Shown piece by piece: positions 1 through 64,000 of a DNA stretch of 64,000 nt. This DNA comes from Flavobacterium hydrocarbonoxydans (GTDB lineage: Bacteria; Bacteroidota; Bacteroidia; Flavobacteriales; Flavobacteriaceae), in the NCBI RefSeq assembly GCF_009789235.1, contig NZ_WSTB01000001.1, positions 1-64,000 of the forward strand, written 5' to 3'. Position 1 is the stretch's first letter. Every line of letters begins with the position of its first letter. The notes under the pieces are model-generated. The model was not told the origin of the DNA and made no database searches. It saw only the letters and a list, made by a program, of their open reading frames with translations. A program made the position numbers and the translations under genes.

Positions 1-179
1 GAGCTTATATTGGGATTACTTCACAGCGAAATTTGAGAATAGCCTTTCCAGATGATTTAAATGAACAAAAAAAGATTGTTGATATATTAGAAAAAATTGA
101 AAACAATAAAAGATTAATTTATGAAAAAATAATATCTTCTAAGAATTTACAAAAAAGTTTAATTAATCAGGTGTTTTAA
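1..179 (+). CDS. hsdS: Type I restriction-modification specificity subunit HsdS, C-terminal end (partial)
   Basis: Only the last 59 codons are in the window; the reading frame begins at base 3 and stops with TAA at 177-179. The peptide contains FPDDLNEQKKIVDILEKIE and then a lysine-rich helix. This is the usual end of the second target-recognition domain of HsdS: a proline-containing loop, EQ(K/R)xIV, and the conserved coiled-coil helix that spaces the two half-sites. Its position upstream of hsdR in the same orientation supports the call. HsdS would direct the methylase and nuclease to a bipartite DNA site. hsdM is expected just upstream, outside the window. The specificity cannot be read from this fragment. 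Confidence 0.85.
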   Translation, partial: AYIGITSQRNLRIAFPDDLNEQKKIVDILEKIENNKRLIYEKIISSKNLQKSLINQVF

Positions 180-234
180 AATGCTCTTTTTAGAATGAAA
201 AATTGTAAAAAATATTAAATGAATTTATAGTTAT

Positions 235-1941
235 ATGACAATAGTTGATATTCATGATGAGTTATTTGAGTTTCTTATTAAAAAAAATATGGAACAAGAA
301 GATTTATTTTTTAGACCCAGAAAAACGAATAGGAGTAATAAATTAACTGATGGTTACTGGTTTTTGGGTAACGATGATTATTTGACAGTTGGTTTCTGGA
401 AAGGGGTCAATTGGATAACAAAAGCGCCTAATATAGCTTTTATGATTTCATCAACTGGAGAAAGTTGGGTACACGTCAATACATCTGATTCTGAAAAGAA
501 AACATCTTTCGTGGAAATGTACTTAAAAAAACAATTAGGTTTATCACCAAGTAGTCCAAGTTATATTAAAAAGTTTGAAGGCAAAAATTGGAAAAAAAAC
601 TTAGAAGAATTTTTGAGTTTTGATTGGTATATAATTGATACTGCAATTAAAGATTACTATTTAAGAAATAATTTTGATGATAAGCTTCCTATAGGTTTAA
701 TTGATCTTTATGAATTTGAAGATGATATAGAAAAGATCAATTATTATAGAAATGATAAAAAAAGTTTTGATGTTAAATTCTCAAATATTGCTCCCAGTAA
801 AATACAAAGTTTTCAAATTAGTAACTATGGGCCTATTGATTGTTGTAATCTTAAAGATATACCAGTAAATACGCAATGGATTTTTTTAACAGGTGAGAAC
901 GGAGTAGGTAAAACCTCGATACTTAAAGCGTTAGCGACTTCAATTGGTCATAGAAAAATGAATGAAATTGAAAGTAAAGAAAATAAAAAATTCAAAGTAG
1001 AATTAAATCTTACAGGAAAAACAAAAGACAATATTGAAGTTATTCGTAAAGATAACATAGGAACCAGTAAGAGAAAACCTTATACAGTTGGTTTCGCCGC
1101 TTATGGTCCAATGAGACTTCAAACTTTATACGGAGCTTTATCTCCAAATCAATTAAAAAATGCAAAAAGTAAATCTGGAACATTTCGATCTCTTTTTAAT
1201 AATGATGGATATTTATTAGATTTAGAAAGTGAATTTCAAAATTGGAAAGATAAAGGTATTGATATTTCTAAAAGAGAAAATGAAATAAAAGAATTACTAG
1301 AAAGTATTATGCTAAATATAAGGGAAGTTGGATTTACTTACAGATCTGGAAAAACACCAATTACATTGTTTAGCGAAATAGATTCCAATGGGGAGTTATT
1401 GCATTCAGTAACAATAGACAAGCTATCATCGGGTTATCTAAGCATTGTTGCGATGATGAGTGATATGATAGTTCGGTTATATCAACAACAACCTGAAATA
1501 TATGATATTGCGGATTTAAGAGGTGTTGTTTTAATTGATGAAATTGATATTCATTTGCATCCTAAATTTCAAAAACATTTTGTAGAGCAATTAACAGAGG
1601 CATTTCCAAATGTGCAGTTTATTGTCACTACACATAGTGCAATTCCTCTGTTGGGAGCACCTGAAAATAGTGTATTCTGCGTAATAACTAGAAATGCAAG
1701 TGATGGAGTAAAAATTGCAAGACTAAAAAAATTAGAAAATGAAATAAAGTATTTGACCCCAAATACGATATTAACCTCTGATATTTTTGATTTTGATTTT
1801 TTTGAAGATATGTCAGATGAAGCATTTGAAAAATTATATATTGAAGATAATTATGATGAAGTTAAATGGAATAAAGAGGTAGATCAAAGGTTAAGAAAAT
1901 TAGATACTGATATATTTCCACAAGATTTATTTAAAGAGTAA
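235..1941 (+). CDS. AAA/ABC-type ATPase of a Septu-like (PtuA) defence pair
   Basis: 568 residues. The C-terminal two thirds is a RecF/SMC-like ATPase: Walker A GENGVGKTS at about 220-228, an ABC-like signature LSSG at about 397-400, Walker B VVLIDEID at about 431-438 followed by HLHP, and a switch motif TTHSA at about 465-469. The next gene, 4 bp downstream, encodes an HNH nuclease; ATPase + HNH is the composition of the Septu anti-phage system (PtuA/PtuB), where the ATPase senses infection and controls the nuclease. The first 190 residues are an aromatic- and acid-rich region that I do not recognise and that is not part of the ATPase core. The gene starts 55 bp after hsdS and is probably co-transcribed with the restriction genes. 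An OLD-like or other ATPase of the same clan cannot be excluded by eye. Confidence 0.75.
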   Translation: MTIVDIHDELFEFLIKKNMEQEDLFFRPRKTNRSNKLTDGYWFLGNDDYLTVGFWKGVNWITKAPNIAFMISSTGESWVHVNTSDSEKKTSFVEMYLKKQLGLSPSSPSYIKKFEGKNWKKNLEEFLSFDWYIIDTAIKDYYLRNNFDDKLPIGLIDLYEFEDDIEKINYYRNDKKSFDVKFSNIAPSKIQSFQISNYGPIDCCNLKDIPVNTQWIFLTGENGVGKTSILKALATSIGHRKMNEIESKENKKFKVELNLTGKTKDNIEVIRKDNIGTSKRKPYTVGFAAYGPMRLQTLYGALSPNQLKNAKSKSGTFRSLFNNDGYLLDLESEFQNWKDKGIDISKRENEIKELLESIMLNIREVGFTYRSGKTPITLFSEIDSNGELLHSVTIDKLSSGYLSIVAMMSDMIVRLYQQQPEIYDIADLRGVVLIDEIDIHLHPKFQKHFVEQLTEAFPNVQFIVTTHSAIPLLGAPENSVFCVITRNASDGVKIARLKKLENEIKYLTPNTILTSDIFDFDFFEDMSDEAFEKLYIEDNYDEVKWNKEVDQRLRKLDTDIFPQDLFKE

Positions 1942-1945
1942 AACG

Positions 1946-2812
1946 ATGGTACACAGATATAAAAATCTAAATAGCCCACCGCCAGATTTGATAGATGCAA
2001 AATGGAACACTATAAAAGCAAATTTATTAGTTGAAAAACATAAACACGAAATAAAATCAGAGTGTTATAGGGATACAACCTTAAATCATTTATCATTATT
2101 ATATAAAAATAAATGTGCAATTTGTGAGAGACGTAGGGGAGCAGAATTACAGGTAGATCATTACAGACCGAAAAAAACCAGGAATAATAAAACAGAAGTA
2201 AAATACAATCAACCGGGTTATTATTGGTTGGCATATGAATGGTCTAATTTAATTCCACTATGCTCTTACTGCAATCTTAATAAAAGTAATAAATTTCCAT
2301 TATTAACATGGACGGAAACTAATCGTATATCCGATCATAATAACACAAGAAGTATTGTTGGATTTGACCCAACTGATATAAACTGGCTCCAAGGATTTGA
2401 AAATCCTCTGATGATTAATCCTGAATATGAAGTTAATCCCGAAAGGCATTTTTCTTTTCAAATAGATGGTAAGATAATTGGCATTACTACTGAAGGAGAA
2501 GAAACAATTAATATTTGCAATTTAAATAGAAAAGATTTAATAAGAGAAAGGTTAGAGATTAGATTTTCATACGTTATACAAATCAAAGATGCACTTAATA
2601 GTTATGTGGATCATAAAGACGACGCTGAATTGAAAGGAGAATTAAAAGGTATATTTAAAGATATTAAATCAAACTGCCATATGGACAGTGAGCATTCTTT
2701 ATATCACATTTTTTTATTTAAATATTTCGACTTTTTCATTGTTTCAAAAATGCCTACCAATTTGAAAACTATATTATCTAATTATTTTAATAATTATAAA
2801 AATGGGATTTAA
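1946..2812 (+). CDS. HNH endonuclease of a Septu-like (PtuB) defence pair
   Basis: 288 residues. An HNH fold with a zinc-binding CxxC pair is visible: CAIC at residues 57-60, VDHYRPK at about 70-76 with the catalytic Asp-His, then an Asn in the W-SNLIPLC stretch, a second CSYC at 106-109 and NLNKSNKFP, matching the usual DH...N...CxxCNxxK layout. The remaining 170 residues are helical and not recognised. It is the partner of the upstream ATPase (gap 4 bp), as PtuB is of PtuA. Its last 11 bp overlap the start of hsdR (ATGGGATTTAA carries both the start of hsdR and the stop of this gene), so the pair is built into the restriction operon and not simply dropped beside it. The substrate is unknown. 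Confidence 0.78.
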   Translation: MVHRYKNLNSPPPDLIDAKWNTIKANLLVEKHKHEIKSECYRDTTLNHLSLLYKNKCAICERRRGAELQVDHYRPKKTRNNKTEVKYNQPGYYWLAYEWSNLIPLCSYCNLNKSNKFPLLTWTETNRISDHNNTRSIVGFDPTDINWLQGFENPLMINPEYEVNPERHFSFQIDGKIIGITTEGEETINICNLNRKDLIRERLEIRFSYVIQIKDALNSYVDHKDDAELKGELKGIFKDIKSNCHMDSEHSLYHIFLFKYFDFFIVSKMPTNLKTILSNYFNNYKNGI

Positions 2813-5771
2813 CGAATTAAACAGTGTAGAACATTACATCATTCACCAATTGAGTGGGGAAAATCTTAATTCAGCAGTAGGATTTGAAGAATCTAAAGTA
2901 GGATATGGTACTCAATGGAAATATATTTCGTCAACAGAACTTAATAGAAGTGTCAATGAGGTACTTTTAGAAGATGTATTAAAATCTGCATTAATTCGTT
3001 TAAACCCTGAAATCGCTCAAAAAAATGAATTAGCTGATGAGGTTATTTATAAACTAAGAGCGATATTAATATCTGTAAATACAGAAGGTTTAGTAAGAGC
3101 AAATGAAGAATTTTTTAAATGGATGTGTGGTGATAAAACCATGCCATTTGGAGAAAACAATCGTCATGTTCCTATTCGTTTAATCGATTTTGAAGATATT
3201 CATAATAACACTTATTTAATAACCAATCAATATCGTATTCACCACAGAGAAACTAAAATTCCAGATGTAGTTTTATTAATCAATGGAATTCCAGTTGTGG
3301 TTGGTGAAGCTAAAACTCCAATTCGTCCGTCTGTAAGTTGGTTAGATGGAGCACATGAAATTCATGATATTTATGAGAATGCTGTTCCGCAATTATTCGT
3401 ACCTAATATTCTTTCTTTTGCAACTGAAGGTAAAACTTTCTATTATGGCGGAATTCGAACTCCATTGGAATTTTGGGCTCCTTGGCGTTTAGAAAATGAA
3501 GATGATAATTTAGCTAAAAAATTAGGAATAAATGAAATTGGAAAAGAATTATCAGATTTACTACAACCCAAAAGATTATTGGACATATTGCAAAATTTCT
3601 CATTGTTTACTTCCAACAAAAAGAAACAACGAATAAAAGTTTTATGTCGTTATCAGCAATACGAAGGCGCCAATAAAATTGTAGACCGTGTTTTAGAAGG
3701 AAAGATTAAAAAAGGTTTAATTTGGCATTTTCAAGGTTCTGGAAAATCTTTATTAATGGTTTTTGCTGCACAAAAATTAAGAAAAATCCAAGAATTAAAA
3801 AGCCCAACTGTAATTGTATTAGTAGATCGAACTGATTTAGATACTCAAATAACTGGAACTTTTAATGCCGCTGATATAGCAAATGTTATCACTACAGATA
3901 GCATTACAGAGCTTCAGGGATTTCTTGAAAGAGATACAAGAAAAATAATTATTTCTATGATTCATAAGTTTCGTGATGCGAAACCAAATATGAATACAAG
4001 AGATAATATTATTGTTTTGGTTGACGAAGCACATCGAACGCAAGAAGGAGAATTGGCAAGGCAAATGAGAGCCTCTTTACCAAACGCATTTCTTTTTGGT
4101 TTAACCGGAACTCCGGTAAATAAAGCTGATAAGAATACGTTTTGGGCTTTTGGAGCAGAGGAAGATCAAGGAGGTTATTTGTCTCGTTATACATTTCATG
4201 ATTCAATTCGAGATGGAGCAACGCTTCCTTTGCATTTTGAACCAAGATTAGTCGATGTTCATGTCGATAAAGAAACAATAGATAAGGCTTTTAAAGAATT
4301 TAAAGAAGAAGCTGCGTTATCAGACGAAGAAGCAGATGCATTAAATAAAAAATCAGCTAAAATGGCTGCATTTTTAAAATCGCCAGAACGTGTAGCGAAA
4401 ATTGTAGAAGATATTGCAAAACACTTTAATGAAAAAGTACTTCCACATGGCTATAAGGCTATGATTGTAACTCATGATCGCTATGCTTGCGTTCAATACA
4501 AAGAAGAACTAGACAAATATTTTTCAATTGAATCAAGTAAAATAGTTATTTCAACTTCGGCAAATGATGATTTTGAGTTCAAACAAAAATGGGGAATTGA
4601 TAAAAATCAACAAGAAAAAATTGTTGATGATTTTAATAACGCAAATTCAGAACTTAAATTTTTAATTGTTACCGCTAAATTATTAACGGGATTTGATGCA
4701 CCTATTTTGCAAACTTTGTATTTAGATAAATCAATTAAAGATCATACTTTGTTACAAGCAATTTGTAGAACAAATAGATTATATCCCGGCAAAACTTTTG
4801 GACGTATTGTAGATTATTTTGGTGTTTTTGATGATGCTGCAAAAGCCTTAGAATTTGATGAAGAAAGCGTAAAACAAATTATTACCAATTTAAATGAATT
4901 AAAAGATCAATTACCTACGGCAATAAAAAAGGTTTTGGATCATTTTATTGGAGTTGACAAAAAAATTACTGGTTTTGAAGGTTTAGAATTAGCACAAAAT
5001 GCCATCAACACAGACGAAAAGAAAGATGCATTTGCCAAAGATTATAAACAGCTTTCCAAACTTTGGGAATCATTATCACCAGATAGTGTATTAAATCAAT
5101 ATCAGGAAGATTACAGATGGCTATCGCAAGTTTTTGAGTCTGTACGTCCATCATCAGATCATGTTGGTAAATTACTCTGGTTTTCGTTAGGAGCCCAAAC
5201 AACAAAATTAATTCATGAAAATATTCATGTTGGAGAAGTTCATCAATTAGAAGAATTTGTTCTTGATGCAGATGTCATTGAAGATATTTTTAATAATCCA
5301 GATCCGAGAAATGCTAAAAAGCTTGAAAAAATATTAGTTAAGCGATTTAAGAAAAATGCAGGTAACCCTAAATTCAAAAAACTCAGTGAATTATTAGAAG
5401 CATTAAGAGATAAAGCCGAACAAGGTTTAATCACTTCTATAGAATTTGTAAAAGAGTTATGCAAATTAGCTAAAGAAACACTCTTAGCTGAAAAAGAATT
5501 AGAAGCTGAACTTCAAGAAAAAACTCCACAGGCTGCTTTGACAGAATTATTTTTGGAATTAAAAACAGATCAAACTCCAGCAGTTGTTGAAAGGATTGTG
5601 CATGATATAGATGCAATTGTTAGACAAGTTCGTTTTCCAGGTTGGCAAAAAACAGCCTCGGGAGAACGTGAAGTGCAAAAATCTTTACGTCAAGCTTTAT
5701 TAAAATATAAGCTCCATAAAGAGCAAGTGCTTTTTGATAGGGCTTATGAATATATAAAGGAGTACTATTAA
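2802..5771 (+). CDS. hsdR: Type I restriction endonuclease subunit R (HsdR)
   Basis: 989 residues, normal length for HsdR. Domains in order: N-terminal PD-(D/E)xK nuclease with IPDVVLLI at about 153-160 and the E-x-K of VVVGEAKTP at about 166-173; superfamily 2 motor with Walker A QGSGKS at about 311, DEAH box VDEAHRTQ near 408, LTGTP motif III, and a second RecA lobe ending in LLQAICRTNR; then the helical region that contacts HsdM/HsdS. It translocates DNA with ATP and cleaves away from the recognition site. The ATG overlaps the upstream nuclease gene by 11 bp, which suggests translational coupling. A strong terminator follows at 5896. Confidence 0.95.
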   Translation: MGFNELNSVEHYIIHQLSGENLNSAVGFEESKVGYGTQWKYISSTELNRSVNEVLLEDVLKSALIRLNPEIAQKNELADEVIYKLRAILISVNTEGLVRANEEFFKWMCGDKTMPFGENNRHVPIRLIDFEDIHNNTYLITNQYRIHHRETKIPDVVLLINGIPVVVGEAKTPIRPSVSWLDGAHEIHDIYENAVPQLFVPNILSFATEGKTFYYGGIRTPLEFWAPWRLENEDDNLAKKLGINEIGKELSDLLQPKRLLDILQNFSLFTSNKKKQRIKVLCRYQQYEGANKIVDRVLEGKIKKGLIWHFQGSGKSLLMVFAAQKLRKIQELKSPTVIVLVDRTDLDTQITGTFNAADIANVITTDSITELQGFLERDTRKIIISMIHKFRDAKPNMNTRDNIIVLVDEAHRTQEGELARQMRASLPNAFLFGLTGTPVNKADKNTFWAFGAEEDQGGYLSRYTFHDSIRDGATLPLHFEPRLVDVHVDKETIDKAFKEFKEEAALSDEEADALNKKSAKMAAFLKSPERVAKIVEDIAKHFNEKVLPHGYKAMIVTHDRYACVQYKEELDKYFSIESSKIVISTSANDDFEFKQKWGIDKNQQEKIVDDFNNANSELKFLIVTAKLLTGFDAPILQTLYLDKSIKDHTLLQAICRTNRLYPGKTFGRIVDYFGVFDDAAKALEFDEESVKQIITNLNELKDQLPTAIKKVLDHFIGVDKKITGFEGLELAQNAINTDEKKDAFAKDYKQLSKLWESLSPDSVLNQYQEDYRWLSQVFESVRPSSDHVGKLLWFSLGAQTTKLIHENIHVGEVHQLEEFVLDADVIEDIFNNPDPRNAKKLEKILVKRFKKNAGNPKFKKLSELLEALRDKAEQGLITSIEFVKELCKLAKETLLAEKELEAELQEKTPQAALTELFLELKTDQTPAVVERIVHDIDAIVRQVRFPGWQKTASGEREVQKSLRQALLKYKLHKEQVLFDRAYEYIKEYY

Positions 5772-5895
5772 TATTTTCAACTTGATTATTAAACACAATT
5801 TTAGATTTTATTAAAAATAAAATTTGATTACATGATAGACAATAAACAAGATGCAAATATCAAAGTGTAATTTGTTTCCTCTACTTCTAAAAAGA

Positions 5896-5926
5896 GGGTT
5901 GTCCTGGTATTGGACAACCCTTTTTT
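5896..5926 (+). terminator. Rho-independent terminator of the hsd operon
   Basis: Perfect 9-bp stem GGGTTGTCC / GGACAACCC with a 7-nt loop followed by six T. It lies 125 bp after hsdR, with no gene on this strand between them. Confidence 0.85.
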
Positions 5927-5979
5927 GTACTTTGACTATTCGGATAGGACTCACGGTGTCGCTCTGCTCCTGCCCGCAT

Positions 5980-6261
5980 TTACGATTCTGTATTCAGGTT
6001 TTCGTATTTTGGCTCCTGAAAACTCTCGATTTCAGCTTTGATAACGTCTCTGTATTTTGCCAGCCCAATTCCGATAATCGGTATAGACAATTTTCCGACA
6101 ATAGAACTGGCCTGTTTGTGGCCATTTTTACCAAGGTAAGACGACAAAAGTAAAGCACCTATTGCTCCAAAGAGGATAAATTCTCCCGGAACATCCGCTA
6201 TTTTATTTTCGATTATTTCCCTGATATCTTCAAGATGCTCCTGACTGATTAAATTTTCCAT
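5980..6261 (-). CDS. Small putative membrane protein, unknown function
   Basis: 93 residues, not recognised. Residues 1-25 form an acidic amphipathic helix (MENLISQEHLEDIREIIENK), residues 29-42 are a hydrophobic stretch (FILFGAIGALLLSS), and a second shorter one lies at about 55-66 (KLSIPIIGIGLA). The tail is acidic. It probably sits in the inner membrane with two short segments. Upstream it shares a 223-bp intergenic region with the divergent gene at 6485. No domain was recognised; the composition and normal start context make it a likely real gene. Confidence 0.6.
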   Translation of the reverse strand: MENLISQEHLEDIREIIENKIADVPGEFILFGAIGALLLSSYLGKNGHKQASSIVGKLSIPIIGIGLAKYRDVIKAEIESFQEPKYENLNTES

Positions 6262-6484
6262 ATTGCTATTTTTTTAAAGTTACTTTCGGTTTTTACCAGA
6301 CATAAAATTAACTCTAAATACGTTTTTGGCCTTATAAAATTGACGGTTCGAATTATATAATTATCAGTCCATAGTAAAAGTTACGGTATTGGCTATCAGG
6401 ATATTTTATAACTTTTAGAGCGTATTCTATAAGTAATACTCGTAGTATTAGGGGTAATTTTATAAAAATTTAAAATCTATCATT

Positions 6485-6679
6485 ATGAACACAAACAATC
6501 AAAATCAGAATACTGCTAAAAAAAGTGGTGCTGATACACGAAGTGACATGAGAAAACATCAATATAAAGATCATGAGGAAGTTTTAACCAACGATGAAAA
6601 TTATGATGTGGACACGCACAAATTTAAAGGTGAAAATCCGGATTTTGAGGATAAACTGAATAACGAAGAAAAGAAATAA
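6485..6679 (+). CDS. Small hydrophilic acidic protein, unknown function
   Basis: 64 residues, almost entirely Asn, Asp, Glu, Lys and Gln, with no hydrophobic core and no cysteine. It looks intrinsically disordered, like many small stress-associated proteins of soil Bacteroidota, but that is an inference. Support for a real gene: an ATG preceded by an A-rich leader, and a strong terminator 10 bp after the stop. It is divergent from the small membrane protein at 5980-6261. Confidence 0.6.
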   Translation: MNTNNQNQNTAKKSGADTRSDMRKHQYKDHEEVLTNDENYDVDTHKFKGENPDFEDKLNNEEKK

Positions 6680-6688
6680 AAAAAGAAC

Positions 6689-6725
6689 CGTCTCCAAACT
6701 AAACTGGAGACGTTTCTTTTTTTTT
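6689..6725 (+). terminator. Rho-independent terminator after the 64-residue gene
   Basis: 8-bp perfect stem CGTCTCCA / TGGAGACG, 8-nt loop, then TTTC and nine T. Confidence 0.85.
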
Positions 6726-6828
6726 AAACAGGCTATACTTCAAAGCTTGTACTATATATTGAGTAACGTTTGCTCAAAAATCAAAAAGCCAAACCTGTAC
6801 CGAATTTTCCTGTCATCATAACAAAAAA

Positions 6829-6859
6829 TTGATTAATGTACATACAGTTTGTACTTTTG
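6829..6859 (+). promoter_or_regulatory. Bacteroidota-type promoter of the trmH-like gene
   Basis: TTG at 6829-6831, 20-bp spacer, TACTTTTG (TAnnTTTG) at 6852-6859. Only 4 bp separate the -7 box from the ATG at 6864, so the transcript should start at or next to the start codon. Confidence 0.6.
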
Positions 6860-6863
6860 CCTC

Positions 6864-7322
6864 ATGAATGATAATTTTATAAATGAATATTTTGGGATAG
6901 GGATCCGTAATGGTAAAACGCCTGAAAACCTGGGTGTCTTGTGGCGAACGGCTCAGAACCTGGGGGCTACTTTTATATTTACGATTGGCAACCGATATGC
7001 CAAACAAGCCAGTGACACGCATGATGCGGTAAAATCGATTCCGTATTTTCACTACGATACTTTCGAAGCTTTTTATGAAAACCTGCCCAAAGGAGCGCGA
7101 TTGGTTGGGGTGGAATTAGATGAAAATGCAGTTGATCTGGAAACCTTTGAACATCCGAGACGTTGTGTGTATTTGCTGGGCGCTGAAGATCATGGCTTGT
7201 CCAGAAAAGTAATGGATAAATGCCATCACTTGGTGAAATTCAAATCGCAAAAAAGCCTGAACGTGGCGGTAGCCGGAAGTATTATTATGTATGATAGAAA
7301 TTTGCCTAAACCTCGGTCTTAG
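6864..7322 (+). CDS. TrmH/SpoU-family RNA 2'-O-methyltransferase
   Basis: 152 residues from the ATG. It has the SPOUT (trefoil-knot) methyltransferase signatures: motif 1 RNGKTPENLGVLWRTAQNLG near the N-terminus (the Asn and Arg of NxGxxxRxA), motif 2 YLLGAEDHGLS in the AdoMet-binding knot, and motif 3 KSLNVAVAGSIIMYD. The family methylates ribose 2'-OH groups of tRNA or rRNA; the short length without an extra N-terminal domain resembles TrmL-type tRNA wobble methylases, but the target cannot be told. A TTG at 6849 in the same frame would add five residues but lies inside the promoter, so ATG 6864 is preferred. Confidence 0.85.
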   Translation: MNDNFINEYFGIGIRNGKTPENLGVLWRTAQNLGATFIFTIGNRYAKQASDTHDAVKSIPYFHYDTFEAFYENLPKGARLVGVELDENAVDLETFEHPRRCVYLLGAEDHGLSRKVMDKCHHLVKFKSQKSLNVAVAGSIIMYDRNLPKPRS

Positions 7323-7432
7323 AAAGTACTTTAATTTGTGTTTTTGTTTTAGGAAGTAATAGCATGACTTCCATTCTTTTATAAAGTTTTTACAAATTTA
7401 ACGCGTTGCGTGTAATCAATAAAAATTTAATT

Positions 7433-7581
7433 AAACACATAGAAAACATAGCTTTTATGATTTTGAAAAAGTAATTCTAAAAGAAACTCGTTTCTTCACA
7501 CATAGTCCCGATAACTATCGGGATGTTTTAATGCAAGTGAAACGCCTTTTTTGAGTTCAATAAGCTATGTTTCTATGTGTT
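7433..7581. repeat. Interspersed palindromic element, copy A
   Basis: About 149 bp, bounded by inverted ends (AACACATAGAAAACATAG at the left, CTATGTTTCTATGTGTT at the right). It contains the core TGCAAGTGAAACGCC (7532-7546) and a small inner palindrome TCCCGATAACTATCGGGA (7506-7523). Related copies are at 10617-10741 (inverted) and 18797-18933. It fills most of the gap between the convergent trmH-like gene and mnmE. Confidence 0.75.
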
Positions 7582-7612
7582 GAAAAAATTTCGCACAACA
7601 GATTAACTTTAA

Positions 7613-9016
7613 TTATTTCCCGATACAAAAATTAGCAAATATATTCCCCAGTAATTCATCATTGGTAACCTGCCCCGTAATCATTCCGAAATGATACAAA
7701 GCCTCACGAATATCCAGCGCCATCAGGTCGCTTGACAAATTGGTTTCAAGACCAAATTTTACTTTTGTAATTTCGTCTAAAGCTTTAAGCAGCGAATCGT
7801 AATGTCTTGTATTGGTTACAATTGTCTCATTATTACGCAAAGCTCCGGTATTGACAAAGGAAAGCAACTGATTTTTTAATTCCTCAACACCTATGTTTTC
7901 TTTAGCGGAAATAAACTGCAGTTGTGTGTTGTGAGTTGTGAGTTGTGTTTCAATTAAATTAATTTTCTCTTCTGAAAGTAAGTCCATTTTATTAATAACT
8001 ATTAAAAGAGGCTTTAGAGGAAATTGATTTTTGACCTTTTCAATCTCTATTTTTAAAGCTTCCAAACTCACAACCGATAACTCATAACTGTCAACCAAAT
8101 ACAAAACCACTTGCGCCTGCTCGATTTTCTCGAAGGTTTTCTTGATTCCGATGCTCTCTACAACGTCTTTGGTTTCACGGATTCCGGCCGTATCAATAAA
8201 ACGGAAACCAATTCCGCCAATGACCAGTTCGTCTTCAATCGTGTCGCGGGTCGTTCCGGCAATGTCGGATACAATGGCGCGTTCTTCGTTTAATAAAGCA
8301 TTCAACAAAGTCGATTTTCCAACGTTGGGCTCTCCTACAATGGCAACGGGAATTCCGTTTTTGATGACATTTCCAACCGCAAAGGAATCGATCAGGCGTT
8401 TCAGGACAAATTCAATTCTGTTTAGTAATTCATGAAATTGTGTCCGGTCTGCAAACTCCACATCTTCTTCGGCGAAGTCTAATTCTAGTTCTATCAGGGA
8501 AGCAAAATTCAGCAATTCTTCACGCAATTTGGCAATTTCGTTACTAAAACCACCACGCATTTGCTGCATCGCAATTTGGTGCGACGCTTCGTTATCTGAC
8601 GAAATCAAATCGGCAACAGCTTCTGCCTGCGATAAATCCAGTTTTCCGTTCAGGAAAGCTCTTAAGGTAAACTCACCCGCATCCGCCATTCTGCAGCCTT
8701 TTCTCAGCAATAACTGAATAATCTGCTGCTGAATATACGTCGATCCATGGCAGGAAATCTCGATAGTATCCTCGCCGGTGTACGAATTAGGCCCTTTAAA
8801 TACCGAAACCAAAACTTCGTCCAGTGTCTTGGCATCATCCACAATATGACCTAAATGCAACGTATGTGTTTTTTGCTTAGTCAAATCCTTGTTTTTGATG
8901 GATTTAAAAACAGAATTTCCGATCGCAATAGCCTCAGAACCAGAAATACGAATGATAGCAATCGCCCCTGCTCCGGACGGAGTAGCCAATGCAACTATAG
9001 AATCTTGATTTATCAT
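7613..9016 (-). CDS. mnmE: tRNA uridine-5-carboxymethylaminomethyl modification GTPase MnmE
   Basis: 467 residues, standard length. The N-terminal formyl-THF-binding domain (DSIVALATPSGAGAIAIIRI) is followed by a helical domain with the Ras-like G domain inserted: P-loop GEPNVGKST near 225, DTAG in FIDTAGIRET, and INKMD. It ends in CIGK, the conserved C-terminal motif that binds the one-carbon donor. With MnmG it modifies U34 of several tRNAs. Oddity: between the NKMD motif and the SAK motif the coding DNA contains a GTTGTGAGTTGTGAG-type microsatellite (about 7919-7955), translated as TQLTTHNTQLQ. The gene is convergent with the trmH-like gene and separated from it by the palindromic element. 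Confidence 0.97.
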   Translation of the reverse strand: MINQDSIVALATPSGAGAIAIIRISGSEAIAIGNSVFKSIKNKDLTKQKTHTLHLGHIVDDAKTLDEVLVSVFKGPNSYTGEDTIEISCHGSTYIQQQIIQLLLRKGCRMADAGEFTLRAFLNGKLDLSQAEAVADLISSDNEASHQIAMQQMRGGFSNEIAKLREELLNFASLIELELDFAEEDVEFADRTQFHELLNRIEFVLKRLIDSFAVGNVIKNGIPVAIVGEPNVGKSTLLNALLNEERAIVSDIAGTTRDTIEDELVIGGIGFRFIDTAGIRETKDVVESIGIKKTFEKIEQAQVVLYLVDSYELSVVSLEALKIEIEKVKNQFPLKPLLIVINKMDLLSEEKINLIETQLTTHNTQLQFISAKENIGVEELKNQLLSFVNTGALRNNETIVTNTRHYDSLLKALDEITKVKFGLETNLSSDLMALDIREALYHFGMITGQVTNDELLGNIFANFCIGK

Positions 9017-9204
9017 GGCGCAAAGGTATAAAAAAAGGCTTGAAGTATTAAATTCAAAGTAATACTGGGGGAATTTTAAAGGATATTTTTAAACCATATA
9101 AGTGATGTAAGGAAATATAAATTGGATTGCTATGAAATTTAAAACTTATAAGGGATATAAGTAATTTTAGATTTATGGCTGTTGTTTTTTTTAACTATTA
9201 GAAG

Positions 9205-9319
9205 ATAAAATGAACCGTTCCTATGGAACTTTAACTTGTCCTCGCCTATTTTCAACGGAATTTATTCCGTTTTATTTAAGGAATACCTATAAGAGTTCCT
9301 TAGAAACGGTTCATTTTAT
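9205..9319. repeat. Nested inverted repeat
   Basis: Outer arms ATAAAATGAACCGTT (9205-9219) and its exact complement (9305-9319); inside is AACGGAAT-TT-ATTCCGTT (9254-9271). It lies in the 718-bp gap between mnmE and the stress-protein gene, which contains no gene that I can support. Confidence 0.75.
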
Positions 9320-9342
9320 ATTCCTTATTTTAAACCCAATAT

Positions 9343-9612
9343 AAAATGACCTTATATACTTATATGGTTTAATTTTTTGCTACAAAATGTTCCTAAAGTC
9401 AACCGTTTTGAACGCAAAGTAAAATGAACTTATATCACTTATATGGTTTAATTTTTTTGCTACAAAATGCGTCTAAAGTCAACCGTTTTGAACGCAAAGT
9501 AAAATGAACTTATATCACTTATATGGTTTAATTTTTTTGCTACAAAATGCGTCTAAAGTCAACCGTTTTGAACGCAAAGTAAAAATGAACTTATATCACT
9601 TATATGGTTTAA
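9343..9612. repeat. 80-bp tandem repeat, about 3.3 copies
   Basis: Units start at about 9343, 9421, 9501 and 9581. Each carries the inverted form of the dispersed AAACCATATAAGT element, then TACAAAATG, AAAGTCAACCG and TTTTGAACGCAAAG. Copies 2 and 3 are nearly identical, so the expansion is recent. Confidence 0.9.
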
Positions 9613-9734
9613 AAATAAGTTTTAAAATTCTCCCAGTATTAAGAAATCATTAACTGTTAAAGAACTGATAATTATCAGGTTATTTACCTTTTATAATGAG
9701 TAAATTTGAGTAACAACCTTTAAATCAAATCAAA

Positions 9735-10568
9735 ATGAAAAAGATATTATTCCCAACCGACTTCTCCGAAGCTGCTACAAACGCTTTTATTCATGCTTTA
9801 GAATTTGCAAAAATCGTTAACGGCGAACTGATTTTGCTGCACACTTTTGAAATTCCGGTGTATGACAGCCAGTTTTTCCCGGAGAATTATGCCTCGATTT
9901 ACAGCTCTATAGAATTAGCAAAATTTGAAATGTTCAAAGATGAAATTCCAAAACTACGCACTATTGCTGCCGAAAGAAACCTGGACAACATCGTGATCAA
10001 ACACCGTTTAATGGATGGTGATTTACTATACAACCTGAAAAATGCGGTAAAAGAAGACCACATCGATTTTGTCATCATGGGTACTTCCGGAATCTCTGAC
10101 TGGTCTAAATTTTTTCTGGGTTCTAATACCAGTTCTGTAATATCAGGTGTAGAAGTGCCGGTTTTATGTGTGCCGCTGGATGCCAAATTCAGGAAAATAA
10201 AAACCATTGGATTTACAACCCGCTATCGCGAAAAAGATAAAAACGAACTTAGAAAAGTGCTTAAAATTGCGGCGAAAACAAATGCAAAAGTCAGAAGTTT
10301 GTATGTAAAAACAACTTCTTCAGATGTTTCTGTAGAGACTGTAAAAGAATGGGAGAAAGAATTTGCAAACGAAAATGTAGAATTTCTGGTGCTGCCAAGT
10401 GATGAAGTCAAAGAAACTATACTAGACTTTGTCTTGTATAAAGATATTGATGTCTTGGCGATGATAACACACAAACGCTCCTTTTTTGAAAGTCTTTTTG
10501 ATTCTAGTTTTACCGAAAAATTAGCCAAAATTGTTCCCGTTCCGGTCTTGGTAATGCACGAAACTTAG
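9735..10568 (+). CDS. Universal stress protein with two Usp domains
   Basis: 277 residues with two tandem UspA domains. The first (1-150) starts MKKILFPTDFSEAATNA and has the nucleotide-binding GTSG...FFLGSNTSSVI pattern close to the canonical Gx2Gx9G(S/T). The second (about 155-277) starts KTIGFTTRYREKDKNE and ends in VPVLVMHE, but its glycine loop is degenerate (MITHKRSFFESLFDSSF), so probably only the first domain binds ATP. The role is general stress survival; the exact trigger is unknown. A -7 box TAAATTTG (9701-9708) lies 26 bp upstream of the ATG. It stands alone. Confidence 0.9.
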   Translation: MKKILFPTDFSEAATNAFIHALEFAKIVNGELILLHTFEIPVYDSQFFPENYASIYSSIELAKFEMFKDEIPKLRTIAAERNLDNIVIKHRLMDGDLLYNLKNAVKEDHIDFVIMGTSGISDWSKFFLGSNTSSVISGVEVPVLCVPLDAKFRKIKTIGFTTRYREKDKNELRKVLKIAAKTNAKVRSLYVKTTSSDVSVETVKEWEKEFANENVEFLVLPSDEVKETILDFVLYKDIDVLAMITHKRSFFESLFDSSFTEKLAKIVPVPVLVMHET

Positions 10569-10616
10569 AAGTAAATAAGCTTTTCAATTAGTATCAGTCC
10601 AATACCCAAATTAATT

Positions 10617-10741
10617 TTTAACACATAAAAAACATAGATTATTAAACTTAAAAAAAGGCGTTTCACTTGCATTAAAACACATAGTTATGTGTGAGATGTA
10701 AATTTCTTTTTGATTTAAACAATCTATGTTTTATGTGTTTA
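10617..10741. repeat. Interspersed palindromic element, copy B (inverted relative to A and C)
   Basis: Outer ends AACACATAAAAAACATAG and CTATGTTTTATGTGTTT; the core appears as GGCGTTTCACTTGCA (10657-10671). It occupies about a third of the 348-bp gap before the MutS-like gene; the rest holds the -7 box of that gene and nothing else that I see. Confidence 0.75.
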
Positions 10742-10888
10742 ATTAAATTTATTCATTACAACTAAGGGAGTCAAAAATATAAATTTGTGAAAATTTGTGT
10801 AATTTGTGGTAAACACTAATGTAAAACTGCTAAAGCTAATTTTGTAAATTTCTTAGCCAATTACACCAAACAGCTTATCTGTAAAACC

Positions 10889-10896
10889 TATATTTG
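10889..10896 (+). promoter_or_regulatory. -7 box of the MutS-like gene
   Basis: TATATTTG fits TAnnTTTG and lies 20 bp upstream of the ATG. No clear TTG element is found at the right distance. Confidence 0.45.
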
Positions 10897-10916
10897 TATT
10901 TCATTAAATCAAAAAA

Positions 10917-12689
10917 ATGGATTTCTATCAAAATAAGGTTACACAGTTTACAATAGCTTTTCATAAAATCAACAAAAAATACAACAGCATCAGTATTTTA
11001 CGCCTTTTGAGCGTTTTCGTTTGTTTATTTTTCTTGTTTTATTACCTCAAAACAAATGCTGTCTGGTATGTACTACTGGCCTTTTTATCCTTTGTGGCTT
11101 TTGTCCTTCTGATGAGAATTCATTCGCGTTTGTCTTTTCAAAAGCAATTGACTACGGCACTTTTAAAAATAAATGAAAATGAAATACGGTTTTTAAAAAG
11201 AGAAAAGCTTCCTTTTGAAAACGGTGTGGAGTTTATTGATTTTCATCATCCGTATGCGTATGATCTGGATATTTTTGGAGAGCATTCTTTATTTCAGAAT
11301 TTAAACAGAACCGCCACTTACATCGGAAAAAAAACATTAGCCCAACAATTATTACAACTAAATCCGAATGAAATAATCCTGGAAAATCAGGAGGCCATAA
11401 ACGAACTAAAAACTAAAATTGAGTGGCGACAGGAGTTTCTGGCCTTGGCAACCATCAGCAATGATACTAAAAATGCTTATGAATCGCTATTTCATTGGAA
11501 TTCATCTAAAAACAATTCGCTACCTAAAGTTTTAGTCGCCCTTTCGATCATCATGCCAACACTGTTTTTTGGTCTGCTGATAAGCTATTTTATCACCTCA
11601 AAAATGATATTGCTTTCGTATCTTACGTATGTGTTTATTGCGAATCTGGCCATCTTAGGAAAGTCGTTTAAACGCATACAGTCTGAAATTGCCAAAGCGG
11701 ATAATATTGATAAAATCATTAAGCAATACGGTTTACTGGTTCAGGAAATCGAAAACGAAACCTTTCAGTCTAAAAAGTTAATTGATTTGCAAAAGCAGTT
11801 TACTTTCAGGAATGCAAAAGCGAGTCAGCATTTAAAACAGCTGTCTGAATTGTTCTCCCGAATGGACACCATCAGCAATGTGGTAACAGCAATTATATTT
11901 AACGGATCGTTTTTATTCAATCTTCATGTGCTGAAAGCACTTTTAAAATGGAAATCCGACTACTCCGAAGAGCTACAGAAATGGATTGAAATAATAGGTG
12001 AATTTGAAACCCTGAACAGTCTTGCCAATCTGGCGTATAACAATCCTGATTTTGTGTTTCCGGAAATCAATTCTGAATATAAAATTGGATTTTCGAACCT
12101 GAGTCACCCCTTGTTAAATCCGGCAACGAGAGTTGGAAATGATACGCATTTTTATCCGGAATCTTTTATGATTCTGACCGGTTCCAACATGTCAGGAAAG
12201 AGTACTTTTTTGAGGAGTTTAGGAATCAATATGGTTTTAGGCGGAATTGGGTCAGTTGTTTGTGCATCAGAGGCTAACATTCACCCATTGCCAGTTTTGG
12301 TTTCAATGCGCTTATCCGATTCTTTATCTGATAGTGAATCCTATTTTTTTGCCGAAATAAAGCGTCTGAAACAAATTATGGATGCCCTCGAAGAGCAGCC
12401 TGCCTTTGTTTTATTGGATGAGATTCTGAGAGGAACCAATTCTGATGACAAACGCAACGGAACCATAGAAGTGGTGAAGAAAATAATAGCCAAAAAAGCC
12501 ATCGGAGCTATTGCAACCCACGATATTGAAGTATGTCTGACTACTAATGAATACCCGGATATTTTAACCAATCAGTGTTTTGAGGTCGAAATACAAAATA
12601 ATGATCTGCATTTTGATTATAAATTACGAAGCGGTATTTGTAAAAACAAAAGCGCTACTTTCCTGATGCAGAAAATGGGGGTAATTTGA
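10917..12689 (+). CDS. Membrane-anchored MutS-family ATPase
   Basis: 590 residues. Residues 28-46 and 48-66 form an N-terminal hydrophobic hairpin, and 205-224 and 229-248 form a second one, giving four predicted membrane segments. The C-terminal part is a MutS-type ATPase: Walker A TGSNMSGKST (421-430), the SDSESYFFAEI motif (471-481), Walker B VLLDEILRGT (498-507), and a switch ATHD. The N-terminal mismatch-recognition and connector domains of MutS are missing; what remains matches the lever/clamp and ATPase parts. It is therefore not the mismatch-repair MutS. The substrate is unknown; membrane attachment suggests a role at the inner membrane. Confidence 0.85.
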   Translation: MDFYQNKVTQFTIAFHKINKKYNSISILRLLSVFVCLFFLFYYLKTNAVWYVLLAFLSFVAFVLLMRIHSRLSFQKQLTTALLKINENEIRFLKREKLPFENGVEFIDFHHPYAYDLDIFGEHSLFQNLNRTATYIGKKTLAQQLLQLNPNEIILENQEAINELKTKIEWRQEFLALATISNDTKNAYESLFHWNSSKNNSLPKVLVALSIIMPTLFFGLLISYFITSKMILLSYLTYVFIANLAILGKSFKRIQSEIAKADNIDKIIKQYGLLVQEIENETFQSKKLIDLQKQFTFRNAKASQHLKQLSELFSRMDTISNVVTAIIFNGSFLFNLHVLKALLKWKSDYSEELQKWIEIIGEFETLNSLANLAYNNPDFVFPEINSEYKIGFSNLSHPLLNPATRVGNDTHFYPESFMILTGSNMSGKSTFLRSLGINMVLGGIGSVVCASEANIHPLPVLVSMRLSDSLSDSESYFFAEIKRLKQIMDALEEQPAFVLLDEILRGTNSDDKRNGTIEVVKKIIAKKAIGAIATHDIEVCLTTNEYPDILTNQCFEVEIQNNDLHFDYKLRSGICKNKSATFLMQKMGVI

Positions 12690-12739
12690 TTGTAGATTTT
12701 AGAGTTCAGATTTTAGATTGTGATATTCATTGTCAATTT

Positions 12740-12850
12740 AACCGCAAAGACGCAAAGATTGTAATCATTAGATCTTAATAAAATCGCAAAGTTCGCAAAG
12801 CTTTATCTAAACTTTGGGAACTTTGCGTAAATCTTGGTGTACTTTGCGGT
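12740..12850. repeat. Intergenic inverted repeat of the AACCGCAAAG type
   Basis: Starts ACCGCAAAGACGCAAAG and ends ACTTTGCGGT, with GTTCGCAAAG/ACTTTGCG pairs inside. Similar elements lie at about 24580-24640, 36714-36846 and 58780-58835. Confidence 0.6.
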
Positions 12851-12926
12851 AAAATTTATATGTAAAGTTTAGCATAAAGTTTACAAAGCAGCTAATAATC
12901 TAAAATCTGAACTCTAAAATCTAAAA

Positions 12927-13556
12927 TTATTTCATAGCCTCGTTAATCGTCTGCACAAAAGCCTCAACGGGCTGCGCTCCTGAAACCGCATATTTTCTGT
13001 CGAAAACAAAAAACGGAACGCCTTGTACGCCAATTTCATTTGCTTCAGAAATGTCTGCTTTTACGTCTTTTAGATATATATCTTCGTTTTCAATAACCGT
13101 TCTGACCTCATCAGCATTTAAGCCGGCTTTTACACCTAATTCAATCAAAGTTTCTATATCATTCAGATCTCTGCCATCGGTAAAATAGGCTTTAAAGAAA
13201 ACTTCTTCCATTTCATCGCCTAATTTTTTGTTTTTCGCCAAATGAATAATACGATGAGCCGTTAATGAATTGGAGATTATTGCTTTGTCAAACTGGTAAT
13301 CCAATCCAACACTTTTTGCGCGATCAACAACACCTTTGTGCATTTCTACTGACTGCTCAACCGAAATGCCTTTTCTTTCGGCTAAAAATGTATAAACATC
13401 TTTGCCGGATTGTGGTTCAATAGTGGGGTCAAGCTGAAAGCTCTTCCATTCAATTTCAAAATCATTTTCCGGAAACTCAGCTAAAGCGGTTTCCAGTTGT
13501 CTTTTTCCGATATAACAAAACGGACACATGATGTCCGACCAGATTTCTATTTTCAT
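12927..13556 (-). CDS. DsbA-family (FrnE-like) thiol oxidoreductase
   Basis: 209 residues without a signal peptide, so cytoplasmic. The thioredoxin fold starts MKIEIWSDIMCPFCYIGKRQ with the CPFC active site at about 11-14. A helical insertion typical of DsbA follows, and VQGVPFFVFD near 179-188 contains the cis-proline loop. This pattern is that of the FrnE/2-hydroxychromene-2-carboxylate isomerase branch of the DsbA superfamily; the substrate is unknown. Seven copies of a heptanucleotide lie 14-62 bp upstream of the start codon, where they could alter promoter or leader spacing. Confidence 0.88.
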   Translation of the reverse strand: MKIEIWSDIMCPFCYIGKRQLETALAEFPENDFEIEWKSFQLDPTIEPQSGKDVYTFLAERKGISVEQSVEMHKGVVDRAKSVGLDYQFDKAIISNSLTAHRIIHLAKNKKLGDEMEEVFFKAYFTDGRDLNDIETLIELGVKAGLNADEVRTVIENEDIYLKDVKADISEANEIGVQGVPFFVFDRKYAVSGAQPVEAFVQTINEAMK

Positions 13557-13569
13557 AATGTATTTTTTG

Positions 13570-13618
13570 TTTGAAGTTTGAAGTTTGAAGTTTGAAGTTT
13601 GAAGTTTGAAGTTTGAAG
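13570..13618. repeat. Heptanucleotide tandem repeat (TTTGAAG)7
   Basis: Seven perfect copies of TTTGAAG, followed by two copies of the variant TTGGGAG (13619-13632). It lies immediately upstream of the DsbA-like gene at 12927-13556 (minus strand). Confidence 0.95.
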
Positions 13619-13709
13619 TTGGGAGTTGGGAGTTTTATTCGTGCTTAATAGTTCATTCAAAACCATTTTAAACACAGTAACCCACACATCCAACTAGTTT
13701 TTAAATTAA

Positions 13710-14528
13710 TTAAACACCACTAAAAATTGTAAATCCTCCATCCAGCGTGACTTTTGAGCCTGTAGCAAATTTGGAAGCATCACTTAACAGCCAGACTAAA
13801 GCCCCAACCAGTTCTTCCGGATTACCAAAACGTTTAAAGGGTGTGTTTTGAAGGATTAAATTTCCTCTTTCTGTTAAACTGCCATCCGGGTTCGTCAATA
13901 ACGTTCTGTTTTGTTCCGTAAGAAAAAAACCAGGAACAATCGAATTCATTCTGATTTTATCACCATATCGTCTTGATAATTCTACAGAAAACCATTTCGT
14001 ATAAGAGTCAATAGCCGATTTTGCCAGACTATACCCTAAAACTTTAGTCAAAGCCTGTTCTGTCGCAACTGATGAAATATTGACTATACTCCCTGATTCC
14101 TCATTATTTTTTATGGCTTCGCCGAAAATCTGTGTGGGCAAAAGTGTTCCAAATAAATTTAAATTCATTACCTGCTGCAACGCATCCATATTCAGTTTAA
14201 AAATATCCTGATCGGGCTGAATAACCGCATCTGGCATATTTCCTCCTGCAGCATTGACCAAACCATCAATTTTTCCGTATTTTGAAAGTATCAGCGTGCG
14301 TGCGTTAATCAAATCGCTTTCTTTAGTCACATCGGCAATGACAGCAATCGCTTCTCCTCCATTTTTGATGATGGCATTGGCCCTTTGATTCGCTACTTTT
14401 TCATTTCTGCCTAAGACACAAACTGTCCCGCCAGCTGCTGCAATTCCATTTACAAAAGCCTCTCCTATTACACCGGTTGCTCCGGTAACTACAATAACTT
14501 TTCCTTTTAGTGTGAAATCTATTTTCAT
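13710..14528 (-). CDS. SDR-family oxidoreductase, possible fructuronate reductase (D-mannonate oxidoreductase)
   Basis: 272 residues, short-chain dehydrogenase: nucleotide loop VTGATGVIGEA near 15-25, NAAGGN near 92-97, catalytic Ser in NISSVA, Y-x-x-x-K in GYSLAKSA, and VPGFFLTEQNR after the active site. The NAAGGN loop, PGFF-TEQNR and the ending TLDGG-F resemble the Bacillus/Thermotoga-type D-mannonate oxidoreductases (UxuB function), which reduce fructuronate. This is a family-level inference; other sugar-acid SDRs are possible. It stands alone, 45 kb from the uronate operon. The start ATG is followed by the usual short beta strand. Confidence 0.75.
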   Translation of the reverse strand: MKIDFTLKGKVIVVTGATGVIGEAFVNGIAAAGGTVCVLGRNEKVANQRANAIIKNGGEAIAVIADVTKESDLINARTLILSKYGKIDGLVNAAGGNMPDAVIQPDQDIFKLNMDALQQVMNLNLFGTLLPTQIFGEAIKNNEESGSIVNISSVATEQALTKVLGYSLAKSAIDSYTKWFSVELSRRYGDKIRMNSIVPGFFLTEQNRTLLTNPDGSLTERGNLILQNTPFKRFGNPEELVGALVWLLSDASKFATGSKVTLDGGFTIFSGV

Positions 14529-14763
14529 ATTTTTATTTAAATTTTTATTTGATAACCGATACTTTTTTAAACAAGAAAAAAGACAATACGAAAGAATACT
14601 CTTTGTAGAATAGCTGGTTATTTTTTACTGGTTATAAAAATAGAAAAACTTCTTTTAAAGTGATACGAAGAGATGAATTATCTGAAATCTTTACTGTAAA
14701 ATAGTATTAATGTTCAAAATATAAAATTTACAGACAATTAATAAAGTCAAATGATTTTAAAGC

Positions 14764-14771
14764 TAAATTTG
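14764..14771 (+). promoter_or_regulatory. -7 box upstream of the NtrC-type regulator
   Basis: TAAATTTG fits TAnnTTTG and lies 39 bp before the ATG; no clear -33 TTG. Confidence 0.4.
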
Positions 14772-14810
14772 TAATTCGAAAATAATATTCGATTTAAGCT
14801 TTTTCCTCAA

Positions 14811-16151
14811 ATGACACACAAAATTTTAATAATAGACGACGAAGAAAAACTGAGAAGTTTACTGGCTCGCATCGTAAAATCGGAAGGATTTGAAGTTCAT
14901 GAAGCCAAAGATTTAAAATCGGGTTTCAAAAAATTAGAACAAACCGATATTGAGGTCGTTTTGTGTGATGTAAAATTACCTGACGGAAATGGCGTCGATT
15001 TTCTTCAGAATATCAAAGGAAGTTTTCCGCTTGTCGAAGTTATTTTACTGACTGCTTTCGGAAACATTGCAGATGGTGTTCAGGCGATGAAAAATGGTGC
15101 TTTTGATTATATTGTAAAAGGTGATGATAACGATAAAATTATTCCGCTTTTGTACAAAGCTGTCGAAAAAGTACAATTGCAAAAAAAGGTCAAACAACTC
15201 GAAAAACGCATTGGCGACAAATATTCTTTTGAGACTATAATCGGAAAATCAAAAGGAATCGAACAAGTTATTGATTTGGCTAAAAAAGTAGCCAAAACCG
15301 ATTCGACTGTTTTATTGACTGGCGAAACCGGAACCGGAAAGGAAGTTTTTGCGCAAGCCATTCACGAAAACAGTAATCGCGTTGGGAAATCTTTTGTCGC
15401 TTTAAACTGCAGTACTTTTAGCAAGGAAATTTTGGAAAGTGAATTATTTGGTCATAAACAAGGTGCTTTTACAGGCGCTCTTAAAGATAAAAAAGGTTTT
15501 ATCGAAGAAGCCAACGGAGGAACTTTATTCCTTGATGAAATTGGTGAAATGCCTATAGAATTGCAAGCCAAATTATTGCGTGTTCTTGAAACCAGCGAAT
15601 ACATCATGATTGGCGATACGACGCCCAAAAAATCAAATTTCAGGTTAATTGCCGCTACCAACCGTGATTTAAAAACAGAAAGTGATGAACACCGCTTTCG
15701 TTTTGATTTGTATTTTCGTTTGAATATTTTCGAAATAAAATTGCCTCCTTTGCGAGAGCGAGTTAAAGATATTGCACCAATAACTCAATATTTTGTCAAG
15801 CAATTTTCTGAAAAAACAAATAAAAAAACATTGAACATCGATGCTGATTTTCTTCAGAAATTAGAACATTATTCCTGGCCGGGAAATATCCGTGAACTCA
15901 AAAATGTGATTGAACGTTCAGTTATTTTAAGTAATGGCGTTACTTTAACGGCTGATGTGTTGCCTTACGAAATGCAGCATCAACCTGAAAAAGCAACCAA
16001 ATCGATGTCGGCATTCTCTATGCAAAGCATCGAAAAACTACATATTCAGAAAGTTTTGAATTATACCAAAGGAAATAAAGCCGAAACGGCAAGACTACTC
16101 GAAATTGGGATTGCGACTTTGTACAGGAAAATTGAGGAATATAACTTATAG
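14811..16151 (+). CDS. Sigma-54-dependent response regulator (NtrC type), probable regulator of kdp
   Basis: 446 residues. Receiver domain 1-120 with acidic pocket DD at 9-10, phospho-acceptor Asp53 in LCDVKLPD, and Thr/Lys switch residues. AAA+ sigma-54 activator domain at about 140-370 with Walker A GETGTGKE (171-178), the sigma-54-contacting GAFTGA loop (218-223), Walker B GGTLFLDEIGEMP, and a PLRER arginine motif. C-terminal Fis-type helix-turn-helix at about 410-446 (NKAETARLLEIGIATLYRK). It stands directly upstream of the Kdp genes, where a KdpE (OmpR-family) regulator would be expected; none is present. Its likely partner is the orphan-like kinase at 24761. It should activate an RpoN promoter, but I could not find a convincing one (see rejected items). 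Confidence 0.93.
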   Translation: MTHKILIIDDEEKLRSLLARIVKSEGFEVHEAKDLKSGFKKLEQTDIEVVLCDVKLPDGNGVDFLQNIKGSFPLVEVILLTAFGNIADGVQAMKNGAFDYIVKGDDNDKIIPLLYKAVEKVQLQKKVKQLEKRIGDKYSFETIIGKSKGIEQVIDLAKKVAKTDSTVLLTGETGTGKEVFAQAIHENSNRVGKSFVALNCSTFSKEILESELFGHKQGAFTGALKDKKGFIEEANGGTLFLDEIGEMPIELQAKLLRVLETSEYIMIGDTTPKKSNFRLIAATNRDLKTESDEHRFRFDLYFRLNIFEIKLPPLRERVKDIAPITQYFVKQFSEKTNKKTLNIDADFLQKLEHYSWPGNIRELKNVIERSVILSNGVTLTADVLPYEMQHQPEKATKSMSAFSMQSIEKLHIQKVLNYTKGNKAETARLLEIGIATLYRKIEEYNL

Positions 16152-16156
16152 CCTAA

Positions 16157-16258
16157 TCCTGCAAGGTTTTCAAAAACCTTGTAGGTCTAAATTTTAATGA
16201 ATTTGAATATTTGTACTTTAACTTAGAATACCTACAAGGTTTTGGAAACCTTGCAGGA
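16157..16258. repeat. Paired inverted repeat, upstream of kdp
   Basis: Arms 16157-16186 and 16230-16258 are near-perfect reverse complements (CCTGCAAGG...CCTTGTAGGT against ACCTACAAGG...CCTTGCAGG), 43 bp apart. Each arm can also fold on itself (CAAGGTTT/AAACCTTG). The same pair occurs after kdpC at 21763-21942. In addition a possible terminator for the regulator gene, a TATCA/TGATA hairpin followed by seven T, lies at about 16296-16320. Confidence 0.8.
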
Positions 16259-16435
16259 AAAGAGATTAGCAAAAAGCTTATCATTTCAATAAAAACTTAT
16301 CATTTTGATAGGCTTTTTTTATGCCTAATTTTTGGCACAAAACTACATTCCTTTTATTTACAACACTTTAACTACAACGCTACTTTTTCGGAACATATTT
16401 TGGCATAAGGAGGAAGAACACAAAAATTCATTCAT

Positions 16436-16717
16436 ATGAAAAATCAAGTCCACTCCATCTACAAACAAGCAGAACGCTTTGCCGAGATTACTAAAAAATC
16501 AATTATTTCCGGTAACATCGTTCGGGCAAAAAAATGCCTGGCTCTGGCAGAACGTTTGTTCATTAACGGAAGTTTAGAAACTAAAAATGCCATTTCTAAT
16601 GTGTATGTTTTTTCGGTTTCTTCTTTTATGGAAATGCGCCACTGCAATATTTCACACCTTTTCCCTCAATCGCTTAAAGCGGAATATATCAAGCAGGTTA
16701 ATGCCTCTGGTGTGTAA
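16436..16717 (+). CDS. Small conserved protein upstream of kdp, unknown function
   Basis: 93 residues, predicted helical, no signal peptide and no membrane segment. The N-terminal half (QAERFAEITKKSIISGNIVRAKKCLALAERLF) looks like a two-helix TPR-like hairpin. I associate proteins of this kind with Bacteroidota kdp loci, but give no function. The gene is in line with kdpF-C, 83 bp before the 27-codon gene. AAGGAGG at about 16407 is 25 bp upstream of the ATG, too far to be its ribosome-binding site. Confidence 0.7.
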   Translation: MKNQVHSIYKQAERFAEITKKSIISGNIVRAKKCLALAERLFINGSLETKNAISNVYVFSVSSFMEMRHCNISHLFPQSLKAEYIKQVNASGV

Positions 16718-16799
16718 AATGTTATTTGTTAAATGTTAGCACTTCTTACAAATCACATCTCACATTTCACATTTCACAAATCTAAAATCTAAAATAATT

Positions 16800-16883
16800 A
16801 TGATCACCATTCTTTTACTCGCATTGGCCGTTGTGCTCTTTGCCATTTGTTTCAAATCTGTTGAATTTTTTGAAAAAATCTAA
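16800..16883 (+). CDS. 27-residue hydrophobic peptide encoded just before kdpF
   Basis: ATG to TAA gives one hydrophobic segment (ITILLLALAVVLFAICF) and a short charged tail (KSVEFFEKI). It has the size and topology of a single-span accessory peptide like KdpF and ends 3 bp before the KdpF start codon, so the two should be translated together. It lacks the YxLIKPEKF ending of KdpF. Too short for usual gene callers. It may be a second small subunit or a stabilising peptide of the pump; that is inference. Confidence 0.6.
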   Translation: MITILLLALAVVLFAICFKSVEFFEKI

Positions 16884-16886
16884 ATC

Positions 16887-16964
16887 ATGACAGCACTATT
16901 TATCATTTCGATCGCCGTTTTTGGCTATTTGGTTTATGTCTTAATCAAACCTGAAAAATTTTAA
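16887..16964 (+). CDS. kdpF: K+-transporting ATPase subunit KdpF
   Basis: 25 residues: one transmembrane span (ALFIISIAVFGYLVYVL) ending IKPEKF, the signature ending of KdpF. KdpF is a small lipid-like subunit that stabilises the KdpABC complex in the inner membrane. It precedes kdpA by 95 bp and follows the 27-residue peptide gene by 3 bp. Confidence 0.85.
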   Translation: MTALFIISIAVFGYLVYVLIKPEKF

Positions 16965-17059
16965 TCTAGTAAAAAGTTATAAGTGAAAAGTTAGATGTTT
17001 TGCGTCAATCTCATCTCACATTTTACTTTTCACATTTTACAAACAACAACTCACACATT

Positions 17060-18781
17060 ATGAACACAGAATTATTTGGTGTCATCAGTATTTTTATCAT
17101 TTCGATAGTTTTAGCAATTCCTGTGGGAAAGTATATTGCTAGAGTTTTTTTGGGAGATAAAACATTTCTTGACCCTATTTTCAATCCAATTGAAAAATTT
17201 ATTTTTAAAATCAGCGGCATCAATTCTACTGAAGAAATGAACTGGAAACAACACCTGAAAGCGCTTTTGAGTGTCAATATGGTTTGGTTTTTTCTTTGCT
17301 TTTTTGTCTTATTGTTTCAGGGGTCACTATTTCTAAATCCCGACAATAATCCATCCATGACACCCGATTTAGCTTTTAATACCGCTATTTCATTTTTGGT
17401 TAACTGCAACCTTCAACACTATTCAGGCGAAAGTGGTTTGTCTTATTTGTCACAAATGGTTTTGATGTTCCTGCAATTCGTTTCTGCTGGTGTCGGAATG
17501 GCCGCTGCAGCAATGATTTTTACTGCAATGAAAGAAAGAACCACAGATAAACTAGGTAACTTTTATAATTATTTCATCAAAAGTTGTACTCGTATATTAT
17601 TACCACTTTCGGCTATTGTAGCCGTTGCGTTATTATTTAGCGGAACTCCAATGATCTTTGAAGGAAAAGATGCTATTACAACTTTGCAGGGAGATCAGAT
17701 TGAAGTTTCCCGAGGTCCCGCAGCTGCTTTTATCGCCATCAAACATATTGGTACAAACGGAGGTGGTTTTTTTGGAGTTAATTCGGCGCATCCGTTAGAG
17801 AATCCAACTTATTTTACTAATGCGGTTGAACTTTGTGCACAATTAATTATTCCGTTTGCGATGGTTTTTGCACTTGGTTTTTTCCTTAAGAAAAGAAAAT
17901 TCGCGTGTATCATTTTCGGTGTAATGACCGTTGGTTTTTTACTCTTGGTAATTCCGACAGTTATAAGCGAAATCAACGGAAATCCTGCCATAGAAAAAAT
18001 GGGAATCGCACAAACAACTGGTGCGATGGAAGGAAAAGAAGTTCGGTTTGGTCCAGCAATTTCAGGATTTTGGAGCATTGCTACAACTGTAATTTCTACA
18101 GGTTCTGTAAATAGTATGCACGATAGTTCGATGCCTGTTTCCGGGGCTATGCAATTATTAGCCATGATGGTTAATGCTTTTTACGGTGGTTGTGGTGTAG
18201 GTATTTTGAACTTTTATATTTTCATCATTCTGGCTGTATTTATTTCTGGGTTAATGGTAGGTCGAACTCCTGAATTTTTAGGAAAAAAAATCGAAGCACG
18301 GGAAGTTAAAATTGCCGCTATTATTGCTATTCTTCATCCATTATTAATACTGGCAGGTACGGCTTTAGCCTCTTATTTTGCTGCACATGATACTGCAATG
18401 GGATGGTGGTTTAGCGGTAACGCAACAGGCTGGCTCAACAATCCTGGCCATCACGGATTCTCCGAAATGTTATATGAGTTTACTTCGAGTGCAGCCAATA
18501 ACGGTTCTGGTTTTGAAGGCTTAGGAGATAACAATCCGTTCTGGAATATCACAACTGGAATTGTATTATTATTGAGTCGTTTTATTCCAATCATCGGGCC
18601 ATTGGCTATTGCAGGATTATTGGCTAATAAAAAATACATTCCTGAAAGTGCCGGAACTTTAAAAACAGATACTACCATTTTTGGCGTAATGATTTTTGCC
18701 GTAATCGCCATTATTGCCGCTTTATCATTCTTTCCTGCGTTGGCTTTAGGTCCATTGGCAGAATATTTTACACTTCAATAA
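17060..18781 (+). CDS. kdpA: Potassium-transporting ATPase subunit KdpA
   Basis: 573 residues from ATG 17060 (MNTELFGVISIFIISIV). Superfamily of K+ transporters with about ten membrane spans and four selectivity-filter repeats; visible family landmarks are NCNLQHYSGE, GTNGGGFFGVNSAHPLENPT, and TSSAANNGSGFEGL. KdpA takes K+ from outside and passes it to KdpB. The reading frame is open upstream to about 17000, but that part reads through intergenic simple sequence and has no ATG before 17060. A copy of the interspersed palindromic element separates it from kdpB. Confidence 0.97.
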   Translation: MNTELFGVISIFIISIVLAIPVGKYIARVFLGDKTFLDPIFNPIEKFIFKISGINSTEEMNWKQHLKALLSVNMVWFFLCFFVLLFQGSLFLNPDNNPSMTPDLAFNTAISFLVNCNLQHYSGESGLSYLSQMVLMFLQFVSAGVGMAAAAMIFTAMKERTTDKLGNFYNYFIKSCTRILLPLSAIVAVALLFSGTPMIFEGKDAITTLQGDQIEVSRGPAAAFIAIKHIGTNGGGFFGVNSAHPLENPTYFTNAVELCAQLIIPFAMVFALGFFLKKRKFACIIFGVMTVGFLLLVIPTVISEINGNPAIEKMGIAQTTGAMEGKEVRFGPAISGFWSIATTVISTGSVNSMHDSSMPVSGAMQLLAMMVNAFYGGCGVGILNFYIFIILAVFISGLMVGRTPEFLGKKIEAREVKIAAIIAILHPLLILAGTALASYFAAHDTAMGWWFSGNATGWLNNPGHHGFSEMLYEFTSSAANNGSGFEGLGDNNPFWNITTGIVLLLSRFIPIIGPLAIAGLLANKKYIPESAGTLKTDTTIFGVMIFAVIAIIAALSFFPALALGPLAEYFTLQ

Positions 18782-18796
18782 AAATGCTGAAAATTT

Positions 18797-18933
18797 TAAA
18801 CACATAGAAACATAGTATAAAAAAAAAAGACAGAAAGAGTATTTAAAAAAACTAGTTTTTCACACATAGCTATGTGTTTACATGCAAGTGAAACGCCTAA
18901 TTCTCAAAGTAAAATCTATGTCTCTATGTGTTT
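18797..18933. repeat. Interspersed palindromic element, copy C, inside the kdp operon
   Basis: Same orientation as copy A: ends AACACATAGAAACATAG and CTATGTCTCTATGTGTT, core TGCAAGTGAAACGCC at 18883-18897, and inner palindrome ACACATAGCTATGTGT. It lies between kdpA and kdpB and would form a long hairpin in the operon mRNA. Confidence 0.8.
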
Positions 18934-18970
18934 AAAAACATTTAGCCAAACAAAATAATATAAAAGAAAA

Positions 18971-21028
18971 ATGACAACTAATAAATCCACATCATTGTTT
19001 GAAAGCAAGCAGGTAAAAGAAGCCCTAGTGCAATCTTTTGTGAAGCTGAATCCAAAAATGATGATCAAAAATCCGGTAATGTTTACCGTAGAAATAGGAA
19101 CTGCCATTATGTTTGTTGTTTGTATTTCCATTTTAATGGGAGCAACAGAACAGGGAAGTTTTGCCTATAATTTAATTGTGTTTTTAATTTTACTCGCAAC
19201 TCTTTTGTTTGCCAATTTTGCCGAAGCTATTGCCGAAGCCAGAGGAAAAGCACAAGCCGACAGTTTAAGAAAAACACGTGAAGAAACTCCGGCAAGACAA
19301 ATTTTGCCTAGCGGAGAAATCAAAAATATAAGTTCAGCAGAATTAAAAAAAGGAGACGTTTTTGTATGCGAATCAGGTGATTTAATTGCAACCGATGGTG
19401 AAATCATCGAAGGTTTAGCCACTATCGACGAAAGCGCCATTACGGGAGAAAGTGCACCTGTAATTCGGGAAGCTGGTGGTGATAAATCATCGGTAACTGG
19501 AGGTACAAAAGTGCTTTCGGATAAAATTAAAGTTATGGTAACCTCTGAACCTGGCGAAAGCTTTCTGGACAAAATGATTGCTTTGGTTGAAGGTGCAAGC
19601 CGCCAGAAAACACCAAACGAAATTGCCTTAACCATTTTATTAGCCGCATTTACTTTAATCTTCGTGATTGTGTGCGTTACCCTAAAACCGTTTGCCGACT
19701 ATGCAAACGCGCCCATCACGATTGCGGCTTTTATTGCGCTGTTTGTATGTTTAATTCCAACCACAATTGGAGGATTACTTTCAGCGATTGGAATTGCAGG
19801 AATGGACAGAGCGTTACGTGCCAACGTAATTACAAAATCTGGAAAAGCGGTAGAAACTGCCGGAGATATTGATGTTTTACTTTTGGATAAAACCGGAACT
19901 ATCACTATTGGAAACAGAAAAGCAACTAATTTTTATCCGACAAAAGGAATTTCTTTAGATGATTTCATTAAATCTGCTGTACTAAGTTCACTTGCAGATG
20001 ATACACCGGAAGGAAAAAGCATACTTGAGTTAAGTGAAGTGTTAGATATAAAAGGTGAGATGAAAGCAAGCATTTCACAACTCACAGCTAACATCTCACA
20101 CACTATTAAATTTACCGCTGAAACCAGAACTTCTGGTGTGGTTCTTAAAGACGGAACCAACATTAGAAAAGGTGCTCAGGATGCTGCAAAAAATATTGCT
20201 GCTCAAGCTGGAAATGTTTTCCCTGAAGATACGGCTCAAAAAGTAATTGCTATTTCTACCAACGGAGGAACACCATTGGTTGTGATTAAAAACAATGAAG
20301 TTCAGGGTGTAATCGAATTACAGGATATCATTAAAACCGGAATGAAAGAACGTTTTGACCGCTTACGCAAAATGGGTGTAAAAACAGTAATGGTTACAGG
20401 TGATAATCCGCTTACGGCGAAGTTTATTGCCGAAGCTGCCGGAGTTGATGATTTTATTGCCGAAGCAAAACCGGAGGATAAAATGAACTACATCAAAAAC
20501 GAGCAAAACGCTGGTAAGCTGGTAGCGATGATGGGTGACGGAACCAATGATGCTCCTGCCCTTGCCCAAGCCAACGTGGGTGTTGCGATGAACAGCGGAA
20601 CCCAGGCGGCCAAAGAAGCCGGAAATATGGTCGATCTTGACAATGACCCAACCAAATTAATTGAGATTATCGAAATTGGAAAACAGCTTTTAATGACTCG
20701 CGGAACTTTGACCACTTTCTCAATTGCTAATGATGTTGCGAAATATTTTGCGATTGTTCCTGCGCTTTTCATCACGGCAATTCCTGCTCTTGAAGGTTTG
20801 AATATCATGCATTTGCACAGTCCGGAAAGTGCGATTTTATCTGCGGTAATTTTCAATGCGATTATCATCCCGATATTGATTCCGCTGGCGTTGAGAGGGG
20901 TTGATTACAAACCAATTGGTGCTGAAGCTATTTTGAAAAGAAATCTTTTAATCTACGGTTTAGGTGGTTTAATTGTTCCTTTTATCGGAATTAAAGTAAT
21001 TGATTTACTGGTAGCACTGTTTATGTAG
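18971..21028 (+). CDS. kdpB: Potassium-transporting P-type ATPase subunit KdpB
   Basis: 685 residues, normal size. P-type ATPase motifs: TGES at 158-161 in the actuator domain (its Ser corresponds to the regulatory Ser162 of E. coli KdpB), phosphorylation motif DKTGTIT with Asp306, nucleotide-domain motif [18 protein letters not shown] and [10 protein letters not shown] in the hinge. It couples ATP hydrolysis to K+ uptake with KdpA. Oddity: between the IKGEM helix and TAETRTSGV there is an extra stretch ([17 protein letters not shown]) encoded by CACAACTCACAGC...CATCTCACACAC, a simple-sequence type also seen between genes here. Confidence 0.97.
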
Positions 21029-21154
21029 CTGCTAAGGCGCTAAGTTTCTAAGGTTCTAAGTTTTTTTCTTAGTCCCTTAGATTCTTAACCGCTTAAAATC
21101 TTCAAAAAAAATCTTAGAAACTTAGAGGCTTAGTCTCTTAGAAACTTTAAAACA

Positions 21155-21709
21155 ATGAAAAATATAATCTCACTATTAAAATTCACACTGCTCACCGTAA
21201 TTCTGTTTGCAGTTATTTATCCCCTGGCAATTTATGGAATTGCACAATTTGCTCCGAATCAGGGAAAAGGAGAAACTATTTCGGTTAACGGAAAAGTGGT
21301 TGGTTACCAAAAAATAGGTCAGAAGTTTGATCAGCCAAATTATTTCTGGGGAAGACCTTCGGCTGTTGATTATAACGCTGCAGGAAGTGCCGGTAGCAAC
21401 AAAGGACCAAGCAATGCTGAATATTTGGCTTTGGTACAAAAAAGAATCGACACGTTTTTAATCGTTCATCCTTATTTGAAAAAATCGGAGATTCCTGCTG
21501 ATATGGTAACGGCTTCAGGAAGTGGTTTAGATCCTAACATTTCACCAGAAGGTGCTTTGATTCAGGTGAAACGTGTTGCTAAGGAAAGAAATTTAGCGGA
21601 AACTAAAGTAAAAGCTTTGGTGGAATCTAAAATTAACAAACCAACCGTTATGGGAACTCCAACGGTTAATGTTCTGGAATTGAATGTGGCTTTGGATGAG
21701 TTGAAATAA
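21155..21709 (+). CDS. kdpC: Potassium-transporting ATPase subunit KdpC
   Basis: 184 residues: one N-terminal membrane span (LLKFTLLTVILFAVIYPLAI), then a periplasmic domain with family landmarks YFWGRPSAVDYNAAGSAGSNKGPSN and the C-terminal ASGSGLDPNISPEGA and VNVLELNVALD. KdpC raises the affinity of the pump. A 126-bp gap with CTAAG-rich simple repeats separates it from kdpB. Confidence 0.96.
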   Translation: MKNIISLLKFTLLTVILFAVIYPLAIYGIAQFAPNQGKGETISVNGKVVGYQKIGQKFDQPNYFWGRPSAVDYNAAGSAGSNKGPSNAEYLALVQKRIDTFLIVHPYLKKSEIPADMVTASGSGLDPNISPEGALIQVKRVAKERNLAETKVKALVESKINKPTVMGTPTVNVLELNVALDELK

Positions 21710-21733
21710 AGGTTCTGAGTTTCTGAGTCGCTA

Positions 21734-21942
21734 TCCCGATAGCTATCGGGACTAAATTTTTCTCCTGCAAGGTTTCCAAAACCTTGTAGGTTTAAAATCG
21801 GCAACTACTATTATGAAGTAACCTTAAAATCAGCTTTGTGTCTAATTTTAGTGCGGTTGCTTCGTTCCTCGCAATGACAAACCGTGGCTAGAATTGAAAT
21901 CTTAGAAATTAATACCTACAAGGTTTTGGAAACCTTGCAGGA
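21734..21942. repeat. Palindrome plus paired inverted repeat, downstream of kdpC
   Basis: TCCCGATAGCTATCGGGA (21734-21751) is a perfect 18-bp palindrome, repeated at 58808-58825 and with one change at 7506-7523. The arms 21763-21791 and 21914-21942 are exact 29-bp reverse complements and match the pair at 16157-16258. A direct repeat TTGCTTCGTTCCTCGCAATG occurs at about 21858 and 22090. Confidence 0.85.
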
Positions 21943-21960
21943 ACGAAAAACGCCCTTTTT

Positions 21961-22050
21961 GCCCCGAATGCCCTAGCCCTGATAGAAGCGAAAATCCTTT
22001 TGTGCCGGGGTTCGGCACAAAAGATTGTAGCGGATAGCAGGAAATAGCTC
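21961..22050 (+). ncRNA. Structured element, candidate Flavo-1-type RNA or REP-like sequence
   Basis: It contains CCCTAGCCCTGATAGAAGCG, a perfect 11-bp hairpin (CTTTTGTGCCG / CGGCACAAAAG, loop GGGTT, 21997-22023) and then AGCGGATAGCAGGAAATAGC. I have seen conserved blocks of this kind with a variable hairpin recurring between genes in Flavobacterium; they may correspond to the Flavo-1 RNA motif. The strand and the family name are inferences. Confidence 0.4.
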
Positions 22051-22117
22051 CTTAAAACCTACTTAATATATAAACTAATGAGGATGAGATTGCTTCGTTC
22101 CTCGCAATGACAAAAAA

Positions 22118-23194
22118 ATGAAAAAAATAATACTTACTGCTTTAATCGCTTTTGGTTTTAGCAATTTGCAAGCACAAGAAGAATCAAAGAGTCCGTTTAC
22201 GTTTTCTGGATATGTGGACGCGTATTATAGTTACGATTTTGGAAAACCGGAAGATCATACGCGACCAGGATTTTTTTATAGTTACTATAAAAGCAACGAG
22301 GTAAACCTGAATTTAGGAATGGTAAAAGTGAATTATTCGAAAGAAAATATTCGTGGGAATTTTGCTTTGATGGCGGGAACTTATGCCGAATACAACTTGG
22401 CTGCAGAGCAAGGTTTACTGAAAAATGTTTACGAAGCAAATGTAGGTGTGAAGATTTCGCAAAGTCATGATTTATGGATTGATGCTGGAATTATGCCTTC
22501 GCATATTGGTTTTGAAAGTGCGATTGGCAAAGATTGCCAGACACTGACAAGAAGTATTCTGGCTGAAAACTCTCCGTATTATGAAACGGGCGTAAAAATT
22601 GGTTATACATCTGAGTCCGGAAAATGGTATTTGGCAGGAATGTATTTGAATGGCTGGCAAAGAATCCAGAAAGTTGAAGGCAATCAAACGCCTGCTTTTG
22701 GAACGCAAATCACGTATAAACCATCAGATAAGGTTGTTTTGAACTGGAGTACTTACGCAGGTAACGAACAACCTGATATCGATAAAAAATGGCGCTATTT
22801 TAATAACTTTTACGGACAGTTTAAAGTAACCGAAAAAACAAATATTACAGCAGGTGTTGATGTCGGGTCACAACAATCGGCTAAAAAAAGCAACAAATAC
22901 GACACTTGGTTTTCGCCTGTTTTGATTCTGCAATACAAACCAACAGATAAGATTCAGCTAGCGGCTCGTGGCGAATATTACAGTGATGAAAAAGGTGTAA
23001 TTATCGCAACTGAAACGCCAAATGGATTTAAAACTTACGGATTTTCGGCTAACTTTGATTACATAATTACTGACAATGTGATGTTTAGAATTGAAGCCAG
23101 AAATCTTTCTAGTAAAGATGAAATTTTCACAAAAAATGATCTTCCAATGGATACGAATACGTTTGTAACGACTTCGCTGGCGATTTCATTTTAA
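22118..23194 (+). CDS. Outer-membrane beta-barrel porin (BBP2-like), Kdp-associated
   Basis: 358 residues. Signal peptide of about 19 residues (MKKIILTALIAFGFSNLQAQ), then alternating beta strands rich in aromatic residues and ending in a C-terminal Phe (TTSLAISF), as outer-membrane barrels do. Features such as FSGYVDAYYSYDF, DAGIMPSHIGFESA and SPYYETGVKIGY fit the putative beta-barrel porin-2 family. It stands between kdpC and the KdpD sensor in the same orientation, so it may let K+ or a counter-ion through the outer membrane under K+ starvation. That role is inferred from context. Confidence 0.85.
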   Translation: MKKIILTALIAFGFSNLQAQEESKSPFTFSGYVDAYYSYDFGKPEDHTRPGFFYSYYKSNEVNLNLGMVKVNYSKENIRGNFALMAGTYAEYNLAAEQGLLKNVYEANVGVKISQSHDLWIDAGIMPSHIGFESAIGKDCQTLTRSILAENSPYYETGVKIGYTSESGKWYLAGMYLNGWQRIQKVEGNQTPAFGTQITYKPSDKVVLNWSTYAGNEQPDIDKKWRYFNNFYGQFKVTEKTNITAGVDVGSQQSAKKSNKYDTWFSPVLILQYKPTDKIQLAARGEYYSDEKGVIIATETPNGFKTYGFSANFDYIITDNVMFRIEARNLSSKDEIFTKNDLPMDTNTFVTTSLAISF

Positions 23195-23210
23195 AATTAT
23201 TTTGCCACAG

Positions 23211-23361
23211 ATTACACAGATTAAAAGGATTATTTTTTTTTCGCCACGAATTCACGAATTTTTATTTCTAGATTATATAAATTATAATTCGTGAATTCGT
23301 GGCGAATAAATCAACACAAAGCCATTCAATAATCTTTGAAATCCTTTAAATCTGTGGCAAA
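23211..23361. repeat. Nested double palindrome
   Basis: Outer pair TTTGCCACAGATTA.../...AAATCTGTGGCAAA (23211-23361) encloses an inner perfect pair CGCCACGAATTCACGAATT (23242-23260) and its complement (23286-23304). It lies between the porin and kdpD genes. Confidence 0.8.
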
Positions 23362-23404
23362 ACAAATAAAAACTTTGTGACTTAGCGCCTTCGTGGCAGA
23401 AAAC

Positions 23405-24532
23405 ATGAAAGAAGAAAAAGAAAATAACGCACAGCACTTTCTTGATTTAATTCAGAAATCACGAAAAGGAAAGTTTAAAGTCTATATTGGGATGAGCGCC
23501 GGTGTGGGCAAAACTTTTCGGATGCTGCAGGAAGCACATTCGTTGTTGAAAAACGGAATTGATGTAAAAATTGGCTACATCGAAACACATCTGCGCAAGG
23601 AAACGCATGAATTATTATTTGGTTTGCCTGTGATACCGAGGCGAACCATTTTTTATAAAGGAAAAGAGCTCGAAGAACTCGATGTACAAGCCATTATCAA
23701 CCTGAGACCAGAAGTAGTAATTGTGGATGAGTTGGCGCATACCAATGTTGAAGGAAGCAAAAACGAGAAACGCTGGCAGGATGTTTTGGAGATTCTGGAG
23801 GCAGGAATTAATGTGATTTCGGCGGTGAATATTCAGCATATAGAGAGTCTGAACGAAGATGTGAAACGCATTACAGGCATTGATGTTCAGGAACGTATTC
23901 CAGATAATGTGCTGCGCCTGGCAGATGAAGTGGTGAATATCGATCTGACAGCTGAAGATTTGATTGCGCGTTTGAAGGAAGGGAAAATCTATACGGCAGA
24001 TAAGATTCAGACTGCTTTGACGAACTTTTTTAAGTCGGATCAAATTCTGCAGTTGCGTGAATTGGCTTTGAAAGAAGTAGCCAGTCAGGTAGTTCGAAAA
24101 GTAGAAAATGAAGTACCGCAACTTAACGCTTTAAAACATGAAAAACTTCTGGCGTGTATTAGCAGTAATGACAAAACGGCTAAAATTGTAATCCGGAAAG
24201 CAGCGCGACTGGCAAGTTATTATAACGGAATCTGGTATGTGCTATATGTGGAAACGCCAAACGAAAGCAGTACTAAAATTGCCTTAGACAAACAACGTCA
24301 TCTGATTAATAACTTTAAACTGGCTGTACAATTAGGTGCTGAAGTCATCAAAACAGAACACCAAAATATAACGGATGCTATTTTGATGACGGTAGAAGAA
24401 AAACAAATTACAACTGTCTGCATCGGAAAACCACATTTGAATTTATTTAAAGTAATTTTGTCAACAACAATTTTTAGAAGACTATTGAACAAGCTATCAT
24501 TATCGAATGTTGATCTTGTTATTCTATCTTGA
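23405..24532 (+). CDS. kdpD: KdpD-type sensor without kinase domain
   Basis: 375 residues from ATG 23405 (a GTG at 23393 in frame lies inside a repeat and is less likely). Residues 20-230 are the N-terminal KdpD domain: Walker A GMSAGVGKT (29-37), Walker B VVIVDELAHTN, KRWQDVLEIL and VNIQHIESL; residues 240-375 are a universal-stress-protein domain. The four-helix membrane domain, GAF and histidine kinase of full-length KdpD are absent, so the protein can sense (K+, nucleotides) but not phosphorylate. A separate histidine kinase follows 228 bp downstream and presumably supplies catalysis. Confidence 0.93.
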   Translation: MKEEKENNAQHFLDLIQKSRKGKFKVYIGMSAGVGKTFRMLQEAHSLLKNGIDVKIGYIETHLRKETHELLFGLPVIPRRTIFYKGKELEELDVQAIINLRPEVVIVDELAHTNVEGSKNEKRWQDVLEILEAGINVISAVNIQHIESLNEDVKRITGIDVQERIPDNVLRLADEVVNIDLTAEDLIARLKEGKIYTADKIQTALTNFFKSDQILQLRELALKEVASQVVRKVENEVPQLNALKHEKLLACISSNDKTAKIVIRKAARLASYYNGIWYVLYVETPNESSTKIALDKQRHLINNFKLAVQLGAEVIKTEHQNITDAILMTVEEKQITTVCIGKPHLNLFKVILSTTIFRRLLNKLSLSNVDLVILS

Positions 24533-24540
24533 AAATTTTT

Positions 24541-24718
24541 AAACCATATAAGTTATATAAGTTCATTTAAAATTTAACCGCAAAGTTCGCAAAGGTTTAC
24601 TCAAAGTTCACTAAAGTTTTGCTTCTAAAGAGCAAAGACGCAAAGCTGTTTCTTATATTTCCTATTCTTTGCCTTACTATTGCGCATTTTTATATTTCCT
24701 TATATCACTTATATGGTG
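24541..24718. repeat. Dispersed AAACCATATAAGT elements and CAAAG repeat
   Basis: AAACCATATAAGTTATATAA at 24541 and the inverted TATATCACTTATATGG at about 24701 flank an AACCGCAAAG/GCAAAGACGCAAAG stretch. This fills the gap before the kinase gene. Confidence 0.7.
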
Positions 24719-24760
24719 AAAAATATATGGTTCAAAATATATGGTTCAAAAACAAACTAA

Positions 24761-26500
24761 ATGTTTTATAAAATGAGAATTAAAACCAAACTAAATCTGG
24801 GAGTTGGATTATTATTTCTTTTAATCATAATACTTTCGCTGGCGAGTGCCTATTTTGTCTTTTTAATAAAGCAGGACACTGAAAATATTCTAAAGGCAAA
24901 CTATAATACATTAGAATATTCCCGAAAAATGATTTCGTCATTAGATGATCTTGCTCTTGACGAAAAGAAAGCATTGGCTTTGTTTAAAGAAAATCTTCAG
25001 AAACAAGCTTTGAATGTAACCGAAACGGGCGAGAAAGAAGCAACTGAAAACCTTGTCTTTCACTTTGCTGCTTTAGAAAAAAACACCTCTGATGAAAGTA
25101 TAAAAACGGAGATTCGGAAGGCTATTTTTGATATTATAAAACTCAATTTAGATGCTATAAAACAAAAGAGTGATATTGCTAAGAAAACAGCTGAGACAGC
25201 CAACTTTTCAATTGCTATTATTGGTACTTTATGCTTTCTGATTGCTTTTAATTTACTGATAAACCTACCTAATAATATTGCAAATCCTATTAAGGAACTC
25301 ACGCTGAGCATCAAGGAAATTGCCAATAAGAATTATTCAGAGCGGGTGCATTTTACCAATCATAACGAATATGGTGATCTGGCAAAATCCTTTAATACGA
25401 TGGCACAAAAACTCCAGGAATACCATAGCAGTAATCTCTACAAACTATTCTTTGAGAAAAAACGACTGGAAACGCTTATTAATAATATGCACGACCCTAT
25501 TATTGGGCTGGATAATGAAGGTATCATTTTGTTTGCCAATGATGAAGCTCTAAAAATCATTGGTCTGAAATCTGAAGAGGTTATTAGCAAACCGGCTGCT
25601 GAACTGGCGATATCAAATGATTTGATTCGGTCTTTGATTGTAAAAGAAAACACTGATACACCTAAAAAACAACCTCTTAAAATTTATGCGCACGGCAAAG
25701 AAAGCTATTTTGATAAAGAAACCATCAACATCACGATAACACCAACCGGAGAGGAAACTGAAATCAACATTGGCGATGTCATTATTCTGCGAAATATTAC
25801 TTTGTTTAAGGAACTTGATTTTGCTAAAACTAATTTTATAGCGACAGTTTCGCACGAATTAAAAACACCAATTGCCTCTATAAAACTAAGTCTTCAATTG
25901 CTGGAGAATACAAATACAGGTGCCATGAATGACGACCAGAAACAACTAGTAGAAAGTATAAAAGAAGACAGTCAGCGTTTATTGAAAATCACGGGCGAGC
26001 TGCTTAATCTATCGCAGTTGGAAACCGGTAATATTCAGTTGAATATAGAGAAAAGTAATCCGTATGCTATTGTACATTATGCTACAGAAGCTGTAAAAGT
26101 ACAGGCAGAGCAAAAACAAATCAAACTACTAATTGATGCTGATGAAAAGCTGCAGGATGTAAAAGCCGATAGCGAGAAAACAGGCTGGGTACTGATTAAC
26201 TATTTGTCGAATGCCATTACCTATTCGTCTGAAAAAAGTACTATTACCATTAAATTAAAAGAAGAAAACAATGAGATTGTATTTCAGGTTATCGATACCG
26301 GAAAAGGTATTGATGCCCGCTACAAAGACAAAGTTTTTGATAAATACTTTCAGATTCCAGGCAGCCATAAGTCAGGAACAGGATTAGGTCTGGCCATCAG
26401 TAAAGAATTTATAGAAGCCCAGAACGGTACTATTGGGGTAGAAAGCAATTTAGGGTTAGGAAGTACTTTTTGGTTTTCGCTGAAAGCCAATGATAAGTAA
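24761..26500 (+). CDS. Sensor histidine kinase with HAMP and PAS domains, probable kdp kinase
   Basis: 579 residues. Membrane spans at about 13-35 and 147-168 enclose a short periplasmic helical domain; then HAMP (about 165-222), PAS (about 230-345), HisKA with the phospho-acceptor His365 in ATVSHELKTP, and a HATPase domain with N box (WVLINYLSNAI), G1 (DTGKGID) and G2 (GTGLGLAIS) boxes. There is no receiver domain. It closes the Kdp cluster; with the kinase-less KdpD before it and the NtrC-type regulator at the far end, the three probably form one signalling pathway. MRIKTK at 24773 is an alternative start. Confidence 0.93.
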   Translation: MFYKMRIKTKLNLGVGLLFLLIIILSLASAYFVFLIKQDTENILKANYNTLEYSRKMISSLDDLALDEKKALALFKENLQKQALNVTETGEKEATENLVFHFAALEKNTSDESIKTEIRKAIFDIIKLNLDAIKQKSDIAKKTAETANFSIAIIGTLCFLIAFNLLINLPNNIANPIKELTLSIKEIANKNYSERVHFTNHNEYGDLAKSFNTMAQKLQEYHSSNLYKLFFEKKRLETLINNMHDPIIGLDNEGIILFANDEALKIIGLKSEEVISKPAAELAISNDLIRSLIVKENTDTPKKQPLKIYAHGKESYFDKETINITITPTGEETEINIGDVIILRNITLFKELDFAKTNFIATVSHELKTPIASIKLSLQLLENTNTGAMNDDQKQLVESIKEDSQRLLKITGELLNLSQLETGNIQLNIEKSNPYAIVHYATEAVKVQAEQKQIKLLIDADEKLQDVKADSEKTGWVLINYLSNAITYSSEKSTITIKLKEENNEIVFQVIDTGKGIDARYKDKVFDKYFQIPGSHKSGTGLGLAISKEFIEAQNGTIGVESNLGLGSTFWFSLKANDK

Positions 26501-26505
26501 CTCCT

Positions 26506-26519
26506 AACCCTAAAGGGTT
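26506..26519. terminator. Short hairpin between convergent genes
   Basis: AACCCTAAAGGGTT is a perfect palindrome directly after the kinase gene and before the convergent dehydrogenase gene. There is no strong T run, so it is a weak candidate. Confidence 0.35.
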
Positions 26520-26537
26520 CTAAAAAAGTATAGTATA

Positions 26538-27770
26538 TTAATTATCCTTTTTATCTATTTTAAATAGCTTTCCTTCATCCGTGATAGCGTATAAAGCACC
26601 GTCACTTCCTTGTGTAACATCTCTAAAGCGCTGACCTTCTTCAGCAAGAATTCTTTCTTCGCCCACTACAGTATTGTTTTGTATCGCCAGACGTATAATA
26701 TGCTTCCCGCTTAGTGCTCCTATAAAAAGATTGTTTTCCCATTCTGGTACACGATTACCCGTGTAGAACGTCATTCCGCTTGGAGATACCACCGGATCCC
26801 AGTAATACACCGGTTGTTCCATTCCTTCTTTTTGCTGAATGGCATCTCCTATTACTTTTCCGTCATACTCAATTCCATATGTAATAGTAGGCCATCCGTA
26901 ATTAGCTCCGGCTTTAAGTCGGTTGATTTCATCTCCGCCACGAGGTCCGTGCTCGCTTAACCATATTTCTCCAGAATCCGGATGAATAGCTAATCCCTGC
27001 GGATTTCTATGTCCTATGGTATATAAATCAGGTAATGCACCGGTTTGAGTAAAACCAGGGTTTCCTGATGCAGGCTGACCGTCTTTGGTTATTCTCAATA
27101 CTTTACCCAAACTTGCTGTAACAGATTGTGCCAAAGGTCTGGTTTCTAAAACAGAACGTTCACCCGTACTCACTACAAGGTTACCGGTCTTATCAATAAG
27201 GATACGACCACCATAATGTAGTGTACTTCCGTTTGCCGGAGTAGAACGATAGATGACTGTTGCACCTTCAATGCTTTTTTCATCAGCAGACAGTTTTCCT
27301 TTGGCTACAGCCGTAATATTTCCACCTGCAACAGCTTCTGAGAAAACCCAATAAATCATCCGGTTATTCGCATAATCGGTGTCCAGACATAATCCTAATA
27401 ATCCACCTTGTCCAGCTGCATTAACTGCAGGAATACCAGTAATAGGACTACTTACCACACCCGCCTGTGTTACAATACGCATGGTTCCTGCTTTTTGTGT
27501 AACCAATAATCGGCCATCCGGAAGGTATTTTACTCCCCAGGGTGCCGATAGACCTGTTGTAATTGCCTTGCCTTCATAAGCCGTATTGGTTTTTACACCC
27601 TGAACGCGCGTTTGTCCGGCAAATGCAGGGGTATATTTGGTATTGGGATCGTTCACTTCTACCGGATCTGTAACCGTTCCGGGGTCTGTAGTAGGTTCTT
27701 TGTCATTGGAACAACTAAAAAGACAAAATGTGGTGCATAATAGTAATGCCAGACTGCTTGTATTTTTCAT
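26538..27770 (-). CDS. PQQ-dependent sugar dehydrogenase (soluble glucose dehydrogenase-like), lipoprotein
   Basis: 410 residues. N-terminal lipoprotein signal MKNTSSLALLLCTTFCLFSC with the acylated Cys at 20, then an Asp/Thr/Pro-rich linker. The body is a six-bladed propeller of the GSDH/YliI type: GLSAPWGVKYLPDGRLLVTQKAG, GQGGLLGLCLD, LHYGGRILIDKTGNLVVSTGER, GHRNPQGLAIHPDSGEIWLSEHGPRGGDEIN (the family signature region), GANYGWP and SPSGMTFYTG. It should oxidise aldoses outside the inner membrane; the sugar is not predictable. Single gene, convergent with the Kdp kinase. Confidence 0.9.
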   Translation of the reverse strand: MKNTSSLALLLCTTFCLFSCSNDKEPTTDPGTVTDPVEVNDPNTKYTPAFAGQTRVQGVKTNTAYEGKAITTGLSAPWGVKYLPDGRLLVTQKAGTMRIVTQAGVVSSPITGIPAVNAAGQGGLLGLCLDTDYANNRMIYWVFSEAVAGGNITAVAKGKLSADEKSIEGATVIYRSTPANGSTLHYGGRILIDKTGNLVVSTGERSVLETRPLAQSVTASLGKVLRITKDGQPASGNPGFTQTGALPDLYTIGHRNPQGLAIHPDSGEIWLSEHGPRGGDEINRLKAGANYGWPTITYGIEYDGKVIGDAIQQKEGMEQPVYYWDPVVSPSGMTFYTGNRVPEWENNLFIGALSGKHIIRLAIQNNTVVGEERILAEEGQRFRDVTQGSDGALYAITDEGKLFKIDKKDN

Positions 27771-27980
27771 GGGACTATAATTTTAAGGTTGATAACAATT
27801 CATTAGCATATTTTAATTCCTGTAATTCCTGTCTCTAATACTAAACGTGGTTTTAGATTAAAATATTTTCTTACATAAACAAATATCTATAATCCGAAGC
27901 AAAAAAAATTATAAGATTCTATTGACTATTTACAGAATTACAATCCATTATACTAGGCAATTACTTCAAAACAGAAATGC

Positions 27981-28008
27981 AAAACGCCTCCGTATCAGGA
28001 GGCGTTTT
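27981..28008 (-). terminator. Terminator of the thioredoxin-like pair
   Basis: 11-bp perfect stem AAAACGCCTCC / GGAGGCGTTTT with a 6-nt loop, 25 bp after the stop of the gene at 28033 on the minus strand. Symmetric, so it may work in both directions. Confidence 0.8.
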
Positions 28009-28032
28009 GTTCGAATAGGGTTTATTTTAAAA

Positions 28033-28641
28033 TTAAGCTTTTGCTTTTCTCTTTACTGTACAGCCAATCTCTTTTGTTTCGGTTATAGCTGGCTTCTGAT
28101 TGCTATTTAAGGCATCTATAACACTTTCAGCAAACTTCGTTTTATCTGTTTTAGTTCCTTCCGGATCATTATCTATAGCGCCTGTGTATTCTACTACCGT
28201 TCCTTTAGCCGATTTGGATACGATAAAAAGATGCGGTGTACGTTTCGCTCCATATTGATCGGTAACTACTTGTCCGGGATCGAACAAATAAGCGAAAGGA
28301 TACTTTTTTTCTTTAGCCAAAGCCTGCATTTTATCAAAAGTATCGGCTTTTGAAGCTTCAGGATCATTTGGGTTAATGGCAATTACCGGATACCCTTTTG
28401 ATCTGTATTTATTATCCAGATCTATAATACGCTGCTCATATCCTATGGCATACGGACAGGTATTGCAGGTAAACACTACAATAAAACCCTTGGCGTCTGG
28501 ATAACTCGCAAACGAAATTTCTTTGCCATCTACATTTTTCAGTTTAAAATCCGGTGCAGCTTGTCCTGCTTTTAGGGTTGGTGCTTGTGCCTGCATCATA
28601 AAGGCACTAAAAAGCAGCATAAGAGAAAGATACTTCTTCAT
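28033..28641 (-). CDS. Exported redoxin (AhpC/TSA-like) protein
   Basis: 202 residues. Signal peptide MKKYLSLMLLFSAFMMQAQA, then a thioredoxin fold of the AhpC/TSA-redoxin type: GQAAPDFKLKNVDGKEISF, the redox site FTCNTCPYAIGYE with two Cys three residues apart, and a TPHLFIV cis-Pro loop. A C-terminal tail with Cys (EIGCTVKRKAKA) may be a resolving or metal-binding cysteine. Periplasmic. It follows the TlpA-like gene by 3 bp and shares its transcript. Confidence 0.85.
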   Translation of the reverse strand: MKKYLSLMLLFSAFMMQAQAPTLKAGQAAPDFKLKNVDGKEISFASYPDAKGFIVVFTCNTCPYAIGYEQRIIDLDNKYRSKGYPVIAINPNDPEASKADTFDKMQALAKEKKYPFAYLFDPGQVVTDQYGAKRTPHLFIVSKSAKGTVVEYTGAIDNDPEGTKTDKTKFAESVIDALNSNQKPAITETKEIGCTVKRKAKA

Positions 28642-28644
28642 AAT

Positions 28645-29124
28645 TTATAGTTTTTTATATTCAGTTAATAATTGTTCATAGGTAAGTTCGCTTTCGATAA
28701 ACTTTCTTTTCTCTTTTTTAATAAAAAGAGTAGCCGGAATACTGCCTGACCACGAAGGATCGATACGGTCAATATAATCCTGCGGGCTGCTTTCATTGAG
28801 TAAAAAGACCTCGCTCTGCATTTTTTTTCTTTTGACAAATGGAATTACTGCCGAGTTCAATTTTGATTTAAAATCAACACTCACCAACAACACCACAACC
28901 TTGTCTGATTGGTGTTCGAGACCCAGTTTTTCAAAATGAGGCAGTTCTTTAATGCAGGGTGCGCACCAGGTAGCCCAGAAGTTTACCACATACGTACTGT
29001 CCTGCCCCTGCTTAACCCTTTCGTTAAGCTGATCTATATTCAGCAATTTTACCTGCTGGCTATAGGCCTTTATGGAGATTGCTAAGAATAAGAATAGCAT
29101 TATCTTAAAAGTCTTTACTTTCAT
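28645..29124 (-). CDS. TlpA-like thiol-disulfide reductase
   Basis: 159 residues. N-terminal signal or anchor (FKIMLFLFLAISIKAYSQQ), then a TlpA/ResA thioredoxin domain with NFWATWCAPCIKELPHFEKL carrying the CxxC site and GSIPATLFI with the cis-Pro. It probably keeps exported cysteines reduced in the periplasm. It is the first gene of a two-gene unit with the redoxin downstream. Confidence 0.88.
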   Translation of the reverse strand: MKVKTFKIMLFLFLAISIKAYSQQVKLLNIDQLNERVKQGQDSTYVVNFWATWCAPCIKELPHFEKLGLEHQSDKVVVLLVSVDFKSKLNSAVIPFVKRKKMQSEVFLLNESSPQDYIDRIDPSWSGSIPATLFIKKEKRKFIESELTYEQLLTEYKKL

Positions 29125-29237
29125 AAAATGGAATAGTTTGTTATTGAAATCTTCCTTACAAATATAATTAATAACCCCATACTGTATTCTACACTACATC
29201 AAATTAGAAGTTATTATGCTAAAAATAGTATGCCACA

Positions 29238-29274
29238 AAAACAAAGCCTAATTTTTTCAAATCAGGCTTTGTTT
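29238..29274 (-). terminator. Terminator of the glycosyltransferase gene
   Basis: 11-bp perfect arms AAACAAAGCCT / AGGCTTTGTTT, 14-nt loop, with a T-rich 3' side on the minus strand, 24 bp after the stop. Confidence 0.75.
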
Positions 29275-29297
29275 CTATTATTTATAAAAGAGTTATT

Positions 29298-30752
29298 TTA
29301 TTTCTGAGGCAAACCACGTGTCAGCCAGCCGCTTTTATTGGCTGTTGCGATAGCGTAAGGCGTAATCCAAAACAAACTGAAGGTATAAAATATACTGTAT
29401 GAATAGGCCCATAATGATTCTTTGAAGTTATATCTTTTAGAATAAAAGAAAACTGAAAAACTCGATACGATTAAGATACTTAATAGTGTTGAACTAATAA
29501 ATAATAAGGGGTGCAAGACCACAAAAATCATCATGAAAATCAAAAACGGGTACGACATTGCTATCTTAAATAATTGATCTGCATATAAAAGACGGGTTCC
29601 AAACTTAGACTCATTTCTGAAATTCTTAAATACATATTGTGCCATGGCAATGTTTTCACGCACATTACTTCTTCCCCATCTGATGAACATCTTGTACAAA
29701 CCTTTGTAGGCTTCGGGTACGTTAGTCAAAACATACGCATTTCTTTGAAACAATACATTATATCCTTGTTTCAGAATCATATTAGTCATAGCACGGTCTT
29801 CTCCAATGTCTGAAGGCTGTCCCATAAATTTTTGATTGATCCATTCAGACAGGCAATTAAAAACAGCATTTCTGCGATACGCCGCTAAAGCTCCCGGTGT
29901 ACATAGAACAGACCCTAACTTACTTTCGGCAGAACGAATAAACTCAAAACTCATTACAAAACTTACGTTTAGCATTTTAGGCAGTATCGCTTTGTTGTTT
30001 AAAACCTGTACATTACCGGCAACAGCACCACACTTTTCATTGTTAACAAATGGACTTACTAAATTTCGAAGTGTATCTTTTTTTACAATAGAATCACTAT
30101 CTACCGTTACAAAAATATCCCCTGTACCAAGTTTAAATCCACGGTGCAAAGCATGACGCTTCCCTTTGTTTTCCGGCTGTTGAAAAATAGCCAGACGATC
30201 TCCTAGTTTTAACTTTGCCTGTTGGATCCAATACCAGGTATCATCTTTACTCCCGTCATCAATGGCTAATAATTGCAGTTTGTGTTCCGGGTAATCACTA
30301 TCTGCCAAACTTTGCAGTGTTTCCCAAACTAGTTTCCCTTCGTTATACGCAGGAACAATGACAGTACAGGTCGGTAATAAATCATCAGAAACAGCTTCTA
30401 CTGGCTTGTAATTGTAATACAGATATAGTTTATAGAAAAAAAGACTGCTCTTGAATAAGAATAATACCGTTGCAACAATGACAAAAGGGAGTCCCCAACC
30501 AGAACTTATCTGGTCTAAATGAAATTGCTCAAAGTCTGACTGCCATTTATAAACCAAAAAAGCTCCCGTTAGCATTAATACAGCTGTGCAGATATGTAAT
30601 GCAATATTTAACGGATTAAACGTTTTGGTATTTTCCTTTTTGGATGTTTTAGAATGAACCTGAAAAAGAGAACTTCCTAGAGAATGTTCTGCGCTAATGG
30701 TATTACTATTTGAAGAATAAAATTGTTCTGGGTTAATTGTTTCGCTTTTCAT
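29298..30752 (-). CDS. Family 2 glycosyltransferase, processive polysaccharide synthase type
   Basis: 484 residues. A membrane span at about 50-68 and another at 87-108, then a GT-A catalytic domain: TVIVPAYNEG, LLAIDDGSKDD, ENKGKRHAL, VDSDSIV (DxD), GEDRAMTN (the ED acceptor-base motif), and FIRWGRSN, equal to the (Q/R)xxRW motif of chitin/hyaluronan/cellulose synthases. Three or more C-terminal membrane spans follow. It resembles NodC/HasA-type enzymes that make and export a beta-linked polymer. No accessory export gene is next to it. Upstream lies the long repeat array. Confidence 0.88.
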   Translation of the reverse strand: MKSETINPEQFYSSNSNTISAEHSLGSSLFQVHSKTSKKENTKTFNPLNIALHICTAVLMLTGAFLVYKWQSDFEQFHLDQISSGWGLPFVIVATVLFLFKSSLFFYKLYLYYNYKPVEAVSDDLLPTCTVIVPAYNEGKLVWETLQSLADSDYPEHKLQLLAIDDGSKDDTWYWIQQAKLKLGDRLAIFQQPENKGKRHALHRGFKLGTGDIFVTVDSDSIVKKDTLRNLVSPFVNNEKCGAVAGNVQVLNNKAILPKMLNVSFVMSFEFIRSAESKLGSVLCTPGALAAYRRNAVFNCLSEWINQKFMGQPSDIGEDRAMTNMILKQGYNVLFQRNAYVLTNVPEAYKGLYKMFIRWGRSNVRENIAMAQYVFKNFRNESKFGTRLLYADQLFKIAMSYPFLIFMMIFVVLHPLLFISSTLLSILIVSSFSVFFYSKRYNFKESLWAYSYSIFYTFSLFWITPYAIATANKSGWLTRGLPQK

Positions 30753-30947
30753 CTTTGAATTACTATTGATTGCTTGTTACTGGCTTTTATATAAAAAATC
30801 TACAACAACACATTTTGCAAGCTGCGTGCCAATATGTTTTTTATTTGAGAAACAAGGTTTTAGCTTATTTAGCACGGTCTAAGAGTGTGTAATTATTATA
30901 CAGCAACAGAAATTTTTATACAAAAATGCCGTTTGATACACATCGTA

Positions 30948-31333
30948 CCCCTTGAAGGGTTTAGAACCCTTCAAGGGGTGAAGATGTAAACCTAATTTTG
31001 ACTTTCCAGACGTATCTTTGGAGCTTATTATATCCCTTGAAGGGTTTAGAACCCTTCAAGGGGTGAAGACGTAACCCTAATTTTGACGTTCCAGATGTGT
31101 CTTTGAATTTATTATACCCCTTGAAGGGTTTAGAACCCTTCAAGGGATGAAGATGTAACCCCAATTATGGCGTTCCAGATGTGTCTTTGGAGTTTATTAT
31201 ACCCCTTGAAGGGTTTAGAACCCTTCAAGGGATGAAGATGTAACCTCAATTTTGACGTTCCAGATGTGTCTTTGAATTTATTATACCCCTTGAAGGGTTT
31301 AGAACCCTTCAAGGGATGAAGACGTAACCCCAA
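30948..31333. repeat. Five tandem 84/85-bp units, each starting with a perfect hairpin
   Basis: Units begin at 30948, 31033, 31117, 31202 and 31286. Each starts with CCCCTTGAAGGGTT-TAG-AACCCTTCAAGGGG (14-bp arms, the last pair missing or changed in some copies); each arm is itself nearly palindromic (CCCTTGAAGGG). A shared tail includes one unit of the 21-bp repeat that continues to the right. No coding capacity is supported; the frames open on the minus strand only repeat the same peptide. Confidence 0.95.
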
Positions 31334-31835
31334 TTTTGACGTTCTGAACGTATCTTTTGACGTTCCGAACGTGTCTTTTGACGTTTCGAACGTGTCTTTT
31401 GACGTTCCAGACGTCGTTTTTGACGTTCCGAACGTGTCTTTTGACGTTCCGAACGTATCTTTTGACGTTCCAGACGTGTCTTTTGAGGTTCCGAACCCCA
31501 TGTTTGAGGTTCAAAGGTCCATTCGATAGGTTCCAAACCCCGTCATTGACGTTCCAGACCTCTCTTTTGACGTTCTAAACCCCGTCATTGACGTTCGAGA
31601 CCTCTCTTTTGACGTTCCGAACCCCGGCTTTGACGTTCCAGACCCCATCTTTGGGGTTCCGAACCTCATACATGGACCTTCGAACCCCATACACGGACCT
31701 TTGAACCTATCTCACGGGGTTCAGAACGTCATTCACGGAGTTCAGAACGTCATTGACGGAGTTCGGAACCTCGTTCATGGGGTTTGGAACCTATCGGATG
31801 GAGTTCAGAACCTCATACATGGAAGTTTTAACCTC
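31334..31835. repeat. Array of about 24 units of 21 bp centred on GTTCnGAAC
   Basis: Typical unit TTTTGACGTTCCGAACGTGTC. The first seven units are nearly identical; later ones diverge, but most keep a GTTC-n-GAAC-like palindromic centre and the 21-bp spacing (two helical turns). Several changes on one side of the centre are matched on the other (ACGTTC/GAACGT becoming AGGTTC/GAACCC). No unique spacers, so not CRISPR. Because 21 is a multiple of three, several frames stay open and give heptad peptides such as KDTFGTS; I do not regard these as genes. It lies between the divergent glycosyltransferase and GH1 genes. Confidence 0.93.
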
Positions 31836-32052
31836 AAAACTTCGTGATGAAATAGCGAAAGTCATTCTTCATCCTTTAACAAATCCATTTATTACGATAA
31901 TGATTCTAACATTAGCCTAAGCGATAAACTTCTAACGCTCTATTTTAAATTCTTTTATTTTTCGGCTTACGCCAAAGGTTTATATCAATAGATTACAGCT
32001 TCAACTTCAACTCTTAATCATTTGATAACATTAACGTTACACTCAATTCATA

Positions 32053-32060
32053 TAGTTTTG
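32053..32060 (+). promoter_or_regulatory. -7 box of the beta-glucosidase gene
   Basis: TAGTTTTG fits TAnnTTTG. It would start a transcript about 130 nt before the GH1 gene. Confidence 0.4.
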
Positions 32061-32085
32061 TTTAATTTGATTAAAACTAAATGTT

Positions 32086-32169
32086 ATGAAATTCTTTAAT
32101 TTTAATTTCCTGGTTTCATTTAAAGAATGGCTTTTCCTAAGAGCCATGCAATCAACTTTCCTTCATTAG
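32086..32169 (+). CDS. Possible 27-residue leader peptide before the GH1 gene
   Basis: ATG to TAG, MKFFNFNFLVSFKEWLFLR followed by eight more residues, placed between the -7 box and the GH1 start (28 bp away). ATGGCT/AGCCAT can form a hairpin inside it. It may be chance; no other support. Confidence 0.2.
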   Translation: MKFFNFNFLVSFKEWLFLRAMQSTFLH

Positions 32170-32196
32170 TATAATTATAAAAGGAAAGCTCATTAA

Positions 32197-33558
32197 ATGA
32201 ATAAATTTGAGAACTCACAATTGAACAAAGAACAATTTGGAGAAGATTTTCTTTGGGGTGTTTCTACTGCTGCTTTTCAAATCGAAGGTGCTCACGATGC
32301 TGATGGCAAAGGAGCCTCGATATGGGATGTTTTTACCTCGCAAAAGGGTAAAATAAAAAATGAGCACCATGCTCTAAACGCTTGCGACTTTTACAATACC
32401 TATAAGGATGATATAGGCTTACTGCGTGAGCTGAATATTCCTAACTTCAGGTTTTCTATCAGTTGGTCCCGTATTTTTCCTACTGGTGTTGGCACTGTAA
32501 ATCCCTCTGGTATTGCATATTATAACAACCTAATTGATTTCTTGATTGAATGCGGTATTGAGCCCTGGGTAACACTTTATCATTGGGACTTACCACACGA
32601 TCTCGAACTAAAAGGCGGCTGGACCAACCGGGACTGTGTGCAATGGTTTGCAGACTATACCGAGATATGTGCCACGCATTTTGGTGATCGTGTAAAAAAC
32701 TGGATGGTTATCAATGAACCATCAGTATTTACAGGTGCGGGTTACTTTTTAGGAATTCATGCTCCAGGCAAAAAAGGTATTACCAATTATCTGAAAGCCA
32801 TTCATCATGTTACCTTAGCCACAGTTGCGGGTGCGCGAATACTGCGTGATAAAGTTCCGAATGCTGCTATAGGTACTACTTTTTCGTGTACGTATATCGA
32901 ACCAGCATCAGACAAAAAAGCAGATGTTCAGGCCGCAAAACGGGTTGATACACTGCTTAACCGGACTTTTATCGAGCCAATATTAGGCCTGGGATATCCT
33001 CAGGATGATTTGCCTGTGCTAAAAAAACTGAATAATTATATACTTCCTCAGGATATACATAATATTAGCTTTGATTTTGATTTTATTGGACTGCAATGTT
33101 ACACCAGAGAAATTGTAAAAGCCGCTGTACTGATTCCGTACATAGGTGCTGAACTGATTACTGCCGACAAAAGAAACGTAATCGTTACCGATATGGGATG
33201 GGAAGTCTATCCTCCTGCCCTATACCACATGATTAAAAGGTTTAGCAGTTATAATAACATCAAAAAAATTATTATTACTGAAAACGGTGCCGCATTTCCG
33301 GATAAGGTGACCAACGGAAAAGTATATGATATACATAGAACGCACTTTATACAAGATAATTTAGAGCAATTACTTAAAGCTAAAAATGAAGGCTACAATG
33401 TAGAAGGCTATTTTGTATGGAGTCTCACAGACAACTTCGAATGGGCAGAAGGATATAATGCCCGCTTTGGCTTGATTCACGTAGATTTCGAAACACAAAA
33501 AAGAACCATCAAACAATCCGGTTATTGGATTCGTGACTTCCTTGCGTCTAATACCTGA
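32197..33558 (+). CDS. GH1 beta-glucosidase
   Basis: 453 residues, typical GH1 size, no signal peptide (cytoplasmic). Family marks: FLWGVSTAAFQIEGA at the N-terminus, TLYHWDLPH, acid/base Glu174 in VINEPSV, nucleophile Glu362 in IITENGAAF, and VWSLTDNFEWAEGYNARFGL with the substrate-binding Trp residues. It cleaves beta-linked glucose or related sugars from short oligosaccharides. Single gene; no transporter next to it. Confidence 0.95.
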   Translation: MNKFENSQLNKEQFGEDFLWGVSTAAFQIEGAHDADGKGASIWDVFTSQKGKIKNEHHALNACDFYNTYKDDIGLLRELNIPNFRFSISWSRIFPTGVGTVNPSGIAYYNNLIDFLIECGIEPWVTLYHWDLPHDLELKGGWTNRDCVQWFADYTEICATHFGDRVKNWMVINEPSVFTGAGYFLGIHAPGKKGITNYLKAIHHVTLATVAGARILRDKVPNAAIGTTFSCTYIEPASDKKADVQAAKRVDTLLNRTFIEPILGLGYPQDDLPVLKKLNNYILPQDIHNISFDFDFIGLQCYTREIVKAAVLIPYIGAELITADKRNVIVTDMGWEVYPPALYHMIKRFSSYNNIKKIIITENGAAFPDKVTNGKVYDIHRTHFIQDNLEQLLKAKNEGYNVEGYFVWSLTDNFEWAEGYNARFGLIHVDFETQKRTIKQSGYWIRDFLASNT

Positions 33559-33585
33559 TATTTTGAACCCTATAAGTTATTTTTT

Positions 33586-33758
33586 AAACCATATAAGTTA
33601 TATAAGTTCATTTAATTATAGTTGACTTATACTTTCATTTATAGATTCAGCTAAAGCAAGCACTATCCTTATAATTTCTTATGTTACTTATATGATTTAA
33701 AATAAACAAAGCAAACACTATATACTTATAATTTCTTATATTACTTATATGGTTTAAA
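33586..33758. repeat. Three copies of the dispersed AAACCATATAAGT element
   Basis: AAACCATATAAGTTATATAA at 33586, and inverted copies near 33676-33699 and 33733-33758. They fill the gap between the convergent GH1 and phosphoesterase genes. Confidence 0.75.
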
Positions 33759-33772
33759 ACAACACACTGCTT

Positions 33773-35749
33773 TTACCTTTCTAATCGTTTCAAGGCACCG
33801 GATTGCAGGTTATAACTAAAATGATCTGCTGGGTTTTCATGTAGAAATTTATTGAATATGATAAGAAAGAGACCCAACTGGTGCTGTAAAGGTTTCTCTT
33901 TTGAAGTCTGATCGCTGGTGTTTTTTTCAGAAAATAGCGTGGAGAGCAGCTGGTACTGTTTGGTTCTTTCGGTACCAATATCAACTAAAGCTAATTCATC
34001 GGCACTTCTTAAACGGTAAAAGTCCACCAGAAAATCATAGCCCGTCCAGCGTTTAAAATCTTCCTGTTTTAGGTTAGTAGCTGCTACATGTTTCGCTATT
34101 TTGGCTTCTGCTGCTGCATATTCTTTGGTGTAAAGGGCTTTGTTTTGAAGCAGTTCACTAAAATCCTTATCCGATTCGATAGCTGCTAAAAGCAATAGTT
34201 CTTCACCGCTTGCCTTTAGAATAAAATCCTTAAAGGCTACAGGCCAATCATCAGACAAAAAGCGCAGACGTACCAATTCTTTCAGATGGAAATCCGTAAA
34301 GTCATGATAGTTTTTGGTTTTCAGAATGTCATGGTTCCAGATGTCTTTATTATGGTGACTTGCTAAAAACTGATACTCGGTTTCATACAAATCAAAGAGT
34401 TCATTATAGCGCGGCACATCATCAATCGTGATGGTCTGAATATCGACCAGATTATCTTTCTTTACAGTCAGTAATTTATACGCCGGAATATAAGCTGCCA
34501 GCGAAGGTGTCTGAATATTAACGAGCGTGTTTCCTTTAGCGGTAGTTCGGATTCCGGTATCATTAATGTGCATGTGTCCCCCGAAATGTATGGTAAGTCC
34601 AGCATCTGCAAAAACCTGAGCCACTTCTTCGGTTGGGACTCTGTTGAGCTGCCATTTATTAGGTCCCAATAGTTCTTTGATTTCCGCCGAAGCATCATCA
34701 TTAAAATCAATCATCGGAAAATGACTGAAAGCAATCAGCGTTTTACCTTGCTCTTTCGCTTGCTGGGCAACGGTTTGCATCCATTGGATTAAATGTTTTT
34801 TGTTAGATAGTACATTGTTATATCCCGTACTCGCTTCAGAATAATTTTTAGAATCTTTAGCATCAGCCGAAGCATTTTTCTTCGGGATATATACATTTCC
34901 GTCAATGGCCATTAACCAAAGCCCTTCAACCGGTTCTACTACATAACTTACATCCGGAACTTCATAACCCGGAGCTACATTATAAACTCTATTTGCTAAT
35001 AAGGCACCCTGCGCTGCTTTGGCATAACTATAATCCTGAGGATTGTACGTAGTAAAAGGAGTTGCCCAGTATTTGTATTTTTTATTAGGATAAAATCCGA
35101 AGTCTTTCAGGCCCTCAGTTATACCCAGGTATCCCATTTTTGCCAGATCCGAAGTAACTACAACAGGCTGTTCCAGCGTTAAGTCTGGCTTATACATTTC
35201 TGCTTTGCTATAAAGTGGCTGCGTTTTTCCTTCGGCTCCCAGAAAATCATCTTTACCTGCATCCTGTGCAAAAGGACCCACCGGATCATGGTTTCCGGTA
35301 GTGATAAAAAACTGAATACCATACTTTTTTCGGTACTGATCCAGAATCTTTTCAAGTCCCCTTACGTGTAGAGGCTGTCCATCATCTGTATAATCTCCCG
35401 GAAGCGCGACGTATTTTATTTTGCGTTTGGCAATGTCTTCCAAAGCAGCAATAAAAGCAAAGTAATTTTCATTAAAGATTCGGGTCGAATGCAATTGCGA
35501 AGCCATGGTTCGCAGTAAGGTATATTGTCCTGTTTTAGGATTCAGAATGCCACGATACGGACTATCTGAAAGTGTACCAAATAAATCCTGCAAATGCACA
35601 TCAGACAGAAAAGCTACCTGAACACCATTAAGATCCTGAGGGTTTTTCTTTTGAGAAAAGACCAGATTAACATTAAAGACGAACAGTAATAAGATAACGA
35701 CACGTGAAGTAACAATAGATGTAAAGGAAGAATTTATTTTAAGAAACAT
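33773..35749 (-). CDS. Secreted calcineurin-type metallophosphoesterase
   Basis: 658 residues. Signal sequence with hydrophobic core VVILLLFVFNVNLVFSQ (cleavage near 32). Metal-binding motifs of the calcineurin-like fold in order: FLSDVHLQD (DxH), PGDYTDDG (GDxxDxG), TTGNHDP (GNHD), AFSHFPM, and GGHMHIND (GHxH). The C-terminal 200 residues are helical and unassigned. Exported phosphodiesterase or phosphomonoesterase; substrate unknown. It stands alone next to the pectin locus. Confidence 0.88.
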   Translation of the reverse strand: MFLKINSSFTSIVTSRVVILLLFVFNVNLVFSQKKNPQDLNGVQVAFLSDVHLQDLFGTLSDSPYRGILNPKTGQYTLLRTMASQLHSTRIFNENYFAFIAALEDIAKRKIKYVALPGDYTDDGQPLHVRGLEKILDQYRKKYGIQFFITTGNHDPVGPFAQDAGKDDFLGAEGKTQPLYSKAEMYKPDLTLEQPVVVTSDLAKMGYLGITEGLKDFGFYPNKKYKYWATPFTTYNPQDYSYAKAAQGALLANRVYNVAPGYEVPDVSYVVEPVEGLWLMAIDGNVYIPKKNASADAKDSKNYSEASTGYNNVLSNKKHLIQWMQTVAQQAKEQGKTLIAFSHFPMIDFNDDASAEIKELLGPNKWQLNRVPTEEVAQVFADAGLTIHFGGHMHINDTGIRTTAKGNTLVNIQTPSLAAYIPAYKLLTVKKDNLVDIQTITIDDVPRYNELFDLYETEYQFLASHHNKDIWNHDILKTKNYHDFTDFHLKELVRLRFLSDDWPVAFKDFILKASGEELLLLAAIESDKDFSELLQNKALYTKEYAAAEAKIAKHVAATNLKQEDFKRWTGYDFLVDFYRLRSADELALVDIGTERTKQYQLLSTLFSEKNTSDQTSKEKPLQHQLGLFLIIFNKFLHENPADHFSYNLQSGALKRLER

Positions 35750-35944
35750 AGGTTCATTTATTAAATCGATACAAAGATTAGGGAATAGTTGTTCCTATTT
35801 TCATAGAAATAACACTTTGCAATTTTATAAATTTTAACCCAGACCTTCTTTACGCTATTGTTATGCAATGATAATGTTTACACCACTTTGTCCTAAATGA
35901 TGTTTTCTTTGGAAACATTAGCATTGGCAGTGAGAAAAAGATAC

Positions 35945-36688
35945 TTACTTTATCCCTTTTTGAAGTTTAGCTAAAGAAGAATCATCCAAAAGTTTAATTT
36001 GATTGACAACGATTTGAGCTACTTCTGTAGCACCTTTCTTGGATAGATGTGTGTCATCAGCCTTATCATCTGAATAATAGGCTTGTTCTCCTTTTTTGAA
36101 ATGCAGATGCAATTCTTTTGACTTTTCAGGACCGTATTTTTGCTCCAGTTGTTCTGTATGATATTCTAGATCGATAAAAGGCACTTTGTATTCCTGCGCC
36201 ACTAATCTGACTTGTAACGGGTATTCTCCGTGAGTAGGTACCAAAACACCTTTTTCGTTGAAGTTACGTCTTGCTATAGAAGTAAGCAGTACGGGTATTG
36301 CTCCCTTTTCCCTGCCCTCTTTTACAAACTTTATTAAGTTATACCGATAAGCAGTATTTGGGTTTGTATATCGCGTGGAATCGTTTATTTTTTCGTCGTT
36401 GTGGCCAAATTCTATAAAGACATAATCTCCTTTTTGAAGTTTATTATAAATAGAATCCCAGCGTTTTTCATTGATGAAGCTTTTGGTACTGCGACCATTA
36501 ACGGCTTTGTTTTCAACCTTGATATTATCTTTAAAAAAAGGCTGTAATACCTGCATCCAACCGTGTTCAGGATTACGATCCGGGTTTTGTTTACTGGCCA
36601 TAGTAGAATCGCCAATACCATAAAGCGTTGTTTTTTGAGCAAAGCTAAAGAAGGAAATCAAGACGAAAACTAAAATATATTTTTTCAT
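35945..36688 (-). CDS. Rhamnogalacturonan acetylesterase (CE12, SGNH hydrolase)
   Basis: 247 residues with a signal peptide (MKKYILVFVLISFFSFAQ). SGNH hydrolase blocks: YGIGDSTMAS with the catalytic Ser, a Gly in VNGRSTKSF, FIEFGHNDEK with the Asn, and DDTHLSKKGA with the Asp-x-His pair. This arrangement is that of CE12 esterases, which remove acetyl groups from rhamnogalacturonan. It is the last gene of the pectin locus; a 216-bp CAAAG repeat region separates it from the GH28 gene upstream. Confidence 0.9.
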   Translation of the reverse strand: MKKYILVFVLISFFSFAQKTTLYGIGDSTMASKQNPDRNPEHGWMQVLQPFFKDNIKVENKAVNGRSTKSFINEKRWDSIYNKLQKGDYVFIEFGHNDEKINDSTRYTNPNTAYRYNLIKFVKEGREKGAIPVLLTSIARRNFNEKGVLVPTHGEYPLQVRLVAQEYKVPFIDLEYHTEQLEQKYGPEKSKELHLHFKKGEQAYYSDDKADDTHLSKKGATEVAQIVVNQIKLLDDSSLAKLQKGIK

Positions 36689-36713
36689 TTGTAATGTTTT
36701 TTTTTACCGCAAA

Positions 36714-36846
36714 GGCACAAAGATTTACGCAAAGTTCGCAAAGCTTTTTTAACGCAAAGGGCACTAAGGTTTACGCAAAGATTAGCAAAGTTTTTAATTC
36801 ATTTCATTCTTTAAGTTCACAAAGCTTTGCGTTCTTTGCGGTTAAA
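36714..36846. repeat. AACCGCAAAG-type inverted repeat region
   Basis: Starts TTACCGCAAAG and ends CTTTGCGGTTAA, with GTTCGCAAAG, AACGCAAAG and CTTTGCG motifs between. It lies between CE12 and GH28. Confidence 0.6.
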
Positions 36847-36904
36847 TTCAACACAAAACTTGAAACTTGAAACCTGAAACAAAACAAAGCTATAACAAAC
36901 CTTT

Positions 36905-38254
36905 TTATTTCGCCGCTGAAGGAACTGTTGCTCTTTCACCTATAACAACTTCATTCATTAAAACGTTCTCTGCATTTTCGCTTGAAATAGCATTCTTTGC
37001 CCATTTGATTTCGATGTTGTTCAACGAAATGTTTTTGATTTTTTTATCCGGGAATCCCTGAATCACAATTCCGGCAGCTGATGCTTTGTTACACGTAATA
37101 TTCGAAAAAGAAATATTTTCAATTTGAGACTGATGTCCTTTGCCTTCGCCATGATAATTAGCGGTGATGTAAATACAATCCTCGACTTCGCCTAATTGTA
37201 TATTCCGAACAAAAATATTTTTTATAAAGCCACCTCTGTCGGCATTGGTTTTCAGGTAGATTCCTCTTTTGAGATAGCCTCCTGTTTTACAATTTTCGAC
37301 AAAAACATTTTGTACACCCGCCGACATTTCGCTGCCAATAACCACACCGTGTAATCCTTTGAAATTACAGTTTCTAATGACAATATTTTCGCTTGGCGTT
37401 GCTGCATTGGCTCTTCCTTCGTCGTCACGTCCTGCTTTGATTGCTACATTATCGTCGCCATTATCAAAAGTCACATTTTCTATTAAAACATCTTTGGCAT
37501 ATTCCGGATCAATACCGTCATTGTTATGATTTAATGATTTATAACTAATTCCGCGAACGGTAATACTCTGCGATTGCAATAAATGCAAACACCAAAAAGG
37601 AGAATCCTCGATACGAATATTTTCGACCAGAATGTTTTTACATTTAAAAAACTGAATCATTTGCGGACGCAAAAAATATCCTTTTCCAAGTTTTCTGTCT
37701 GCTAACGGAACCTTATTATGATTCATATCACGGCTGAGGTTTTTGCCCTCGTTTTCTTTGGCTTTAAAGCTTTTCCAGGTCTTTCCTCCTTCTCCATCAA
37801 GAGTTCCTTCGCCTGTAATGGCAATATTTTCGCAATCGTAAGCATAAATCAACGGACTGTAATTATAGACCATTGTACCTTCCCAACTGGTTAAGACCAT
37901 TGGTAAATAATCATCGGGATTATCACTAAATTTAATTCTAGCACCTTTTTCAAGCTTCAGATTAACGTTGCTCACAAAATGAATCGGGCCGTTGATTTTA
38001 TAAATTCCTTTTGGAACAATGATGGTTCCGCCTTTGTTCTTTTTGCACAATGCCATCGCCTTATCAAAAATTGCTTTATTATTGGTAAGGGAATCACCTT
38101 TGGCTCCTAATTTTGCAATATTTATTTGGTACGAAGGAATAACAGGCAACTGAATCCTATTGACAATTTCGTTGACTTTATCGCCTGGGAAATTATTATT
38201 CTGAGCAAAACTGAGGCAGGAAATCAGTAAAAGAAAGAGGTATCTGAAATTCAT
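36905..38254 (-). CDS. GH28 polygalacturonase-like pectinase
   Basis: 449 residues, signal peptide (MNFRYLFLLLISCLSFAQ). Right-handed beta-helix with the GH28 active-site blocks: HNNDGIDPE (NxD), NGDDNVAIKAG (the DD pair) and LHGVVIGSEMS (GHG-type His). It hydrolyses galacturonate linkages of homogalacturonan or rhamnogalacturonan; the extended loop with NLSRDMNHNKV before the helix core suggests exo-action, which is inference. A second GH28 of the same locus is at 50424-51863. Confidence 0.9.
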   Translation of the reverse strand: MNFRYLFLLLISCLSFAQNNNFPGDKVNEIVNRIQLPVIPSYQINIAKLGAKGDSLTNNKAIFDKAMALCKKNKGGTIIVPKGIYKINGPIHFVSNVNLKLEKGARIKFSDNPDDYLPMVLTSWEGTMVYNYSPLIYAYDCENIAITGEGTLDGEGGKTWKSFKAKENEGKNLSRDMNHNKVPLADRKLGKGYFLRPQMIQFFKCKNILVENIRIEDSPFWCLHLLQSQSITVRGISYKSLNHNNDGIDPEYAKDVLIENVTFDNGDDNVAIKAGRDDEGRANAATPSENIVIRNCNFKGLHGVVIGSEMSAGVQNVFVENCKTGGYLKRGIYLKTNADRGGFIKNIFVRNIQLGEVEDCIYITANYHGEGKGHQSQIENISFSNITCNKASAAGIVIQGFPDKKIKNISLNNIEIKWAKNAISSENAENVLMNEVVIGERATVPSAAK

Positions 38255-38315
38255 ATTTTTTGTTTTTATCTAAAACTGGAAGTTTTAATTTGTTATATAC
38301 TTTGCACGCAATCTT

Positions 38316-38489
38316 GTCATTCCGTAGGAATCTCATCCTTCAGTGATTTGCGTTTGCTGAGATTCCTCCGGAATGACAAACTTTGTGTTGAAAAAAAATT
38401 AAACGCACAACTTTATACGCAATCTTGTCATTCCGTAGGAATCTCATCGTTCGGTGATTTACGTTTGCTAGGATTCCTCCGGAATGACA
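38316..38489. repeat. Two copies of a hairpin-forming element
   Basis: 38316-38378 and 38426-38489. Each begins TGTCATTCCGTAGGAATCTC and ends ATTCCTCCGGAATGACA, giving a stem of about 20 bp with a few mismatches. Confidence 0.8.
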
Positions 38490-38518
38490 AACTTTATGTA
38501 ATGCTATTAACACTAATA

Positions 38519-39484
38519 TTACTTTTTATACCAATTCGGAATAGTGTCTTTTAATATATTCTCTATCGAATATTTTTCGGCTTCTGTTTTAGAAAGCTGA
38601 TGCGACCAGGAAACTCTTTTGGCTGGCTGAAAACCTTCGCCTTTGCAATTGTATTCGGCATAAAAGGTGTTTTTCTCAGCAGCTGGTTTCGACCAGTTTT
38701 CCCAGCCTTCCGGTTTTATTTGTTTTCCCATTTCACAATTGATGAAAACGGTTTTGGCATAAATCCGCCATGGTCTTCCTAAATAAACTTCGCTTGCCAA
38801 AGGGTTTGCTGTCAGTTTGCAATTTTTAAAAACAAATCCAAAAGCGGTTCCCTGTGGAGTTGAAGCTGCAGTGATGTAAGAACTTTTGATACTGTGAATG
38901 GTACAGTTTTCGAATAAAGCTGTGGCACTTCCGAAAATAAAATCGGTTGTCCCTTCGATATAACAGTCTTTAAAATATTGTTTTGAATCTTTACCAGACA
39001 AATACAACGTATCCTGATTTCCTAAAATAATACAATTTGAAACCAGGGCGCGATTAGCGACAAGTGATAAAGCAATCGCTTGCCCATTGTCTCCAGAAGT
39101 GTTTTTTATAGTCAGATTCGAAGCCGAAAAATCTTCGCCTTCTACCAATAATGTTGCTGTATAAAAAGTACTGTTTCGCCCTAAATTGATTTTAGAAAAA
39201 TTATCATCAAAGGTAATAATGGTGTTAGCTGTGCTTTCTCCAATTAAATTCAAATGCGTGTTCCATTCGGGAACTCTTACTTTTTCTGTATAGATTCCGC
39301 TTTTGATAAAGATGGTAACCTTTTCATACGGAAAAGACGGCGAAGCATTTATGGCGTCCTGTATTTTGGTGAAATCACCGGAACCATCTTGTGCAACAGT
39401 AAAATAATTTTCCTTTTTTTTATTGGAATTTTGGGCATTCATCCCAAAAGAAACTACCAATAACAATAAAATTATCCTTTTCAT
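38519..39484 (-). CDS. Pectin methylesterase (CE8)
   Basis: 321 residues, signal peptide (MKRIILLLLVVSFGMNAQ). Beta-helix esterase with the family blocks GQAIALS (oxyanion Gln), GNQDTLYLSG (first Asp), YIEGTTDFIFGSATALFE (second catalytic Asp) and YLGRPWR (Arg-Trp). It demethylates homogalacturonan and prepares it for the GH28 enzymes. It follows GH43 by 8 bp. Confidence 0.95.
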   Translation of the reverse strand: MKRIILLLLVVSFGMNAQNSNKKKENYFTVAQDGSGDFTKIQDAINASPSFPYEKVTIFIKSGIYTEKVRVPEWNTHLNLIGESTANTIITFDDNFSKINLGRNSTFYTATLLVEGEDFSASNLTIKNTSGDNGQAIALSLVANRALVSNCIILGNQDTLYLSGKDSKQYFKDCYIEGTTDFIFGSATALFENCTIHSIKSSYITAASTPQGTAFGFVFKNCKLTANPLASEVYLGRPWRIYAKTVFINCEMGKQIKPEGWENWSKPAAEKNTFYAEYNCKGEGFQPAKRVSWSHQLSKTEAEKYSIENILKDTIPNWYKK

Positions 39485-39492
39485 TTTTAAAT

Positions 39493-41109
39493 TTATTTTG
39501 TAATTCTAAACCAGTCAATAGCAACATTACCAGAGTCATTGGTCACTTTCGGGCTCAATGCAAAAAAGCCCATTTTGGCTCCAATCCATTTTCCTTCTTT
39601 GGATTTGAATTCATTCCCAATTGGCTGATAATTTTTGTCATCTGTACTGTAGAAAAAACTACAGATTCCACCTTTATTCACTTTTACTCTAAGGTAAATG
39701 GTGTTGTTAACAATTGCTACAGCCTTTGTTTCAGTTTCTTTAATTTCATTATCAAAAGTTCCTGTCTTTTGGCTTAAAAATAATTTTCCGTTATCACTTT
39801 TTAAAGACAGACAACTATAATCTAATCCCATGATTATCAATCCTGTTGATTCACCATTGATTCTGGAGTTGAAAGTCATTTTGGCGGTAGCCGTAAACTC
39901 TTCAGCAGGGAATTTTTGCAAAAGCATATTGGGTAAATCAAAAATTCCTTTAGCCTCTTTTGGAAGTGGAAGACAATACAAATTGAAATAGCCTAAACTT
40001 GTCGGGAATCCCCAATTGGTTTGTGTGTTTGCCTGCCATTGCCATTGTAAGCCTAACTTTGGAGCATTAAATTCATCCGAATCTGCCGGAGTTTCTATTG
40101 GATACGTTTTACCAACGTTTGGCTTTTTATGAGTCGTAACCGGTTCGCCTATTCCGTTTTTATCAGCATCTACGCCCATTATTGGCCAGTCATTCTGCCA
40201 TTTCATAGGCTGCAGATGCGCTATTCTGCCGTAAGCACCTTTGTCCTGAAAATGAATAAACCAATCTTCGCCAGTTTGCGTTTGCACCCATGCTCCCTGA
40301 TGTGGTCCGTTTATATTCGATTTTCCCTGTTCAAGAACTTTTCTTTTCTCGTAAGGGCCAAACACATTTTTAGATCGCATTACAGTTTGCCAGCCTGTTG
40401 CAACACCACCAGCCGGCGCAAAAACGTAATAATAATTGTTGCGTTTGTAGAATTTAGGGCCTTCAATAGTACCTTCGTCTTCATGTCCGTCGATGATCAT
40501 TACAGCATCATTGTTTGCAATTGTTCCTTCGGCATTCATGGTGCAAACGACCAGTAACGTTTTAATCTTAGCGCGACTTCCAGCGAAAGCGTGAACCAAA
40601 TATACTTTGCCATCATCATCCCATAACGGACTAGGGTCAATAAGCCCCGCTCCTGCTTTTACCATCACCGGTTCCGACCATGGCCCTTCGGCTTTTTGGG
40701 CTTTAATCATATAAATACCAAAATCCGGATCGGGGTAATAAATATAAAATTCATTATTATGAAACGTAATGCTGGGTGCCCAAACCCCATTGCCATGCTG
40801 TACTTTATCAAAAGTTTCAACAGGAATTTGTTTTGGAAGCGCATGCCCAATAATTTTCCAGTTTACTAAATCCTTAGAATGCAAAATAGGTAATCCCGGA
40901 ATGTTGTTAAAAGACGATGCCGTCATGTAAAAATCATCCCCAACCCTTACCACATCCGGATCCGAATAATCTGCGTGGATAATTGGGTTGGTATAGGTTC
41001 CGTTTCCATTATCTGAAACCCAGCCTTGCGAAACAAAAGGTTTCTCCTGTGCAGTATTCTTTTGCACAAGCAGGAAAAATAGAAAAAGAAAAATACTATT
41101 ATATTTCAT
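39493..41109 (-). CDS. GH43 glycoside hydrolase with C-terminal lectin-like domain
   Basis: 538 residues, signal peptide (about 20 residues). Five-bladed propeller of GH43: HADYSDPDVVRVGDDFYMTASS with the catalytic base Asp, WAPSITFHNNEFYIYYPD, DPSPLWDDDGKVYLVHA, and EGPKFYKRNNYYYVFAP with the general acid Glu. The C-terminal 190 residues form a concanavalin-like beta sandwich, as in the xylosidase/arabinofuranosidase GH43 group. Within a pectin locus it probably removes arabinose, xylose or galactose side chains; the sugar cannot be fixed by eye. Confidence 0.9.
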   Translation of the reverse strand: MKYNSIFLFLFFLLVQKNTAQEKPFVSQGWVSDNGNGTYTNPIIHADYSDPDVVRVGDDFYMTASSFNNIPGLPILHSKDLVNWKIIGHALPKQIPVETFDKVQHGNGVWAPSITFHNNEFYIYYPDPDFGIYMIKAQKAEGPWSEPVMVKAGAGLIDPSPLWDDDGKVYLVHAFAGSRAKIKTLLVVCTMNAEGTIANNDAVMIIDGHEDEGTIEGPKFYKRNNYYYVFAPAGGVATGWQTVMRSKNVFGPYEKRKVLEQGKSNINGPHQGAWVQTQTGEDWFIHFQDKGAYGRIAHLQPMKWQNDWPIMGVDADKNGIGEPVTTHKKPNVGKTYPIETPADSDEFNAPKLGLQWQWQANTQTNWGFPTSLGYFNLYCLPLPKEAKGIFDLPNMLLQKFPAEEFTATAKMTFNSRINGESTGLIIMGLDYSCLSLKSDNGKLFLSQKTGTFDNEIKETETKAVAIVNNTIYLRVKVNKGGICSFFYSTDDKNYQPIGNEFKSKEGKWIGAKMGFFALSPKVTNDSGNVAIDWFRITK

Positions 41110-41127
41110 TCTAAAATTACTTTCAAA

Positions 41128-42348
41128 TTATCTGTTTAGTTCTAAAGCTGCCAAAATAAAAGGTCCGGTTGCCTTAGGATCATTGTCTTTTTTTCTTTCG
41201 TTTACGTAATATTCGTATGAACCATCACGATAAGGCTTTCCTCCTAAACCAGCTACCTGGCAAGCCTGAGTTAATGTAATTCCGCCATCAGCATCTACTT
41301 TTGTAATCAATTTTGTAGTTAATCCATCAAAAGCTTTGTTGGCCAATTTTTTATATTTTGAAGGTAAATAACCTTTATTCGCACCTTTTGCAAAAGCATA
41401 AGCAAACATAGAAGAACCTGATGCTTCCAGATAATTTCCTTCTTTACCGCCTTTGTCAGTAACCTGATACCAAAGTCCTGATTTGTCCTGATATTTGGCA
41501 AGTGCCTCCGAAACATTATTTAGATATTTAACCAGTTCTTTTTGCTTTGGATGGTCTTTCGGGAAGTAATCCAAAGCATCTACAAGTGCCATGGCATACC
41601 ATCCTAACGCTCTTGACCAGAAGTTTGGAGAATTACCCGTTACTTTATCTGCCCAGGGCATCGCTTTGCTTTCGTCCCAGCCGTGGTACAATAAACCTGT
41701 TTTTGGATCTGTTGCATGCAACTGAATTTGTTCAAACTGTTTGGCAACATCAACCAGATTTTTTCCATCTTCAAAAGTAACCGTGTATTGTGCATAAAAG
41801 GGTTCGCCCATGTACAAACCGTCTAACCACATTTGGTTTGGGTAAATTTGTTTGTGCCAGAAACCACCACTATTGGTTCGGGGCTGTTCTGTTAATTGCT
41901 TGCGTAACAACTGTAGTGCTTTTAGGTATTTCTCTTCTTTGGATGTTTCGTAAATCGCAAACAACAATCGGCCGGCAACCACCATATCGATATTGTATTT
42001 GTCTAATTCGTAGGTTTTTATAGTTCCGTCTTCCTGAACCAAAGTATCTACATAATCCCTAACATAAGCGACATATCTTGGATCTGGATTTACTTTATTT
42101 AATTCTTCAATCGCATGCAAAACCAGGCCGTGAACATAATCCCATTTTGGTGCTTTAGAATCGTCGATCATATAGGATTTCTCATGTCTTTTCATCAATG
42201 TTAAAGCCATTTTATCTGACCATTTGGCATTTTTAGAAATGATTATTTCTTTATTGGCAGGTTCTTGTGAGACCATTTTACAACTTGTAAAAACCATGAA
42301 ACACATTACTATTACGGATATAAACGATTGCTGTTTATTATTTTTCAT
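41128..42348 (-). CDS. GH105 unsaturated rhamnogalacturonyl hydrolase, lipoprotein
   Basis: 406 residues. Lipoprotein signal with lipobox FTSC. Alpha6/alpha6 barrel of GH88/GH105 (YteR family): KWDYVHGLVLHAIEEL, HKQIYPNQMWLDGLYMGEPFYAQY with the conserved Asp, GWDESKAMPWADKVTGNSPNFWSRALGWY, and ASGSSMFAYAFAKGA. It removes the unsaturated uronate left by lyases from oligogalacturonides. Close paralogue of the next gene upstream (42370-43593), 21 bp away. Confidence 0.93.
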   Translation of the reverse strand: MKNNKQQSFISVIVMCFMVFTSCKMVSQEPANKEIIISKNAKWSDKMALTLMKRHEKSYMIDDSKAPKWDYVHGLVLHAIEELNKVNPDPRYVAYVRDYVDTLVQEDGTIKTYELDKYNIDMVVAGRLLFAIYETSKEEKYLKALQLLRKQLTEQPRTNSGGFWHKQIYPNQMWLDGLYMGEPFYAQYTVTFEDGKNLVDVAKQFEQIQLHATDPKTGLLYHGWDESKAMPWADKVTGNSPNFWSRALGWYAMALVDALDYFPKDHPKQKELVKYLNNVSEALAKYQDKSGLWYQVTDKGGKEGNYLEASGSSMFAYAFAKGANKGYLPSKYKKLANKAFDGLTTKLITKVDADGGITLTQACQVAGLGGKPYRDGSYEYYVNERKKDNDPKATGPFILAALELNR

Positions 42349-42369
42349 ATTAAATGTAATTTTAAATTT

Positions 42370-43593
42370 CTATTTGTCTAATTCTACTGCGGCCAGAATA
42401 AATGGCCCAAGTCCGTGAGAATTATCAGTTTTTATTTTTTCATTGATATAATATTCATACGAACCATCACGATAAGGATTTCCTCCTAATCCGGCACTGG
42501 CACAGACTTGTGTGATGTGTATTTCGCCGTCAGGATCTACGGTAATTAGTTTTTGAGTTATCCCATCAAAACCTTTCTCAGCCAGTTTTTTGTATTTAGA
42601 AGGCAAATAGCCTTTATTAACCCCTTTTGCAAAAGCATAAACAAACATTGCCGAACCAGAAGCTTCTAAATAATTACCTTCTTTTGATCCGGTATCTGTA
42701 ACCTGATACCACAAACCTGATGGATCCTGAAATTTGGCAACCGCTTCTGAAATTTCATTCAGGTATTGAATCAGCTCTTTTCTTTTTGGATGATTCTTTG
42801 GAAAATAATCCAAATCATCGACCAAAGCCATCATATACCAACCAATAGAACGCGACCAAAAGTTTGGTGAAGTACCCGTTTCTTTATTAGCCCAGGGCAT
42901 TTGTTTGCTTTCGTCCCAGGCGTGAAAAAGCAATCCCGTTTTTTTATCAATCGTATGTTTTTGAACCTGTTCGAATTGAAGCGCAATATCATTCAAATCT
43001 TTTCCTCCATCAAATTCTACCGTATAACGTGCATAAAATGGCGTTCCCATATACAAACCGTCGAGCCACATTTGGTACGGATATATTTTTTTATGCCAAA
43101 ATCCTCCTGAATGGGTTCTGGGATGTGTTTCTAACTGCTTTCTTAACGTTTTAATGGCTGTCAGATACCTTTTATCATTTGTTTTGGAATACAAATCGAA
43201 AAGCATTTTTCCCGCATTAATATTGTCTATGTTGTAATCTTCTAATTTATAATTCAGGATTTCCCCAGAATCATTAATAACCGTTTCAGCATACTCTTTG
43301 ATATAAGCTGCATAAATAGGGTTGTTTGTTTTTTTGTATAAATTCTCGAAAGAAGTCATCACTAAACCCAGTTTATAATCCCATTTGGGTTTTTCGTTAT
43401 TGTCAATTTGACGGGCCTGAGGAGCTCTTTTTATAATAGAAAGTGCCATTCGCTCCGACCATTTTAAGTCTTTATGAATGATGATTTCATTCTTTGCCTT
43501 TTCCTGAGAAAATCCCTGAAAACTCATTAATATTGCAAAACCAATCGATAAAACAACAATCCAATATCGTAACTTTATAGTATAATTAGCCAT
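42370..43593 (-). CDS. GH105 unsaturated rhamnogalacturonyl hydrolase, second copy
   Basis: 407 residues, same architecture and nearly the same length as the neighbour: KWDYKLGLVMTSFENL, HKKIYPYQMWLDGLYMGTPFYARY, AWDESKQMPWANKETGTSPNFWSRSIGWY, ASGSAMFVYAFAKG. The N-terminus (WIVVLSIGFAILMSFQGFSQ) is an ordinary secretion signal without a lipobox Cys, so this copy is probably periplasmic while the paralogue is membrane-attached. Tandem duplication is likely; linkage preference may differ. Confidence 0.93.
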   Translation of the reverse strand: MANYTIKLRYWIVVLSIGFAILMSFQGFSQEKAKNEIIIHKDLKWSERMALSIIKRAPQARQIDNNEKPKWDYKLGLVMTSFENLYKKTNNPIYAAYIKEYAETVINDSGEILNYKLEDYNIDNINAGKMLFDLYSKTNDKRYLTAIKTLRKQLETHPRTHSGGFWHKKIYPYQMWLDGLYMGTPFYARYTVEFDGGKDLNDIALQFEQVQKHTIDKKTGLLFHAWDESKQMPWANKETGTSPNFWSRSIGWYMMALVDDLDYFPKNHPKRKELIQYLNEISEAVAKFQDPSGLWYQVTDTGSKEGNYLEASGSAMFVYAFAKGVNKGYLPSKYKKLAEKGFDGITQKLITVDPDGEIHITQVCASAGLGGNPYRDGSYEYYINEKIKTDNSHGLGPFILAAVELDK

Positions 43594-43603
43594 AAATATA
43601 AAA

Positions 43604-44569
43604 TTACATTTTTCCTTTTTTGTTCAGTACTTCTAATTTTTGGTCTAAATATTTAACAAAATCTTCCTGCGATTTTATTCCGTCTTTTTCCTGTTCCCAG
43701 GCACCTAAAAGATAAAAAGAATTTGATTTTGTACTTGGTTTAAAAACGATTAAATAATCTAAATCAGTATCGGCAACATTCTCAACCGAACTTACTTCAT
43801 AAAAAATTGCCATTCCTAATTTATCCGGCACAAGAGATTGTGTACCGTAAGTTGCCAGATAAGCCCATTTTTTATTTTTACTTTCCTTTTTAAATAATTC
43901 GGTGTTTTTTTGTTTTACGATACCCGTACAAATCCCGCTTATTTCTTTTGAAGCCTGAATTGTATGTTTGGTATATAGATCGTCCGGTTTGATTGTTAAT
44001 TCAGAAGTAAAATCGATTTTATCCGAAGCTGTTTTCCATCCAAAATAATTAATTTTTACTTTTGATTCTTTGGTCGAATTTTCAACTTTTGCAATCGTAG
44101 AATCTACTTCGTAAAAATGCAGTTTTTCATTATTAAGATAACGATCGATTGATCCGATTCCGATTCCTTTTCCTGCTTTTAAAATATCTGCACCCCAATC
44201 GCTCATTTCGTGATACGAATCGAAATTATCCTGACCAACTTTTGGCAAAACAATCGCCGAAGTTTTCTTTCCGAAAATATCAATAGCATTTCTCCAGTCT
44301 AAATATAATCGGTATCCAATGCGGTTGTTCTCCCAGCCCGGCCCTTCGTAGCGAATATCAAACGAATGATCCGTGTGTTCAGGAGCCAGTTTTAACTGCT
44401 CTACATTGTTAAAAGTGGTTCCTCCGATGTATTTGCGATTCTCCCATTTTCCATCCGTTTTTACTGAAATTTCTGCGTATGTTTTTGCCGTTTTTATATC
44501 ATATTTTTGAGCATTGACAGCTGTAAAACCTAATAAAAATAAGGATGCAATTTTAATTTTTGTTTTCAT
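43604..44569 (-). CDS. DUF4861 family secreted protein
   Basis: 321 residues, signal peptide (MKTKIKIASLFLLGFTAVNAQ). Beta-rich; landmarks YEGPGWENNRIGYRLYLDWRN, MSDWGADILKAGKGIGIG and GICTGIVKQKN fit the DUF4861 family, often found in pectin and other uronate polysaccharide loci. Function not known to me; it may bind or cleave uronate-containing oligosaccharides. It starts 2 bp after the esterase gene ends. Confidence 0.82.
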   Translation of the reverse strand: MKTKIKIASLFLLGFTAVNAQKYDIKTAKTYAEISVKTDGKWENRKYIGGTTFNNVEQLKLAPEHTDHSFDIRYEGPGWENNRIGYRLYLDWRNAIDIFGKKTSAIVLPKVGQDNFDSYHEMSDWGADILKAGKGIGIGSIDRYLNNEKLHFYEVDSTIAKVENSTKESKVKINYFGWKTASDKIDFTSELTIKPDDLYTKHTIQASKEISGICTGIVKQKNTELFKKESKNKKWAYLATYGTQSLVPDKLGMAIFYEVSSVENVADTDLDYLIVFKPSTKSNSFYLLGAWEQEKDGIKSQEDFVKYLDQKLEVLNKKGKM

Positions 44570-44570
44570 T

Positions 44571-45515
44571 TTAATTTATTTTAAAAATTTTATCTAAAAA
44601 ACCTGTGGTGTAAAGAACAGTTTCATGTAACCAAGGCTGAAAAAACCAAAAAGAATGTGACGAATCTTTAATAGTATGTACCTCATTGTAGATTTTATTT
44701 TGATTTAAAATCGTAATCATATCATCGCGCCCTGCATGAAATCTTTTGATGCTACTGTTTATAAAAAGCACAGGTGGCGTATTTTTATCTGTATGGTTCA
44801 AAGCCGAAGCAGATTTCCAGATTTCCGGTTTTTCTTCGTAAGAACCATTGAGCCAGAATGCAGCCATTTTGCCTTCAGATGATTCGGGATGTTTAAAAGC
44901 TAAAATTCCATCTATATTGATAATTGCCTGTACTTTTGAAGTTGATTTACTTTTGAAAGTAACCTCTTCAAAATCCGGATTTTCATTTGTTGTACCAATC
45001 AAAGCTGCCATTTGACCTCCCGAAGAACATCCTAAAACGGCAATTTTGTCTGGATCTACATAGAACTTCTCGGCATTATCTTTTATAAATTTAATAGCAT
45101 TTTTTACATCTATAACTCCTTCAGGATATTTTGCTTCTAATGATAATTTGTATTCAACTGGAAAACAAGAATAGCCTTTCAGTGCTATTTGTTCCGCCAG
45201 AATGTGCATCTGCTTTTTATTTCCTGATCGCCATCCACCACCATGAATGAGGATAACGGCTGGATTTGTTTTTTTATTTTTATTAAAAAAAGCATCTAAA
45301 TGTAAAGCTCTATTTTGATTTTGACTGTAAATTATATCATTAATCTGCGTAATCGCTTTATCATTTTGCTTTTGGGCAATTGTTATAAAAGGATATTTAG
45401 TGATTAATTTAGTATAAACGTTTTTTTCTGTATAAGAAGTATCTATGCTAAAATTGCTTTGAGCAAAAAAAGCATTTGTAAAAACGAGCAGCACAATTAA
45501 AAACAATTTTTTCAT
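44571..45515 (-). CDS. Secreted alpha/beta-hydrolase, probable carbohydrate esterase
   Basis: 314 residues, signal peptide (MKKLFLIVLLVFTNAFFAQ). Alpha/beta hydrolase: oxyanion-hole motif LIHGGGWRSGN, nucleophile elbow VLGCSSGGQMAA (GxSxG-like, Ser in CSSGG), acid Asp in the INSS-FHAGRDDM region, and catalytic His in DSSHSFW. The BD-FAE-like/Axe1-like type deacetylates or deferuloylates plant polysaccharides. A 14-bp hairpin precedes it, 26 bp upstream of its start. Confidence 0.85.
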   Translation of the reverse strand: MKKLFLIVLLVFTNAFFAQSNFSIDTSYTEKNVYTKLITKYPFITIAQKQNDKAITQINDIIYSQNQNRALHLDAFFNKNKKTNPAVILIHGGGWRSGNKKQMHILAEQIALKGYSCFPVEYKLSLEAKYPEGVIDVKNAIKFIKDNAEKFYVDPDKIAVLGCSSGGQMAALIGTTNENPDFEEVTFKSKSTSKVQAIINIDGILAFKHPESSEGKMAAFWLNGSYEEKPEIWKSASALNHTDKNTPPVLFINSSIKRFHAGRDDMITILNQNKIYNEVHTIKDSSHSFWFFQPWLHETVLYTTGFLDKIFKIN

Positions 45516-45540
45516 TTGCAGCGAACTAATTTTAGTTAAG

Positions 45541-45573
45541 AAAGGAGTTTGAAAAATACTTTCAAACTCCTTT
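45541..45573 (-). terminator. Intercistronic hairpin between susD and the downstream enzyme genes
   Basis: Perfect 14-bp arms AAAGGAGTTTGAAA / TTTCAAACTCCTTT with a 5-nt loop. The T run on the minus strand is short, so it could reduce rather than stop transcription, or protect the susCD mRNA end. Confidence 0.6.
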
Positions 45574-45618
45574 TTAACTAACTCAAAAAAACACTTCTTA
45601 AAAAACTTTACTCACTAA

Positions 45619-47262
45619 TTAATATCCAGGATTTTGAGGAAAATCTTTATTTTGATTTAAATCTAATGCTGATTGTGGTATTGGTCTTAAAATTTTAAGA
45701 GCCCCATCTACACCAACAAAATTAGCCTCTTCAATTTTATAATTATGAGCAGAAGCTCTTGCTACAAGAGTTCCTGTACGTTTCAAATCGGCCCAACGTT
45801 TGTACTCTCCTAATAATTCTCTACCTCTTTCGTCAAGAATATAATCAATATTAAACTGTGCTGCGGTAGCATTTGCAACTCCAGCTCTTTTTCTAACTTC
45901 GTTTAAACGAGCTAAACCAGTTGTTGGATTTCCAGCTTTTAGATAGGCCTCAGCAGCTACTAAATAGGTCTCTCCCAGCCTTGCCAAAATAATATCTCTT
46001 GTACTTACATTTCCTGTACTTGTAGGAGTAGTTGGGTCCGGATCATCGAATTTCTTAACTGGAATAGTTGTATAATCAAAGTTTTTAATCAATGTATATT
46101 CTGCAGCATATTCTCCCCAAGGATGATACTCGAAATCTGTTGATTTTCTTGATTCGTTTGCTGTTTCCCAAGCTAATCTGTCTGCTGGTGTAAACCATTT
46201 AGGCTCATAAAAATCTTTAATTTTTAAGTTGGTTTTATCAGCAACTCTAAAAAAGTCATAATAATTTGCGTATATCTCGGTCATAAAAGTAGCTTCCCAT
46301 CTTTTATCTCCTTTTTCATATAAACCTAAAGCATAACCTGTAGGCAATAAATTATAACTTCTTAATGGCGAACCACCTTTAGTTTCGCTACCACCTAAAT
46401 AAGAACTGAAATAATAAAATTGATTGTTACCTAAATTTTGAGGATCAGTACTTGTTGAATTTTTATCATATTGAACAGAGAAAATAGTCTCTGCATTCAA
46501 ATCGTTTCCTGGTTTGAATAATTGATCGAAAGCAATATTTAATCCCTGTCCTGCGATAGCGGCATCAGCATAAGAAGCAGCTTTAGTAAAATCGGCAGCA
46601 GTACCAAAAGTTTCGTACCCTCTGGTTAAATATACTTTTGCTAACAAATCGTTTACAGCTCTTTTGTTTACTTTTCCGCTTGTAGCGTAAGCATCTGTTC
46701 CAACATTGGCTAATGCTTCATCTAAATCAGCAATAATCTGATTGTAAACTTCTTCGGCAGAATTTCTTGTAAAAGATAAAATAGGACTTGTTACATGTTC
46801 GTTAACTATTGGCACACCTCCGTAATTTTGCACTAATAAAAAGTAAGCACTAGCTCTCAAAAATTTAGCTTCACCAACCAAAACGCTAACATTTGCATTT
46901 TGCTCTGTAACGGTTGAGTAATATACCGTTTTATTTACAGATTGTATTAGCTCGTAACAAGATTTATACAAAGGTCCAATTTCTGAAGAAGAAGGAACTA
47001 ACTGAGAATATTGACTTAAACCCGCTGGCTCAGGAGTTCTTCCTTCAGCATACATATCTGTCCCTGATTCAAAAATCCAGGGTGCACCACCGTAAATACC
47101 TTTTAGCCAGGCATAATTTGTATTAACTAATAATTGAAAACCTGATGCCGTCTTATAGGTTTCATCTGCTGGAACTGCAGAACGGCTATCTTCTTCGATA
47201 TAATCACTACATGAACTAAAAGCAGTAACAATTATTCCTAAAATTAATATTATTTTTTTCAT
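45619..47262 (-). CDS. SusD-like surface glycan-binding lipoprotein
   Basis: 547 residues. Lipoprotein signal (IIVTAFSSC, Cys at about 18) followed by an acidic export signal SDYIEED. RagB/SusD fold: TPR-like helices in the N-terminal half (ELIQSVNKTVYYS, GEAKFLRASAYFLLVQNYGGVPIV, AVNDLLAKVYLTRGY) and the family C-terminal block DILDERGRELLGEYKRWADLKRTG...DLNQNKDFPQNPGY. It binds pectic fragments at the outer surface as the lid of SusC, whose gene is 12 bp upstream. Confidence 0.95.
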   Translation of the reverse strand: MKKIILILGIIVTAFSSCSDYIEEDSRSAVPADETYKTASGFQLLVNTNYAWLKGIYGGAPWIFESGTDMYAEGRTPEPAGLSQYSQLVPSSSEIGPLYKSCYELIQSVNKTVYYSTVTEQNANVSVLVGEAKFLRASAYFLLVQNYGGVPIVNEHVTSPILSFTRNSAEEVYNQIIADLDEALANVGTDAYATSGKVNKRAVNDLLAKVYLTRGYETFGTAADFTKAASYADAAIAGQGLNIAFDQLFKPGNDLNAETIFSVQYDKNSTSTDPQNLGNNQFYYFSSYLGGSETKGGSPLRSYNLLPTGYALGLYEKGDKRWEATFMTEIYANYYDFFRVADKTNLKIKDFYEPKWFTPADRLAWETANESRKSTDFEYHPWGEYAAEYTLIKNFDYTTIPVKKFDDPDPTTPTSTGNVSTRDIILARLGETYLVAAEAYLKAGNPTTGLARLNEVRKRAGVANATAAQFNIDYILDERGRELLGEYKRWADLKRTGTLVARASAHNYKIEEANFVGVDGALKILRPIPQSALDLNQNKDFPQNPGY

Positions 47263-47274
47263 TAGATCTTTTTA

Positions 47275-50200
47275 TTAAAATTTAACACTTAATCCCAATT
47301 GGGTCGTAATAGATGCTGGACGGTTTACACCAAAAGAAGAACCTGCCCATTCTGGGTCGTATCCGTCAAAATCAGTAAATACAAATGGATCTAAAACGTT
47401 TACATAGATTCTGAAGTTACTCATTTTTAATTTTTTAAGTAAATCAGATTTCAAAGTGTATCCAAGTGAAATATTTTTAATTTTTACATAAGAAACATCT
47501 CTGTAAAAAGCAAAATTAGAACCCCAGAACGTGCCTGCACCTAAACCTGCTGGCCCTGGACGTGGATTAGAATTAGAAGCATTTGCCTCTATACCCGTAC
47601 CATTTGTTGGGATAAAATAATCCATTTTAATTTTCTGACGACCTCTATCTGTCACGTCAGCAAAGTTATCATGAAAACTACTTAAAACAGTTTGTCCCTG
47701 ACTTGTTAGCACTGAAAAGTTAAAATCGAACTGACCCACTGTCAATCTGGAGTATAAACTTCCCTGCCAATCTGGATTTGCATTCCCAATTACTGTTCTG
47801 TCATCCTGGTTAAATTTACCATCTCCGTTTAAATCCTTTGGTTTTGCCTGTCCTGGAGCCTGACCGTACGAAGCCGCTTCTGCTGCCTGACTTTCCTGCC
47901 AAACACCATCAAACACATAATTGTAATTTGGTCTTAATTCAGAACCTAAGATCAAGGTATTACCTATATCACTTACTTTATCCTGACCGTAAATTGACTC
48001 TAATTTATTTACGTTTTTAGTAAAGGTAAAAGTCGTTTCCCAGGTAACATTGTTTGATTTAATATTTTTAGTAGTCAATAAAACTTCAACTCCTTTATTA
48101 CTCACAGAACCTACGTTTGAAATTGTTCTATCCCAACCTGATTCAAGAGGCAATTCCTGCTCATAAATCAATTTATCAGATAATCTGTCATAAACATCTA
48201 CACTACCTGTAATTCTGTTTCTTAAAAATCCAAAATCAAGACCTACGTTGAACTCTCTCGTTTTTTCCCAGGTTAAACTTTGATTAGCAAGAGTACCTGA
48301 TCTCCATCCTGGTACTACTGTACTACCATTAGCGTAAAATGTTTGTCGATCTAATAAGGCTTGTGAAGTGTAAGGCTGTACATTATTATTACCTGTATAA
48401 CCAATACTTGCTCTTAATTTTAAGTCAGAAACGGTTTCGTTGCTATCTAAAAATGCCTCTTTACTAATTTTCCATCCTAATGCTAACGAAGGAAAACTTT
48501 CCCATTTAACACCTTCAGCCAATACAGAAGCTCCATCCCATCTGTTCGAAGCTGTCAATAAATATTTGTCTCTGAAAGCATAATTTACACGTACTGCATA
48601 AGAACTTAAAGTATTTCTAGCAAATGATGATCTTACATTATAACTTGACTGAACACCAGAACCAATATTATCTACACCCGTATCAAAAGGTTGTGTGGTA
48701 GAGTACAAATAAGATGATTCGTCTGTATTAGAGTACAAACTTTGTAGCAACAAAGCGCTTACATCGTGTCCGCCATCAAAAGAATGTTTCAAATCGATTT
48801 GATTATCCCAGGTATAATTGAAATTATCATAATTTTCTAATGAAGAAGAATTTTTGTTATTTAATTTAACACCTTCGTTCGATAGAGCTCCATAAGCTGT
48901 TCCATTAACCTGATTTACAATTCCTGCAGCAAAAGTAGTTTTCAATGATAACCATTTTAAAGGCTGATATTGAAAAAATACATTTCCAACAGTTTGCCAG
49001 CTTTTTTCGGTTTGAGATGAATTTGCAATTTCAACCAACGGGTTCACACTACTTGTTTTGTTTACAGCCCAGGAACCATCAGGATAGGTTAATTTTCCAG
49101 GTAAGAAAAACTCCTGACCAATTAATTCATTACCATTAGCATCTACAGCCCAAGGTGACATTAATGGACTTAACCTGAAAGCTTCCTGCATAGCTAAATC
49201 ACTACCTAATTGGGATTCAACACGTGCAACTGTAATATTAGCACCAGTAGAAAATTTATCATTTATTTTATGATTCAAACCTAATTTAAAGGTATATTTA
49301 TCTGTTGCGTCATTTTCGATTAGTCCCTCATCGCTTTGAATACCAAAGCCTAAATTGTAACTCAAACCAGAATCTGAACGTCCTGAAATATTTACATAAT
49401 TATTTTGAGTCATCCCTGGTTTCAATACTGCATCATACCAATCATAGCTATAACCTGCATTGGCTCTTGATACTAATAATGGACTTTGATTTCCAGCCAA
49501 AGTTGCCAATTGAGCCGGAGTCTGAGTTAAAGGCGTAGCACTCATATAAGCCACCTGATGAAATTTCCACCATTCTGCACCCGACATCATTTCCGGTAAT
49601 CTTGCTGCTGTTTTTGTACCATAAGAAGTTTCTAATGAAACATTAATACCAGATTTTGCCGAAGAACCACTTTTAGTAGTAATGATGATAACACCACTTG
49701 CTCCTCTTGATCCGTAAATAGCTGCTGAAGAGGCATCTTTTAAGACATCCATTCTGGCAATATCCTGTGGATTCAAAAAGTCGATTCCGTCTGTTGGAAC
49801 TCCATCTACAACGTATAACGGACCAGAACCTTCCTGTAAGGAATTGTTTCCTCTAATTACCACATTAAATCCATCACCCGAACGTCCAGAAGAAGAACTA
49901 ATCTGAACCCCTGGCGTACTTCCCTGAATTGCTTCTAATGGGCTTAAAACGTTTCTTTCTGTAATTGTTGCAGAACTAATAGTACTCACAGCTCCTGTCA
50001 AATCGCTTTTCTTAACTGTACCATATCCTACTACTACCACCTCGTTAAGTGCATTTGAAGCTTCAGAAAGCGTAACATTTACTTTCGATTTTCCTGCTAC
50101 ACTTACTTCTTGTGTCTGAAAACCCAAATAGCTAATTACTAAAATGGCTTTGCTACTTGATACATTTATTTTAAAGCTTCCTTCGAAATCAGTCGAAGTT

Positions 50201-50382
50201 CCGTTTTTAGTTCCTTTTTCAAGAATATTCACACCTGGTAACGAAAGACCAGTCACATCCGTAATTTTCCCTTCTATTGCAGTCGATTGCGCATACATTG
50301 TATTGCCCAACAGGAAGTTCAGGAAAAATAAAAATACAAGATTGTATTTTGTTTTTTTCTTTAATAGTTGTTTAATGTTCAT
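47275..50382 (-). CDS. SusC-like TonB-dependent outer-membrane transporter
   Basis: 1035 residues. Signal peptide ending TMYAQ, carboxypeptidase-regulatory-like domain (EGKITDVTGLSLPGVNILE), TonB box and plug (LNEVVVVGYGTVKKSDLTGA, YVVDGVPTDGIDFLNPQDIARMDVLKDASSAAIYGSRGASGVIIITTK), then a 22-strand barrel ending in TTQLGLSVKF with a terminal Phe. It imports oligosaccharides with the SusD partner. Its start is 41 bp after the GH28 gene, so it is in the same operon, reading from the LacI-operator promoter at 51908. Confidence 0.96.
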   Translation of the reverse strand: MNIKQLLKKKTKYNLVFLFFLNFLLGNTMYAQSTAIEGKITDVTGLSLPGVNILEKGTKNGTSTDFEGSFKINVSSSKAILVISYLGFQTQEVSVAGKSKVNVTLSEASNALNEVVVVGYGTVKKSDLTGAVSTISSATITERNVLSPLEAIQGSTPGVQISSSSGRSGDGFNVVIRGNNSLQEGSGPLYVVDGVPTDGIDFLNPQDIARMDVLKDASSAAIYGSRGASGVIIITTKSGSSAKSGINVSLETSYGTKTAARLPEMMSGAEWWKFHQVAYMSATPLTQTPAQLATLAGNQSPLLVSRANAGYSYDWYDAVLKPGMTQNNYVNISGRSDSGLSYNLGFGIQSDEGLIENDATDKYTFKLGLNHKINDKFSTGANITVARVESQLGSDLAMQEAFRLSPLMSPWAVDANGNELIGQEFFLPGKLTYPDGSWAVNKTSSVNPLVEIANSSQTEKSWQTVGNVFFQYQPLKWLSLKTTFAAGIVNQVNGTAYGALSNEGVKLNNKNSSSLENYDNFNYTWDNQIDLKHSFDGGHDVSALLLQSLYSNTDESSYLYSTTQPFDTGVDNIGSGVQSSYNVRSSFARNTLSSYAVRVNYAFRDKYLLTASNRWDGASVLAEGVKWESFPSLALGWKISKEAFLDSNETVSDLKLRASIGYTGNNNVQPYTSQALLDRQTFYANGSTVVPGWRSGTLANQSLTWEKTREFNVGLDFGFLRNRITGSVDVYDRLSDKLIYEQELPLESGWDRTISNVGSVSNKGVEVLLTTKNIKSNNVTWETTFTFTKNVNKLESIYGQDKVSDIGNTLILGSELRPNYNYVFDGVWQESQAAEAASYGQAPGQAKPKDLNGDGKFNQDDRTVIGNANPDWQGSLYSRLTVGQFDFNFSVLTSQGQTVLSSFHDNFADVTDRGRQKIKMDYFIPTNGTGIEANASNSNPRPGPAGLGAGTFWGSNFAFYRDVSYVKIKNISLGYTLKSDLLKKLKMSNFRIYVNVLDPFVFTDFDGYDPEWAGSSFGVNRPASITTQLGLSVKF

Positions 50383-50423
50383 AGTTTGTTTTTAATGGTT
50401 TGGTTAAATGATAGTTTTAGTTT

Positions 50424-51863
50424 TTAATTTTGAATCGATTCTATTTTTTTGTCATTGATATAGGTATTTATAAATTTTATGTCTTTTACATTTTTAAGGG
50501 AATACACCGAGTCCACTTTTTGAATTACCACATTTTTAAGTGTAATGTTGGTTATGGGAGATTCTTTGTAACCAAGGGCTAAGACGCCAAATTTCCCTCC
50601 GTTTTGAACAGTAATATTTTCAAGATATACGTTTCTGATGGTGGGTATAAAATTTCCCGCCTGAGCACCATAAACATCATAAAACATGTTAAGTTTCAGG
50701 ACACATTCTTTTACAGTTCCAACTTTAAGATTTCGAACATAAATATCTTCTGTAGTTCCGCCGCGTTTAGAATTTGTTTTGATGCGGATTGCCCTGTCAA
50801 GATTGGGGCTGTCCATAACACAATTTTCAACAAAAACATTATTGACACCTGCCGAAATTTCGCTTCCCATCACAACACCTCCGTGCCCATCGATCATTTT
50901 GCAATTTTGAACAATGATGTTTTTACTCGGAATCCCCACTCGTCTTCCATCAGCATCTCTGCCCGATTTTATGGCAATACAATCGTCACCTGTATTAAAG
51001 GTGCAATTCTTTATAATCACATTTTGCGAATATTCAGGATCACAGCCGTCATTGTTAGGACCGTGACTGTTAACTGTAACACCATCAACAATAACATTGT
51101 TCGATTTTATAGGATGTAAAACCCAGAAAGGCGCATTAATAATCGTGACCTCTTTTATCAAAACAGTGTTACACTCAAAGAATTCAACGAAATTGGGACG
51201 TAAATAATGGCCCTCACCAAAAACTCTTTCGACAACCGGAGTTCCTATTTCGCCCATTTCGACTAAACGATCTCTATTGAGCTTATCCATCTGAGACGGG
51301 TTTCCTTTTTCCCAGCCATAGTTTTTACTACCGCACCAAGGCCACCAATTTTCTTTATTTGCCTGACCGTTTAAAATTCCTTTTCCGGTAATGGCAACAT
51401 TGGTTTTATTTTTAGCATATATAAGAGGAGAATAATTCATTACTTCTGTTCCTTCAAAAGAAGTATGTACTAAAGGATATAATTTTGAATCGGTAGAAAA
51501 AAGAATTTCAGCTTTGTCAGCTAAATGTAAATTCACATTACTTTCTAAATGTATAGGTCCTGTTAAAAATTTTCCATCAGGAACTATTACTTTTCCACCT
51601 CCATTTTCTGCACAGGCTTTTATTGCTTTTGCAAAAGCAGCTGTGTTTAAAGTTTTTCCATCTGCAATCGCTCCATAGTCCTTTATATTATAATTTTTAT
51701 TTAAAAACTGAGTTTCAGGAATGCTTTTTACAATTAATTCCATTTTTTTCCACGGATTTGCTTCAGAAGCACCAGAAACTTGTTTTCCACAAGATAAAAC
51801 CAACATTCCAATTGCACTTAAAATAGCAATAGGTTTTAACGTTATGTACTTATCTATAATCAT
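50424..51863 (-). CDS. GH28 polygalacturonase-like lipoprotein
   Basis: 479 residues. Lipobox VLSC near residue 25. Beta-helix with GH28 blocks PNNDGCDPEYS, TGDDCIAIKSGRDADG and GHGGVVMGSEISAGV. Related to the GH28 at 36905 but with a longer loop containing GSKNYGWEKGNPSQ. It opens the big minus-strand operon (GH28-susC-susD, then the enzyme genes), and its promoter carries the best LacI-type palindrome in the window. Likely an exo-polygalacturonase giving galacturonate; inference. Confidence 0.92.
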   Translation of the reverse strand: MIIDKYITLKPIAILSAIGMLVLSCGKQVSGASEANPWKKMELIVKSIPETQFLNKNYNIKDYGAIADGKTLNTAAFAKAIKACAENGGGKVIVPDGKFLTGPIHLESNVNLHLADKAEILFSTDSKLYPLVHTSFEGTEVMNYSPLIYAKNKTNVAITGKGILNGQANKENWWPWCGSKNYGWEKGNPSQMDKLNRDRLVEMGEIGTPVVERVFGEGHYLRPNFVEFFECNTVLIKEVTIINAPFWVLHPIKSNNVIVDGVTVNSHGPNNDGCDPEYSQNVIIKNCTFNTGDDCIAIKSGRDADGRRVGIPSKNIIVQNCKMIDGHGGVVMGSEISAGVNNVFVENCVMDSPNLDRAIRIKTNSKRGGTTEDIYVRNLKVGTVKECVLKLNMFYDVYGAQAGNFIPTIRNVYLENITVQNGGKFGVLALGYKESPITNITLKNVVIQKVDSVYSLKNVKDIKFINTYINDKKIESIQN

Positions 51864-51907
51864 TTGCGTAGTATTAACTTGTTTTTGAATTAGAATATCA
51901 ACTTTTA

Positions 51908-51953
51908 TGTAATCGATTACACGAAAGTAAAAAAATAGTTTGAATACACCAAA
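51908..51953 (-). promoter_or_regulatory. Promoter with LacI-type operator for the GH28-susCD operon
   Basis: Minus strand: TTTG (51950-51953), 20-bp spacer, TACTTTCG (51922-51929, one mismatch to TAnnTTTG), and directly adjoining it the perfect palindrome TGTAATCGATTACA (51908-51921). Confidence 0.75.
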
Positions 51954-52071
51954 TTAATTTAGAAAAAAATTATATATTTAATTTTTATTACCAAATATAA
52001 TTACACTTAATGTAAAAAAAGCCATAATTTATTATATTTATAAAATATAAAACGTTGTAGTTTAAAATTAA

Positions 52072-52121
52072 GGTAATCGATAACAATTTATATTGAATTA
52101 TATAAAAAAGATGTATTTTTG
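52072..52121 (+). promoter_or_regulatory. Promoter and operator-like site of lacI
   Basis: GGTAATCGATAACA (52072-52085) matches 12 of 14 bases of the operator. TTG (52093-52095), 18-bp spacer and TATTTTTG (52114-52121) form the promoter. Here the site lies upstream of the -33 element, not at the start point, so autoregulation may work differently. Confidence 0.65.
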
Positions 52122-52150
52122 TCAACAAACAATCAAAACCAATTTTTCGA

Positions 52151-53179
52151 ATGAGCGAAAAAATAACCATTTATGACATTGCCAAAAAGCTCAATATCAC
52201 GGCTGCAACAGTTTCAAGAGCTTTAAACAATAATCCAAAAATAAAAGAAAGCACACGTGAGCTGGTTATTAAAACCGCTGAGTCAATGAACTATAAGCAA
52301 AACAAACTGGCTTTAGCATTAAAAAGTGGCCGAAGTAATAATATAGGTGTTATTGTTCCTCGTATTGATAGTAACTTTTTTGCTTCGGTAATCCGTGGAA
52401 TTGAAGAAGAACTTCAGCCACACGGTTATCAGGTAATCATCTGCCAGACTCATGAAGATCCTAAAAGAGAAAACGAAAATCTTTATACCTTAATAGATGC
52501 TCAGGTAGATGGTATATTAATGTCGGTAACCGATGTTACTCCTGACAATGACAAAGCTTTTCATAATGTGCTGGAAAAAAATGTTCCTTTGATCTTTTTT
52601 GACCGAAGCAGACACATTGAAGGTGTTAGTTCTGTAACCATCAATGACTTCAAAGGCGGTTATATTGCTACAAAACATTTGATAAATGAAGGCTGTAGAT
52701 GTATTGCGCATTTATCAGGAGATCAGTCACTTGATATTTTCAAAAATCGTTTTTTAGGTTACAAGCAAGCTTTGCTAGATAACGGAATGACATTCAATGA
52801 AAAATATGTAATTCGTTCCAAAAGTAGTGTCGAAGCCGGAAAAGAAGCTGTTGATATTTTATTACAATTAGATACTCCGCCAGATGCTATCTTTTCGTCG
52901 AGTGATTTTGCCGCTTTGGGTGCCATTCAGGAATTAAAAGAAAGAAATATCAGTATTCCGAAACAATTTTGCGTAGCAGGTTTCAGTAACGAACCTTTTA
53001 CCAAATTCATGGAATTATCTATAACTTCTGTAGATCAGTCTCCGCTAGAAATGGGAAAAATGTCTGCCCGTGTTTTCCTCGAACAAGTAGATAAAACAGA
53101 TACTATCAAAATCGAGAAAAAAGTAGTTCTGGCACCAGAATTACACATTCGTAAATCTTCGTCGAGAACAAAAACTTAA
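52151..53179 (+). CDS. LacI-family transcriptional regulator of pectin/uronate genes
   Basis: 342 residues. N-terminal helix-turn-helix and hinge (ITIYDIAKKLNITAATVSRALNNNPKIKESTRELV), then a periplasmic-binding-protein-like sugar domain (NNIGVIVPRIDSNFFASVIRGIEEEL, PLIFFDR, FKGGYIATKHLI, DAIFSSSDFAALGAI). The LacI family binds palindromes with a central CG and releases on sugar binding. Its place between the pectin enzyme operon and the uronate operon, and the matching palindromes at three promoters plus its own, make it the likely repressor of both. The effector is probably galacturonate or a KDG-type intermediate; inference. Confidence 0.93.
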   Translation: MSEKITIYDIAKKLNITAATVSRALNNNPKIKESTRELVIKTAESMNYKQNKLALALKSGRSNNIGVIVPRIDSNFFASVIRGIEEELQPHGYQVIICQTHEDPKRENENLYTLIDAQVDGILMSVTDVTPDNDKAFHNVLEKNVPLIFFDRSRHIEGVSSVTINDFKGGYIATKHLINEGCRCIAHLSGDQSLDIFKNRFLGYKQALLDNGMTFNEKYVIRSKSSVEAGKEAVDILLQLDTPPDAIFSSSDFAALGAIQELKERNISIPKQFCVAGFSNEPFTKFMELSITSVDQSPLEMGKMSARVFLEQVDKTDTIKIEKKVVLAPELHIRKSSSRTKT

Positions 53180-53187
53180 TAATTTTT

Positions 53188-53720
53188 AAACCATATAAGT
53201 GATATAAGTAAATTTATATACGATGCCTATAAAAAAAAGCAGCTCATTTAAGAGCTGCTTTTTAGTTTTGATATGTTTCATTTTTTTTTCCACCATATAA
53301 GTGATATAAGTTCATTTTAACTTTGTGTCTATTTTAGAATCAAGCTTAAAATTTAAAAAAGACTAAACTAAAAAGCAGCTCTTAAATTGAGCTGCTTTTT
53401 GGTTTTGATATGTTTCATTTTTTTTTCACCATATAAGTGATATAAGTTCATTTTAACTTTGTGTCTATTTTAGAATCAAGCTTAAAATTTAAAAAAGACT
53501 AAAACTAAAAAGCAGCTCTTAAATTGAGCTGCTTTTTGGTTTTGATATGTTTCATTTTTTTTTCACCATATAAGAGATATAAGTTCATTTTAACTTTGTG
53601 TCGATTTTAGAATCAAGCTTAAAATTTAAAAAAGACTAAAACTAAAAAGTAGCTCTTAAATGAGCTGCTTTTTAGTTTTAGTCATAGTATATTAAATTAA
53701 CTTATATGACTTATATGGTA
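53188..53720. repeat. 137-bp tandem repeat with terminator-like hairpins
   Basis: The 548-bp gap holds four hairpins AAAAGCAGCTC / GAGCTGCTTTT followed by T (53235-53263, 53371-53400, 53508-53537, 53645-53673; the last has a G-U pair). Between them lie copies of CCATATAAGTGATATAAG and a shared block containing CTTTGTGTCTATTTTAGAA. The period is 137 bp (53271, 53408, 53545). The outer hairpins can terminate lacI from the left and uxaA from the right. Confidence 0.92.
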
Positions 53721-53727
53721 AAAAAAA

Positions 53728-55350
53728 TCATAAAGAAACTCCTCTTTTCCATGGAATAAAATCGTTTTGGTTTAAAAGGGCTGCTTTGGTTTTGATTGTT
53801 CCGCTGGCGATGTCAATAATAAATTCAAGCATTTCATCGGCCATTTCATCTATTGATTTTTCTCCAGTGATAATTCCGCCTGTATCAATATCGATAATAT
53901 CAGACATTTTTTTAGCCAAATCAGTATTAGATGAAATCTTAACAACTGGCGCAATAGGGTTTCCTGTTGGAGTTCCTAAACCTGTTGTGAACAAAACCAT
54001 ATTGGCACCTGAACCCACCATTGCAGTAGTACATTCTACATCGTTTCCTGGTGTACATAATAAGGTAAAACCTGGCTCATTAATATATTCTCCATAATCA
54101 TAAACGCCTACAATTGGAGAAGTTCCTCCTTTTTTAGCAGCGCCAGCAGACTTCATTGCATCTGTAATCAAACCGTCTTTTATATTTCCTGGAGATGGAT
54201 TCATATCAAATCCTGACCCGGCATCAACAACCGTTTTTTCGTACCATTGCATCAAATCCAAGAAACGTTTTCCATCTTTGTCATCCACACAACGATTTAC
54301 CAACTCTTGTTCAACACCACATAATTCTGGAAATTCAGAAAGAATGGTTGTTCCTCCCAAAGCAACCAAATGATCCGATAACACACCTAATGTAGGATTA
54401 GCCGAAATCCCAGAAAAACCGTCTGATCCACCACATTCTAAACCAATTCTTAATTTAGATAATGGCGCAGGAGTTCTTTTTATTTCGTTTGCTTTTTTGA
54501 TTGCTTCAAAAGTATCTTTTACAACACTGCTCAACATAGCTTCAATAGTCCCGATTTGCTGTTGGTCGTAAATCAAAACCGGCTTTTTACTGTTTGGATT
54601 TATTTCATCCAAAGCATCTTTAAATATCTGAATCTGAAGATTCTGACATCCTAAACTTAAAACTGTTGCACCCGCCACGTTTGGATTGTTTACATAACCC
54701 GCCAGTAATTTAGCCAGACTGTGCGAATCCTGACGAATTCCGCCACAACCGCCCTGATGCGTAATAAATTTTACTTCAATATTATTGAACAAGTTAGCAT
54801 CATTTGAAGCCGCTTCATTTCCAGTCCCTCCTGTTTCAGATTTCACCAAAGAACGAAGTAATAATTGATAATCGTTTTCTTTAGGTTTCATCAATTCTTT
54901 CTCAAAAATATCTTTTAGAATTTCAATATTTCTGTTTTCACAAAAAACCAAAGGAAAAAACAACCAGACATTCTCAGTCCCTACCTGCCCATCTTCTCTG
55001 TGATAGCCCAAAAACGTTCTGTCTTTCCATTTATCAATATTAGGCGCTGTCCAGCCAATCGTTTCCGTTTTTCCGGTTACTTTGTCGCTTTCGTGTTTTA
55101 CATTCAAAGTCGAAAGTAAGCCGCCTTTTTCGATTCTAGCACTGGCTTTTCCAACCAAAACGCCATACATAATGATTCTGTCTCCTACATTAAAAGGAAC
55201 CATTGCGATCTTATGTTTCATTTTCACATCAGACTCAACAACAATTGATTCTCCTTCAAAATCAATCACTTCGCCTGCTGTAAGATTCACCAAAGCAACT
55301 GCTACATTATCGGTTGGGTGAACTTTTATTAGTTTTTTTTGCGTTGCCAT
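53728..55350 (-). CDS. uxaA: Altronate dehydratase (UxaA)
   Basis: 540 residues, a complete two-part UxaA: N-terminal SAF domain (about 1-100, KVHPTDNVAVAL) and C-terminal catalytic part with THQGGCGGIRQDSHSL, LSLGCQNLQI, LECGGSDGFSGISANP and LLCTPGNDVECTTAMVGSG, whose Cys and Asp residues hold the metal. Converts D-altronate to 2-keto-3-deoxygluconate. It is the last gene of the uronate operon, 3 bp after uxaB. Confidence 0.95.
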   Translation of the reverse strand: MATQKKLIKVHPTDNVAVALVNLTAGEVIDFEGESIVVESDVKMKHKIAMVPFNVGDRIIMYGVLVGKASARIEKGGLLSTLNVKHESDKVTGKTETIGWTAPNIDKWKDRTFLGYHREDGQVGTENVWLFFPLVFCENRNIEILKDIFEKELMKPKENDYQLLLRSLVKSETGGTGNEAASNDANLFNNIEVKFITHQGGCGGIRQDSHSLAKLLAGYVNNPNVAGATVLSLGCQNLQIQIFKDALDEINPNSKKPVLIYDQQQIGTIEAMLSSVVKDTFEAIKKANEIKRTPAPLSKLRIGLECGGSDGFSGISANPTLGVLSDHLVALGGTTILSEFPELCGVEQELVNRCVDDKDGKRFLDLMQWYEKTVVDAGSGFDMNPSPGNIKDGLITDAMKSAGAAKKGGTSPIVGVYDYGEYINEPGFTLLCTPGNDVECTTAMVGSGANMVLFTTGLGTPTGNPIAPVVKISSNTDLAKKMSDIIDIDTGGIITGEKSIDEMADEMLEFIIDIASGTIKTKAALLNQNDFIPWKRGVSL

Positions 55351-55353
55351 AAC

Positions 55354-56817
55354 CTAAACTTTCTGAGTTGTATTTATTTTTGTTTGAAAATTGGCAAAAC
55401 CTTTTTCAATTCCGTTTGCATCAATTTCTTCTAATGCCAATGCAATTGCCTCTGTTAATCCTGAAATTTCGGTTAAATCTTCGTCCCAGAAACTTTTGTT
55501 TTGCAAAGTGAGTCTTGCTATTTTATTATAATCGTCTGATGTCCAAAGCCCTTTGAAGAAGCTTACAATATCTTCGCTATCATTAACCGGCAAATCTGCA
55601 CCGTTCCAGGTTCCTTTATAGAAACGAATCAAAGCTGCAAATGCAAAGGTTAAATGAACCGGAAGCTTACCTTTTGCATCAACATAACCTGTTAAACTTG
55701 GCAAGACACGAACTTTGAATTTCGAAATCGAATTTAATGCAATCGATGACAATAAATGTTTGATAAATGGATTTCTGAAACGGTCTAAAATCTCTTCAGA
55801 GAAACTCGTTAATTCAGCTTTATCCATGTTCAATGTTTCGTTGATTTCCTCAAAAACAGCTTTATTTACGAACCCTCCGGTAAAAGCATTATCAACGGTT
55901 TCTTTTACGGTTTCATTACCATAAAGCAATGAAAACGGAACCATTGCCGTGTGCGCACCATTTAGGATTCTCACTTTTCTGGTACGGTAAGGCTGCATAT
56001 CGGCAACGATTTTGACATCCAAATCAGTTTTATCAAACGGAAGTTTTGCCTTTAATTTATCATCGCCTTCGATAACCCATAAAAAGAAACTTTCGGCGCT
56101 TACAATCAAATCGTCTTTATAAGTCAGCTGACTGTTATATTCATCAATTTGATCTTTAGGATATCCTGGTACAATTCTGTCAACCAAAGTATTATGAAAT
56201 GTACAGCTGTTTACTATCCAAAAAATAAAATCCTGTTCCAGTTTCCATTCGATACAATATTTAAGAATTATTTCTTTTAAAGTATCCGAATTATAATTGA
56301 TTAATTCACAAGGAATAATCGTTAAACCTTTAGACTCATCTCCGCCAAAATGCTTGAATCTTTCATGCAAAAGAACCGTCAGTTTTGCAGGAAAAGAAGT
56401 TGGCGGCGTCATGGTCGGCAAATCAGAAGCCACATATTCGATTCCGGCTTCAGTAGTATTTGAAATGATAAAAGCCAACTCTTCTTCTTTGGCTAAAGCC
56501 AAATATTCCTGAAAAGAAGCATAAGGATCAATCGCTTTTACGATATTGGTAATCAGTTCTTTTTCCTGAATTTCCTGTCCTTTTTTTACCCCTTTCATAA
56601 AAAGAGTGTACAATCCGTCCTGTTGGTTAATCATGTTTACCAAACCTCTGTCAATAGGCTGGACGACAGCAATTCCGGCATTAAAATCAGCTTCCTGATT
56701 TAATTTTTGAAAAGCATATTCTACAAAGGCTCTTAAAAAATTACCTTCTCCAAACTGTACTATTTTTATCGGAAGTTTATTAGAAACTTCTGTATTTGAT
56801 CTGTTTATTTTTTCCAT
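55354..56817 (-). CDS. uxaB: Tagaturonate reductase (altronate oxidoreductase, UxaB)
   Basis: 487 residues, mannitol-dehydrogenase-like long-chain family: N-terminal nucleotide domain IKIVQFGEGNFLRAFVEYAFQ, PCELINYNSDTLKEI, NSCTFHNTLVDRIVPG and VRILNGAHTAMVPFSLLYG with the catalytic Lys/Asn/His region. Reduces tagaturonate to altronate with NADH. It sits between kdgA and uxaA; the 217-bp gap upstream, to kdgA, has no gene that I can support. Confidence 0.95.
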   Translation of the reverse strand: MEKINRSNTEVSNKLPIKIVQFGEGNFLRAFVEYAFQKLNQEADFNAGIAVVQPIDRGLVNMINQQDGLYTLFMKGVKKGQEIQEKELITNIVKAIDPYASFQEYLALAKEEELAFIISNTTEAGIEYVASDLPTMTPPTSFPAKLTVLLHERFKHFGGDESKGLTIIPCELINYNSDTLKEIILKYCIEWKLEQDFIFWIVNSCTFHNTLVDRIVPGYPKDQIDEYNSQLTYKDDLIVSAESFFLWVIEGDDKLKAKLPFDKTDLDVKIVADMQPYRTRKVRILNGAHTAMVPFSLLYGNETVKETVDNAFTGGFVNKAVFEEINETLNMDKAELTSFSEEILDRFRNPFIKHLLSSIALNSISKFKVRVLPSLTGYVDAKGKLPVHLTFAFAALIRFYKGTWNGADLPVNDSEDIVSFFKGLWTSDDYNKIARLTLQNKSFWDEDLTEISGLTEAIALALEEIDANGIEKGFANFQTKINTTQKV

Positions 56818-57034
56818 TATGAAATCTTTAAAGCGTTATAAATAACCACGCTAACCTTATTTTTTTCTTTAAATAAAAAACCGTATTTGACTGTAAATGA
56901 AACATTACACTCGCTTATAATTTAAAATTTGCTGTGAGGAATGACAAATTTCATCAACAAGCGTAATGTTCAGTTACAATCTCCTAAAATTCTAAAAAAC
57001 TGCATGTCAAACAAGGAATGGGTATGGTTATTCC

Positions 57035-57706
57035 CTATTTATTTTTAATATTTTGAATGATGCTTAAAACATCGCTTACTTTATTTTTTAAACCTTCATA
57101 ATCTTGTTTCTCTAACAATTCTTTCGAAATTAATTGAGAACCAAGTCCTACACACGTAGCTCCTGCATTTAGCCAGGAAGACAAACTTTCAACCGTAGGA
57201 TAAACTCCTCCTGTAGGCATAACATTCGTCCACGGGCAAGGTCCTTTTATGGCTTTTATAAACTCCGGTCCGTAGATATCCGCTGGGAATAATTTTACGA
57301 TTTCGCAACCTAATTCTTCGGCTCTGGCAATTTCGGTAAGTGTGCCGCAACCTGGTGACCATAATACTTTTCGACGATTACAGGCAATGGCTATATCTTC
57401 TCTAAAAACTGGTGTTACAATAAAATTGGCTCCTAAACTCATATACACAGAAGCTGCTGCAGCATCAGTAATAGAACCAACTCCTAACATCATTCCTGGT
57501 AATTCTGCTAAAGCATATTTGTTTAAAGCACCAAAAACTTCATGAGCAAAATCGCCTCTGCTGGTAAACTCCATTAATCTGGAACCACCATCATAACACG
57601 CTTTTAATACTTTTTTACTCACCTCAATATCCGAATGAAAAAATAGCGGAACCATTCCGTTTTCTTTCATCATCTGTGCTACTTCAATTCTTGAATATTT
57701 TGCCAT
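57035..57706 (-). CDS. kdgA: 2-keto-3-deoxy-6-phosphogluconate aldolase (KdgA/Eda)
   Basis: 223 residues, class I aldolase of the KDPG/KHG family: LMEFTSRGDFA with the Glu and Arg of the phosphate/acid site, GVGSITDAA, FIVTPVF, and CEIVKLFPADIYGPEFIKA with the Schiff-base Lys in VKLFPA, then PTGGV. Splits KDPG into pyruvate and glyceraldehyde-3-phosphate. It starts 2 bp after kdgK, so the two are coupled. Confidence 0.95.
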   Translation of the reverse strand: MAKYSRIEVAQMMKENGMVPLFFHSDIEVSKKVLKACYDGGSRLMEFTSRGDFAHEVFGALNKYALAELPGMMLGVGSITDAAAASVYMSLGANFIVTPVFREDIAIACNRRKVLWSPGCGTLTEIARAEELGCEIVKLFPADIYGPEFIKAIKGPCPWTNVMPTGGVYPTVESLSSWLNAGATCVGLGSQLISKELLEKQDYEGLKNKVSDVLSIIQNIKNK

Positions 57707-57708
57707 AT

Positions 57709-58731
57709 TTATCTTGATACTAATCCGGCAGAGTTTCCTCCAGCCATGTTTTCAACTTCTTTTAAGGTAACCAAATTATAATCTCCAGCGATTGTATGTT
57801 TTAAACAACAAGCCGCCACAGCAAAATCTAATGCTTTTTGTTTGTCGTCTTTATATTGAACCAATCCGTAAATTAACCCTCCCATAAAAGCATCGCCACT
57901 ACCTACTCTGTCAATTACTGGAGTCACTTCCTGAACAGCTGCATTAAAAACAGCTTTTCCATCAAATAAAACACCACCAATTCTTTGATGAGAAGCACTC
58001 ACCGAATAACGTAATGTTGTTGCCACGGTTTTTAAATTTGGACAAAGCTCATACAACTTTGAATACAAAGCTGGTAACGATTTTTCGTCCTGATAATCCG
58101 GATTTACTTTAGGAATTCCCAACATAAAATAAGCGGTATCGATATCTCCTAAAATAACATTGCTATAGTGTAACAATTCTGGCATAACCTCACTTGGAGT
58201 CTTACCATATTGCCATAATTTTGATCTGTAATTTAAATCGCATGAAATAGTTAAACCTAATTCATGTGCCACCTGAACTGCTTCCAGACAAGCTTCTGCA
58301 GCACTTTGAGAAATTGCAGCCGTAATGCCACTAAAGTGAAACCAGGTAGCGCCTTCAAATACTTTTTTCCAATCAATAGTACCTTTTTGAATCGTTGCCA
58401 TCGAGCTGTGCGCACGATCATACACCACATTACTTCCTCTGGTTCCGGCTCCGGTTTCTAAATAATAGGTTCCTAAACGTTCTCCGCCGTAAACAATATT
58501 TTTAGATTCCACATTCATTTTACGCATTTCCTGTACCGCGCAGGCACCTATTTCATTCTCAGGTAATCTGGTTACGAATTCTGCCTGAATACCATAATTA
58601 GCCAAAGATGCACAAACATTAAATTCACCTCCGCCGTAAGACGCTGTAAATGCTTTAGCCTGAGAAAAACGCAAATGTCTTTCTGTTGAAAAACGCAACA
58701 TTATTTCGCCGAATGCAACTATTTTACTCAT
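57709..58731 (-). CDS. kdgK: 2-keto-3-deoxygluconate kinase (KdgK), PfkB family
   Basis: 340 residues. PfkB/ribokinase fold: AFGEIMLRFS, TASYGGGEFNVCASLANYG in the sugar-binding part, LGTYYLETG, and the anion-hole motif DRVGSGDAFMGGLIYGL with the catalytic Asp. Phosphorylates KDG to KDPG. It lies between uxaC and kdgA; its neighbours confirm the substrate. Confidence 0.93.
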   Translation of the reverse strand: MSKIVAFGEIMLRFSTERHLRFSQAKAFTASYGGGEFNVCASLANYGIQAEFVTRLPENEIGACAVQEMRKMNVESKNIVYGGERLGTYYLETGAGTRGSNVVYDRAHSSMATIQKGTIDWKKVFEGATWFHFSGITAAISQSAAEACLEAVQVAHELGLTISCDLNYRSKLWQYGKTPSEVMPELLHYSNVILGDIDTAYFMLGIPKVNPDYQDEKSLPALYSKLYELCPNLKTVATTLRYSVSASHQRIGGVLFDGKAVFNAAVQEVTPVIDRVGSGDAFMGGLIYGLVQYKDDKQKALDFAVAACCLKHTIAGDYNLVTLKEVENMAGGNSAGLVSR

Positions 58732-58779
58732 ATAAATATTTTTTTGCCACAGATTCCAATGATTAAAAAGATTTTAAAA

Positions 58780-58835
58780 CTTTGCGAACCCTGCGTAAAT
58801 CTTTGTGTCCCGATAGCTATCGGGATTGCGGTTAA
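58780..58835. repeat. Palindrome and CAAAG-type repeat between kdgK and uxaC
   Basis: Contains the 18-bp palindrome TCCCGATAGCTATCGGGA (58808-58825), identical to the one at 21734, flanked by ACTTTGCGAACC and TTGCGGTTAA. Confidence 0.7.
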
Positions 58836-58844
58836 TTTTTTAAT

Positions 58845-60251
58845 TTAAAATTTAAAATATTCTTTTGCGTTGTTGTACGAAATATCAGCAACCATTTTTC
58901 CAATCCATTCCATATCAGCAGGAAGTTCCCCTCTTTGAATTTCATCTCCTAAAAGATTACACAAAATTCTACGGAAATATTCGTGTCTTGGGAAAGACAA
59001 GAAACTTCTGGAATCTGTCAGCATTCCTACGAAACAGCTGATCAATCCCATGTTTGAAAGGGCGTTCAATTGTTTTGTCATTCCGTCTTTTTGATCCAAA
59101 AACCACCATCCGGAACCAAATTGTACTTTTCCTCTAACGCTTCCGTCGTTGAAGTTTCCGATCATGGTCGCCATCACTTCGTTATCAGCTGGATTTAAGT
59201 TATAAATAATCGTTTTTGTCAATTTATCTTTACTATCCAAAGCATTCAAAAACGAAGATAGTTTTTGCGCCTGCGGATAATCGCCGATAGAATCCCAACC
59301 GGTGTCAGGTCCTAAAATTCGGTGCATACGGGCATTATTATTTCTTAAAGCACCTAAGTGAAATTGCTGTACCCAACCCAATTCATGATAAGTCTCAGAC
59401 AAGAAAATTAAAATCGCACTTTGGAATTTTAATGCTTCTTCTGGCGTAATGGTTTGGTTTTCTCTTTTCTTTTTGAAAATTGCAGTTACTTCAGATTCTG
59501 TGAAATTTTCAAAATAAATCTGATCTAATCCGTGATCGCTTAATTTGCATCCGTTTTCATTAAAGAACAAGATCCTCTTTCTTAATGCATCACACAAATC
59601 AGCGTAAGTATTAATCGCAACACCGGCAACATTTCCAAGCGTATTGATATAATCGTTGTAACCGTCGTTTGAAATTAAAATCGCTTTATCAGGTCTGAAA
59701 GCCGTGCTCATTTTAGTTTCAAATGGATTCGCGTTCAACTTTTGGTGAAATTCCAAAGTATCAGTTGGATCTTCGGTTGTACAAACCAGTTCTGCATTTA
59801 CTTTTTTAAGTAAGTTGCGTGTACTATATTCTGCTGAATTTATTTTAGCCGAAGCTTGTTCGTAAATGCTTTCTGCAGATTTTTCGTTTAATAACTCCGT
59901 AATATCAAAATAACGAGCCAATTCAAGATGTGTCCAGTGGTACAAAGGATTACGCATCGTATATGGAACCGTTTTTGCCCAATTTAAGAACTTATCTTTA
60001 TCAGAACCATTTCCTGTTACAAATTGCTCATTCACTCCCAAAGTACGCATTGCACGCCATTTGTAGTGGTCTCCGTTAATCCAAACCTGAGTGATATTAT
60101 CGAAAATTTTATCTTCGGTAATAAACTGAGGATTTAAGTGATTATGATAATCAATTATAGGCTGATTTTTGGAATAATTATGATATAATTCCTCAGCGTA
60201 TTTATTTTCAAGTAAAAAATTATCGTTTATGAAGGTTTTATTTGCGCTCAT
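58845..60251 (-). CDS. uxaC: Glucuronate (uronate) isomerase UxaC
   Basis: 468 residues, normal size. Amidohydrolase-like barrel with IIDYHNHLNP near 34-43 (metal-binding HxH), WRAMRTLGVNE, NPLYHWTHLELARYF, ELVCTTEDPTDTLEFH, MHRILGPDTGWDSIGD, and MLTDSRSFLSFPRHEYFRRILCN. Isomerises galacturonate to tagaturonate and glucuronate to fructuronate. A 113-bp gap to kdgK holds a palindrome, otherwise the operon is compact. Confidence 0.96.
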   Translation of the reverse strand: MSANKTFINDNFLLENKYAEELYHNYSKNQPIIDYHNHLNPQFITEDKIFDNITQVWINGDHYKWRAMRTLGVNEQFVTGNGSDKDKFLNWAKTVPYTMRNPLYHWTHLELARYFDITELLNEKSAESIYEQASAKINSAEYSTRNLLKKVNAELVCTTEDPTDTLEFHQKLNANPFETKMSTAFRPDKAILISNDGYNDYINTLGNVAGVAINTYADLCDALRKRILFFNENGCKLSDHGLDQIYFENFTESEVTAIFKKKRENQTITPEEALKFQSAILIFLSETYHELGWVQQFHLGALRNNNARMHRILGPDTGWDSIGDYPQAQKLSSFLNALDSKDKLTKTIIYNLNPADNEVMATMIGNFNDGSVRGKVQFGSGWWFLDQKDGMTKQLNALSNMGLISCFVGMLTDSRSFLSFPRHEYFRRILCNLLGDEIQRGELPADMEWIGKMVADISYNNAKEYFKF

Positions 60252-60272
60252 GATTGTGATAAAATTGAATAA

Positions 60273-61061
60273 TTATTCGTTTGATGGTTTACCAATTGTA
60301 GCCAAGATTCCACCATCTACATACAAAATATGCCCGTTGACAAAATCACTTGCTTTTGAAGATAAAAAGATTGCCGCTCCGGCTAAATCGCCCGGATCAC
60401 CCCATTTTGCAGCAGGAGTTCTACTGATGATAAAATCATTAAAAGGATGCCCGTCAACGCGGATAGGTTTTGTTTGTTCGGTAGCAAAATAACCGGGCCC
60501 AATTCCGTTGATTTGAACATTGTATTTCGCCCATTCTGTTGCCATATTTTTAGTCAACATTTTCAGACCGCCTTTTGCAGCAGCATAAGCTCCTACAGTG
60601 CTACGTCCCAATTCGCTCATCATCGAGCAAATGTTGATTATTTTTCCTTGTCTTCTGTCAATCATTCCTTTGGCAACATGCTTAGAAACGATAAACGGAG
60701 AAACCAAATCAATATCAATTACTTCTTTAAAATCTGCAACTTCCATTTCGATCAACGGAATTCTTTTGATGATTCCAGCGTTGTTAATCAGGATATCTAT
60801 TGCACCCACTTCGCTTTCGATTTTCGCTACAGCATCCATAACTTCCTGCTCGTTTGTAACATTAAATTTATAACCAACAGCATTAATACCTTCGCTTTTA
60901 AGTTCGCTTACTGCATCATCAATTTTTTGTTGAGAAGAGTTTCCGTTTACTACAATTGTAGCTCCCGCCTGACCTAATCCTTTTGCCATTGCCATTCCTA
61001 GTCCGTGGGTACTCCCAGTAATAAGGGCAACTTTTCCTTTTATATCAAATAAATTTGTCAT
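60273..61061 (-). CDS. kduD: 2-deoxy-D-gluconate 3-dehydrogenase (KduD), SDR family
   Basis: 262 residues. Classical SDR: ALITGSTHGLGMAMAKGLG (TGxxxGxG), INNAGIIKR, INICSMMSELG with the catalytic Ser, and VGAYAAAKGGL (YxxxK). Reduces 2,5-diketo-3-deoxygluconate to KDG with NAD(P)H. It follows kduI by 5 bp, as in known kduID pairs. Confidence 0.93.
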   Translation of the reverse strand: MTNLFDIKGKVALITGSTHGLGMAMAKGLGQAGATIVVNGNSSQQKIDDAVSELKSEGINAVGYKFNVTNEQEVMDAVAKIESEVGAIDILINNAGIIKRIPLIEMEVADFKEVIDIDLVSPFIVSKHVAKGMIDRRQGKIINICSMMSELGRSTVGAYAAAKGGLKMLTKNMATEWAKYNVQINGIGPGYFATEQTKPIRVDGHPFNDFIISRTPAAKWGDPGDLAGAAIFLSSKASDFVNGHILYVDGGILATIGKPSNE

Positions 61062-61066
61062 GGTTC

Positions 61067-61906
61067 TTATCTTAAATCTGTGATTTTACAAACATCCATA
61101 TCTCCATAATCCAGGTTTTCACCTGCCATTCCCCAAATAAAAGTGTAATTGCTAGTTCCTGAACCAGAGTGAATAGACCATGGAGGAGAAATTACCGCCT
61201 GATGATTGTTCATCCAGATATGTCTTGTTTCTTGTGGCTGTCCCATAAAGTGACAAACCGCTTGGTTTTCTGGAATATCTAAGTAGAAATAAACTTCCAT
61301 TCTACGATCGTGTACGTGTGCCGGCATTGTATTCCAAACACTTCCCGGACGTAATTCTGTCATTCCCATTTGCAACTGGCAAGTCGTAACCACACTTCCG
61401 ATAATCATTTGATTTACCGTACGGTGATTTGCTGTTTCCATCGTTCCTAATTGCAATTTATTGGCTTCTGCCAGGCTAACTTTTACCGTTGGATACGTTG
61501 TATGTGCTGGCGCAGAGTTTAGGTAAAATTTAGCTGGATTTGCTGCATCATCACTTTTAAAAATAACTTCTTTGTTACCGCTTCCGATGTACAAAGCATC
61601 TTTAAAACCTAATGCGAAAGAAGTTCCTTCCACAACCACAGAACCGCTTCCTCCAACATTGATGATTCCTAATTCTCTTCTTTCTAAGAAATAAGGCGCT
61701 TTTAGAGGATCAATAGTTTCTAATGCTAAATCACCTTTTACCGGAACAGCAGAACCTGCGATATAACGGTCGTAATGCGAATAAACTAATACCAATTCAT
61801 CTTCCTGCATGAGGTCATCAATCAGAAATTCGTTTCTTAATTCCTGTGTATCATATTTTTTTACAGCTTCTGGGCTTGATGCGTATCTTGAACTATATTT
61901 TGTCAT
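61067..61906 (-). CDS. kduI: 5-keto-4-deoxyuronate isomerase (KduI)
   Basis: 279 residues, double cupin. Landmarks: SPEAVKKYDTQELRNEFLIDDL, ERRELGIINVGGSGSV, and the metal site MPAHVHDRRMEVYFYLD with further His in SPPWSIHSGSGTSNYTFIWGMAGEN. Converts 4-deoxy-L-threo-5-hexosulose uronate, made from unsaturated uronates, to diketo-deoxygluconate. First gene of kduI-kduD-uxaC-kdgK-kdgA-uxaB-uxaA; its promoter carries the LacI operator. Confidence 0.97.
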   Translation of the reverse strand: MTKYSSRYASSPEAVKKYDTQELRNEFLIDDLMQEDELVLVYSHYDRYIAGSAVPVKGDLALETIDPLKAPYFLERRELGIINVGGSGSVVVEGTSFALGFKDALYIGSGNKEVIFKSDDAANPAKFYLNSAPAHTTYPTVKVSLAEANKLQLGTMETANHRTVNQMIIGSVVTTCQLQMGMTELRPGSVWNTMPAHVHDRRMEVYFYLDIPENQAVCHFMGQPQETRHIWMNNHQAVISPPWSIHSGSGTSNYTFIWGMAGENLDYGDMDVCKITDLR

Positions 61907-61920
61907 AATTTTATATTTAA

Positions 61921-61966
61921 TGTAATCGATTGCACAAAATTATATTTTTATATTTAATTTCCCCAA
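61921..61966 (-). promoter_or_regulatory. Promoter with LacI-type operator for the kduI operon
   Basis: Minus strand: TTG (61964-61966), 21-bp spacer, TAATTTTG (61935-61942), and adjoining it TGCAATCGATTACA (61921-61934). It lies 14 bp before the kduI ATG. Confidence 0.8.
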
Positions 61967-61989
61967 TTTCAAAGCAAAATCTTTTACGA

Positions 61990-63438
61990 TTATTGCAAAT
62001 TTGTAATTGGGCGATATTTTGGTACCAAAGCCTTCATAACAATCCAGCCCGTCAGATAACAAACGGCACAAATAGAGAAGATGATAAAATATCCCGATTC
62101 AATTCCTTTAAAACCCATAAAAGCCATATTGGTTTCTTTTGAATAATCAAACAACAAACCGGATCCTTTGTTAATTATAGTAGAACCAATTCCTCCCGCT
62201 AGACCTCCAATGCCGGTAATTGTTGCAATTGCTTTTTTAGGGAACATATCCCCCACAGTGGTGAAAATATTAGCCGACCAGGATTGATGTGCGGCTCCTG
62301 CAATACCAATAATAATTACCGGAACCCAGTACGAAATATATCCTAATGGCTGCGCTATTAAAGCCAATAACGGAAAGAAAGCAAAAATCAACATCGCTCT
62401 CATTCTTCCTTCGTACGGATTCATTCCTTTCTTTTCTACAAAATAAGTTGGCAGCCAGCCACCAATTATAGATAACAATGTAATCATATATAAAACAAAT
62501 AATGGTAAAGCCGCTTCGGTAGAATCCATTCCGTAAACCGAACTTAAATAGGCTGGTGTCCAGAATAAAAAGAACCACCAAACACCATCTGTCATAAATT
62601 TACCAAAAGCAAAAGCCCACGTTTGTTTGTATTTAAAACATTCAATCAGAGAAACCTTTGTAGTGGTTTCCGGCACATAACCAACCAATTTACTATCGGC
62701 AATATCATCTTGCTGAATGTATTCTAATTCTGCTGCGCTCACTCTTTTATGTCTTTCCGGTTTGTCGTACATAAAAACCCAGAATCCCATCCAGACAAAA
62801 CCTAAAGCTCCAATGATAATAAAAGCCATTTCCCAACCAAAAGATTCAGCAATAAACGGAATCGAAATTGGTGCAGCCAATGCCCCAACAGTCGCTCCTG
62901 CATTAAAAATACTCGTTGAGAAAGCTCTATCCTTTTTCGGAAAATATTCTGCTGTCGTTTTTATTGCAGCCGGAAAATTTCCTGCCTCACCAACAGCTAA
63001 AACAAAACGGGCAAAAATGAATAATGTAACACTTACATTAATGACTAATCCCGTATCCTGAACCGTACGAAGCACTTCTTTTGACTCTTCAAAACCTACA
63101 AACCAATTTCCTGTGATGTATCCAGAAGTTGCAATACCGCAAAACGCGTGTAAACAAGCCCCGACAGACCATACTCCGATCGCCCAAAGAAATCCTTTTT
63201 TGGTATCCATAAAATCAACAAATCTTCCTGCAAACAATAAGGATACGGCATAAAAAATAGAAAACAAAGCTGTAATATTTCCGTAATCATTATTTGTCCA
63301 ATGAAATTCCGGTGCGATAAAGTCACTCCAGGTTAAGGAAAGTACTTGTCTGTCTAAGTAGTTAATTGTAGTTGCAAAAAAAAGTAACGCACAAATACTC
63401 CAGCGATACTTTCCTGTTGATTTAGTGGATGGGCTCAT
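61990..63438 (-). CDS. exuT: MFS hexuronate transporter (ExuT-like)
   Basis: 482 residues, about 12 membrane spans, of the anion:cation symporter branch of the MFS: WSICALLFFATTINYLDRQVLSLTW at the N-terminus, ARFVLAVGEAGNFPAAIKTTAEYFPKKDRA (family signature), YDKPERHKRVSAAELEYI in the central cytoplasmic loop, and GDMFPKKAIATITGIGGLAGGIG. Takes up galacturonate/glucuronate across the inner membrane with protons. It has its own operator-bearing promoter and may read through into the kduI operon. Confidence 0.92.
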   Translation of the reverse strand: MSPSTKSTGKYRWSICALLFFATTINYLDRQVLSLTWSDFIAPEFHWTNNDYGNITALFSIFYAVSLLFAGRFVDFMDTKKGFLWAIGVWSVGACLHAFCGIATSGYITGNWFVGFEESKEVLRTVQDTGLVINVSVTLFIFARFVLAVGEAGNFPAAIKTTAEYFPKKDRAFSTSIFNAGATVGALAAPISIPFIAESFGWEMAFIIIGALGFVWMGFWVFMYDKPERHKRVSAAELEYIQQDDIADSKLVGYVPETTTKVSLIECFKYKQTWAFAFGKFMTDGVWWFFLFWTPAYLSSVYGMDSTEAALPLFVLYMITLLSIIGGWLPTYFVEKKGMNPYEGRMRAMLIFAFFPLLALIAQPLGYISYWVPVIIIGIAGAAHQSWSANIFTTVGDMFPKKAIATITGIGGLAGGIGSTIINKGSGLLFDYSKETNMAFMGFKGIESGYFIIFSICAVCYLTGWIVMKALVPKYRPITNLQ

Positions 63439-63532
63439 AGTTTAGGTCCTTGATTAAATTTTAAAAACGGTTTTGGTATTGCTTTTTTATTTTTGTTGAA
63501 ATTAAATTCAATTGCAACAGAAAAACAAATAA

Positions 63533-63577
63533 TGTAATCGATTGCACAAATATAGTTTTAAATCTTTATATTGCAAA
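63533..63577 (-). promoter_or_regulatory. Promoter with LacI-type operator for exuT
   Basis: Minus strand: TTTG (63574-63577), 19-bp spacer, TATATTTG (63547-63554), a perfect Bacteroidota promoter, and adjoining it TGCAATCGATTACA (63533-63546). Confidence 0.85.
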
Positions 63578-63658
63578 TAAATTATACAAAAAATTAATAT
63601 AAGTCTCTAAATAAACGTATCATACAAAAAATGTTCTATAAAATTACATATTAAATAA

Positions 63659-63666
63659 TATATTTG
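63659..63666 (+). promoter_or_regulatory. -7 box of the gene at the right edge
   Basis: TATATTTG fits TAnnTTTG, 98 bp before the ATG at 63765; no clear -33 element and no LacI palindrome on this side. Confidence 0.4.
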
Positions 63667-63764
63667 TTAAAAATGTTGTCAAAAAAAAGAGCTGTTTATT
63701 AACTAAAAAAGTCTCCAAATAATAAGCCTTTTACAGGCAATTTTATTAATTTTAAAAAAATAAA

Positions 63765-64000
63765 ATGATTATTAAAATCCAAAACGAATTACAAACTAAA
63801 CCTCTATTAAAATTGAAATCACAAGCAAAAAACAATATCAAAAAATCCTTTTTCGTAACATTCCTTTTTTTCGCAGGACTATTTTCTATTCAGGCACAAA
63901 ACCAGATTATTCCGCTTTGGAACAAAATTTCAGATGAAATAGCGGCTCCCAATTATCAGGAAAAGGAAATAATTACAGATGGTGTAGTAGAAAGTACCAG
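63765..64000 (+). CDS. Secreted protein, N-terminal part, possible alpha/beta-hydrolase esterase (partial)
   Basis: The first 78 codons are in the window. A long, basic N-terminal region (KIQNELQTKPLLKLKSQ), then a hydrophobic core FFVTFLFFAGLFSIQAQ with a likely cleavage after AQ. The mature start (IIPLWNKISDEIAAPNYQEK) resembles the beginning of secreted alpha/beta-hydrolase carbohydrate esterases, which open with xIPLW. Family assignment from so little is tentative. It is divergent from exuT and belongs by position to the pectin locus. Confidence 0.55.
   Translation, partial: MIIKIQNELQTKPLLKLKSQAKNNIKKSFFVTFLFFAGLFSIQAQNQIIPLWNKISDEIAAPNYQEKEIITDGVVEST

Follow-up and report, generated by a model that had tools for sequence, protein, structure and literature searches.

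The window analysed here is a stretch of 64,000 nucleotides from Flavobacterium hydrocarbonoxydans (NZ_WSTB01000001.1, positions 1-64,000; assembly GCF_009789235.1, labelled G000 below). Between two genes it carries 24 tandem units with the core GTTCnGAAC (31335..31838, no strand), recovered by TRF, by unit chain and by DNA similarity. Unit centres in the chain run from 31345 to 31828 with every step exactly 21 bp, TRF reports periods of 21, 42 and 63, and the unit-chain score is 101.4 over 30905-31845 compared with a maximum of 8.0 in 100 mononucleotide shuffles, which bears out an earlier note on this DNA that had described about 24 units with exact 21-bp spacing and a GTTCnGAAC-like centre. 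On the left is an 85-bp higher-order repeat (30946..31344; TRF, 4.7 copies, 92% matches) with four degenerate units per copy, spaced 20-23 bp in the unit chain. Because this block holds the same unit class, we count the whole array as 42 units (30953-31838, unit chain over the 85-bp block and the 21-bp run). Within the 85-bp repeat an extended unit forms a near-perfect palindrome of ~30 bp, the first of five copies at 30949..30977 and the five centred at 30963, 31048, 31132, 31217 and 31301. An isolated relative of this palindrome lies at G000:C37:23407-23453, where no 21-bp array was found.

The neighbouring genes encode 484 aa on the minus strand (29298..30752), putatively glycosyltransferase-like, and 453 aa on the plus strand (32197..33558), putatively beta-glucosidase-like, both judged from reading the sequence alone; as previously described, both point away from the array. 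In relatives this pair keeps its order but is spaced more widely: the distance is about 5 kb in two of them (G008 and G117), 11-52 kb in 15 others and about 955 kb in G111, the remaining relatives that show both genes having them on different contigs. Since the interval is so much shorter in the window (30753-32196), the array sits at an indel or rearrangement junction. Other tandem repeats of the window (TRF) lie at 53234-53679 (137 bp x3.3), 9328-9612 (80 bp x3.6), 13569-13635 (heptamer GTTTGAA x9.6) and 38299-38499 (111 bp x1.8). Rfam gives a single match at gathering score in the window and none at the array; the match is the Flavo-1 RNA (RF01705, 21971-22048).

Several simple identities for the array can be set aside. 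The units follow one another directly at 21 bp without spacers, as had been claimed, so it is not a CRISPR. Several reading frames are open across it; by our own reading, the conservation of GTT and AAC takes in all three codon positions, which makes non-coding the better reading of the sequence despite the open frames, in agreement with the earlier description. A coding heptapeptide repeat (21 bp being seven codons) is rejected on the same indifference to codon position and because steps of 20, 22, 23 and 43 occur. The LexA motifs given for Bacteroidetes in the part of the source available, GGA-N5-TCC and CTAA-N5-TTAG, differ from the units (PMC8565304), and a terminator role does not fit genes that flank arrays divergently, convergently or co-directionally with no clear preference (by reading only). 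The proposal that flank changes within units are symmetric did not survive: mirror-image inner flanks occur in 1 of the 24 window units compared with 3.1 expected after shuffling, and left and right arms of 191 units of G000 agree at none of ten distances above within-array shuffles, agreement at distance 6 being below them (z -3.8). Arrays of G114 exceed shuffles at one of ten distances (distance 7, z 5.0). Nor is the dyad core universal, with dyad z>2 in 39 of 87 arrays.

DNA similarity and unit chains reveal at least 12 such arrays in G000, six of the twelve touching contig ends and two adjoining copies of a gene for a protein of ~160 aa. This number makes it unlikely that the window array is a single origin or centromere. 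Two of the arrays (L051:7836-8339 and L056:7783-8349) match over a long series of similar units in near-parallel order, and their asymmetric units switch orientation at matching places.

The ~160-aa family was found from the arrays, by clustering ORFs within 4 kb of them with no prior idea of a partner. The largest cluster was translated array; the second largest was this family, at 14 loci and a median of 76 bp from the array. At a looser threshold it was found at 15 loci, with the array 3' of the gene in 12 and 5' in 3. Hosts of these array-found members include Flavobacterium, Kaistella, Tannerella and other Bacteroidota, Treponema, the Nostocales Nostoc, Tolypothrix and Hassallia, Ralstonia and a Burkholderiaceae strain. 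A profile search with the 14 members placed the gene in 35 of 199 Flavobacterium genomes (70 places), 31 of 395 genomes of a phylum sample (57 places) and 26 of 30 array genomes picked for diversity (81 places), Kaistella chaponensis DSM 23145 and F. cutihirudinis DSM 25795 being among these 26. For the members scanned, searches of Pfam, NCBIfam, PHROG, PADLOC and PDB sequences gave nothing meaningful, and profile scans detect no recognisable DNA-binding domain, no catalytic domain and no Y1 transposase profile match. In AlphaFold models, made with ten sequences each and reaching a mean pLDDT of 85 and 80, the protein is all-helical, one helix spans 53-55 residues and the tail is disordered; Foldseek finds no PDB fold for them at E<=0.001, and the best VIA-align Z of 4.2 says little. 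The protein is acidic (median pI 5.2) and under purifying selection, dN/dS being 0.05-0.15 in the 17 pairs, out of 20, for which it was computable, some of them with saturated dS. In some subfamilies the same neighbour genes recur over 3-5 genomes, a pattern that resembles vertical inheritance. Viral or plasmid carriage was rejected on a search with one Nostoc protein, which yielded no relative among viral_contigs and a single one among 72,556 plasmid records.

Starting from the gene gives the same association. Calling an array when the best lag is 20-23 or 41-44 at z>=6 within 600 bp (a threshold that we set), arrays adjoin 90 of 115 gene copies outside the family definition, from which the four Flavobacterium copies used to define the family are left out and of which 21 come from genomes selected for arrays. 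These arrays are of 21 or 22 bp, mostly 3', and their unit sequences differ, varying between subfamilies and between genomes. Within Flavobacterium the proportion is 58 of 69, with the array 3' of the gene in 51 and 5' in 7; the seventieth place is a second piece of one of the 69, and among the 11 misses are fragments, copies at contig ends and signals short of the threshold. Outside the genus, together with F. cutihirudinis, a 3' array is present at 19 of 21 copies not found via arrays, these being the 30 of the 81 places with loci minus 9 found through arrays, in genomes that had been chosen for arrays. The phylum sample yields 17 of 29 copies (one per genome from 29 genomes other than G000, taken from the 57 places); of the 12 below threshold here and the 11 genus misses together, some are fragments or lie at contig ends, others show lag 21, 22 or 43 at z<6 and several show no signal. 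By comparison, an array was called at none of 23 offset places in the Flavobacterium genomes examined and at none of 49 RAYT loci, a set that omits L072, whose array was known beforehand (1 of 50 with it), and in which several loci overlap or start inside the gene as partial matches. The filter does not account for this lag: over a free range of 12-60 a total of 103 of 111 strong flanks (z>=6) fall at 21, 22, 42, 43 or 44, whereas 15 of 202 control flanks reach z>=6, one of them at lag 21 (L072 omitted). The gene is also present in five of the six Flavobacterium genomes with the GTTCnGAAC pattern and in 30 of the 193 others (Fisher p 0.0007).

Period tracks the protein clade. On a quick tree of 65 proteins, which gave long-branch warnings, period class (none, or a two-unit length of 42, 43 or 44 bp, assigned by our own rule) changes 16 times compared with a mean of 30.4 after shuffling, and none of 200 shuffles is as low; array side changes 3 times, a figure that comes without a shuffle. 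One seven-member clade has 43 bp in all seven, and an 11-member clade has 9 members at 22/44 bp and 2 with no usable signal. The paralogues of G013 differ from one another (42, 43, and 42 on the 5' side). Judging from these comparisons, period class and array side follow the protein tree, partly because whole loci descend together. The array letters themselves show no clear excess conservation over expectation: in six close 22-bp pairs (computed dS 0.13-0.50) the array side diverges by ~3-16%, and in one pair at dS 0.64 it aligns at 57.5%. At 17 loci in 11 genomes a small ORF with HTH and coiled coil (~120 aa; L272:2359-2721 and 16 further ORFs) lies beyond the array on the same strand, in the order gene, array, HTH gene. 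Twelve of these loci have 22-bp arrays, with the ORF 336-494 bp from the ~160-aa gene, and five belong to a neighbouring clade, at 61-675 bp; the HTH matches fall below the Pfam cut-off.

G000 has four copies of the ~160-aa gene, all with an adjoining array. By counts of 9-mers shared with those four arrays, the window array is nearest to that of G000:C4:68834 (134, compared with 62, 52 and 8 for the other copies). The arrays at L049, L054, L055 and L058 sort with the same copy, and those at L051 and L056 lean weakly to it; L047 sorts with G000:C2:203582 (194 shared 9-mers) and L050 and L053 with G000:C12:409874 (104 and 74). None of the dispersed arrays compared sorts with the array of the fourth copy. 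Most dispersed arrays of G000 thus resemble the array of one paralogue. Arrays of 22 bp are likewise dispersed in G066, G127 and G046.

The repeat type itself is widely spread. The earlier note had suggested searching other Flavobacterium genomes for 21-bp GTTCnGAAC arrays, and the exact two-unit pattern is indeed present in 6 of 199 genomes, the source genome included, one of the six (G093) having a single match with a step of 22 bp rather than 21; in the phylum sample it occurs in 2 of 395, again with the source included. A three-unit pattern, which has 24 fixed bases and for which we estimate ~0.001 chance matches in 257 Gb, matches at least 118 stretches in a species-level genome collection. 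The matches listed cover at least eight phyla, which we assigned from record titles: Cyanobacteria, Bacteroidota, Spirochaetota, Planctomycetota, Pseudomonadota, Acidobacteriota, Actinomycetota, Fibrobacterota and Ignavibacteria. This pattern fixes core and step, and the flanks inside the units differ among organisms. Two units within 2-32 bp gave 780 forward matches compared with 21 for the reversed pattern in 32 genomes, of which 30 had been reached through three-unit stretches, and the step is 21 bp in 74 of the 75 forward matches listed (7 of the 32 genomes, nearly all chosen for that step). In G629, G630, G625 and G635, arrays with the same core were found and no member of the ~160-aa family was detected. 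G629 is Nocardia brasiliensis and G630 is Actinokineospora xionganensis, whose arrays lie on several contigs.

That the ~160-aa gene usually has repeats beside it points to a partnership between a protein and repeat DNA. In ParB-parS and iteron-Rep systems a protein encoded close by loads onto dyad or phased sites, and the earlier note had proposed a protein-loading platform of the iteron or parS kind, a decoy array or a structured RNA. The platform is still the best reading and now has a candidate protein, although the argument from symmetric changes that had been offered for it fails. The arrays resemble ParB-parS and iteron-Rep in their dyad or phased sites and differ from them in numbering at least 12 in one genome, with several paralogues that have differing arrays; Pfam scans of ten ORFs beside arrays found no Rep or ParA/ParB.

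We lean towards the view that the array is a phased DNA platform which the ~160-aa protein, or an HTH partner, would bind. The system would have two parts, an all-helical protein of ~160 aa and satellite arrays of 21 or 22 bp, each array unit being two helical turns long; an array usually lies next to the gene, and related arrays are scattered through intergenic regions. The protein would bind one unit every two helical turns or, in some subfamilies, the HTH protein coded just past the array would bind instead. Bound copies would then share the same face of the helix and form a filament or cluster, and dispersed cognate arrays, the window's among them, would be additional assembly sites. Several results speak against this view: the acidic pI of the protein and the profile scans that detect no DNA-binding domain in it, the gene copies that fall below the array threshold, the four array genomes in which no family member was detected, the dyad core confined to part of the arrays, and array letters with no clear excess conservation. 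The window array is best read as a probable remote cognate member of such a two-part system. We infer DNA binding, assembly and a downstream role; the last might lie in clustering of the chromosome, in local silencing or in arrays propagating themselves. A broader and tentative proposal, which we hold to be doubtful as it stands, is a pan-bacterial system whose proteins, all of one orphan family, make and sustain phased satellite families of their own, with an array at the gene plus chromosomal copies, the unit length (mean 21, 21.5 or 22 bp) being set by the protein subfamily.

Satellites of this type were already known. In the part of their account available, Subirana and Messeguer describe bacterial satellites of 20-23 nt (mainly 20-21) as enigmatic, constant in size and with no obvious function, and propose a protein that polymerises on DNA (PMC8161180). 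Our arrays share with theirs a length of about two helical turns, families within species, dispersal, a mostly non-coding location and a short conserved sequence inside the units (PMC8161180). The window array has tandem units of 20-23 nt in at least four copies, and the length is constant while unit sequence varies among genomes and subfamilies. However, the same part reports no sequence conservation between species, whereas the GTTCnGAAC core recurs here in at least eight phyla, and it names no partner gene, whereas here there is a linked ~160-aa family (PMC8161180). This link appears to be the new part: in what we consulted of the literature on bacterial satellites and REPs (including PMC6344855, PMC6749651, PMC8161180, PMC8625621, PMC3733652 and PMC2817692) we found no earlier account of a protein-array link. 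A ~160-aa family next to enigmatic satellites offers a handle for binding, knock-out and ChIP tests. If the arrays are phased docking sites whose sequences match individual paralogues, the family would bring both a novel set of protein-DNA pairs and a novel means of organising or colonising bacterial chromosomes.

A rival reading is a selfish or domesticated satellite: the protein would create, amplify or spread its own array family, in the manner proposed for RAYTs and their REPs, while the host gains little. The patchy spread of the gene (35 of 199 genus genomes and 31 of 395 phylum genomes), its several paralogues with differing arrays, its wide phyletic range and the near-parallel unit order of L051 and L056 speak for it. 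However, profile scans found no catalytic domain in the protein, and both its purifying selection and the neighbour genes common to some subfamilies over 3-5 genomes speak against this reading, which we consider rather unlikely.

It is improbable, in our estimate, that the arrays act as RNA, transcribed into many hairpins that the protein binds. Folding of the window array is far more favourable than that of shuffles (z -12.7), and the 52-nt satellites of Bacillus coagulans are transcribed according to the parts of the sources consulted (PMC8161180, PMC8625621). However, a tandem palindrome would fold well anyway, Rfam has no match at the array and the units of G000 show no symmetric covariation. 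In addition, strict 21/22-bp phasing fits the double helix, and terminator-like hairpins separate gene and array in 38 of 77 3' cases (a count made without a control set).

As a further rival, the arrays could be passive satellites made by replication slippage, the gene just happening to sit at a tolerant site. The turnover of array sequence (~3-16% in the six 22-bp pairs and 57.5% alignment at dS 0.64) is in keeping with slippage; but adjacency at 90 of 115 copies compared with none of the 23 offset places or 49 RAYT loci, a nearly single period class across many phyla and a common core in at least eight phyla leave it very little room.

REP or BIME elements mobilised by a RAYT transposase are scarcely credible as a source of the arrays and are largely refuted by the RAYT-locus controls and by differing palindromes: the array at G000:C12:410k does end 185 bp ahead of a RAYT-like gene, but 0 of 49 RAYT loci have such arrays (L072 omitted), 1 of 8 RAYT-profile matches in G000 adjoins one, an array occurs in G058 without any RAYT match, and in this lineage RAYT genes have another palindrome inside and around them. 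The protein platform is nevertheless like RAYT-REP in pairing a gene with cognate palindromic repeats alongside and dispersed genome copies, and unlike it in being strictly tandem, phased and mostly one array on one side rather than two inverted REPs, as far as the portions consulted describe them (PMC2817692, PMC3733652); the mark of RAYT-REP, a Y1 transposase gene flanked by an inverted repeat, was not found here. CGTC-tagged REPs, in the available part of their description, are likewise small palindromes with no dedicated transposase, Bacteroidetes included, but they are stem-loops with a CGTC tag and occur as dimers, whereas the arrays here are long and have a 21-bp step (PMC3733652). The tag, which stands at one end of every such element, is at the relevant place in 15 of the 48 half-units of the window array by our own count. 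A tandem arrangement of REPs was seen in G016, where a RAYT gene is preceded by about six tandem copies of the GTAG type (L073:857-1210).
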